36,031 nt of DNA from Melioribacteraceae bacterium (GTDB lineage: Bacteria; Bacteroidota; Ignavibacteria; Ignavibacteriales; Melioribacteraceae), in NCBI GenBank assembly GCA_024103215.1, contig JAGFIY010000161.1, positions 1 to 36,031 on the forward strand, read 5' to 3'. Position numbers and translations under genes: made by a program. The notes under the pieces were generated by a model. That model ran no database searches and was not told the origin of the DNA. It was given only the letters and a program-made list of their open reading frames with translations. Shown here piece by piece: positions 1 to 36,031 of the stretch. Each line of letters starts with the position of its first letter. Positions within the stretch are counted from its first letter, which is position 1.

Positions 1-509
1 CCGGAAATTGAACCGATTACGTTTACATCAATTCCTTCATAATTGACTACAGTATCAATTTCAAACAATTCGTATTTCGAATTAACCGGTTCAGCAAATC
101 TGAATAAATCATACCATCCGGAATATCTATGAGAAAGATCGGAGAGGGAAACGCCGCCCAATTCTGCTGAGTCCAAGAGCGAAAGCAGATTGAAGTAAAG
201 AGAGGCTATTGATCCGTTAAATGATAAATAAGATGAATCACGGAAAACAGTATTCTGAACTTCACCCTCGGGTGCGGTTTTTGAAAGAATCAGTTCTGAA
301 ATTCTATCAAAGAAATTTCCCGTCCCAACCAAACTGTCTATTCTTATTCGCTTACTATTTTGAACTCGATTTTGATTTTCATCAAGATTGTAAGTTTCAT
401 ATTTCCATTTGAAACCATCTATTTCGGGAAAGTAGCTGGATGCATTTTGAGCATTTATGCTGACTATACCAACCAACAGTATTTGAATAAAGATAAAATG
501 TAATTTCAT
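1..509 (-). CDS. Secreted protein of unknown function, 3' end cut by window edge
   Basis: An uninterrupted reading frame runs leftward from an ATG at 507-509 off the window, giving 169 complete codons. The first 20 residues (MKLHFIFIQILLVGIVSINA) form a clear Sec signal peptide with a hydrophobic core and likely cleavage after NA, before QNASSYF. The mature part starts with a YFPEIDGFKWKYE stretch. This resembles the opening of many uncharacterised Ignavibacteria/Bacteroidota exported proteins (FPxxxGxxWxYE), but I recognise no catalytic motif. A strong Shine-Dalgarno is not visible. It diverges from carA with a 176-bp intergenic region, so it probably has its own promoter. The missing C-terminus could hold a type IX sorting domain. 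Function unknown. Confidence 0.75.
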   Translation of the reverse strand, partial: MKLHFIFIQILLVGIVSINAQNASSYFPEIDGFKWKYETYNLDENQNRVQNSKRIRIDSLVGTGNFFDRISELILSKTAPEGEVQNTVFRDSSYLSFNGSIASLYFNLLSLLDSAELGGVSLSDLSHRYSGWYDLFRFAEPVNSKYELFEIDTVVNYEGIDVNVIGSIS

Positions 510-539
510 TTCGGAACCTGCTAGTTTTATTACAGGGGA

Positions 540-558
540 TAAACAAATCTTTGTTACA
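540..558. promoter_or_regulatory. Weak half-match to the gdh palindrome in the carA intergenic region
   Basis: This 19-mer matches the palindrome found upstream of the gdh gene at 25575 in 14 of 19 positions. The right half (TTTGTTACA) is intact and the left half is poor. It lies between the divergent secreted-protein gene and carA, about 55 bp upstream of the candidate carA -33 element. In AT-rich DNA this may be coincidence. It is listed only because carA is also a glutamine/ammonia-linked gene. Confidence 0.15.
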
Positions 559-612
559 TATAATAATTATAACCTATGGATTAATTTTCAATGTATCAAC
601 AAGAAAAAAATA

Positions 613-643
613 TTTGATTGTTGAAATCAAATTCTTATGTTTG
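613..643 (+). promoter_or_regulatory. Candidate carAB promoter, Bacteroidota type, overlapping a palindrome
   Basis: TTTG at 613-616, a 19-bp spacer and TATGTTTG at 636-643 match the TTTG / TAnnTTTG primary sigma promoter described for Bacteroidota. The expected start point would be around 650, giving a short leader of about 36 nt before the carA ATG. The spacer overlaps a perfect inverted repeat, ATTTGATT (612-619) / AATCAAAT (625-632) with a 5-bp centre, so a repressor bound there would cover the -33 element. No Shine-Dalgarno precedes carA, which is common in this group. Confidence 0.5.
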
Positions 644-685
644 ACCAATCTATTTCCAAACCCTAACTCCACTAAAAATTATTAG

Positions 686-1777
686 ATGTCAAACAAGACT
701 AAAATTGAATCATCTTATATTTCATCCGTTCTTAAGCTTAATAATAATGTTGTTTTCAATGGTTTTTCATTCGGTTATAAAAAAAATATTTCCGGCGAGG
801 TTGTGTTTAACACCGGTATGGTCGGGTACCCGGAAACGTTAACCGATCCATCTTACAGCGGGCAAATACTTGTATTGACTTATCCTTTGATCGGCAATTA
901 CGGTGTTCCTCAATTTGATACGGCTGATTTTCTTAAATCAAAATTTGAATCCGATAAAATTCATGTACAAGGATTAATAGTAAGTGAGATTTCAGATACT
1001 TTTAGTCATTGGAGCGGGAAAAATTTATTGTCGAACTGGCTGAAGGATAATAAAATTCCGGGAATATTTGGTGTTGATACACGAAAGTTGACTTCTATGC
1101 TGCGGGAACATGGAACTATGCTTGGGAAAATTATGGTAGATGATGAATCGATTGATCTTTATGATCCCGATCGGGATGATCTTATCTCAAAAGTTTGTCC
1201 GGGAAAAATTGAAAAATTAGGCAGCGGAAAGAAAAAAATTCTGCTTCTTGATTGCGGTTGTAAACTTGGAATAATTAGAAAATTAATTCGAGAGGATACG
1301 ACCGTAATTCGTCAACCATGGAATAAAGAAATAAGCAGTTTCGATTTTGACGCGGTTGTTCTTTCAAACGGACCTGGAAATCCGGCGGTTTATAATGATC
1401 TTAGAAAAAAAGTTGAGGTGCTTCTAAAATTAAGAAAACCTGTTTTGGGTATCTGCCTAGGTCATCAGATTTTATCATTAGCAGCCGGAGCCAAAACTTA
1501 CAAACTCAAGTATGGGCACAGAAGCCAGAATCAGCCGGTCAGATTGAACGGTACGAATAGGTGCTTTATAACAAGTCAAAACCATGGATTTGCCGTCGAT
1601 GATACTTCGCTTTCAGGCGAATGGAGGACATGGTTTACAAACTTAAATGATAATACAAATGAAGGAATAATCCACAACTCACTTCCGTTTAGATCGGTTC
1701 AATTTCATCCGGAAGCAGCACCGGGTCCGACCGACACTTCATTTATTTTCGATGATTTTCTTAATGAGATCAAATGA
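686..1777 (+). CDS. carA: Carbamoyl-phosphate synthase small (glutaminase) subunit
   Basis: Hydrolyses glutamine and channels ammonia to CarB for carbamoyl phosphate, feeding pyrimidine and arginine synthesis in the cytoplasm. It has 363 residues, the usual length. The N-terminal CarA domain (about 1-150) holds FNTGMVGYPETLTDPSYSGQ and the VDTRKLT segment. The C-terminal class-I glutamine amidotransferase domain (about 184-360) has the nucleophile elbow GICLGHQ with Cys257, and the triad His341 and Glu343 in FHPEA. The KYGHRSQNQPV segment is also typical. The ATG at 686 is the only sensible start. The stop overlaps the carB start by four bases (ATGA), so the two subunits are translationally coupled. 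Assignment is firm. Confidence 0.97.
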   Translation: MSNKTKIESSYISSVLKLNNNVVFNGFSFGYKKNISGEVVFNTGMVGYPETLTDPSYSGQILVLTYPLIGNYGVPQFDTADFLKSKFESDKIHVQGLIVSEISDTFSHWSGKNLLSNWLKDNKIPGIFGVDTRKLTSMLREHGTMLGKIMVDDESIDLYDPDRDDLISKVCPGKIEKLGSGKKKILLLDCGCKLGIIRKLIREDTTVIRQPWNKEISSFDFDAVVLSNGPGNPAVYNDLRKKVEVLLKLRKPVLGICLGHQILSLAAGAKTYKLKYGHRSQNQPVRLNGTNRCFITSQNHGFAVDDTSLSGEWRTWFTNLNDNTNEGIIHNSLPFRSVQFHPEAAPGPTDTSFIFDDFLNEIK

Positions 1778-4700
1778 GACGAATAAATAAAGTTCTAATA
1801 CTAGGCAGTTCAGCACTAAAAATTGGTGAAGCCGGGGAGTTCGATTATTCCGGAAGCCAGGCAATTAAAGCATTAAAAGAAGAACGAATTTATACAATAC
1901 TTATTAACCCGAATATTGCAACAATTCAAACATCGGATTATTTAGCCGATCAAATTTATTTGCTACCTGTCAATCCTTACTTTGTAGAAAAAGTGATAGA
2001 AAAAGAAAAACCTGATGGAATCCTCCTTGGTTTCGGTGGACAAACTGCTCTTAACTGTGGAATTGAACTTTATAAAAAAGGGATTTTAGATAAGCATAAT
2101 GTGGAAGTGCTCGGCACATCTGTTGAAACAATTTTGGATACCGAAGACAGAGAAAGGTTTAATTCCAAACTGGGCGAAATAGGGATAGCCGTTCCGAAAA
2201 GTATTGCTGTAGCAAACGTTGAAGATGCAGTTTCGTTTGCCGAGGCAAACGGATTCCCGCTTATTATAAGAATTGCTTATGCTCTCGGCGGACTCGGTTC
2301 AGGGATTTGCCGAAATAAAAAAGAACTAAAGCAGCTTGCGTCTAAGGCTCTTTCATATTCTTCGCAAATATTAGTTGAAGAATATCTAGAAGGGTGGAAG
2401 GAAATTGAATACGAAGTAGTTCGCGACAGTTACGATAACTCTATTACAGTCTGCAATATGGAAAATTTAGACCCAATGGGAATTCATACGGGTGAAAGTA
2501 TAGTTGTTGCCCCAAGCCAGACTCTTTCAAATACAGAATATCATAAGCTTCGAACAATTGCAATAAAAACAATAAGACATCTCGGCATAATCGGTGAATG
2601 TAATATTCAATATGCGCTGGATCCAAATTCTGAGGATTACCGCGTTATCGAGGTAAATGCAAGGCTTTCCAGAAGTTCCGCTCTTGCTTCTAAAGCCACA
2701 GGATATCCATTATCCTTTGTAGCTGCAAAAATTGCCATCGGTTATGGTTTGTTTGAATTGACAAATTCGGTCACGAAAATTACATCGGCATTTTTTGAAC
2801 CTGCATTGGACTATATTGTTGTTAAAATTCCCAGATGGGATCTTAAGAAATTTCACAAAGTCCAAACGACAATCGGTTCATCAATGAAATCTGTCGGTGA
2901 AGTAATGTCAATTGGCAGAAAGTTTGAGGAAGCCTTGCAGAAAGCACTTCGGATGCTTGATATCGGTGCAATTGGATTGGTCGGGAACGATAATAAATTC
3001 AATTCGGAAAATTTTGAAAATATTTTGGAAGACCCGACCGAAGAAAGAATTTTTGCGGTTGTAGAAGCATTTAAACGAGGATATTCTATCGAATGGATTC
3101 ATAATAAAACGCACATAAACACTTGGTTTCTCTCAAAAATACAAAACGTTGTCAGGTTGGAAGATGAGTTAAAAAACTGCGGTTCAAAGATCCCAAAAAA
3201 ATTGCTATTAAAATCCAAACAGTTCGGTATGTCGGATGAACAAATTTCTAAAATCACAAATCAATCAGTGAATTCGATTTTTCAACAAAGAGTTCGCCAA
3301 AACATAAGACCTTCAATTAAAAGTATAGATACGTTAGCAGCGGAATTCCCGGCTAAAACCAATTATCAATATCTCACTTATAACGCGGATGATGATGAAA
3401 TTAAACATTCATTAGAAGGAAGTACTTTGATACTAGGTTCCGGTCCTTACAGAATAGGAAGTTCGGTAGAATTTGACTGGTGTTGTGTGATTACGGGAAA
3501 AACATTAAAAAAACTTGGTAAAAAATCGATTATGCTGAACTGCAATCCTGAAACGGTAAGTACGGATTATGATGAATTCGATGCATTATTTTTTGATGAA
3601 ATTACCATAGAATCTATTAGAGAAATTAACGATAAGCTTAACTTGGAAGGTGTGATTATTTCAATGGGAGGGCAGACACCGAATAACTTGGCTCTGGGTC
3701 TCGAGAAATCATCAATTAGGGTTTTAGGAACCTCAACAAAATCGATTGACAATGCGGAAAATCGAAGCAAATTTTCAACCTTGCTGGATAAACTGGGAAT
3801 AGATCAGCCGGAGTGGAGAGAATTAAGCTCAACTTCCGACGCTATTGATTTTTCAAATTTAGTTGGTTATCCGGTATTGGTTCGTCCGTCGTATGTTCTA
3901 AGCGGAGCTGCAATGGCAATTGCTTTAAATGAAAAGGAACTAATACAGGTACTTCAACGCGCAGCAGAAATATCGCAAGAACATCCGGTCGTTCTAAGTA
4001 AATTTTTGATCAATGCAAAAGAACTGGAATTTGACGGTGTTGCGAAGGACGGCGAAATTATTTGTTCTGCAATAAGTGAACATGTTGAGAATGCAGGAGT
4101 GCATTCGGGTGATGCAACATTAGTGCTTCCTCCTCAGCGTACTTACTTTGAAACAATGCGGCAAATAAGGCAGGCATCTAAAAAAATAGTTAAACATCTT
4201 AACATAAGTGGACCCTTCAATATTCAATTTATTGCAAAAGAAAATAAAGTGAAGGTTATAGAATGCAATATTCGTGCATCTCGAAGTTTCCCGTTCGTAT
4301 CAAAAACGTTAAAAACTAATTTCATAGAGACAGCAGCAAAGGTTATTTGCGGAGAATATGTTGAGAGACTAGAGGATGTTTCTTTCAATCTTGAATACGT
4401 TAGTGTAAAAGCTCCCGAATTTTCTTTCACCCGACTTGAAGGAGCCGATCCTACAACGGGAGTTGAGATGGCTTCTACCGGAGAGGTTGCTTGTTTAGGC
4501 AAAGATTTTGACGAGGCATTCTTGAAAGCTTTAATTTCCGTGGGATATAGATTTCCTATAAAGTCTATACTTATATCTTCCGGGGCTATTGAGTCAAAAG
4601 CCGAACTGCTCGAAGCAACACATCATTTTTTAAGGCTTGGAGTAAAATTTTATGCAACCCGTGGTACGGCTAGGTTTATGAAGGATAATAACATTCCCGT

Positions 4701-4959
4701 TACAACTCTTTTCTGGCCATTAAAGGGAGGTTCACCTAATGCTGCTGAGTATATTAAAGCAGGTAAAATTGATTTGGTTATTAATCTTCATAAAAATTTT
4801 AGAGAAGACGAACTGACAAACGATTACATTATACGAAGAACAGCTGTGGATTATAAGGTGCCATTAATTACAAATCGTCAAATTGCAATGCGCCTTGCAG
4901 AAGCTTTGTCAAGAATCGATATGAATCAATTGGAAATTAAAAGTTGGAACGAGTACTAA
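1774..4959 (+). CDS. carB: Carbamoyl-phosphate synthase large subunit
   Basis: Synthetase subunit, 1061 residues (E. coli 1073). It makes carbamoyl phosphate from bicarbonate, ammonia and two ATP. Two homologous halves are visible. The first carboxyphosphate ATP-grasp unit covers about residues 1-400, with GFGGQTALNCG and the Mg-binding VIEVNARLSRSS near 290-302. The second carbamate-phosphorylating unit covers about 550-930, with SMGGQTPNNLALGLE and VIECNIRASRSFPF near 827-840. A helical oligomerisation segment lies between them. The last 130 residues are the MGS-like allosteric domain (FYATRGTARF, INLHKNF). No key residue appears lost. It starts inside the carA stop codon region and no terminator is evident after it; the next gene begins about 60 bp later. 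Confidence 0.97.
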   Translation: MRRINKVLILGSSALKIGEAGEFDYSGSQAIKALKEERIYTILINPNIATIQTSDYLADQIYLLPVNPYFVEKVIEKEKPDGILLGFGGQTALNCGIELYKKGILDKHNVEVLGTSVETILDTEDRERFNSKLGEIGIAVPKSIAVANVEDAVSFAEANGFPLIIRIAYALGGLGSGICRNKKELKQLASKALSYSSQILVEEYLEGWKEIEYEVVRDSYDNSITVCNMENLDPMGIHTGESIVVAPSQTLSNTEYHKLRTIAIKTIRHLGIIGECNIQYALDPNSEDYRVIEVNARLSRSSALASKATGYPLSFVAAKIAIGYGLFELTNSVTKITSAFFEPALDYIVVKIPRWDLKKFHKVQTTIGSSMKSVGEVMSIGRKFEEALQKALRMLDIGAIGLVGNDNKFNSENFENILEDPTEERIFAVVEAFKRGYSIEWIHNKTHINTWFLSKIQNVVRLEDELKNCGSKIPKKLLLKSKQFGMSDEQISKITNQSVNSIFQQRVRQNIRPSIKSIDTLAAEFPAKTNYQYLTYNADDDEIKHSLEGSTLILGSGPYRIGSSVEFDWCCVITGKTLKKLGKKSIMLNCNPETVSTDYDEFDALFFDEITIESIREINDKLNLEGVIISMGGQTPNNLALGLEKSSIRVLGTSTKSIDNAENRSKFSTLLDKLGIDQPEWRELSSTSDAIDFSNLVGYPVLVRPSYVLSGAAMAIALNEKELIQVLQRAAEISQEHPVVLSKFLINAKELEFDGVAKDGEIICSAISEHVENAGVHSGDATLVLPPQRTYFETMRQIRQASKKIVKHLNISGPFNIQFIAKENKVKVIECNIRASRSFPFVSKTLKTNFIETAAKVICGEYVERLEDVSFNLEYVSVKAPEFSFTRLEGADPTTGVEMASTGEVACLGKDFDEAFLKALISVGYRFPIKSILISSGAIESKAELLEATHHFLRLGVKFYATRGTARFMKDNNIPVTTLFWPLKGGSPNAAEYIKAGKIDLVINLHKNFREDELTNDYIIRRTAVDYKVPLITNRQIAMRLAEALSRIDMNQLEIKSWNEY

Positions 4960-5020
4960 TGCATTCTGCTTTTACTCCTTTTTTTATTATGTTAATCCAT
5001 AACATCTTGTGAGAAATGTT

Positions 5021-7123
5021 ATGAGAAGAATCACGGTTTATCTAATATTTTTTACCACGTTCTACTTTTCATATGGACAGACTATATCACATTCGCCGAT
5101 TGTTGGCGGTGTTACCTCAAGTGAAGCCTCATTTGTTATCAGAACCGAAAATACTGACTCTGTAAAAGTTGAATTAAGTTCGGAAGCAAATTTTACTTCA
5201 ACAATTTCGAGTGAATATTTTCTTGTCAATGAAGAAATTGACGGTTTTGTAAAATTAGTAATTGAGAATCTAAGCCCGGCTACAAAATATTACTACCGGT
5301 TTTATTTAAATGAAATCCTTTTTGATGATGGTAGAGAAAGATATTTCAAAACTTTTCCTATTGATGGAACTGCTTCTAACTTTATGTTTACTTTCGGTTC
5401 TGGTCAGCAGGAACGTTTTGATGAGGAATCTTATTTCGGGAACATTTTTCCTGTAATTGCACAGGGGGATAATGCGTTTTTTATTGAACAAGGTGATTGG
5501 ACTTACCCTGATTCCACCGATACTCCTGCAGATCCTCAAAATTACTTTTCGGTCGATTACAACAGAGTTATTGATACATATAAAGCACGTTATACATTTG
5601 ATTATCCGATGTACGTTCTATTAGAGAACACGCCGATTGCTTATACTTATGATGATCACGATGTTTCAGATAATGATTGTGATTCAACTTACCCGGGTAT
5701 TGATAATTCTATAAAAGGTTTTATTGAGATGTTCCCGGGATATAATTTGCCGGCTTCTGACAAAGGAATTTGGCATAAATTTACTTACGGCAATTCGGAA
5801 GTTTTTATGGTGGATAACCGTTCCAAAAGATCTCCAAATATTGATGGAATGGAATTTATTACTCCCGACAGTGCCATTTTCAATCCTGCAGATCATCACA
5901 CAATTCTTGGAACGGATCAGATGAATTGGCTGCTTGATGGATTAAAAAATTCTGATGCAACTTGGAAATTTATTTCTTCCGGTACACCTTTTAATCCGGG
6001 TTGGAGGGCTGCAATTGAATGGGCTTTAAGTTTTCAAGGAATCGTTGATCAAGTCGTATTCCCGATAGTCGGTTCTGTTTCACCAACGGAGATAGCAATT
6101 CATGCAGCCGATAAATGGTCGGGTTTTCCAAATGATATAATTAAACTAATTAGTTTTATTATTGAAAACCAAATTGAAAATGTAATATTCCTGACCGGGG
6201 ATTCACACAATGCAGGTTTAGATGACGGCACAAACTCGGTTCTTCCAGAATTGATGGACAGCGGTTTAGATAGAACAAACGGAAGAACCGTTCAAATATT
6301 TGAATACCTCGGCATTCACGTCTGGAATAGGGGAGGACATACGCTTGACCTGGGGTTAAATAATTTTCTAAACTCCTATGGAAGAGTAACAGTTTTCGGC
6401 GATGATTCGGTGAAACTCGAAGCGGTTTCGGAGGACGGAACTGTTTTAGGCAACAATACTGTTAAAGCAGGTTATATTCCCGTTAGCGTTCATGCAGCTG
6501 TCGGACCCGAAGTTCTATTTTTCGGTGAAGTTGATGTTGAGTCGGAGCCGGTCACTTATCCTTTTAATATCATAAGTACAAGTTCAGACGAATTGGTGAT
6601 TCAATCAATAACATTGACAGATGATGAAAGTTTTTCGTTGTCCGATTTTGAACTTCCACTTGTAATACCGGCGCAAAAAAAGGAAAGTATATTTGTAACA
6701 TACAATCCGTCTCAGCCTAACAGAACTGATTCGGCATATATAGAAATTAGAACAAATGCTCCAAAGAATCCCTATTTTAAGGTAAGGGTATTTGGCAATG
6801 CAACAGGTACGGTTAATATAGAGAACGATGAAACTGTGCCAAAAGATTTTGTCCTTGAGCAAAATTTTCCAAATCCATTTAATCCGATGACGATAATAAA
6901 ATTTTCGGTTCCTAGAAGTTCTGATATAAAACTTAAAATTTACAACACACTCGGTGAAGAAGTGATGACATTGGTTGATGGTTATTTTGAAAAAGGAAGT
7001 TATGAAGCGGTTTGGTACGGCTACAATGAGAAACACATTCAATTGGGCAGCGGAATTTATATTTACAATTTGATTGCTGAAAGTAAAATAATCTCTTCAA
7101 AAAAGATGATATTACTCAGATAA
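5021..7123 (+). CDS. PhoD-like secreted phosphatase with type IX sorting domain
   Basis: Exported metallophosphoesterase, probably a phosphomonoesterase or phosphodiesterase of the PhoD type. An N-terminal signal peptide (MRRITVYLIFFTTFYFSYGQ) is followed by a fibronectin-like PhoD N domain (about 20-110). The catalytic domain (about 115-470) shows the PhoD hallmark YDDHDVSDND (D211, D212, H213) and GDSHNAG (D394, H396). Then comes a Hydin/ASPM-like beta domain (about 494-604). The last 90 residues are a type IX secretion C-terminal domain opening with FVLEQNFPNPFNP and ending in KKMILLR. I chose the ATG at 5021; an in-frame GTG lies 12 bases upstream. It may be cell-surface attached or released to scavenge phosphate. 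No pho-box was recognised. The exact substrate cannot be told from the sequence. Confidence 0.88.
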   Translation: MRRITVYLIFFTTFYFSYGQTISHSPIVGGVTSSEASFVIRTENTDSVKVELSSEANFTSTISSEYFLVNEEIDGFVKLVIENLSPATKYYYRFYLNEILFDDGRERYFKTFPIDGTASNFMFTFGSGQQERFDEESYFGNIFPVIAQGDNAFFIEQGDWTYPDSTDTPADPQNYFSVDYNRVIDTYKARYTFDYPMYVLLENTPIAYTYDDHDVSDNDCDSTYPGIDNSIKGFIEMFPGYNLPASDKGIWHKFTYGNSEVFMVDNRSKRSPNIDGMEFITPDSAIFNPADHHTILGTDQMNWLLDGLKNSDATWKFISSGTPFNPGWRAAIEWALSFQGIVDQVVFPIVGSVSPTEIAIHAADKWSGFPNDIIKLISFIIENQIENVIFLTGDSHNAGLDDGTNSVLPELMDSGLDRTNGRTVQIFEYLGIHVWNRGGHTLDLGLNNFLNSYGRVTVFGDDSVKLEAVSEDGTVLGNNTVKAGYIPVSVHAAVGPEVLFFGEVDVESEPVTYPFNIISTSSDELVIQSITLTDDESFSLSDFELPLVIPAQKKESIFVTYNPSQPNRTDSAYIEIRTNAPKNPYFKVRVFGNATGTVNIENDETVPKDFVLEQNFPNPFNPMTIIKFSVPRSSDIKLKIYNTLGEEVMTLVDGYFEKGSYEAVWYGYNEKHIQLGSGIYIYNLIAESKIISSKKMILLR
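6841..7120 (+). other. Type IX secretion C-terminal sorting domain (within the phosphatase)
   Basis: Encodes the segment from KDFVLEQNFPNPFNP to the C-terminus. It is a seven-strand beta domain with the conserved NPFNP, an LKIYNTLGEEV strand, a GSYEAVW strand and GIYIYNLIAE, ending in a basic KKMILLR. This form is characteristic of Bacteroidota/Ignavibacteria cargo recognised by the type IX apparatus. Confidence 0.9.
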
Positions 7124-7187
7124 AGAAATATTTTTGTAGGGAAAGACATCAGTAACTTGACAATCTTTTTAAAAAGTTATTTCGGAA

Positions 7188-7220
7188 CTTGATATCCGAT
7201 ATTAAAATTTACTAAATTTA
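7188..7220 (+). promoter_or_regulatory. Possible promoter for the nqr operon (weak)
   Basis: CTTG at 7188-7191 and TAAATTTA at 7213-7220, 21 bp apart, are one mismatch each from the TTTG / TAnnTTTG consensus. They lie about 45 bp upstream of the nqrA ATG. The 143-bp gap must hold the operon promoter, but the DNA is so AT-rich that this match could be chance. Confidence 0.25.
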
Positions 7221-7266
7221 CTACTTAAATTTATTTTCACATTTTAGTGATTCTTATAAGGCAATT

Positions 7267-8625
7267 ATGAGTGTAATTAAAATCAAGAAAGGCTTAAACC
7301 TACCTATAACCGGCTCACTTCCCAAAATCGAAAACATCAGCGAAACAAAGAAAGTAACTAAAGTTGCTTTGCTTGGGGATGATTACATAGGTATGAAACC
7401 TTCTTTCGAAGTTAAGGAAGGTGATGTTGTAAAACTTGGTCAGCTTTTATTCAACGACAAAAAAACTCCCGGCGTAAAATACACCGCACCTGTTGCCGGA
7501 AAAGTAGTTGAGATTAACCGGGGTGAAAAACGAAAGTTTTTATCAATAGTAATTCAAATTGAAGGTAATGACGAAATAACATTCGAAAATTTTTCAGAAG
7601 GAAATCTTCTGGAGTTAGGGAGAGAAAAAGTTCAGAAAGTATTGATCGATTCAGGAATGTGGACTTCGATTAAATCACGTCCTTTCGGTAAAGTAGCAGC
7701 CCCCGGAACCACACCTCATTCAATTTTTGTAAACTTGATGGATACAAGCCCTTTAGCTCCGCCGATGGATCTAATTCTAAAGGGAAATGAGAATCACTTG
7801 GTTAACGGAGTAAAAGTACTAAGAAACTTAACTGAAGGAAAGATTTTTATCTGCAAATCCCCGAAATTAAGTTTAAATAATTTTGAAATTAAGAATACGG
7901 AAATTCACGATTTTGATGGTCCTCATCCTGCCGGACTTGTAGGTACCCATATTCATATGCTTGATCCCGTAAGTAGAAATAAAACAGTATGGTATATAGG
8001 TTTGCAGGATGTGATTGCAATAGGAAAACTCTTCACAAGCGGGAAATTGGATTTTGAGAGAGTTATTTCAATAGCAGGTCCCGGAGCGAAAAATCCAAAG
8101 GTTGTAAAAACAAGGATGGGTGCTTCAATAAGTGAAATTATTAATGGTGAGACAATCTCAGGGGAAATTCGGCCAATTGCTGGTTCGGTATTAAACGGAT
8201 ATGATGCCTCTCAAGAAGGTTATGGTTATTTGGGAAAATTTCACCAGACCGTCTCGCTTATAGCCGAAGGAACCGAAAGGAAATTCTTGGGTTGGCTGTT
8301 ACCGGGATCGAACGTATTCTCGGTTACAAATGCATTTCTCGCCGCGATGTTTAAAGGTAAAAAATTCAATTTAACTACTTCAACCAACGGAAACGAAAGG
8401 GCAATGGTTCCGATAGGTAATTATGAGCAAGTTACACCTTTGGATATTGTTCCAACATATCTTTTAAGAGCTCTCGCTGTTGATGATGTGGAAGAAGCCG
8501 AAAAATTAGGATGTTTGGAAATTGAGGAAGAAGACCTTGCCTTGTGTACTGTAGTCTGCTCTTCAAAAATAGATCATGGTAAAAATTTAAGAAGAAATTT
8601 AACCTTAATTGAAAAGGAAGGATAG
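7267..8625 (+). CDS. nqrA: Na+-translocating NADH:quinone reductase subunit A
   Basis: Peripheral subunit of the sodium-pumping NADH:quinone oxidoreductase, which couples NADH oxidation to Na+ export across the inner membrane. It has 452 residues, normal for NqrA, and no transmembrane segment. Recognisable stretches are the N-terminal [15 protein letters not shown], the biotinyl-lipoyl-like region around [18 protein letters not shown] and [15 protein letters not shown], and the C-terminal [15 protein letters not shown] with [15 protein letters not shown]. An AAGG-containing ribosome site lies 8-10 bases upstream. It is the first gene of nqrABCDEF; its stop overlaps the nqrB GTG start by one base. 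The family and the operon order leave little doubt. Confidence 0.96.
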
Positions 8626-9827
8626 TGAAATTTTTAAGGAATTTTCTAGACAAACAGCATAAGCATTTCAGTAAAGGCGGTAAGCTGGAGCGGCTCTATC
8701 CTGTTTATGAGATGGTTGATACCATACTTTATAGTCCAGGACTAACAACCAAGGGGAAAACCCACGTTAGAGACGGCTTGGATCTGAAAAGAATGATGAT
8801 TGTAGTAGTTGTTGCACTTATTCCTGCCACCCTTTTCGCACTGTATAATACTGGGTATCAAGCAAATCTCGCAATGCAGAATTTAAATCAACAGTTTCCC
8901 GGCACATGGCAAGGAGATGTAGCAAACTGGTTAGGATTAGGTTTTGATCCCTCAAGCCTTTTCGGAAATATTATTCTTGGGGCACTATATTTTTTCCCGG
9001 TATATTTAGTTACCCTTGCATTCGGCGGATTTTGGGAAGTTCTTTTCGCAACGATTAGAAGACACGAAGTTACCGAAGGATTTTTAGTCACAAGCCTTCT
9101 TTTCCCATTAATTCTTCCACCATCTATTCCATTGTGGCAGGTTGCAATTGGAATCTCTTTCGGTGTTGTGATTGGTAAAGAAGTTTTCGGCGGTGTTGGA
9201 ATGAATGTTCTAAACCCGGCGCTTACTGCAAGGGCATTTCTATTCTTTGCTTATCCAGCACAAATTTCGGGAGATAAAGTTTGGGTTGCCGTGGACGGAT
9301 TAAGCAGAGCCACACCACTTGCTGAAATGGCTGATTCATCGATGCACCTATCGACAACAATTACCGATGCCTTTTTTGGACTAATTCCCGGTTCTATGGG
9401 TGAAACCAGCGCTTTAGCTTGTCTTATTGGGGCAGTCGTTCTTATTGTTACTAAAGTTGGGTCGTGGAGAATTATGCTAAGTATTATTGTTGGTGCTGGA
9501 TTGACAGCTTTATTATTTAATGCTATCGGAAGTTCTACAAACCCAATGTTTAATGTTTCACCACTCTGGCACTTTGTTACAGGCGGTTTTGCTTTCGGTA
9601 CAGTATTTATGGCTACTGATCCCGTTTCAGCAGCAATGACTGAAAAGGGAAAATATGTTTACGGGTTTTTAATCGGGTTGCTTGTCGTTATGGTTAGGGT
9701 CGTGAATCCTGCATTTCCTGAAGGAATGATGCTTGCAATTCTCTTCGGAAACGTTTTTGCACCAATAATAGATAAAATTTTCTTGAATGCGAATATCAAA
9801 AGGAGACAACTGAGAAATGTCGTCTGA
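8625..9827 (+). CDS. nqrB: Na+-NQR subunit B, flavin-carrying membrane subunit
   Basis: Membrane subunit that binds covalent FMN and riboflavin and forms much of the Na+ path. It has 400 residues with about ten hydrophobic helices after a cytoplasmic N-terminus of some 55 residues. The flavinylation site is DGLSRATPL with Thr230, aligned with the ApbE recognition rule Dxx(S/T)xAT; the residue before AT is Arg where many NqrB proteins have Gly. Conserved [21 protein letters not shown] and [16 protein letters not shown] are present. Translation starts at GTG, sharing one base with the nqrA stop, which implies coupling. The C-terminus overlaps the nqrC start by 11 bases. Confidence 0.96.
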
Positions 9828-10608
9828 TAATCTTAAAAAAACGATAGGAGTTGCGCTCGGGGTTTGTCTCGTAGCATCAATTTTAGTTTCGACTGCTGCG
9901 GTTGAGTTGAAACCGATTCAAACTAAGAATGCGAAGCTTGATTTGTTGATAAATATTCTCGAAGCCGGAGATTTGTATTCGCCCGGTGTTGATATTCAAC
10001 AGACGTATAACGAAAAAATTTCGGCTGAATTAATTGAGCTTGAAACCGGTAAACCTCTAACGGAATCGGAATATACTGCGGAATTAACCCCTGAAAAATT
10101 TGATCTTAAATCTTGGGCATCAAGCCCGGAACTTGGAACCCCTATTCCTTCCGAACAAGATCTGGCAGATATAAAAAGACAGCCAAAATATATGGCTGTT
10201 TATACAGTCAAAAATACCGATGGCGAAATCGAGAAATATATTATGCCGATTATGGGTACGGGGTTGTGGTCAACTTTATACGGATTCATTGCATTAGATA
10301 AAGATCTCAAGACTATTAAAGGATTTACATTTTACGAGCACGGAGAAACACCCGGTCTTGGTGGTGAAGTTGATAATCCAAAATGGAAACAGCAATGGGT
10401 GGGAAAAAAAGCATTTGATGATAACTGGGATGTTAAAATACAAGTTCTGAAAGGAACTGTCGATGAAACTGATCCTAACAAACAATTTAAAGTTGACGGA
10501 CTTTCGGGATCGACTTTAACCACCCGGGGGGTGGATAACTTAGTCCGTTATTGGCTAGGCGAAAATGGTTATGGTCACTTTATTGACTATTTAAGAGGTG
10601 AGAGCTAA
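9817..10608 (+). CDS. nqrC: Na+-NQR subunit C, covalent FMN subunit
   Basis: Single-span subunit with covalent FMN that passes electrons between NqrD/E and NqrB. It has 263 residues, one N-terminal helix (about 9-30) and a periplasmic FMN-binding domain. The flavin attachment motif is [12 protein letters not shown] with Thr233. The position before that Thr is Ser instead of the commoner Ala, so the motif reads [17 protein letters not shown] and [16 protein letters not shown] are typical NqrC stretches. A clear AAAGGAG ribosome site lies at 9799-9805, inside the end of nqrB. The stop overlaps the nqrD ATG by one base. Confidence 0.96.
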
Positions 10609-11228
10609 TGAAAAAATATAAAGAGATATTATTCGATCCGATTTTTAATAATAATCCAATCGCGCTTCAGATATTAGGAATATGTTCCGCTCTTGCGGTT
10701 ACATCAAAATTGGAAACCTCAGTTGTTATGTCAATTGCGGTAACTTTGGTTGTTGCCTTTTCAAATCTATTTGTAAGTTTGATTAGAAATCATATTTCAA
10801 GCAGTACAAGAATTTTGATCGAAATGACGATCATTGCATCGCTGGTTATTATTGCGGATCAATTGATTAAAGCATTTGCTTATGATGTTAGTAAACAACT
10901 TTCGGTATATGTCGGACTAATAATTACAAACTGTATTGTTATGGGAAGGGCAGAAGCCTTTGCGCTTAAAAACAAACCATTTCCCAGTTTCCTTGATGGA
11001 ATCGGCAATGGCTTAGGTTACAGCTTTATTCTTCTAACAGTCGGATTTGTTAGGGAATTGATCGGTTCAGGTAAATTATTCGGCATCACAATTTTCTCAT
11101 CCGTTAATGACGGCGGATGGTATTTACCTAACGGATTATTTTTGTTGGCTCCAAGCGCATTCTTTCTGATTGGATTAATCATATGGACGATAAGAACCTT
11201 CAAACCAGAGCAAGTGGAAGAGGAATAA
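10608..11228 (+). CDS. nqrD: Na+-NQR subunit D
   Basis: Integral membrane subunit of 206 residues with six predicted helices, forming a pseudo-symmetric pair with NqrE. Cys26 ([10 protein letters not shown]) and Cys109 ([10 protein letters not shown]) are the two ligands which, with two from NqrE, hold the intramembrane iron-sulfur centre. EAFALKNKP and [14 protein letters not shown] are characteristic. The start overlaps the nqrC stop by one base (TAATG) and only one base separates it from nqrE. Confidence 0.96.
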
Positions 11229-11229
11229 G

Positions 11230-11841
11230 ATGGTAGAATATTATTTAAGTCTTTTTGTTAAGTCAATATTCGTTGAGAATATTGCTCTCGCATTCTTCCT
11301 TGGGATGTGTACTTTTCTTGCCGTATCTAAAAGAGTTGATACAGCTATCGGTTTGGGTATCGCAGTGGTTGTTGTGCAGGCAATTACGATGCCGGTTAAC
11401 AATTTGATATACCAAAACGTTCTTAAAGAAGGTGCTTTAAGCTGGATGGGATTAGATAATGTTGATCTGACATTCATAGGACTCATCACCTACATTGGCG
11501 TTATTGCTGCTATGGTTCAAATTCTTGAAATGACGCTCGATAAATATGTTCCCTCGTTATATAACTCATTGGGAATATTTCTTCCTCTTATTACTGTAAA
11601 CTGTGCGATTCTTGGTGGTTCTTTATTTATGGTTCAACGAGATTACAACTTTCCCGAAAGCGTCGTTTTCGGATTAGGTTCTGGAATTGGTTTTGCATTA
11701 GCGGTTATTGCTTTAGCAGGTATTAGAGAAAAAATGAAATACAGCAATGTGCCCCAAGGGTTGAGAGGATTGGGTATTACTTTTATTACCGTTGGTTTGA
11801 TGGCAATTGCATTTATGTTGTTTTCTGGAATTCAACTTTAG
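11230..11841 (+). CDS. nqrE: Na+-NQR subunit E
   Basis: Second half of the NqrD/NqrE membrane pair, 203 residues with six helices. Cys27 ([13 protein letters not shown]) and Cys125 ([14 protein letters not shown]) are the expected metal-centre ligands. [20 protein letters not shown] and [19 protein letters not shown] are strongly conserved family stretches. A GAGGA ribosome site sits in the last codons of nqrD. It is followed after 9 bp by nqrF. Confidence 0.96.
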
Positions 11842-11850
11842 AGGAATTTA

Positions 11851-13086
11851 ATGGACGGAATTAGTCTGATTATCCTTGGCGTAGTTTTCTTTACGCTTAT
11901 TGTACTGCTTTTAGTCGGAATTATTTTAGTTGCTCGTTCTAAACTTGTAACCACCGGCAACGTTAAAATCGAAATTAACGAAGATCCCGAACATACTATA
12001 ACTGTTCCTGTTGGCGGAAAGTTATTGAATGTGTTGGCAGATCAGAAAATTTTTATTCCGTCGGCTTGCGGCGGCGGCGGCACATGCGGTGAATGTAAAC
12101 TAATTGTTACTGAAGGCGGCGGTGATGTTTTACCTACTGAAAAATCAAAATTATCTCGTGGTCAAATTCGTGAGAATTATAGATTAAGCTGCCAGGTTGC
12201 CGTAAAAAACGATATGAAAATTGAAGTCGAACCCGAAGTTTTCGATATTAAGAAATGGGAGTGCACGGTAAAGTCTAACAAAAATGTTGCTACGTTTATT
12301 AAAGAACTTGTGCTCGAACTCCCCGAAGGTGAAAATGTTGACTTTAGAGCCGGCGGTTATATTCAAATTGAAGCCCCTCCGCACGAAGTTGATTTTAAAG
12401 ATTTCGATATTGAAGATGAATACAAACCGGATTGGGACAAATACAATGTGTGGCGTTACAAATCAAAAGTTGATGAAGATATAGTTCGTGCGTATTCGAT
12501 GGCTAATTATCCCGAAGAGAGGGGAATAATAATGCTGAACGTTCGGATCGCAACACCGCCGCCGAATAAGCCGGATGTTCCTCCGGGACAAATGTCATCC
12601 TACATTTTCAATCTTAAACCCGGTGATAAAGTTACTATCTCAGGACCTTACGGCGAATTCTTTGCGAAAGACACAGATAACGAAATGGTATTTGTTGGAG
12701 GAGGTGCTGGAATGGCACCGATGCGTTCTCATATTTTCGATCAGTTGAAACGAATAAAAACGGATCGGAAAATGACTTTCTGGTACGGAGCGAGAAGTTT
12801 AAGAGAAGTGTTCTATGCGGAAGAATTTGACGAACTTCAAGAAAAACATCCTAATTTTAAGTGGTACTTGGCGCTCTCGGAACCGCTTCCGGAAGACAAT
12901 TGGAATGGACCAACGGGATTTATTCATCAAGTGCTTCTTGAAAATTATCTAAAAGATCATCCCGCTCCTGAAGATTGCGAATATTACATGTGCGGTCCGC
13001 CGATGATGAACGCAGCAGTTATCAAAACTCTTGAAGATCTTGGCGTAGAACCTGAAAATATTATGCTTGACGATTTTGGCGGATAA
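11851..13086 (+). CDS. nqrF: Na+-NQR subunit F, NADH-oxidising 2Fe-2S/FAD subunit
   Basis: Entry point for electrons: it oxidises NADH and passes electrons through FAD to a 2Fe-2S cluster. It has 411 residues with one N-terminal membrane helix (about 5-28). A plant-type ferredoxin domain (about 36-125) has ligands Cys73, Cys79, Cys82 and Cys114 in [12 protein letters not shown] and LSCQ. A ferredoxin-reductase domain follows, with the FAD motif RAYSMANY (213-220) and NADH motif [11 protein letters not shown] (283-293). The C-terminus ends DDFGG as usual. AGAGGA lies 5-10 bases upstream of the ATG. It is the last structural subunit; a long-looped hairpin lies about 45 bp downstream. Confidence 0.96.
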
Positions 13087-13132
13087 TTGTTATATTAATT
13101 CGAATTTGACTCAAAACATTCTTTGAATTATT

Positions 13133-13169
13133 AAGCGGTGCAGCTTCTTTTTGAAATTTTGTACCGCTT
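13133..13169 (+). terminator. Weak hairpin after nqrF
   Basis: AAGCGGT (13133-13139) pairs with ACCGCTT (13163-13169) around a 23-nt loop and is followed by a short T-rich run (TAGTTTTA). The stem is perfect but the loop is long and the T tract poor. It may give partial termination or protect the nqrABCDEF message, leaving reduced expression of the downstream CBS-apbE genes. Confidence 0.35.
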
Positions 13170-13222
13170 TAGTTTTATCAGTCGATTCTCATTACGAACT
13201 TTAAAACAAAGTGAGGTCATTT

Positions 13223-13684
13223 ATGAAAACCGCAGCAGAATTACTACAAGAAAAAGGAAATGAGATATTCAGTGTTCCACCTGATTCAACAATATATGAT
13301 GCTCTGCAATTAATGAACAAAAACAACATTGGAGCTATGCTTGTTGAAGAAAACGGCAACATTATCGGTATTTGGACTGAAAGGGACCTTACACGGAATA
13401 TGCTGAGAGATGGTTTCGATATCAGAAAAACAAAAATTAAAGATGTAATGATTTCCGACCTCATTAAAGTTCCTCACGATTGTACTACTTATAAAATGAT
13501 GGATATTTTTCTCGGTAAAAGGCTGCGTCACCTTTTAGTAGAGAAAGAAGGCAAATTTATAGGATTGCTTTCAATCGGAGATGTCATAAAAGCAAATCTA
13601 ATGGCTAAATCCCAAGAACTTGAAGAGCTTAATAAAATTGTAAGCTTCGAATATTATTCGAATTGGAGATGGAAAAAGAAGTAA
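13223..13684 (+). CDS. CBS-domain pair protein in the nqr cluster
   Basis: A 153-residue soluble protein consisting almost entirely of two CBS motifs (about 12-62 and 75-125), with GIWTERDLTRNMLRDG closing the first and GLLSIGDVIKANL closing the second. CBS pairs usually bind adenine nucleotides (AMP, ATP, NADH, SAM) and act as energy sensors; no output domain is fused here. I chose ATG 13223 because GAGG at 13213-13216 sits six bases before it; an in-frame GTG lies 12 bases upstream. Its stop overlaps the apbE ATG by one base (TAATG), tying it to Nqr maturation. The partner and ligand are unknown. Confidence 0.85.
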   Translation: MKTAAELLQEKGNEIFSVPPDSTIYDALQLMNKNNIGAMLVEENGNIIGIWTERDLTRNMLRDGFDIRKTKIKDVMISDLIKVPHDCTTYKMMDIFLGKRLRHLLVEKEGKFIGLLSIGDVIKANLMAKSQELEELNKIVSFEYYSNWRWKKK

Positions 13685-14727
13685 TGACCATCCGTTTCGG
13701 ATTTTTTCTATCAATAATTTTATCATTCCTAATTCTCCTAAACTCGTGTAATACGGAAAAACAAGTTGAAGATCCATTTGTTATAAATGGATCAACGATG
13801 GGAACATACTATACTGTAAAAATCGTAAAAAATGATTCGCTCTTTACAAAAGAATATTATGAATCTTTGAAGAACAGAATAGATTCGGTTCTATATATTG
13901 TTAATCGTCAGATGTCAACATATATGGAAGATTCTGAGATTAGTATATTTAACAGCTTTCAAGATACAGGGTGGTTTCCTATAAGTTATGACTTTGCTTA
14001 TGTCGTAAAAACTGCACTTGATATTTCTGCAAAGACAGATACAGCACTCGATATATCTGTTGGTCCACTTGTTAACCTCTGGGGTTTTGGACCTGGTAAA
14101 GATAGATTAAATAAACTACCGGATTCTCTAGAGATTAAAAACTTATTGAGTCTTGTCGGTATTGGTAACCTAGATATAAGATTAAAACCGCCGAGTATAA
14201 AAAAAGCAATTCCGGAGATGTATATTGATCTTTCATCGATTGCTAAAGGATTTGGTGTGGATAAAGTAAGTGAATTATTAACTGATGATAACCACAATAA
14301 TTTTATGGTTGAAATTGGCGGAGAAGTTTTTGCGAGAGGTAGTAATCACTTGAATTCTCCTTGGAAAATTGGAATATCAACTCCTAACGAGACGATGGGT
14401 ATTAAGAAAATTTTATCTATTGATAATTTTGCGGTGGCAACTTCGGGTGATTATCGTAATTTCATCTCGATTGATAATAAAATATATTCTCACACAATCG
14501 ATCCAAGAACAGGATGGCCGATTAGACATAATTTAGCCTCAGTAACGGTTATTCACAGTAAATGTATGGTCGCCGATGGTTTTGCGACTGCTTTTGAAGT
14601 GCTTGGCGCAGAAAGATCACTTAAATTAGCAGAAAAATTGAAACTTCCCGTTTATCTGATTGTCAGAGATGATAACGAGTTTATTGAATATATGACTCAA
14701 GAATTTACTAATTTTGTAATTGAATAG
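13684..14727 (+). CDS. apbE: FAD:protein FMN transferase lipoprotein
   Basis: Transfers FMN from FAD to the threonines of NqrB and NqrC through a phosphoester bond, on the outer face of the membrane. The start at 13684 gives 347 residues with a lipoprotein signal whose lipobox is LNSC (Cys22). Family motifs are all present: GSTMGTYYTVKI, DISVGPLVNLWGFGP, IDLSSIAKGFGVDKV, EIGGEVFARG, ATSGDYRNF, HTIDPRTGWP and a final helix ATAFEVLGAERS. ATG 13684 fits the one-base overlap with the CBS gene better than an ATG 21 bases upstream, which would extend the signal peptide. Location right after nqr makes NqrB/NqrC the obvious substrates. Confidence 0.94.
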   Translation: MTIRFGFFLSIILSFLILLNSCNTEKQVEDPFVINGSTMGTYYTVKIVKNDSLFTKEYYESLKNRIDSVLYIVNRQMSTYMEDSEISIFNSFQDTGWFPISYDFAYVVKTALDISAKTDTALDISVGPLVNLWGFGPGKDRLNKLPDSLEIKNLLSLVGIGNLDIRLKPPSIKKAIPEMYIDLSSIAKGFGVDKVSELLTDDNHNNFMVEIGGEVFARGSNHLNSPWKIGISTPNETMGIKKILSIDNFAVATSGDYRNFISIDNKIYSHTIDPRTGWPIRHNLASVTVIHSKCMVADGFATAFEVLGAERSLKLAEKLKLPVYLIVRDDNEFIEYMTQEFTNFVIE

Positions 14728-14748
14728 AAGAATAGAAAGGCGGAAATA

Positions 14749-14940
14749 ATGGAATATATAATTCTTCCGGCAATTTTTTCGATAGCAGTTGTCGGCTTTG
14801 GTTTAGCTCTTCACTTCAGTAAATATAAACAAGAAGATAAAGGTTGCTGCGGTGGAGGACACTGCTCTACGGACGGATCTCATAAAACTCACGGATGTTA
14901 TTCATCAAAACTTGAGTACTTGGATAAAGTTACAAAATAA
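14749..14940 (+). CDS. Four-cysteine membrane miniprotein, NqrM-like by position and layout
   Basis: A 63-residue protein with one N-terminal helix (about 3-22), then a short cytoplasmic tail carrying Cys33, Cys34, Cys39 and Cys50 plus several His (GCCGGGHC, KTHGCY). NqrM (DUF539) has the same plan, a single helix followed by four essential cysteines. It lies directly after apbE in many bacteria and is needed to build the metal centre held by NqrD and NqrE. The cysteine spacing here is not the SCGG / CxC pattern I remember for proteobacterial NqrM, so this may be a divergent NqrM or an unrelated metal-handling protein such as the FeoB-associated Cys-rich type. AAAGGCGG upstream is a good ribosome site. 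A terminator follows immediately. Confidence 0.75.
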   Translation: MEYIILPAIFSIAVVGFGLALHFSKYKQEDKGCCGGGHCSTDGSHKTHGCYSSKLEYLDKVTK

Positions 14941-14942
14941 TT

Positions 14943-14965
14943 AAGCTGCTGTTGCAGCTTTTTTT
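14943..14965 (+). terminator. Intrinsic terminator closing the nqr-apbE run
   Basis: AAGCTGC (14943-14949), TGTT loop and GCAGCTT (14954-14960) form a perfect 7-bp stem, running straight into a seven-T tract (14959-14965). It starts two bases after the stop of the four-cysteine protein, so that gene belongs to the upstream transcription unit. Confidence 0.85.
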
Positions 14966-14998
14966 ATAAATATTCACTTCAACTAATTTGAGAACCCA

Positions 14999-15967
14999 TT
15001 GAATAGATTCTATAAATTTTTTCTGATATTACTTCCGGTAATTTTCTCTAACGGATGCACCTCGGAAAAAAAGGAAGTACAAGTGCAAGCACCGCTAAAG
15101 TATGATCTGAAAATTGCATACAATGTGCTTGAAAATGAAGCAACGGATGACTATGAAATTTATATAATGAATCTTGACGGCTCCGAGAAAAAGAATATAT
15201 CAAACTCACCATCTGTGGATTGGGTTTATTATTCTTATGAGGGGAAAATTTATTTTCTCTCAGATCGTGATACAACTAAAAGAAAATATTTTCTTTATGA
15301 AATGGATCACGATGGTAAAAACATCCGCAGAATATCAAGGTTTCTTCTGAATGATTCATACTTTTCTTCAAGAAATGATGGCGAGGAACTTGTTGTCTCT
15401 TCATCAAAAGATGGTAATAGTGAAATTTATATCATTGATCTTGAAGGAAACGAATTAGCGAGACTTACAAACAATAATTATTATGATTCCGATCCTTATT
15501 TTTCACCTGACGGTAATCAAGTCGTATTTCGTTCAAAACGAACCGGTATTGATGAACTTTGGATGATGAATTCTGATGGAACTAATCAGTATCAGTTAAC
15601 ACATTATCCGGAAAATGACACTTCAATAATCAAAGATGGTTATCATGCTGGCCCACCTGAATGGGAACCGACAACAAATATGATTTCCTTTGCCAGCAAA
15701 CGGGAAGGGTTTTATAATATTTATACGATCATGCCTGACGGATCACAGTTAACGAGATTATCTCCGGATAGTTCAAATCAGCTATATCATTCGTGGGGAC
15801 CATTTGCAGGTGCGCTAACTTATGATAATCGAATAGCAGGTGAAGAAGATTATAATATTTTCATTGCAAATTTTGTATATAATGCGATTGACCAATTGAC
15901 CGATTCTCCAAAAGCGGAAATGGGACCGCTCTTTGTAAAAGTCTTTAGAGAATTACTTAAGAATTAA
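14999..15967 (+). CDS. Beta-propeller (TolB-like PD40 repeat) lipoprotein
   Basis: A 322-residue exported lipoprotein. The TTG start at 14999 is the only one that yields the complete signal MNRFYKFFLILLPVIFSNGC with acylated Cys20. The body carries about five WD40-like PD40 repeats, each with the NSDG / DLDG turn and a following Leu-Thr strand (EIYIMNLDGSEKKNIS, EIYIIDLEGNELARLT, ELWMMNSDGTNQYQLT, NIYTIMPDGSQLTRLS), and a YFSPDGNQVVF blade. These propellers usually bind peptides or proteins in the periplasm or on the cell surface; a specific partner cannot be told. It begins a co-directional run; the M28 peptidase gene follows after 36 bp and may act with it. Confidence 0.85.
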   Translation: MNRFYKFFLILLPVIFSNGCTSEKKEVQVQAPLKYDLKIAYNVLENEATDDYEIYIMNLDGSEKKNISNSPSVDWVYYSYEGKIYFLSDRDTTKRKYFLYEMDHDGKNIRRISRFLLNDSYFSSRNDGEELVVSSSKDGNSEIYIIDLEGNELARLTNNNYYDSDPYFSPDGNQVVFRSKRTGIDELWMMNSDGTNQYQLTHYPENDTSIIKDGYHAGPPEWEPTTNMISFASKREGFYNIYTIMPDGSQLTRLSPDSSNQLYHSWGPFAGALTYDNRIAGEEDYNIFIANFVYNAIDQLTDSPKAEMGPLFVKVFRELLKN

Positions 15968-16003
15968 AATAAATATTATAGCAAGAAACAACCGGAGTTT
16001 ATC

Positions 16004-17779
16004 ATGAGATTTCGTTATTCATTTTTTATATTCTTCGTACTTTCATTTGTAATAGTTGCACAGGCACAAGAATCCGAAGAAATTACCGTAGATGAATTAA
16101 CAGCACACATCAAGTATTTAGCGTCGGACGAACTGGAGGGCAGAAAACCTGGCACATTGGGCGGAAAACTAGCTGCTGAATATATTCGTAACGAATTGAA
16201 AAAAAATAGTATAAAATTACTTGGTGAAGACGGTTTTCAAAATTTTGATGTGTTAAAAGGAATTGAAGTAGGTGAGGGGACAAAATTTTTAATTGGTGAA
16301 AAAGAATTGGAATTCTCAAAAGACTACTCGCTTTTTCCGATTTCTTCAGAAGGTGACGCAATCTCATCAACCGTTTTCTGCGGTTATGGTTTTAGTATCG
16401 ACGAAGAAAACCTGAACTGGAATGACTATAAAGATATTGACGTCACAGGGAAATGGGTAATTGTGCTTCGAGGTGCTCCAATTGATTCCACCGGTAGATT
16501 TGAGAATTATTCTGCTTTAAGAAAGAAGGCTCTTACAGCCAAAGATAACGGAGCTGCAGGAATAATTTTCGTATCCGGTTTACAGTTTGATCCTGATGAT
16601 GAACTTGTAGAACTTGATAATTCACGCGAAAGTAATGTTGGAATTCCTGTTCTCCAATTAAAAAGAAATGTTCTCGATGAAATATTTACCGAATTTGAAA
16701 TATCTGTCGAACAAATGGAAGCTTTTTATGCAGAGAATTTAGCTCCTTACAGTATCGCTCTTGATATACCTTTTGATATTTCTGTGAAAATAAAAAAATT
16801 GACCGATAAAACTCAAAATATAATTGCAATTGTTGAAGGATCAGATCCTATCCTTAAAGATGAATATATTATTATCGGAGCACACTACGATCACCTTGGT
16901 ATGGGAGGTCCCGGTTCGGGATCACGCCGTCCAGACACAATAGATGTTCATAACGGAGCAGATGATAATGCTTCAGGGTCCGCAGCAATTCTGGAGATAA
17001 TTGAAAAAATTCAAGCCAATGCTTCTGAATTTAAACGGAGTATAATTTTTGTCGCATTTGCTGCTGAAGAAATGGGATTGCTCGGATCAAAATATTTTAC
17101 AGAGAATCCTCCTGTACCGTTGGAAAAGATAAAGTTTATGATAAATCTTGATATGGTTGGAAGACTCAATGAAGAAGATAAATCAATATCGATTGGAGGT
17201 ACAGGTACAGCAGTAGGTCTTCCCGAATTGATAAATGATGTTCTAAATAGTTATGAAATGAAAGCAACTCTCTCTCCCGAAGGATTCGGTCCTTCGGATC
17301 ATGCTTCATTTTATGCTAAAGATATTCCCGTAATGTTTCTTTTTACAGGTATTCACGATGATTATCATACTCCCGAGGACGATTGGGACAAGTTGAATTT
17401 TGAAGGAGAAAAATTAGTTTCGGATTTTGCGTATTCTATCATTGAGAGAATTTCAAATCTTGATCTCAGTTTAGTTTATCAGGAAGCCGGTCCTAAAGAG
17501 AGAAGCAGTGAAACAAGAAAATTTAAAGTTACCTTGGGAATAATGCCAGATGTTGCTGCATCGGATTCGAGAGGTCTAAGAGTCGACGGTGTTATTAAAG
17601 ATCGACCTGCGTTCTATGCCGGAATGAAGAAAGGTGATGTTATCATTTCAATGGACGGGAAGGAAGTTGGCGATATTTATGATTATATGAACCGTCTCTC
17701 ATCTTTCAAACAAGGACAGAGAATCACTGTTGAAGTTTTACGAGGGGAGGAAAAGGTTATTTTAATTGTAGAATTATAG
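16004..17779 (+). CDS. Exported M28 aminopeptidase with PA and PDZ domains
   Basis: Zinc aminopeptidase of 591 residues with a signal peptide (MRFRYSFFIFFVLSFVIVAQA). A protease-associated insert lies at about 110-250. The M28 catalytic core has AHYDH (His294), NGADDNASG (Asp321), the base and ligand pair AAEEMGLLGS (Glu355/Glu356), NLDMVGR (Asp383) and DDYHTPED (His455), which covers the full di-zinc set. A C-terminal PDZ domain (about 500-591; GLRVDGVIKDRPAFYAGMKK) probably recognises peptide C-termini or regulates access. GGAG lies 8 bases before the ATG. It probably degrades imported or secreted peptides in the periplasm or outside. The gene lies in a tight run with the lipoprotein before and the NTPase after (8 bp). 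Confidence 0.93.
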   Translation: MRFRYSFFIFFVLSFVIVAQAQESEEITVDELTAHIKYLASDELEGRKPGTLGGKLAAEYIRNELKKNSIKLLGEDGFQNFDVLKGIEVGEGTKFLIGEKELEFSKDYSLFPISSEGDAISSTVFCGYGFSIDEENLNWNDYKDIDVTGKWVIVLRGAPIDSTGRFENYSALRKKALTAKDNGAAGIIFVSGLQFDPDDELVELDNSRESNVGIPVLQLKRNVLDEIFTEFEISVEQMEAFYAENLAPYSIALDIPFDISVKIKKLTDKTQNIIAIVEGSDPILKDEYIIIGAHYDHLGMGGPGSGSRRPDTIDVHNGADDNASGSAAILEIIEKIQANASEFKRSIIFVAFAAEEMGLLGSKYFTENPPVPLEKIKFMINLDMVGRLNEEDKSISIGGTGTAVGLPELINDVLNSYEMKATLSPEGFGPSDHASFYAKDIPVMFLFTGIHDDYHTPEDDWDKLNFEGEKLVSDFAYSIIERISNLDLSLVYQEAGPKERSSETRKFKVTLGIMPDVAASDSRGLRVDGVIKDRPAFYAGMKKGDVIISMDGKEVGDIYDYMNRLSSFKQGQRITVEVLRGEEKVILIVEL

Positions 17780-17787
17780 TCCATACA

Positions 17788-18258
17788 ATGTTGATAATAT
17801 TAACCGGTGAGATCGGAACAGGTAAAACTACAAAGTTGAAAAACTGGTCTGAAAAAAATCCCGAGTTTAAAGGTATACTTCAATTAAACATAAATGGAAG
17901 ACGAATTCTTTGTGATGTTTCAACCCAAGAATCGAAAGAATTATCCACTAACAGTATAAGCAATACAGTCCAAATCGGAAAATACAAATTCGACATCAAA
18001 GTGATGCAGTGGGGAAGTGATATTTTGGAAAAGCTGCTCATTGAAGAATATCCGAAAATAATCGTTGATGAATATGGAAAACTAGAGATCGCAGGTGAAG
18101 GACTTGAACCAACAATTGGTAAACTTATTAATAAATCCCTTATTGGCTCATTAGACTTGATTTTAGTAATCCGGAAAAATCTACTTGAAGATTTTTTAAA
18201 AAAATATTCAATAGCTGAAAATAATTTTAAATATTTTTATGATGTTTATGAAGATTAA
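17788..18258 (+). CDS. THEP1-like nucleoside-triphosphatase
   Basis: A 156-residue P-loop NTPase. Walker A is GEIGTGKTT (residues 7-15) and Walker B is IIVDEYGKLEI (91-101), whose DExGxLE form is the signature of the THEP1/DUF2478 group of nucleoside triphosphatases. Members hydrolyse a broad range of NTPs in vitro and the cellular role is unsettled. Here the gene starts 8 bp after the peptidase and its end overlaps the start of the MOSC gene, suggesting joint translation with the latter. The pairing with a MOSC protein could mean a link to molybdopterin-guanine dinucleotide chemistry or to nucleotide quality control; neither is proven. Confidence 0.85.
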   Translation: MLIILTGEIGTGKTTKLKNWSEKNPEFKGILQLNINGRRILCDVSTQESKELSTNSISNTVQIGKYKFDIKVMQWGSDILEKLLIEEYPKIIVDEYGKLEIAGEGLEPTIGKLINKSLIGSLDLILVIRKNLLEDFLKKYSIAENNFKYFYDVYED

Positions 18259-18904
18259 ATATCTGAATATTGGACAACCGGAAGAACACTTCTGGAACGG
18301 TGAAAAAGTTGTTACATCAATCTTTAAAAAATCAATCGACCGACCAGTAAAAGTTAATCAACTTGGCATCGTTGGAGATACTCAAAGTGACAAGGAACAT
18401 CACGGTGGGATGTTTAAAGCGGTTTATGCATATCCATTTGAGCATTATGAAATTTGGAAAGAAAAATTATCCCAGACGATATTTGATATCCCTTCGTTCG
18501 GAGAAAATTTAACTACTATCGGAATGTTTGAAAAGGAAGTCCTAGTTGGAGACGAATTTAAAATTGGATCTGTGATACTCAAAGCAACAGAGCCGCGACT
18601 TCCTTGCAGAAGATTGAACATAAGATTGAATAATAGAGATGCAGTAAAGATTTTCAGTGATTTAAGACTCCCCGGTATTTATTTTTCCGTAGTGCAGGAA
18701 GGTACTATATTACCCGAAGACGATATTGAATTAGTTTTCCGTGATGAAAATAGTATTTCGATTTATGATATCAATAATCTGTTTTTAAGCCGTACCGGAG
18801 ATAAATCTCTTATAGAGCAGGCTTCAAAGATTCCTTATTTGAGGGAAAAGTGGAAACAGCGTTTTGAAGATATATTGAAAACACAAAGTAATTTGAACGA
18901 ATGA
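18248..18904 (+). CDS. MOSC-domain protein of the YiiM type
   Basis: A 218-residue protein with a MOSC beta-barrel (about 20-160) and a C-terminal three-helix segment (about 170-215) as in YiiM. Conserved pieces are GDTQSDKEHHGG, YAYPFEHYEIW, SFGENLTTIG and EPRLPCRRLNIR, where Cys120 is the MOSC cysteine thought to bind molybdenum cofactor or sulfur. E. coli YiiM, with YcbX, takes part in molybdenum-dependent reduction of N-hydroxylated bases such as 6-hydroxylaminopurine. I preferred ATG 18248 because it places the KIKYLNIG strand at the usual N-terminus; ATGs at 18239 and 18242 are also possible. It overlaps the NTPase gene upstream and the HAD gene downstream. Confidence 0.88.
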   Translation: MKIKYLNIGQPEEHFWNGEKVVTSIFKKSIDRPVKVNQLGIVGDTQSDKEHHGGMFKAVYAYPFEHYEIWKEKLSQTIFDIPSFGENLTTIGMFEKEVLVGDEFKIGSVILKATEPRLPCRRLNIRLNNRDAVKIFSDLRLPGIYFSVVQEGTILPEDDIELVFRDENSISIYDINNLFLSRTGDKSLIEQASKIPYLREKWKQRFEDILKTQSNLNE

Positions 18905-19584
18905 AGTACAAAGTAGCATTATTCGACGCAGACGGAACTCTATTTGATTACGATAAAGCAGAACTCGAAGCCTTGCAAGATACCTGCGAATCTCTTCAAT
19001 TGGAATGTAGCATTAATTTTATCGAACTCTACAAAAAATTTAATTCCGGTGTATGGAGAGATTTTGAAAGCAAAAAGATTGACACCCAAACGCTTCGCTG
19101 GAAAAGATTTCAATTACTTTTTGATGAATTGAAAATTGATATTGATCCGAAGTACGTAAGTACACTTTATCTCGATTATCTTTCACAAAAATCCTACTTA
19201 TTTGACGGTGCAGAGGAGTTGATAAAAAACCTTTATCAAAGAATAAAGATGTCAATAATTACTAATGGTATATCAGAGGTACAACGCCGCCGCATCGGAT
19301 TATCAGCAATAAATATTTTTTTTGATCACATAATAATATCTGACGAAGTTGGTTCCCCAAAGCCCGAATCAATGATATTCGAAAAAACATTAAAATTTTA
19401 TAAGGGTATTGAAAAAAATAATGTGATAATTATTGGCGATAATCTGGAATCAGATATCAAAGGTGGGATTAATTTCGGTATCGATACGTGCTGGTTTAAT
19501 CCAAATAAAATAGAAAACGACTCCGGGATTGAAGCAAACTTTGAAATCTCAGATATACGTGAGTGCTTAGAGATAATTGATTGA
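18901..19584 (+). CDS. HAD-family nucleotidase, YjjG type
   Basis: A 227-residue haloacid dehalogenase-fold phosphatase. Motif I FDADGTLFDYD (nucleophile Asp9, acid Asp11), motif II ITNG, motif III in SPKPESMIF and motif IV GDNLESDIKGG are intact. A helical cap lies between motifs I and II. The motif I context (DADGTLFDYDKAE) and length match the YjjG subfamily, pyrimidine 5'-nucleotidases that remove non-canonical nucleotides. Start and upstream stop overlap as ATGA. It is the last gene before a convergent gene and only about 56 bp separate the two stops. The exact substrate is inferred from the subfamily only. Confidence 0.88.
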   Translation: MKYKVALFDADGTLFDYDKAELEALQDTCESLQLECSINFIELYKKFNSGVWRDFESKKIDTQTLRWKRFQLLFDELKIDIDPKYVSTLYLDYLSQKSYLFDGAEELIKNLYQRIKMSIITNGISEVQRRRIGLSAINIFFDHIIISDEVGSPKPESMIFEKTLKFYKGIEKNNVIIIGDNLESDIKGGINFGIDTCWFNPNKIENDSGIEANFEISDIRECLEIID

Positions 19585-19640
19585 AAGATTTTTATTCAAA
19601 TTTACTAGGACTGACTGTCATTAAGTACTACTAATTTGAT

Positions 19641-20888
19641 TTAAACCCAACCCCGTAATTTACAAGCTTCGGCAACGCGTGCAACTCCCACCGCCATCGC
19701 AGCTAATCTAGGATGTACTTTCTTATCTTTGATCGCTTCTTGAACTGTATGGTAAGCTTTTGAAATTTTCTTATCCAGTCTTTGTTGAATCTGTTCTTCA
19801 TCCCAAAAATATGAATACTTATCCTGAACCATCTCAAAGTATGAAACAGTGACACCGCCGGCACTTGCCAAAATATCCGGGATAACGTGAACTCCATTTT
19901 TATTCAAAATAAGATCAGCTTCGGGTGTTGTTGGACCATTAGCTAATTCACTGATTATTTTAGCTTTAATCCGACCTGCATTAGCGGAAGTTATTGCATT
20001 CTCGAGAGCTGCGGGATACAATATTTCAACATCGAGTGTAAGTAGTTCGTCATGATGAATTGATTTTGACCCGGGGAAATTTTTTACTGATCCGGTTCTT
20101 AATTTGTGCGTAACTAATTCTTTTGGATCCATGCCGTCCGGATTATAAATAGCTGCCCTTGAATCGCTTACCGCTATTAGTTTTCCTCCGCCTAAAATTT
20201 CTTGATGAAGCAAAGCAGCTCTTTGTCCTGCATTTCCAAAACCTTGTATTGCATAAGTTTTAGTAGGATCAAATCCATATACTTTGCAAGCTTCTCTAAC
20301 ATTAATAACTCCACCACGAGCAGTCGCATCGCGCCTTCCTTCGGTTCCGCCCACTTGCTGCGGTTTATCGGTTAAAATACCCGGTTGATGTTTATTTATA
20401 ATAATTTCGTATTCATCCATCATCCAAGTCATTGTTTGCGGATTAGTGTAAACATCCGGTGCTGGTATATCCCTTTCAATTCCAATTATAGGTGCAATAG
20501 CTCGAATATAACCGCGGGAAACTGATTCTAATTCACGCTCGCTCATGTTTTTAGGATCGCAGCAAACACCGCCCTTACCTCCTCCAAGAGGCAAATCAAC
20601 AACTGCAGTTTTCCAAGTCATCCAGCAGGCTAATGCTCTTATCGTATCAACAGTTTCATCAGGATGAAATCTAATCCCTCCTTTAGCCGGTCCACGCGCA
20701 GTATTGTATTGTATTCTCCAAGCATGAAAAATTTTGACCTTACCGTTGTCCATTCTAACCGGGTATGTGAATTTAAATTCTCTTTGAGGATTAATTAACA
20801 GTTCGACTGTTGCTTGATCTAGATTAAGTAACTTAGCTGCTTCGAGAACTTGCTGCTGTGCCACCTTGAATGAATTGTAAGATTCCAT
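19641..20888 (-). CDS. Glutamate dehydrogenase, Glu/Leu/Phe/Val family (415 aa type)
   Basis: Interconverts glutamate and 2-oxoglutarate plus ammonium. It has 415 residues and belongs to the group typified by Bacillus GudB/RocG and archaeal GDH rather than to E. coli GdhA. Substrate-domain motifs are ARGPAKGGIRFHP, PLGGGKGGV with catalytic Lys105, and PAPDVYTNPQTM with Asp145. The Rossmann loop is IQGFGNAGQRAA (about 214-225), followed by AVSDSRAAIYNPDG. Cofactor preference is not certain; family members are often NAD-linked or dual. AGAGGA lies 8 bases before the ATG, overlapping the stop of the zinc-ribbon gene. It is the third gene of an operon with a Rec-ATP-grasp protein and is well diverged from the two class-I GDHs at 24214-25575 and 30913-32253. 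Confidence 0.94.
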   Translation of the reverse strand: MESYNSFKVAQQQVLEAAKLLNLDQATVELLINPQREFKFTYPVRMDNGKVKIFHAWRIQYNTARGPAKGGIRFHPDETVDTIRALACWMTWKTAVVDLPLGGGKGGVCCDPKNMSERELESVSRGYIRAIAPIIGIERDIPAPDVYTNPQTMTWMMDEYEIIINKHQPGILTDKPQQVGGTEGRRDATARGGVINVREACKVYGFDPTKTYAIQGFGNAGQRAALLHQEILGGGKLIAVSDSRAAIYNPDGMDPKELVTHKLRTGSVKNFPGSKSIHHDELLTLDVEILYPAALENAITSANAGRIKAKIISELANGPTTPEADLILNKNGVHVIPDILASAGGVTVSYFEMVQDKYSYFWDEEQIQQRLDKKISKAYHTVQEAIKDKKVHPRLAAMAVGVARVAEACKLRGWV

Positions 20889-20892
20889 CAGG

Positions 20893-21099
20893 TTATTCCT
20901 CTTTTTTATCTTCTTCTTTTGATAAATTGTTTTTAGGAGGCGATTTTTCTATATCGTCCAAGATTATTCGGTACCAACAATTTTTGCACATTAATGCTCT
21001 ATCTACACTTAGCAGCACCTGCTGCCATGGACTGAGTTTATGTCCGCAGTGAGGGCAGTGATCAATTACTGTTTTTTTATCTTTATTTTCTTCGGCCAA
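20893..21099 (-). CDS. Zinc-ribbon miniprotein between the ATP-grasp and GDH genes
   Basis: A 68-residue protein with CPHC (Cys15, Cys18) and CKNC (Cys38, Cys41) framing a 19-residue loop, followed by a highly charged Lys/Glu tail. I recognise no named family; the layout is a classic zinc ribbon. The start is TTG at 21099, supported by a strong GGAGG six bases upstream that lies inside the last codons of the preceding gene. The reading frames overlap by 17 bases. The next gene, glutamate dehydrogenase, starts 4 bp after its stop. The placement suggests an accessory or regulatory subunit for one of its neighbours. Confidence 0.75.
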   Translation of the reverse strand: MAEENKDKKTVIDHCPHCGHKLSPWQQVLLSVDRALMCKNCWYRIILDDIEKSPPKNNLSKEEDKKEE

Positions 21100-24091
21100 T
21101 TTCAGCCTCCGGCTTAAGAATTATCCCTTTGTTTTTGTGTCCGTTCATTTTAACCAAAATTGGGTTTTTAAGTTCTATATGTTTTGTAAAAACCTTACTT
21201 TCAGTATTAGTCTGAGATTTTAACCAAGCCCAATCAAGATGACCTAATTTATTAGAATCAACTGTAAAATATCCGATCATAAATGATGTAATATTTTGAA
21301 AAAAGTGTGTACCTTGAGACGGCATGACGGAAAATTCCTTAAAACCGGATTCCACAATTACTTTTGCTCCTGCAATTTGCTCCCAAGTAACAGGAATACC
21401 CAGCCACGGATCTAATGAACCCCATCTTCCAACTCCAATCAACAGATAAGGTTTATTCTCTTCCAAAAGTTTTGAGTTAAAATAGCTCACTTCTTTTGCG
21501 ACTTCTATACTTCTTGATCTTTCAAATTTGTCATAATCTACATACACAATATTTTTTATATCATTAATTAACCCGTTTCCAAGAACTTGTGTGCTGTAGC
21601 AAATTATATCTTCTTTTTTAGTGTCTTCTATTGTTAGTTCCTCTACTTCATGATTAATTACCAACGGTCTCATTTGTAGTATTCCGAACTCTTTCAGGTT
21701 GTTTTGATCAGGTGTCATATTTACCGCAAATTCTATTTCAACGGGTGTTCCCATTCCCCATGTACCCATATCTAAAAGAAGTTCTAAAATTTGGGGTAGG
21801 GGAAAAAGTTTGTTCCGTAGAATAGGTCCGAAAGTAACCAATCTACTTCCTTCTCTGCTTAACCCGTCGTAAATTCTATCATTTTCTGCTGAATGAACCG
21901 ATCCAACGTAGTGAAGCGTTCCATCGCTTTCAGCAGTATCCAAATCAAATTTTTTCAAAAGCATATCATGTGTTTCATAACCAAATTCAGAATTACCGTC
22001 TAAAAGAAGCGCGTAAAAATCTTTTTGACTACTATTTAATGATTCCTTAACTGATGAAAACTGCAGCAGGTCGGTCGGATATTTAGGACAAAATCTAACA
22101 GTATTGCCGCCATCAACAACGGTTTTTCCTAAACCAAGCGCCACAGAAATTATTCCATCCGTAGATTTTTGCGGGGAGATTGGATAGAAATTATACGATT
22201 TAGCAACGCCCGAAAAATCCGGGTAAAATCTATTTTGATGAGTGTTCCCAACCATTCGCTGAATTATAACGGCCATTTTTTCTTCTTCTAATCGATAGGA
22301 CGTTACTTTTATATAATTTTTTGCACTTTTGTAGAATGTTGAGGCATATACTCTTTTTATACTATTAAGCAGATCGTTTAATCGGATAAGTGCATTTGAG
22401 TGAATGTTCGGAATCATATACGTTTCATAAACACCGGCGAAAGGATGGTATTGAGAATCTTCAAGCAAACTGGAAGATCTAATCGCGAGTGGTGATCTAA
22501 CAATATCCAAGAAAGCAGCAAGTTCACCCAAAATATCTTCCGGAAACTTCCCGGCTTCAAGAAACTTTTTGGTTATTTCAGTATCATCATCACAATTTAG
22601 TGCAAACTTTTTCAGGTTATTTTCTTCAAGGAACTGATCGAAAACATCCGTACCTATTACAATTCCAGACGGTACGGATATTTGTATGTTCTCAAAACTA
22701 TCCCTTACGTTATAGTTGTTTATTAATGTATTAACAAAACTTAGACCCCGAGCTTTACCTCCGAGCGATCCTCCTCCTATTCTCGCGAAACTGCTTCCGG
22801 GATCAAATGTTTCTTTTGAGAAATCAGTTATAATTCCTCTTTGCCTGAAACTAATATAATTCAATACAGCTTTTATTAAATATGATCTGAGGTCTTCAAC
22901 AGTCTTATAATCCGAAACTTTTCTTGGACGAAGTTGATGAGCTAAATAAAATTCTGTTCTGGCTTTTAACCAATTAGAAAAATGATTTCTCTCTGCGTGG
23001 TATTTTATACTTTCTGCAGGTACGGATTTCATTTGCTCAACAAGAGACTTTAAGTCAAAAGCTCTTCCGACTTCCATACCGTTTTCGGATCTAAAAATGA
23101 AGTCGCCAAAACTGAAATAATTTACCATAAATTGACGAAGTTCATTTAGAAGAGTGGGTGAATCCTTCATTATAAATGATGTTTTGTATTCGAGTGCGCT
23201 TTCTTCATTTTCGGGATTATGCGAAAGCAAAAGTATAGGTATATCACTTTGTTGAGCTTTTACACTTGAAGCGAATTTTATCCCTGCCTGAGGATCCTGA
23301 ATTCCATTATGAGGGAAATCTATATCAGAAATTACACCTAAAATAAATTCTTTATAACTTGTATAGTAGTTCCAAGCCTCTTCATAATTAGAGCATAGGA
23401 GGATTTTAGGTCTAGCTCTCATTCTTAAAAACTTGTGACTTAGATTTATTCCTTCTGAAATTAATCTTTGAGACTGTTTCATCGTTTCTGTATAAATTAT
23501 CGGCAGAAACGAAGAATAATATCTTACATTATCTTCGATTACTATTATACTCTGGACTCCGACTATTTTTGTGTCGTGAGCAACGTTTGCGCGGTCCTCA
23601 AAATATTTTATAATTGCGATTATAATTCTAAAATCGCCCTGCCAAACAAATATTTTATCAAATACTTCAGTGTTCTTGTTTAACAAAAGATATTTTAATT
23701 CTTTGTTGTCGTGAGCCAATAAAACAACCGGAATATCTAAGCCGGATTCTTTAACTAATTTAGCAAGTTGAGTTGCATGCATATCTTCGATATGAAGTGT
23801 CGTAATAATTAAATCGAATCTTTTTTCTTCCTTGGCAAGTGCTATTGCATCAGAACCGCTTGAAACTCTTGTCAACTCTGGGGAATGGCTTAACTGCAAC
23901 CCTTGGTATTCATTCCGAATAAGTTCGTAGAGTCTGCCATCTTCTTCATAGAGATAAAGATCATAAAGGCTTGAGACCAAAAGAATATCCCGGATACGAA
24001 ACCTCATCAAGTTTTGAAAACCTTGAAATCGATTTCCGTAACCATGCTCGATCCACATCGAATCCGTTTGATCCGGTACTGATTCTTTCAT
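21083..24091 (-). CDS. Rec-Rec-PEP synthase-like ATP-grasp protein (1002 aa)
   Basis: A cytoplasmic 1002-residue protein. Residues 34-165 are a receiver-like fold without the acidic pair and with Thr98 at the phosphoacceptor position. Residues 180-325 are a second receiver with Glu186/Asp187, Asp256 (ISDIDFP) and Lys309, i.e. apparently active. A linker (330-430) leads to a PEP-synthase/PPDK nucleotide-binding domain (about 435-812): GGGSLGGKARGL, AIRSSSLLEDS (Arg538), FAGVYET, VEIEFAV and LQMRPL. The tail (about 830-990) has GRWGSLDPWLGIPV and PSQGTHFFQNITS (His929). There is no swivelling phosphohistidine domain and no PEP/pyruvate barrel, so it is not a complete PEP synthase. It heads an operon with the zinc-ribbon and 415-aa GDH genes. 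Its paralog is at 27814-30798. Biochemical role unknown. Confidence 0.85.
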   Translation of the reverse strand: MKESVPDQTDSMWIEHGYGNRFQGFQNLMRFRIRDILLVSSLYDLYLYEEDGRLYELIRNEYQGLQLSHSPELTRVSSGSDAIALAKEEKRFDLIITTLHIEDMHATQLAKLVKESGLDIPVVLLAHDNKELKYLLLNKNTEVFDKIFVWQGDFRIIIAIIKYFEDRANVAHDTKIVGVQSIIVIEDNVRYYSSFLPIIYTETMKQSQRLISEGINLSHKFLRMRARPKILLCSNYEEAWNYYTSYKEFILGVISDIDFPHNGIQDPQAGIKFASSVKAQQSDIPILLLSHNPENEESALEYKTSFIMKDSPTLLNELRQFMVNYFSFGDFIFRSENGMEVGRAFDLKSLVEQMKSVPAESIKYHAERNHFSNWLKARTEFYLAHQLRPRKVSDYKTVEDLRSYLIKAVLNYISFRQRGIITDFSKETFDPGSSFARIGGGSLGGKARGLSFVNTLINNYNVRDSFENIQISVPSGIVIGTDVFDQFLEENNLKKFALNCDDDTEITKKFLEAGKFPEDILGELAAFLDIVRSPLAIRSSSLLEDSQYHPFAGVYETYMIPNIHSNALIRLNDLLNSIKRVYASTFYKSAKNYIKVTSYRLEEEKMAVIIQRMVGNTHQNRFYPDFSGVAKSYNFYPISPQKSTDGIISVALGLGKTVVDGGNTVRFCPKYPTDLLQFSSVKESLNSSQKDFYALLLDGNSEFGYETHDMLLKKFDLDTAESDGTLHYVGSVHSAENDRIYDGLSREGSRLVTFGPILRNKLFPLPQILELLLDMGTWGMGTPVEIEFAVNMTPDQNNLKEFGILQMRPLVINHEVEELTIEDTKKEDIICYSTQVLGNGLINDIKNIVYVDYDKFERSRSIEVAKEVSYFNSKLLEENKPYLLIGVGRWGSLDPWLGIPVTWEQIAGAKVIVESGFKEFSVMPSQGTHFFQNITSFMIGYFTVDSNKLGHLDWAWLKSQTNTESKVFTKHIELKNPILVKMNGHKNKGIILKPEAEIGRRK

Positions 24092-24117
24092 ATAATCCGA
24101 AAGATATTATAAACAAT

Positions 24118-24147
24118 TAAATATATGAAAAAAGAAGCTGCCTCAAA
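24118..24147 (-). promoter_or_regulatory. Candidate promoter of the 1002-aa gene, embedded in the upstream terminator
   Basis: Reading the minus strand, TTTG (24147-24144), an 18-bp spacer and TATATTTA (24125-24118) approximate the TTTG / TAnnTTTG consensus. The -33 element lies in the 3' arm of the terminator of the preceding gdh gene. The predicted leader would be about 20 nt. The same arrangement recurs before the 994-aa paralog. Confidence 0.3.
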
Positions 24148-24188
24148 AGACACTGTATTTATAAACAAAAGTATTTTCTTTTGAGGCA
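24132..24188 (-). terminator. Terminator of the 453-aa glutamate dehydrogenase gene
   Basis: TGCCTCAAAAGA (24188-24177 on the minus strand) pairs perfectly over 12 bp with TCTTTTGAGGCA (24150-24139) around a 26-nt loop, and is followed by GCTTCTTTTTTC. It begins about 25 bp after the gdh stop. The stem is strong; the T tract is set off by a few bases. Confidence 0.75.
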
Positions 24189-24213
24189 TACTCTAAAACA
24201 ATAATAACAGGAA

Positions 24214-25575
24214 TTAAACAACACCTTGATCAATCATAGCATCGGCAACTTTTAGGAACCCTCCGATATTTGCGCCGTTGACGTAATTACCCGGCGTTCC
24301 GAAACGGTCTGCATTTAGCACACAAGTTGCATGTATATTTTTCATAATCATTCTTAATCTTTCATCTACTTCCTCACGTGTCCAAGGCAAGCGCATACTG
24401 TTTTGCGACATTTCCAGCCCGGATACCGCAACGCCTCCTGCATTTGCAGCTTTCCCGGGACCGTAGAGAATTTTATTATCTAGAAAGAGATTTACACCTT
24501 CAATAGTTGTAGGCATATTAGCGCCTTCGCTAACTACATAAACCCCATTGTTCAAAAGATTCTGTGCATCCTTTTCATTTATCTCGTTTTGAGTTGCGCT
24601 AGGGAAAGCACATTCAGCTTTGTGGTTCCAAAGAGGGTTGTACTCCATCTTAGGATCTAATTCAGTATAAACCGCATTTTTAAACTTATCAGTATATTCC
24701 TTAATCCTTCCTCTTCTTACATTTTTAAGATGCATTACGAATTCCAATTTCTCTTCGCTAATCCCTTCTTCATCATAAATGTAACCATTGGAATCGGAGA
24801 GTGTCACAACTTTGCCACCGAGAGAGTTAATTTTTTGCACAGTAAATTGTGCAACATTCCCGCTGCCGGAAACGAGACAAGTTTTACCCGCTAATGTTTC
24901 ATTTTTTGTTCCAAGCATTTCGGCAGCAAAATAAACTGCGCCGTAACCTGTGGCTTCAGGTCTAATTAAAGAACCTCCCCAGTTTAGTCCTTTTCCGGTT
25001 AGAACACCGGTAAATTCATTTCTTAATTTTTTATACTGTCCGAAAAGATAACCAATTTCCCTTCCGCCCACACCGATATCTCCGGCGGGAACGTCAGTGT
25101 TGGGTCCTATATGCCTGTAGAGTTCACTCATAAAAGCCTGACAAAATCTCATTACTTTTAAATCACTTTTACCTTTTGGATCAAAATCCGAACCGCCTTT
25201 TCCGCCGCCCATTGGTAATGAGGTTAAACTATTTTTAAAAACTTGTTCGAATGCAAGAAATTTTAAAATGCCAAGGTTTACCGAAGGGTGGAATCGCAAA
25301 CCACCTTTGTATGGACCGATTGCACTATTCATTTCAATTCTGAAACCGCGGTTGATATGAACCTCGCCTTGTTCATCCACCCAAGGAACGCGGAAAGTAA
25401 TCACTCTTTCCGGTTCTATAATTCTTTCCAACACTTTTGCCGCACGGTATTCGGGATGTCTGTCTAATACAATAGAAATTGATTCCGTCACCTCTTGCAC
25501 TGCTTGATGAAATTCTGGTTCTGCAGGATTTTTTGCTATTACTTCAGCCATTAATTCTTTTACATACTCAGACAT
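24214..25575 (-). CDS. gdhA: Class-I glutamate dehydrogenase, NADP-type signature (453 aa)
   Basis: Hexameric GDH of the E. coli GdhA class, 453 residues. Substrate-domain motifs are [30 protein letters not shown] with catalytic Lys126, and [10 protein letters not shown] with Asp166. The Rossmann loop SGSGNVAQ (236-243) and the end of the second strand TLSDSNG (258-264) match the NADP-dependent E. coli enzyme (GSGNVAQ, SDSSG), so an ammonium-assimilating role is likely. GGAG stands about 10 bases before the ATG. Residues 1-210 are about 87 percent identical, counted by eye, to the 446-aa paralog at 30913-32253, whereas the Rossmann domain is far more diverged. It is transcribed alone, behind a palindromic operator and before a strong terminator. 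Confidence 0.95.
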   Translation of the reverse strand: MSEYVKELMAEVIAKNPAEPEFHQAVQEVTESISIVLDRHPEYRAAKVLERIIEPERVITFRVPWVDEQGEVHINRGFRIEMNSAIGPYKGGLRFHPSVNLGILKFLAFEQVFKNSLTSLPMGGGKGGSDFDPKGKSDLKVMRFCQAFMSELYRHIGPNTDVPAGDIGVGGREIGYLFGQYKKLRNEFTGVLTGKGLNWGGSLIRPEATGYGAVYFAAEMLGTKNETLAGKTCLVSGSGNVAQFTVQKINSLGGKVVTLSDSNGYIYDEEGISEEKLEFVMHLKNVRRGRIKEYTDKFKNAVYTELDPKMEYNPLWNHKAECAFPSATQNEINEKDAQNLLNNGVYVVSEGANMPTTIEGVNLFLDNKILYGPGKAANAGGVAVSGLEMSQNSMRLPWTREEVDERLRMIMKNIHATCVLNADRFGTPGNYVNGANIGGFLKVADAMIDQGVV

Positions 25576-25673
25576 TTTGATATTCTCCAGTTAGTTATTT
25601 AGGTGATTGATTTTACTGATAAGAAATTAGATGAATTTAGATGTCTGCGGTAGAATAGATTCTATGAAATTTT

Positions 25674-25692
25674 TGTAACAATTTTTGTTACA
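25674..25692. promoter_or_regulatory. 19-bp palindrome upstream of the 453-aa gdh gene
   Basis: TGTAACAATTTTTGTTACA: two perfect 7-bp arms (TGTAACA / TGTTACA) around ATTTT. It is centred about 108 bp upstream of the gdh ATG and just beyond the stop of the response-regulator gene. A related 19-mer, 16 of 19 identical, stands upstream of the other class-I gdh (32379-32397). The distance from the start suits an activator site or distal operator. Confidence 0.55.
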
Positions 25693-25726
25693 TGAGTAGA
25701 TAATAATTGAAGGATAATTACATTTT

Positions 25727-26359
25727 TTAATACAAAAGTTTGTTCCTTAAAACATATTGAGTCAACTCTACATTTGATTTTAAATGAATCTTCTCAAATA
25801 TTCTATTTCGATAACTGTAAACCGTGTTTGTGCTGATGTTTAATTCATTGGCAATTTCTTCGGCTGATAAACCGGCAGCTATTTTCAACATAACTGTGTA
25901 TTCACGATCTGAAAGAATTTCGTGAGGGAGATTATTTTTAGACGTGTTCATAAATTCAGCTAATTTATCGGCTAATAGGGGACTTATATATTTCCCACCA
26001 TTATAGATTTTTCGAATTGCGGTTATTAAATCCGTTGGGGCACTTACTTTTTGGAGATATCCCGAAGCCCCGGCTTTTATTGCTCTAACTCCGTACTGTT
26101 CTTCGCTGTACATACTTAAAATGAGAACAGGGATATGAGGATATTGCATGGTAATTTCTTTAGTGATTTCAATTCCCGATTTTTCAGGAATATTTATATC
26201 CATTACAACTAAGCTGCATTGAGTGTTTTTAAGGAGTGAAATTAATTCAGGGTAAGAACTTGCTTCGCCGGAAATATTTATGTCCGAAACCTCAGCAACA
26301 ATTTGCTTTAAACCCTCGCGTACAATTGCATGATCATCAACAATTATGATATTAATCAT
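25727..26359 (-). CDS. NarL/LuxR-family response regulator
   Basis: A 210-residue two-component regulator. The receiver domain (about 1-120) has the acidic pair Asp8/Asp9, phosphoacceptor Asp54 (VVMDINIPEKSG), the LSMYS switch and Lys104. The output domain (about 143-205) is a LuxR-type helix-turn-helix: LSDREYTVMLKIAAGLSAEEI then ANELNISTNTVYSYRNRIFEK. It should dimerise on phosphorylation and bind an inverted repeat. The gene lies 10 bp after the histidine kinase gene in the same operon as the 994-aa Rec-ATP-grasp protein, and 151 bp upstream of the 453-aa gdh, whose palindrome is a plausible target. Confidence 0.94.
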   Translation of the reverse strand: MINIIIVDDHAIVREGLKQIVAEVSDINISGEASSYPELISLLKNTQCSLVVMDINIPEKSGIEITKEITMQYPHIPVLILSMYSEEQYGVRAIKAGASGYLQKVSAPTDLITAIRKIYNGGKYISPLLADKLAEFMNTSKNNLPHEILSDREYTVMLKIAAGLSAEEIANELNISTNTVYSYRNRIFEKIHLKSNVELTQYVLRNKLLY

Positions 26360-26369
26360 CTGTGTATTT

Positions 26370-27797
26370 TTAAATTGGTAATTCCAAATTTACTAAAGTA
26401 CCGCTTCCCATCGAACTTTTGATAACCAAATTTCCACCAAGAATTAATGCTCTTTCTTTCATCCCAAGGATTCCCAAAGATTTAGGATTGTTTATTTGGT
26501 TTAAAGTAATTCCTTTCCCGTTATCTTTGATAGCTAAACTTAATTTACTATCGTTAAGTTTTATTCTGATGTCTATTTTATTCGCATTTGAGTGACGTGC
26601 TGCATTTGTTAATGCTTCTTGAAAGATTCTGAACACTGCAATTTTCTTTTCGGGAATCAAAAAAATATCATCATTTGGAATGTCTAATACACAATTGATC
26701 TTAGTTCTTTTGGAGAATTCATCTATTTGCCATTCCATTGCCGGTAAAAGACCAAGATCATCAAGAATTCCGGGTCTGAGTTTCTCGCAAATTCTCTGTA
26801 CAGATACTACAGATGAATCAATAAGGTTGGTTATTGAATCAAATTTTTCTTTCAACTCAGGATGATCGGGTGAGATCTTCTTTTCTAAAAGGGATGTTTG
26901 GATTTTAAGCACTGTTAATACCTGACCGAGTTCATCATGTATTTCTCTAGAAATATTCTTTCGTTCTTCCTCACGAATAGATTGAAGATGAATTGCTAGG
27001 TTTCTTAAATTTTCGCCTGTTTTTAACAAGTCATCTTCATACTTTTTCCTTTCAGTTAAATCACGGGCAATAAAGACAATAGCTTGCCGGCTTCCGTAAT
27101 CGAAAAGATAAGAGTTTATTTCGGTGAATAACTTCTTTCCTAATTTAGAATTTAGTACGGTGGGAAAAATACATTTGCCTTCTTCAAGTAAAATTTCTAT
27201 GAGTTCAATTTCTTTCGGCTCATTGTTCTCGAAAAATAAAACGGAAGGGGAGAGGGTTAAAAGATCGTGCTTCTCAATCCCGAGGCGTTTTTCAGCTTCG
27301 GAGTTTACATCAAAAAAATTACTGATTGTTTTGCCATAATTTAGATAGCATAAGAATATAGCATCATTTGTGTTATTGAAAACTGTTTTATAATGATTGG
27401 CGTTCTCTAAAATCTCATTTTCATATTGCTTTTGTGTGGTTATGTCATCAACGAAATGAATTATATATTTATCTGTTCCTTCATACTTTGTTATGAATTT
27501 ACTCCTTAACCATTTTATATTACGATTTGAAGTTATTTTATGTTCAATTTGATAGGGTGATTCTATATCGAATTTGTTACAGTATAGTAAAGAAATGATT
27601 TTTTCAGATATATTGAATTGAGTGAATGATAAAATACTTTTGCCTAAAATTTCATCCGGATCGCACCTAAAATAATCTGCATAAATGTTGTTGCAAGATT
27701 TTATAGCTCCAATGTTGTCAACCACAGCCGCACCGAAAGGAAAACTTTCCAAAATTAACCGTGAAAAATTAACATCCGCCATATTAAAATCATTCAT
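26370..27797 (-). CDS. Soluble PAS-PAS histidine kinase, NarX/DesK class
   Basis: A 475-residue sensor kinase without any membrane segment, so it senses a cytoplasmic signal. Two PAS domains (about 8-120 and 135-250) are followed by a HisKA_3 dimerisation domain with EEERKNISREIHDELGQ (phosphorylated His287). A HATPase domain (about 375-475) has FRIFQEALTNAARHS (Asn398), DNGKGI and LGILGMKERALILGG. This kinase class pairs with NarL/LuxR regulators, exactly the type of the next gene. I took ATG 27797; an in-frame TTG lies 9 bases upstream. The gene starts about 16 bp after the 994-aa gene, whose intact second receiver could be a further phosphotransfer target. No haem- or flavin-binding PAS signature is evident. 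Confidence 0.93.
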   Translation of the reverse strand: MNDFNMADVNFSRLILESFPFGAAVVDNIGAIKSCNNIYADYFRCDPDEILGKSILSFTQFNISEKIISLLYCNKFDIESPYQIEHKITSNRNIKWLRSKFITKYEGTDKYIIHFVDDITTQKQYENEILENANHYKTVFNNTNDAIFLCYLNYGKTISNFFDVNSEAEKRLGIEKHDLLTLSPSVLFFENNEPKEIELIEILLEEGKCIFPTVLNSKLGKKLFTEINSYLFDYGSRQAIVFIARDLTERKKYEDDLLKTGENLRNLAIHLQSIREEERKNISREIHDELGQVLTVLKIQTSLLEKKISPDHPELKEKFDSITNLIDSSVVSVQRICEKLRPGILDDLGLLPAMEWQIDEFSKRTKINCVLDIPNDDIFLIPEKKIAVFRIFQEALTNAARHSNANKIDIRIKLNDSKLSLAIKDNGKGITLNQINNPKSLGILGMKERALILGGNLVIKSSMGSGTLVNLELPI

Positions 27798-27813
27798 ATT
27801 TATCAATAATTAA

Positions 27814-30798
27814 TCAAACTGATAAACCGGGTTTCAATATAATTCCTTGATTTTGGTGTCCATTTATTTTAACAGAGATTGGTTCTTTGAACTCCAAATG
27901 TCTTGCAAAATTAAATTCTTCAACAGCTTCTTGGCTAAGCATCCATTCCCAGTCAATAAAAGCAGATTTATCAGTTGAGTTAACTGTAAAATATCCTACT
28001 CTGAAGCTCGTAATATTTTGAAAGAAGTGTGATCCCTGTGAAGGTGTGACGTTAAAGTCTTTAAATCCAGACTCAACAATTGTACATGCCCCGGAAATTT
28101 GATCCCAGGTCACCGGGATACCCAGCCAATGATCAAAAGAACCCCATCTTCCGACTCCTATAAGGATATAAGGTCTTTGCCGCTTAAGTAATTTTTTGTT
28201 AAACTGACTAATTTCATAAGCGACCTCACTACTTTTGCCTCTGTCAAATTTATTTATATCAACCACAATCAGATCATAGATGCCATGAAATGATCCATTC
28301 CCCAACACTTGTGAACTTCTACAAATTAAATTTTCCTTAGGGTATTCCTCTAATTTTAATATCTCAACTTCACGGCTTATTACTAAAGGACGCATTTGTA
28401 AGAATGCAAATTCTTTCGGGCTAACATTCATATTTACAGCAAATTCAATTTCAACATACGTTCCCATTCCCCACGTGCCTAATTCTAAGAGAAGATCAAG
28501 AATATCTGCCAAAGGAAATACCTTATGTTTTAAAATAGGAGAGAAAGTTACAACTCTTTTTCCGGCACGCGAAATACCATCGTAAACTGCATCGTTTTCT
28601 GGTGAGTATGTTGATCCAACGTAATTAAGTGTTTGATCTTTTTCGGCGGCAGACAAATCATATTGTTTAACGAAAATTTCCGGATCTTGCTCAATACTAA
28701 CTATCTTTGTTTTTAAGTCCAAAGCATAAAAACTTTGTTGAGCATTTCTAATAGTCTCTTTAGTTGAGAAAAACTGTAATAGATGTCTCGGAAATTTCGG
28801 ACAAAACCGAACTGTTTCTCCACCCTCTACAACGGTTTGTCCTAAACCAAGCGCCACAAACGCAATTCCATCCTGAGATTTTTGAGGAGGTACCGGGTAA
28901 AAATTATATGATTTAGCAACACCGGCAAAATCGGGATAAAATCTCGACTGATGTTTTGAGCCAATCAATCGCTGAACAATTACCGCCATTTTTTCTTCCT
29001 CAAGCCTATATGATGTTGCCTTCATATAATCTTTAGCTGAACTTAGGAACTGGGAAGCATAAACACTTTTAATCGCTGTTAAAAGTTCATCTAATCTTAT
29101 TTCCGGATCGGGATCGTTGTTGGGAATCATAAAAGTTTTGTACACACCGGCAAATGGTTGGAACTGTGAATCTTCAAGAAGACTAGAAGATCTAACTGCT
29201 AAAGGCTCGTTTATTATTTCAAGAAACTCTCTAAGTTTATTTAATATATCTTCTGGAAATATAGATGCTTCGCGAAAAGTTTTTGAAATTAGATTATCGT
29301 CATTTTCATTCAACGCAAAGTTGAACAGTTTATTATCTTCAATGAATTGATCGAATACATCTGTTGCTATAACAATTGCGGAGGGAACAGATATTTGAAT
29401 TCCGGGATATCTGTTATGCAGTTCATAGTTGTTTATAAGTGTATTTATAAAACCCAAACCTCTGGCTTTACCACCTAAAGATCCGCCGCCTACACGTGCA
29501 AAACTATTATTAGGGTCAAAGGTAACTTTATTGAAATCGGTTACAATTCCTCTCGTTCTAAGTTGTTGATAAAGGACAAGTGAATCGATAAGATTTTGAC
29601 GTAACGCATCGTTTGTAGGAAAGTCGCTTAGCTTACGCGGACGAAGTCGATCGGCAAGCCAAAATTCTGTTCTTGCTTTTAACCAGCGGGAAAAATCATT
29701 TCGCTCTGAGTGAAAAATTAGTGATTCATCCGGAACCGTTGCTAATTGTTCTTCCAGTTGTCTTAGATTTGATGCTCTCGAAACTTCACTGCCATCCGGG
29801 AGACGAAAAATAAAATCACCAAAGCCGAAGTTTTCCAGAATAAAATTTCTCAAATCGTGAAGAAGTCGAGGCGAACCTTTGAGTAAAAAACCGACTTCAA
29901 TTTCCTTTGCCCGTGCTTCATATTCAGGATTACTAGACTGAAGAAGTATGGGAATATCGTGATGCATTTTTCTGACTTCCATTGCAAATTTAATTCCGGC
30001 TTCGGGATCGCGGATTCCTTCCCGCTTAAAATTTATATCTGTGATTACACCAAGTGTATATTCGTGATACTTTTCGTAATACTCCCATGCCTCTTCGTAA
30101 GTAGTGCATAAAAGAATTTTTGGACGAGCTCGCATCCTTAAATATTTGTGTGTAAGATTCACACCTTCAGAAAGTAAATACTGAGACTGCTTTAATATAA
30201 CTTTATAGATCAACGGGAGATAAGTAGAATAAAATTTTACATTATCTTCGACAACAATGATGCATTGAACTCCCCCAGTGCGAGTGTCATTCTCGACATT
30301 AAACTTATCTTCTATGTATTTTATTATTCCTATCAGCAATCGATAATCGCCTTGCCAAATAAAAATTCTATCAAATACTGAAACATCGTAATGCGTTTGT
30401 ATTTCTTTTCGCTCACGGTTATCATAAGCAAGAAGAATTATCGGTGTGTCTATTTCCAATTTTCTTACTTTGTTTACAAAATTGATTGGGTGCATATCCT
30501 CAATGTGAAGAGTTGTGACAATAAGATCAAAAGCGCTCTTCCCGTTGTTCATTAATTCAATTGCTTCGGATGCAGTAGTTACTGCGGTGAGTTCGGGGGC
30601 ATGACTCAAATTTAGGTTTTGATATTCTTCGCGTATAAGTTCATATAATCTTCCGTCTTCTTCAAAAAGGTAATTATCATAAAGACTTGAAACAAGGAGT
30701 ATATCACGAATTTTATAACGCATCAATTTCTGGAAGCGCTTGATTCTTTGACCGAACATACTCTTTAAACTGAGTTGTTCGAGCTTATTCATCTTCAT
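27814..30798 (-). CDS. Rec-Rec-PEP synthase-like ATP-grasp protein (994 aa)
   Basis: Paralog of the 1002-aa protein at 21083-24091, with the same order: degenerate receiver (about 32-163; Thr96 in place of Asp), intact receiver (about 178-323; Glu184/Asp185, Asp254, Lys307), linker, PPDK-type nucleotide-binding domain (about 433-806; GGGSLGGKARGL, AVRSSSLLEDS, VEIEFAV, LQMRPL) and the same tail with GRWGSFDHWLGIPV and PSQGSHFFQNITS. It lacks the catalytic phosphohistidine and PEP-binding domains of PEP synthase and PPDK, so an ATP-dependent phosphorylation or binding role on another partner is more likely than PEP synthesis. Start at ATG 30798 (another in-frame ATG at 30792). It leads an operon with the histidine kinase and response regulator genes. 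Confidence 0.85.
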   Translation of the reverse strand: MKMNKLEQLSLKSMFGQRIKRFQKLMRYKIRDILLVSSLYDNYLFEEDGRLYELIREEYQNLNLSHAPELTAVTTASEAIELMNNGKSAFDLIVTTLHIEDMHPINFVNKVRKLEIDTPIILLAYDNRERKEIQTHYDVSVFDRIFIWQGDYRLLIGIIKYIEDKFNVENDTRTGGVQCIIVVEDNVKFYSTYLPLIYKVILKQSQYLLSEGVNLTHKYLRMRARPKILLCTTYEEAWEYYEKYHEYTLGVITDINFKREGIRDPEAGIKFAMEVRKMHHDIPILLQSSNPEYEARAKEIEVGFLLKGSPRLLHDLRNFILENFGFGDFIFRLPDGSEVSRASNLRQLEEQLATVPDESLIFHSERNDFSRWLKARTEFWLADRLRPRKLSDFPTNDALRQNLIDSLVLYQQLRTRGIVTDFNKVTFDPNNSFARVGGGSLGGKARGLGFINTLINNYELHNRYPGIQISVPSAIVIATDVFDQFIEDNKLFNFALNENDDNLISKTFREASIFPEDILNKLREFLEIINEPLAVRSSSLLEDSQFQPFAGVYKTFMIPNNDPDPEIRLDELLTAIKSVYASQFLSSAKDYMKATSYRLEEEKMAVIVQRLIGSKHQSRFYPDFAGVAKSYNFYPVPPQKSQDGIAFVALGLGQTVVEGGETVRFCPKFPRHLLQFFSTKETIRNAQQSFYALDLKTKIVSIEQDPEIFVKQYDLSAAEKDQTLNYVGSTYSPENDAVYDGISRAGKRVVTFSPILKHKVFPLADILDLLLELGTWGMGTYVEIEFAVNMNVSPKEFAFLQMRPLVISREVEILKLEEYPKENLICRSSQVLGNGSFHGIYDLIVVDINKFDRGKSSEVAYEISQFNKKLLKRQRPYILIGVGRWGSFDHWLGIPVTWDQISGACTIVESGFKDFNVTPSQGSHFFQNITSFRVGYFTVNSTDKSAFIDWEWMLSQEAVEEFNFARHLEFKEPISVKINGHQNQGIILKPGLSV

Positions 30799-30829
30799 AG
30801 GCGATTATTTTTTGATATAACATGCGGTT

Positions 30830-30860
30830 AAAATATAATAAAAAAGGCAATCGATTCAAT
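30830..30860 (-). promoter_or_regulatory. Candidate promoter of the 994-aa/kinase/regulator operon, embedded in the upstream terminator
   Basis: On the minus strand ATTG (30860-30857), a 19-bp spacer and TATATTTT (30837-30830) approximate the TTTG / TAnnTTTG consensus. The leader would be about 25 nt. The -33 element and most of the spacer lie in the terminator of the upstream gdh gene. The sequence is AT-rich, so the call is tentative. Confidence 0.3.
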
Positions 30861-30889
30861 TTATTTTATAATAAATATCGACTGCCTTT
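30836..30889 (-). terminator. Terminator of the 446-aa glutamate dehydrogenase gene
   Basis: On the minus strand AAAGGCAGTCGAT (30889-30877) pairs with ATCGATTGCCTTT (30855-30843) over 13 positions with one mismatch, loop of 21 nt, followed by a T6 tract and TATT. It starts about 24 bp after the gdh stop. Confidence 0.8.
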
Positions 30890-30912
30890 AAAGTTAGTTA
30901 CTGATGTAAAGA

Positions 30913-32289
<1,377 letters not shown>

Positions 32290-32300
32290 CTATATAAGGA

Positions 32301-32308
32301 CAAACATA
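32301..32308 (-). promoter_or_regulatory. Candidate -7 element for the 446-aa gdh gene
   Basis: TATGTTTG on the minus strand is a perfect TAnnTTTG, identical to the one before carA, and would place the start of transcription about 40 nt before the gdh ATG. No convincing TTTG is found at the usual -33 distance, which would fit a promoter that needs an activator. Confidence 0.35.
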
Positions 32309-32378
32309 ACTTAATTTGTATATGAAACTTAGTGATATTTTACATCAAGAAAAAAGAAAACCGACGAAAAAGGGGATT

Positions 32379-32397
32379 TTTACCAAAAATTGTTACT
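32379..32397. promoter_or_regulatory. Second copy of the gdh palindrome (16/19)
   Basis: Read on the minus strand, AGTAACAATTTTTGGTAAA matches the palindrome at 25674-25692 in 16 of 19 positions, with 13 consecutive identities (GTAACAATTTTTG). It is centred about 135 bp upstream of the 446-aa gdh start and 83 bp upstream of the candidate -7 element. The symmetry is imperfect in the distal arm. The rest of the 32254-32526 intergenic stretch shows nothing else that I can assign. Confidence 0.45.
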
Positions 32398-32500
32398 TTT
32401 AGCTGTGTAGCTCACAATTTGTTTGATTAAGATTAAATATCCAATTTTGGGCTTGGTTTGAAGTTTTGCACCGGTTTACTTAGTTAATCTAATCTTTATA

Positions 32501-32528
32501 AAAAAAAACGATAATTCAGGTATTTATC
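32501..32528 (-). terminator. Weak terminator overlapping the MFS transporter stop
   Basis: On the minus strand GATAA (32528-32524) and TTATC (32514-32510) form a short stem with a 9-nt loop, followed after one base by a T8 tract. The stem is only 5 bp, but the T tract is strong and the position right at the stop codon is suitable. Confidence 0.4.
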
Positions 32529-33915
32529 AATAATATTTTTCCCTCTCTATTTTTCCTCGATTGAAAGAAAAATAAATTCCTAGAGCACTAATTGCAGAAA
32601 AGCAAATAAATGAATATTTCATAGCTTTTAAAAATACTGTATTTGAAACCATCTCAATTGCTTTACCATTAAACATAAACGAAAAAAAAAGTGCAGCTAT
32701 GGTCATGCTAGTTATTTGACCGACCACTCTCATTGTTGCGGCAGAACCGGAGGCTAATCCATATTGCGAATTATTTACAGAGCTCATAATTGTATTCATA
32801 TTCGGAGAGGAGAAAAGTGCAAATCCAAGTCCAACCCAAAGCAGCATCGTAATTATTAACCACACGGGTGTGCTTTCTGAAAACAAGGCAAAAATTGCCA
32901 AACCAATTGTGCACATTGTCATTCCGATAGTTGTTAAATATCTGGGCTGTAATTTATCTGACAATGTACCGGCAAAGGGAGAGAATATAGTCATCATAAG
33001 CGGCTGTGCCACAAGCAATGTCCCGGCATAACTTGGAGAGAATCCTTTAAGTTTTTGTAAATATAAACTAAGTAAAAAAACAATAGCAAAAGTTGCGCTG
33101 TAATTAATCAAAGCGGCAAGGTTTGAGTAAGCAAACAGTCTATTTTGAGTAAATAGTCTTGTATCAATTACCGGGTAATCAGAATTATTTTCGATTCTCC
33201 AAAAGATAACAACAGAGAGTAATCCCGCAGCAAACATTATCCATCCTTGAAACAATGGAATTTTTGAAGAACCGTAAGTAAGTAAAAGTAAACCAATCAT
33301 ATACCAAATAGATTCTTTAAATTCAATCTTCTGATATTCAGTTTTTGCCGACTCATCTTTCCCTAAGAAAAGGAAAGTTAATAAAGTAGTAAAAATACCG
33401 AGCAAAGCAGAAATATAGAATATTGATCGCCATCCCATAAATTGAGTTATAAAGCCGCCGGCGAACGGTCCAAAAGCCAATCCCAAATAAACTGCCGAGA
33501 CAGAAATTCCAAGAACTCTCCCTCTATATTTTTGAGGGAAAGCGGACACTAATATTGCTGGTCCTGTTGTTGTGACAAATGCGGTTCCAATTCCTTGGAG
33601 ATACCTAAAGACAATAAGCCATAATCCGGAAACAGAAAAACCACATAAGAAAGATGAGATTGTAAAAATTATAACACCAATTTTAAAAAACCGTTTAATA
33701 CCTTTAACGTCTCCAAGTTTTCCGACCGGGAGGAGAAACATCGCAGTAGCTAAAAGGAATGAGGTTATCACCCAACTTAGAGTTACGGCATCAAGATTAA
33801 AGCTTTTTTCGATTGCTGGTAAAGCGATGTTTATTGAGGAGATGAGAAATGTTCCCATAAAGGAAGTTACAGCTACAACCGCAACAATATAGATCTGTGA
33901 CTTGGAAAGATTCAT
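32527..33915 (-). CDS. MFS drug/metabolite exporter, DHA2 (14-helix) family
   Basis: A 462-residue inner-membrane transporter with about 14 hydrophobic helices, probably a proton antiporter of the EmrB/QacA type. Motif A is GKLGDVKGIKRFFKIG between helices 2 and 3, motif B is FRYLQGIGTAF in helix 4, and motif C is GLAFGPFAGGFIT in helix 5. PAILVSAFPQKYRGRVLGI is also typical of DHA2. I chose ATG 33915; an in-frame GTG lies 12 bases upstream. The substrate cannot be predicted. It appears transcribed alone. Its 243-bp upstream gap (33916-34158) holds no gene; I see no clear promoter or repeat there beyond AT-rich sequence. Confidence 0.9.
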   Translation of the reverse strand: MNLSKSQIYIVAVVAVTSFMGTFLISSINIALPAIEKSFNLDAVTLSWVITSFLLATAMFLLPVGKLGDVKGIKRFFKIGVIIFTISSFLCGFSVSGLWLIVFRYLQGIGTAFVTTTGPAILVSAFPQKYRGRVLGISVSAVYLGLAFGPFAGGFITQFMGWRSIFYISALLGIFTTLLTFLFLGKDESAKTEYQKIEFKESIWYMIGLLLLTYGSSKIPLFQGWIMFAAGLLSVVIFWRIENNSDYPVIDTRLFTQNRLFAYSNLAALINYSATFAIVFLLSLYLQKLKGFSPSYAGTLLVAQPLMMTIFSPFAGTLSDKLQPRYLTTIGMTMCTIGLAIFALFSESTPVWLIITMLLWVGLGFALFSSPNMNTIMSSVNNSQYGLASGSAATMRVVGQITSMTIAALFFSFMFNGKAIEMVSNTVFLKAMKYSFICFSAISALGIYFSFNRGKIEREKYY

Positions 33916-34158
33916 CAATATAATCACGCCATATTAAAATATGAAACAAAAATAGAAATATATCAGACGAATTGAAATGAATGAGTCAAATAACTCCGTT
34001 AATGTAGAATATCGTTTTCAGTTCAGTTACCACTAATAGCAGTCTCTAGTTCTCGAAATTTCTACTATTGAATAAGGCTAAGAAAGGAAATCCCGGAGAA
34101 TATTCTATAAAAAGAAAGATTAGATTATTTAAATTCCATAATATATTTAATTTAATCA

Positions 34159-34752
34159 TTATTTTTTTTTGTTAATCAATTTATGCCTATTTAAAAGATT
34201 CATTCCAATTTGTACAAAAATTATCAACATCAAAAAATCACTAATAACATTAATGCCAACCACTTTTGGAATTCTGCCAACCGGAAAGAGTAATATCCCC
34301 AAAATTAAAATCAATGTGTTCGGTAAACTCAGCGAACCTGCTTTTTTCATCGCAATAGATAACATAATAAGACCGATTGGAAATAAGATCCCCGGCATTC
34401 TGCTCGTAAAAAACAAAATCGGTTCGCTTAATATTTGTTTAATAACTTCAATATCTATTTGATGAATCAACATTGAACCGGCAGCACGCTCTGAACCGAT
34501 TATTGTTATGCCGATAAGAGTTCCAAAAATTGCAAGCATTGCGGAAATATTTGAAAATGTTGTGTTGTTAGAAAGCTTGACCATTCCAATTATCACACCA
34601 ATAAAAGCATAAAAAGAAAACCAGAAAATAATTGAATTAAACCAAAAGTAATCCTCCGGCAGTAGTAGTTTTAACACATCCGAAATTAACATTAGAAGTG
34701 GAGCTGAAATAAAGCTGACTGCTAAAATTTTATTTTGAAAATTCGTTTCCAT
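34159..34752 (-). CDS. Six-helix membrane protein of unknown function
   Basis: A 197-residue protein, almost wholly hydrophobic, with about six membrane helices (near 10-28, 36-58, 70-90, 115-133, 143-160 and 167-186) and a basic C-terminal tail (NRHKLINKKK). I recognise no family; it resembles small DUF4386-like membrane proteins in general plan only. The start is ATG 34752, marked by a near-perfect AAAGGAG five bases upstream. The longer open frame reaching 34875 overlaps the cupin gene and is not the true start. It lies 28 bp after the cupin gene and is probably co-transcribed with it under TetR-type control. Confidence 0.75.
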   Translation of the reverse strand: METNFQNKILAVSFISAPLLMLISDVLKLLLPEDYFWFNSIIFWFSFYAFIGVIIGMVKLSNNTTFSNISAMLAIFGTLIGITIIGSERAAGSMLIHQIDIEVIKQILSEPILFFTSRMPGILFPIGLIMLSIAMKKAGSLSLPNTLILILGILLFPVGRIPKVVGINVISDFLMLIIFVQIGMNLLNRHKLINKKK

Positions 34753-34780
34753 TAATTCTCCTTTGAATAATTCTATTTGA

Positions 34781-35335
34781 TTATTTAATTGGTCTAGGTG
34801 CATCAAAGAAATGTTTGTACTTACCCAAAAGTTTACCGACTGCAACTGTGACCGGCATAACAACTTTTTTAACAAAATTCGGAATAATTAACATATCATA
34901 CTCTGTCTTATATCTTGTTATAAGAAATGCAGTATCAAAGGGGTCGCCTTCAGGTTTTCCGGATTTTGTCATAGAGTTATAAATTCCGGTAAGAAAATAA
35001 TCCAACGAATTTGGCGGACTTACCCAACCCGAACACTCTAAAATATCATTCCCGGCATTCCAAAACCGGTGTGGTGTTCCTTTCTCAAGCAAAACTGATT
35101 CGCCTTCATTTAAGAAATATTCTTCTTTTTCCAAAATCTGATAACCGAGTTTACCTTTATCAACTCTTAAAAATTCATCTTGCTTAAAGTGAACGTGCAT
35201 AGGAGGTCCGGCGTCGGGCTGAACTTTATTTTTGACTATTACTTTACTTACTCCATTTTCTTTTATAACTGATTCAAAAGTAAGTTCTTCTCCAAACGGA
35301 TTGGAGATAGTATGCGGAAACATATACGGATACAT
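34781..35335 (-). CDS. Cupin-domain protein
   Basis: A 184-residue single-domain cupin. Motif 1 is PPMHVHFKQDEFLRVDKG with metal ligands His47, His49 and Glu54, and motif 2 is EKGTPHRFWNAG with His89. The fold may be a dioxygenase, isomerase or small-molecule binder; no substrate can be assigned. The ATG at 35335 has AAAGGA about 9 bases upstream; the frame remains open to 35392 but without a ribosome site. It is divergent from a TetR-type regulator gene, with a palindrome in the shared control region, and is followed by a membrane protein gene in the same direction. A role in handling a small hydrophobic or toxic compound is conceivable but is inference. Confidence 0.85.
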   Translation of the reverse strand: MYPYMFPHTISNPFGEELTFESVIKENGVSKVIVKNKVQPDAGPPMHVHFKQDEFLRVDKGKLGYQILEKEEYFLNEGESVLLEKGTPHRFWNAGNDILECSGWVSPPNSLDYFLTGIYNSMTKSGKPEGDPFDTAFLITRYKTEYDMLIIPNFVKKVVMPVTVAVGKLLGKYKHFFDAPRPIK

Positions 35336-35361
35336 TGTCTTAAATCCTTTGTTGTTAATAA

Positions 35362-35393
35362 AAAAAATAGTACATTGTACTAATAAATGCAAG
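35362..35393 (-). promoter_or_regulatory. Candidate promoter for the cupin/membrane-protein operon
   Basis: On the minus strand CTTG (35393-35390), a 20-bp spacer and TATTTTTT (35369-35362) approximate the TTTG / TAnnTTTG pattern. The palindrome at 35368-35382 fills the spacer, so a bound repressor would block it. Confidence 0.35.
35368..35382. promoter_or_regulatory. 15-bp palindrome, likely TetR-family operator
   Basis: TAGTACA-T-TGTACTA: perfect 7-bp arms around a single base. It lies between the divergent cupin gene (start 35335) and the TetR-type gene (first ATG 35387), overlapping candidate promoters for both directions (rightward: TTTG 35348-35351, 19-bp spacer, TACATTGT 35371-35378). 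Self-regulating TetR proteins normally bind such a site. Confidence 0.65.
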
Positions 35394-36031
35394 AAAAATT
35401 CTTTGAGTGGATTAAAAATATGTCGATGAGAGAAATTATATTATCTACAACATTGGAAATGATAAATAAAGATGGATATGACAAAGTTAAAGTGAGGGAT
35501 ATTGCCAGAAGACTAGATATTAGTCCGGGCAATTTATCATATCATTTTAATAAAAAGGAAGATATACTTTTTGAATTGCTACGAAACTTCAGTAATGAGA
35601 ATAATCAATATTATGAGGAATTCGATAGAAGTGAAAAAACGAACAAAAATTTGTTAAAAATGCTTAAGAATATCTTCCACAATCAATTTAGATTTAGGGG
35701 GATATTTATAGGTAATCAACTTATCCAAAGGGAACTGCAGGAAAATAAGGGATTTAATTATTCCAAAATTGCAGAAAAAAGAATAGAAAGCTTTAGGAAT
35801 ATTTTACAACAGTTGGTTAATCACAACCAGTTGAAAATAGATAAAAGTGAAATCGAATTTCTTCTTTCATTTTTTAGTTTGTTCAACCGATTTTGGCTGG
35901 CAGAAGCATTCTTATTAAGAAAAGAAAGAAATGAAAATAAAGTTATTAAACATTACCTCTCTGTTTTAGCAAAACAGTTATCACTTTTCAGCACAAAAAA
36001 GGGGAGAGATTCGATTGATGAGTTTTTGGAG
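35387..36031 (+). CDS. TetR-family transcriptional regulator, 3' end cut by window edge
   Basis: A frame open from ATG 35387 to the end of the window, 215 codons without a stop. The N-terminal helix-turn-helix reads EIILSTTLEMINKDGYDKV then VRDIARRLDISPGNLSYHF and NKKEDILFELL, the standard TetR layout. The remainder is an all-helical ligand and dimer domain with no recognisable signature. The start may instead be ATG 35420 or 35426, which would give a more usual short arm before helix 1 and leave the palindrome fully upstream of the gene. With a normal TetR length near 200-220 residues only a few codons are missing. Its likely target is the divergent cupin operon and itself. Confidence 0.85.
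   Translation, partial: MQEKFFEWIKNMSMREIILSTTLEMINKDGYDKVKVRDIARRLDISPGNLSYHFNKKEDILFELLRNFSNENNQYYEEFDRSEKTNKNLLKMLKNIFHNQFRFRGIFIGNQLIQRELQENKGFNYSKIAEKRIESFRNILQQLVNHNQLKIDKSEIEFLLSFFSLFNRFWLAEAFLLRKERNENKVIKHYLSVLAKQLSLFSTKKGRDSIDEFLE

Follow-up and report, generated by a model that had tools for sequence, protein, structure and literature searches.

The analysed stretch of DNA (36,031 nucleotides, hereafter the window) carries an nqr cluster in the order nqrABCDEF, CBS-domain gene, apbE, P0001 gene. The features considered here are:
7267–8625, + strand: nqrA (PF24836/PF05896)
8625–9827, + strand: nqrB (PF03116 and gene order)
9817–10608, + strand: nqrC (PF04205 and gene order)
10608–11228, + strand: nqrD (Pfam)
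11230–11841, + strand: nqrE (Pfam)
11851–13086, + strand: nqrF (Pfam, TIGR01941)
13211–13684, + strand: gene of a CBS-domain protein (PF00571)
13684–14727, + strand: apbE, FMN transferase family (PF02424)
14736–14743, + strand: ribosome-binding-site-like AAAGGCGG, read from the sequence
14749–14940, + strand: nqrM-like gene P0001, ATG start, 63 aa, with orthologues in the window's family
14761–14826, + strand: codons 5–26 of P0001, single predicted transmembrane helix that bears an order-specific likeness to canonical NqrM
14845–14898, + strand: codons 33–50 of P0001, C-C-G-G-G-H-C...C cluster, read from alignment A1
14943–14967, + strand: intrinsic-terminator-like hairpin (14943–14960) and T run, from sequence and fold test

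The ATG of P0001 lies 21 nt beyond the apbE stop at 14727 and 5 nt from the end of AAAGGCGG. The protein has cysteines at positions 33, 34, 39 and 50 and histidines at 22, 38, 45 and 48, and its AlphaFold model contains a single confident helix (5–26), the remainder being of low confidence. The earlier note on this DNA had described a protein with one helix and four cysteines at these positions, which both the ORF and the model bear out. The ORF is a real gene beyond chance expectation, since orthologues are present in 33 of the 79 genomes of the window's family and the cysteines are conserved. Directly 3' of P0001 the hairpin folds with z = -3.55, with 2 of 200 shuffles equally good, and suggests the end of a transcription unit. 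Over the whole stretch 9 terminator-like matches were counted against 6.3 expected (sd 3.0) and 24 promoter-like matches against 26.1 expected, both counts being within chance. The earlier note took the terminator as showing a single transcription unit. The terminator-like hairpin is indeed found directly behind P0001, but a hairpin is no proof of one transcript from nqrA; judged by the gene layout, co-transcription from nqrA is likely.

Orthologues were called with profile A1 at E ≤ 1e-15 in the 79 genomes of the window's family. A1 comprises 31 rows including the window, taken from the 33 orthologues; L025 (a near-copy of L026) and the sequence from G042 (CCSS) were left out. NqrF (TIGR01941) was matched in 35 of the 79 genomes. 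NqrA was checked in nine genomes, eight of which were picked as apparent exceptions, and was present in G004 and G047 though NqrF was not found there, so that the family has 37 NQR genomes. All 33 orthologues are located in NQR genomes. The earlier note had named occurrence of the protein in genomes that lack nqr as evidence against its reading: among 42 genomes without detected NQR, defined by the absence of NqrF at E ≤ 1e-60 and in one case (G045) also by the absence of NqrA, there was no orthologue (Fisher p = 3.5e-18, a value that ignores relatedness). When considering only NQR genomes of at least 90% completeness, 27 of 28 have an orthologue; in the 28th, G006, the contig stops 3 bases past the nqrF match. 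The NQR genomes without an orthologue (G006, G040, G041 and G047) are 68–91% complete, the last three 68–81%, and in G040 and G041 unrelated genes follow nqrF.

An ApbE homologue is located directly upstream on the same strand in 27 of the 30 loci L002–L031. Adding G004, G005 and G042 (L076, L074 and L078), 30 of the 33 orthologues are directly behind an ApbE homologue. The exceptions are G074, where the orthologue is on a separate contig from nqr and apbE, G078, whose 3.3 kb contig bearing the gene has no apbE, and G010, in which nqrF precedes the orthologue and apbE does not intervene. Because of the apbE linkage in 30 of 33 cases, the co-occurrence with NQR is in part one linkage counted again. 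Canonical nqrM is likewise found directly behind apbE in 11 of 14 loci (ten annotated records and Aeromonas, in which apbE was recognised by eye; neighbours were read for all of the 14 but L167 and L170), in agreement with the position after apbE that the earlier note had compared to that of NqrM. In Klebsiella canonical nqrM lies directly behind nqrF.

C34 (the CGG cysteine), C39 and C50 occur in all 31 rows of A1, an alignment that also retains the helix. C33 is present in 29 rows, and the two rows without it gain a downstream Cys for a total of four; at least four Cys are found in every row. The CGG cysteine is followed by GG or GE in 30 rows and by SG in one. P0001 resembles NqrM (PF04400) in its length, the single N-terminal helix, the basic linker, the four Cys and the CGG cysteine, and its family in the position behind apbE and the confinement to NQR genomes. 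The layout of the cysteines is different, as the earlier note had pointed out: most rows are spaced C-C-x4-C-x(8-15)-C, whereas canonical NqrM is spaced C-x11-C-x(1-2)-C...C. The P0001 family has an extra Cys right before the CGG cysteine, a Cys at +5 and a variable, often His-bearing loop, and most members are without the CxC or CxxC second half. Rows L074 and L076 read CGG..C.C...C, which is closer to the canonical spacing. The orthologue of G042, outside A1, has four Cys in the pattern CCSS...C..C without CGG.

Searches with NCBIfam gave no match to P0001. PF04400, which has a curated Pfam cut-off of 22 bits, matched neither P0001 nor any of the 31 A1 rows at E ≤ 10 (HMMER with filters), as had been foreseen for a search with the DUF539 profile, while the same profile recognises each of the 14 canonical NqrM at E ≤ 1 (best 4.7e-24; one score 26.1 bits). 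The sole Pfam match of P0001 is to FeoB_associated (PF12669); the earlier note had also proposed to check this family, and at 15.9 bits against a cut-off of 27 the match is sub-threshold only. A canonical nqrM elsewhere in the genome, which the earlier note had set against its own reading, did not appear in the window genome (99.9% complete): PF04400 found nothing at E ≤ 10 and the second family described below (A3 and A5 profiles) is absent. Above cut-off, PF04400 was found in 0 of the 79 family genomes in a six-frame search run without a positive control on a canonical-NqrM genome, with sub-threshold matches in 9 of them, and in 0 of 296 sampled phylum genomes. Sub-threshold matches in 16 of the 296 were read, and none had a helix preceding an NqrM-like Cys motif. 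At E ≤ 1 the PDB search returned a single chain, from a receptor fusion (0.88), with no NQR chain and no relative, and the plasmid search gave no relative. The sole match of a collection scan (L001) was dropped, its reading frame being antisense to a long ORF.

We used hhalign to compare A1 with A2, an alignment of the 14 canonical NqrM. The two match at 95.5% (E 1.4e-8) over 38 columns that comprise helix, linker and CGG; with mostly-gap columns removed the score is 41.8. When the first 26 columns of A2 were permuted the score fell to a mean of 17.0 (maximum 29.7) and 0 of 150 permutations reached 41.8. Permuting only the hydrophobic core gave a mean of 21.3 (maximum 36.8), with 0 of 120 reaching the observed score. 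Since the helix permutations never match the observed value, the likeness exceeds shared hydrophobicity. The Cys half contributes little, because its permutation leaves a mean of 38.1 versus 41.8, with 4 of 60 reaching the observed score. Compared with A1, NqrM scored 45.4, FeoB_associated 27.1, the second family 24.4 and a tiny KSCCK family 17.6. P0001 and NqrM are probably homologues, the Cys cluster having been rebuilt in P0001, which we keep outside PF04400. Calling it a branch of NqrM is probable and no firmer, because it is the helix and CGG that carry the likeness. With the failure of PF04400, the profile-profile match and the permutation controls that it survived, the unrecognised NqrM branch missed by profile searches that the earlier note had suspected is supported.

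For V. cholerae, two articles (PMC12174285, PMC6209661) place nqrM and apbE downstream of the nqr genes and describe NqrM as seemingly needed for insertion of the intramembranous [2Fe-2S] cluster. From sequence comparison, gene order and co-occurrence with NQR we infer, and consider quite likely, that P0001 acts in the maturation of Na+-NQR as a divergent factor of the NqrM type. In the predicted layout a membrane helix leads through a lysine-rich linker to four cysteines around CGG. Given this linker, the positive-inside rule would place the Cys tail in the cytoplasm. There its thiols may bind ferrous iron, which could be passed on to the paired cysteines in NqrD and NqrE, so that the intramembrane iron(-sulfur) centre would form alongside flavinylation by ApbE. 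The substrate for such a factor appears to be in place, because NqrD and NqrE of the window keep their Cys pairs in proteobacterial contexts: the sole cysteines are 26 and 109 in NqrD and 27 and 125 in NqrE, with contexts as in three proteobacterial proteins each, one of the three NqrD having an extra Cys. C34 would then correspond to the CGG cysteine found in proteobacterial NqrM. We take Cys33 of V. harveyi NqrM to be this CGG cysteine. Kostyrko et al. 2016 reportedly found Cys33 to be essential.

P0001 could instead be a stand-in without homology to NqrM, i.e. a small iron-binding membrane protein, for example of FeoB_associated descent, that was recruited to the nqr cluster. The Cys layout unlike that of NqrM would fit such an origin, and PF12669 matches at E ≤ 10 are found in 28 of the 31 A1 rows (best 1.7e-4), with A1 versus FeoB_associated at 71%. 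NqrM however gives the stronger match (95.5%), one that relies on the order of the helix residues, whereas 18 of 120 core permutations reach the FeoB_associated score, which is therefore not order-specific. We regard a stand-in of this kind as unlikely. Much less probable still is a different role linked to NQR, for instance as one of its small subunits, in regulating the complex or in assisting ApbE. Position and co-occurrence alone leave the step unspecified and would agree with any of these, but the conserved cysteines point to metal, nqrM occupies the same place in Proteobacteria and no NQR chain came up in the PDB search. That a FeoB_associated iron-uptake protein or general metal chaperone sits in the nqr cluster by accident is scarcely credible: like this family P0001 is small with one helix and a Cys-rich tail with CGG, but its weak PF12669 match stays below the cut-off, the likeness is not order-specific, there is no FeoB among the nine cluster proteins scanned (nqr genes, CBS, apbE, PD40 protein), and the true members, which pass the cut-off in 5 of the 79 family genomes, with nqrF present in only one of these five genomes (G011), read CGGCTGC.

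Besides the NqrM-type candidate itself, A1 finds a paralogue in 7 of the 79 family genomes, all 7 with NQR. Its alignment A6 (L084:2986-3153, L086:3224-3394, L085, L087 and L077) has the consensus MEQ..FFS.AL.GFWGALKFSKFKGES..EC....C..KKLGIK...C and matches A1 at 98% with a score of 68.0, higher than that of NqrM against A1; against NqrM it reaches 10%, which is no match. At L084 the neighbouring gene is presumably multicopper-oxidase-like, and at L086 we take the neighbours to be a copper-type P-ATPase and a YHS-like gene. We also noticed tiny conserved proteins of 32–33 aa with weak PF12669 matches (L214, L218, L219, L221, L222, L228 and L233), which consist of a helix and an SCCK or SCCR end. 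In G007 and G008 such a protein and the copper-cluster paralogue are about 6 kb apart.

For the rest of the phylum we used an even draw of 296 genomes, each at least 90% complete. The phylum is presumably Bacteroidota, because the NqrF of G300 has its three best named matches in Bacteroides, Phocaeicola and Parabacteroides (61–67%). NqrF was found in 55 of the 296 genomes. A1 found P0001 relatives in 9 genomes, all NqrF-positive and all within the window's family. Two further A1 matches were rejected: the one in G304 (E 0.0011) has a hydrophobic stretch and NGCC....C, but its frame is antisense to a long ORF, and the one in G316 (E 0.0096) has a similar-looking helix (FAKWKK), yet the protein is without Cys and presumably PspB-like. 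Both genomes carry NqrF and the second family.

This second family was met when reading 17 nqrF loci from other families, six of which have a small ORF beside apbE. It consists of a helix and a four-Cys motif, about GTC.S.NP..C..CG...C, and was represented by profiles of six rows (A3) and 30 rows (A5). NCBIfam held no fitting name for the six A3 rows, and Pfam gave sub-threshold matches only. A3 matches were found in 44 of the 296 genomes, all 44 of them NqrF-positive, and the four Cys are kept in 42. The gene lies within 10 kb of nqrF in 13 of the 44 genomes; in the other 31 it is more than 10 kb away or on another contig, and for these the co-occurrence is therefore not close linkage. Together the P0001 family and the second family are present in 53 of the 55 NqrF-positive genomes and in 0 of the 241 others (Fisher p = 9e-57, again ignoring relatedness). 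A5 and NqrM match over 54 columns at 90.7% (E 1.2e-6). This match is also order-specific for the helix (none of 150 permutations in one test and none of 120 in another reach the score), on which it rests: with the Cys half of A2 permuted 49 of 150 reach it. The two families have in common one helix, four Cys and the restriction to NqrF-positive genomes, but the P0001 family is mostly located behind apbE and the second family mostly away from nqr. The direct match of the second family to A1 is weak (4.4% with 6 rows, 39% with 30 rows).

The weakest second-family matches, L245 (G292) and L246 (G300), keep one Cys (HVSGN...GV.C) and are from NqrF-positive genomes; these relatives are either degenerate or do a different job. 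G232 has an NqrF-like stretch and is probably no NQR genome, because NqrA is absent. In G326, which has nqrABCDEF with NqrA present (L145), PF04400, A1 and the second family are all without a match, no candidate lies in the 18 kb around nqr and A5 finds none genome-wide. It is possible that G326 has a third solution to the role of NqrM.

A review states that NQR first arose in Bacteroidetes, and names V. cholerae NqrM as the maturation factor for the intramembrane cluster (PMC12174285). With 0 of 296 genomes passing PF04400, the P0001 family and the second family are candidates for the missing NqrM in this phylum. They are also the genes to co-express when producing such NQR complexes in E. 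coli, and the first cysteine to mutate is the CGG one in the P0001 family and the GTC one in the second family. In the mostly open-access literature on NqrM/DUF539, on FeoB-associated Cys-rich membrane proteins and on the NQR of Bacteroidota and Ignavibacteria, titles and opening lines of abstracts mention no NqrM of this kind. The novelty of the P0001 family is provisional, because subscription literature lies mostly outside this search. Tentatively, and with more doubt than confidence, one may go further and ask whether iron insertion into Na+-NQR has been re-tooled repeatedly, in this phylum by two or more NqrM types whose Cys clusters were rebuilt or by independent FeoB_associated-like recruits, the copper-cluster paralogue being the scaffold reused for another metal. 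If so, failed profile searches would be hiding a superfamily of one-helix, four-Cys metal-insertion factors.

Elsewhere in the window, positions 21083–25575 and 27814–32253 (- strand) contain a duplicated gene pair. The proteins of about 1000 aa are 60% identical, and each has an accompanying dehydrogenase-like protein, those two being 71% identical. We take the accompanying proteins to be glutamate-dehydrogenase-like. A third such ORF, besides those of the duplicated pair, is located at 19641–20888.
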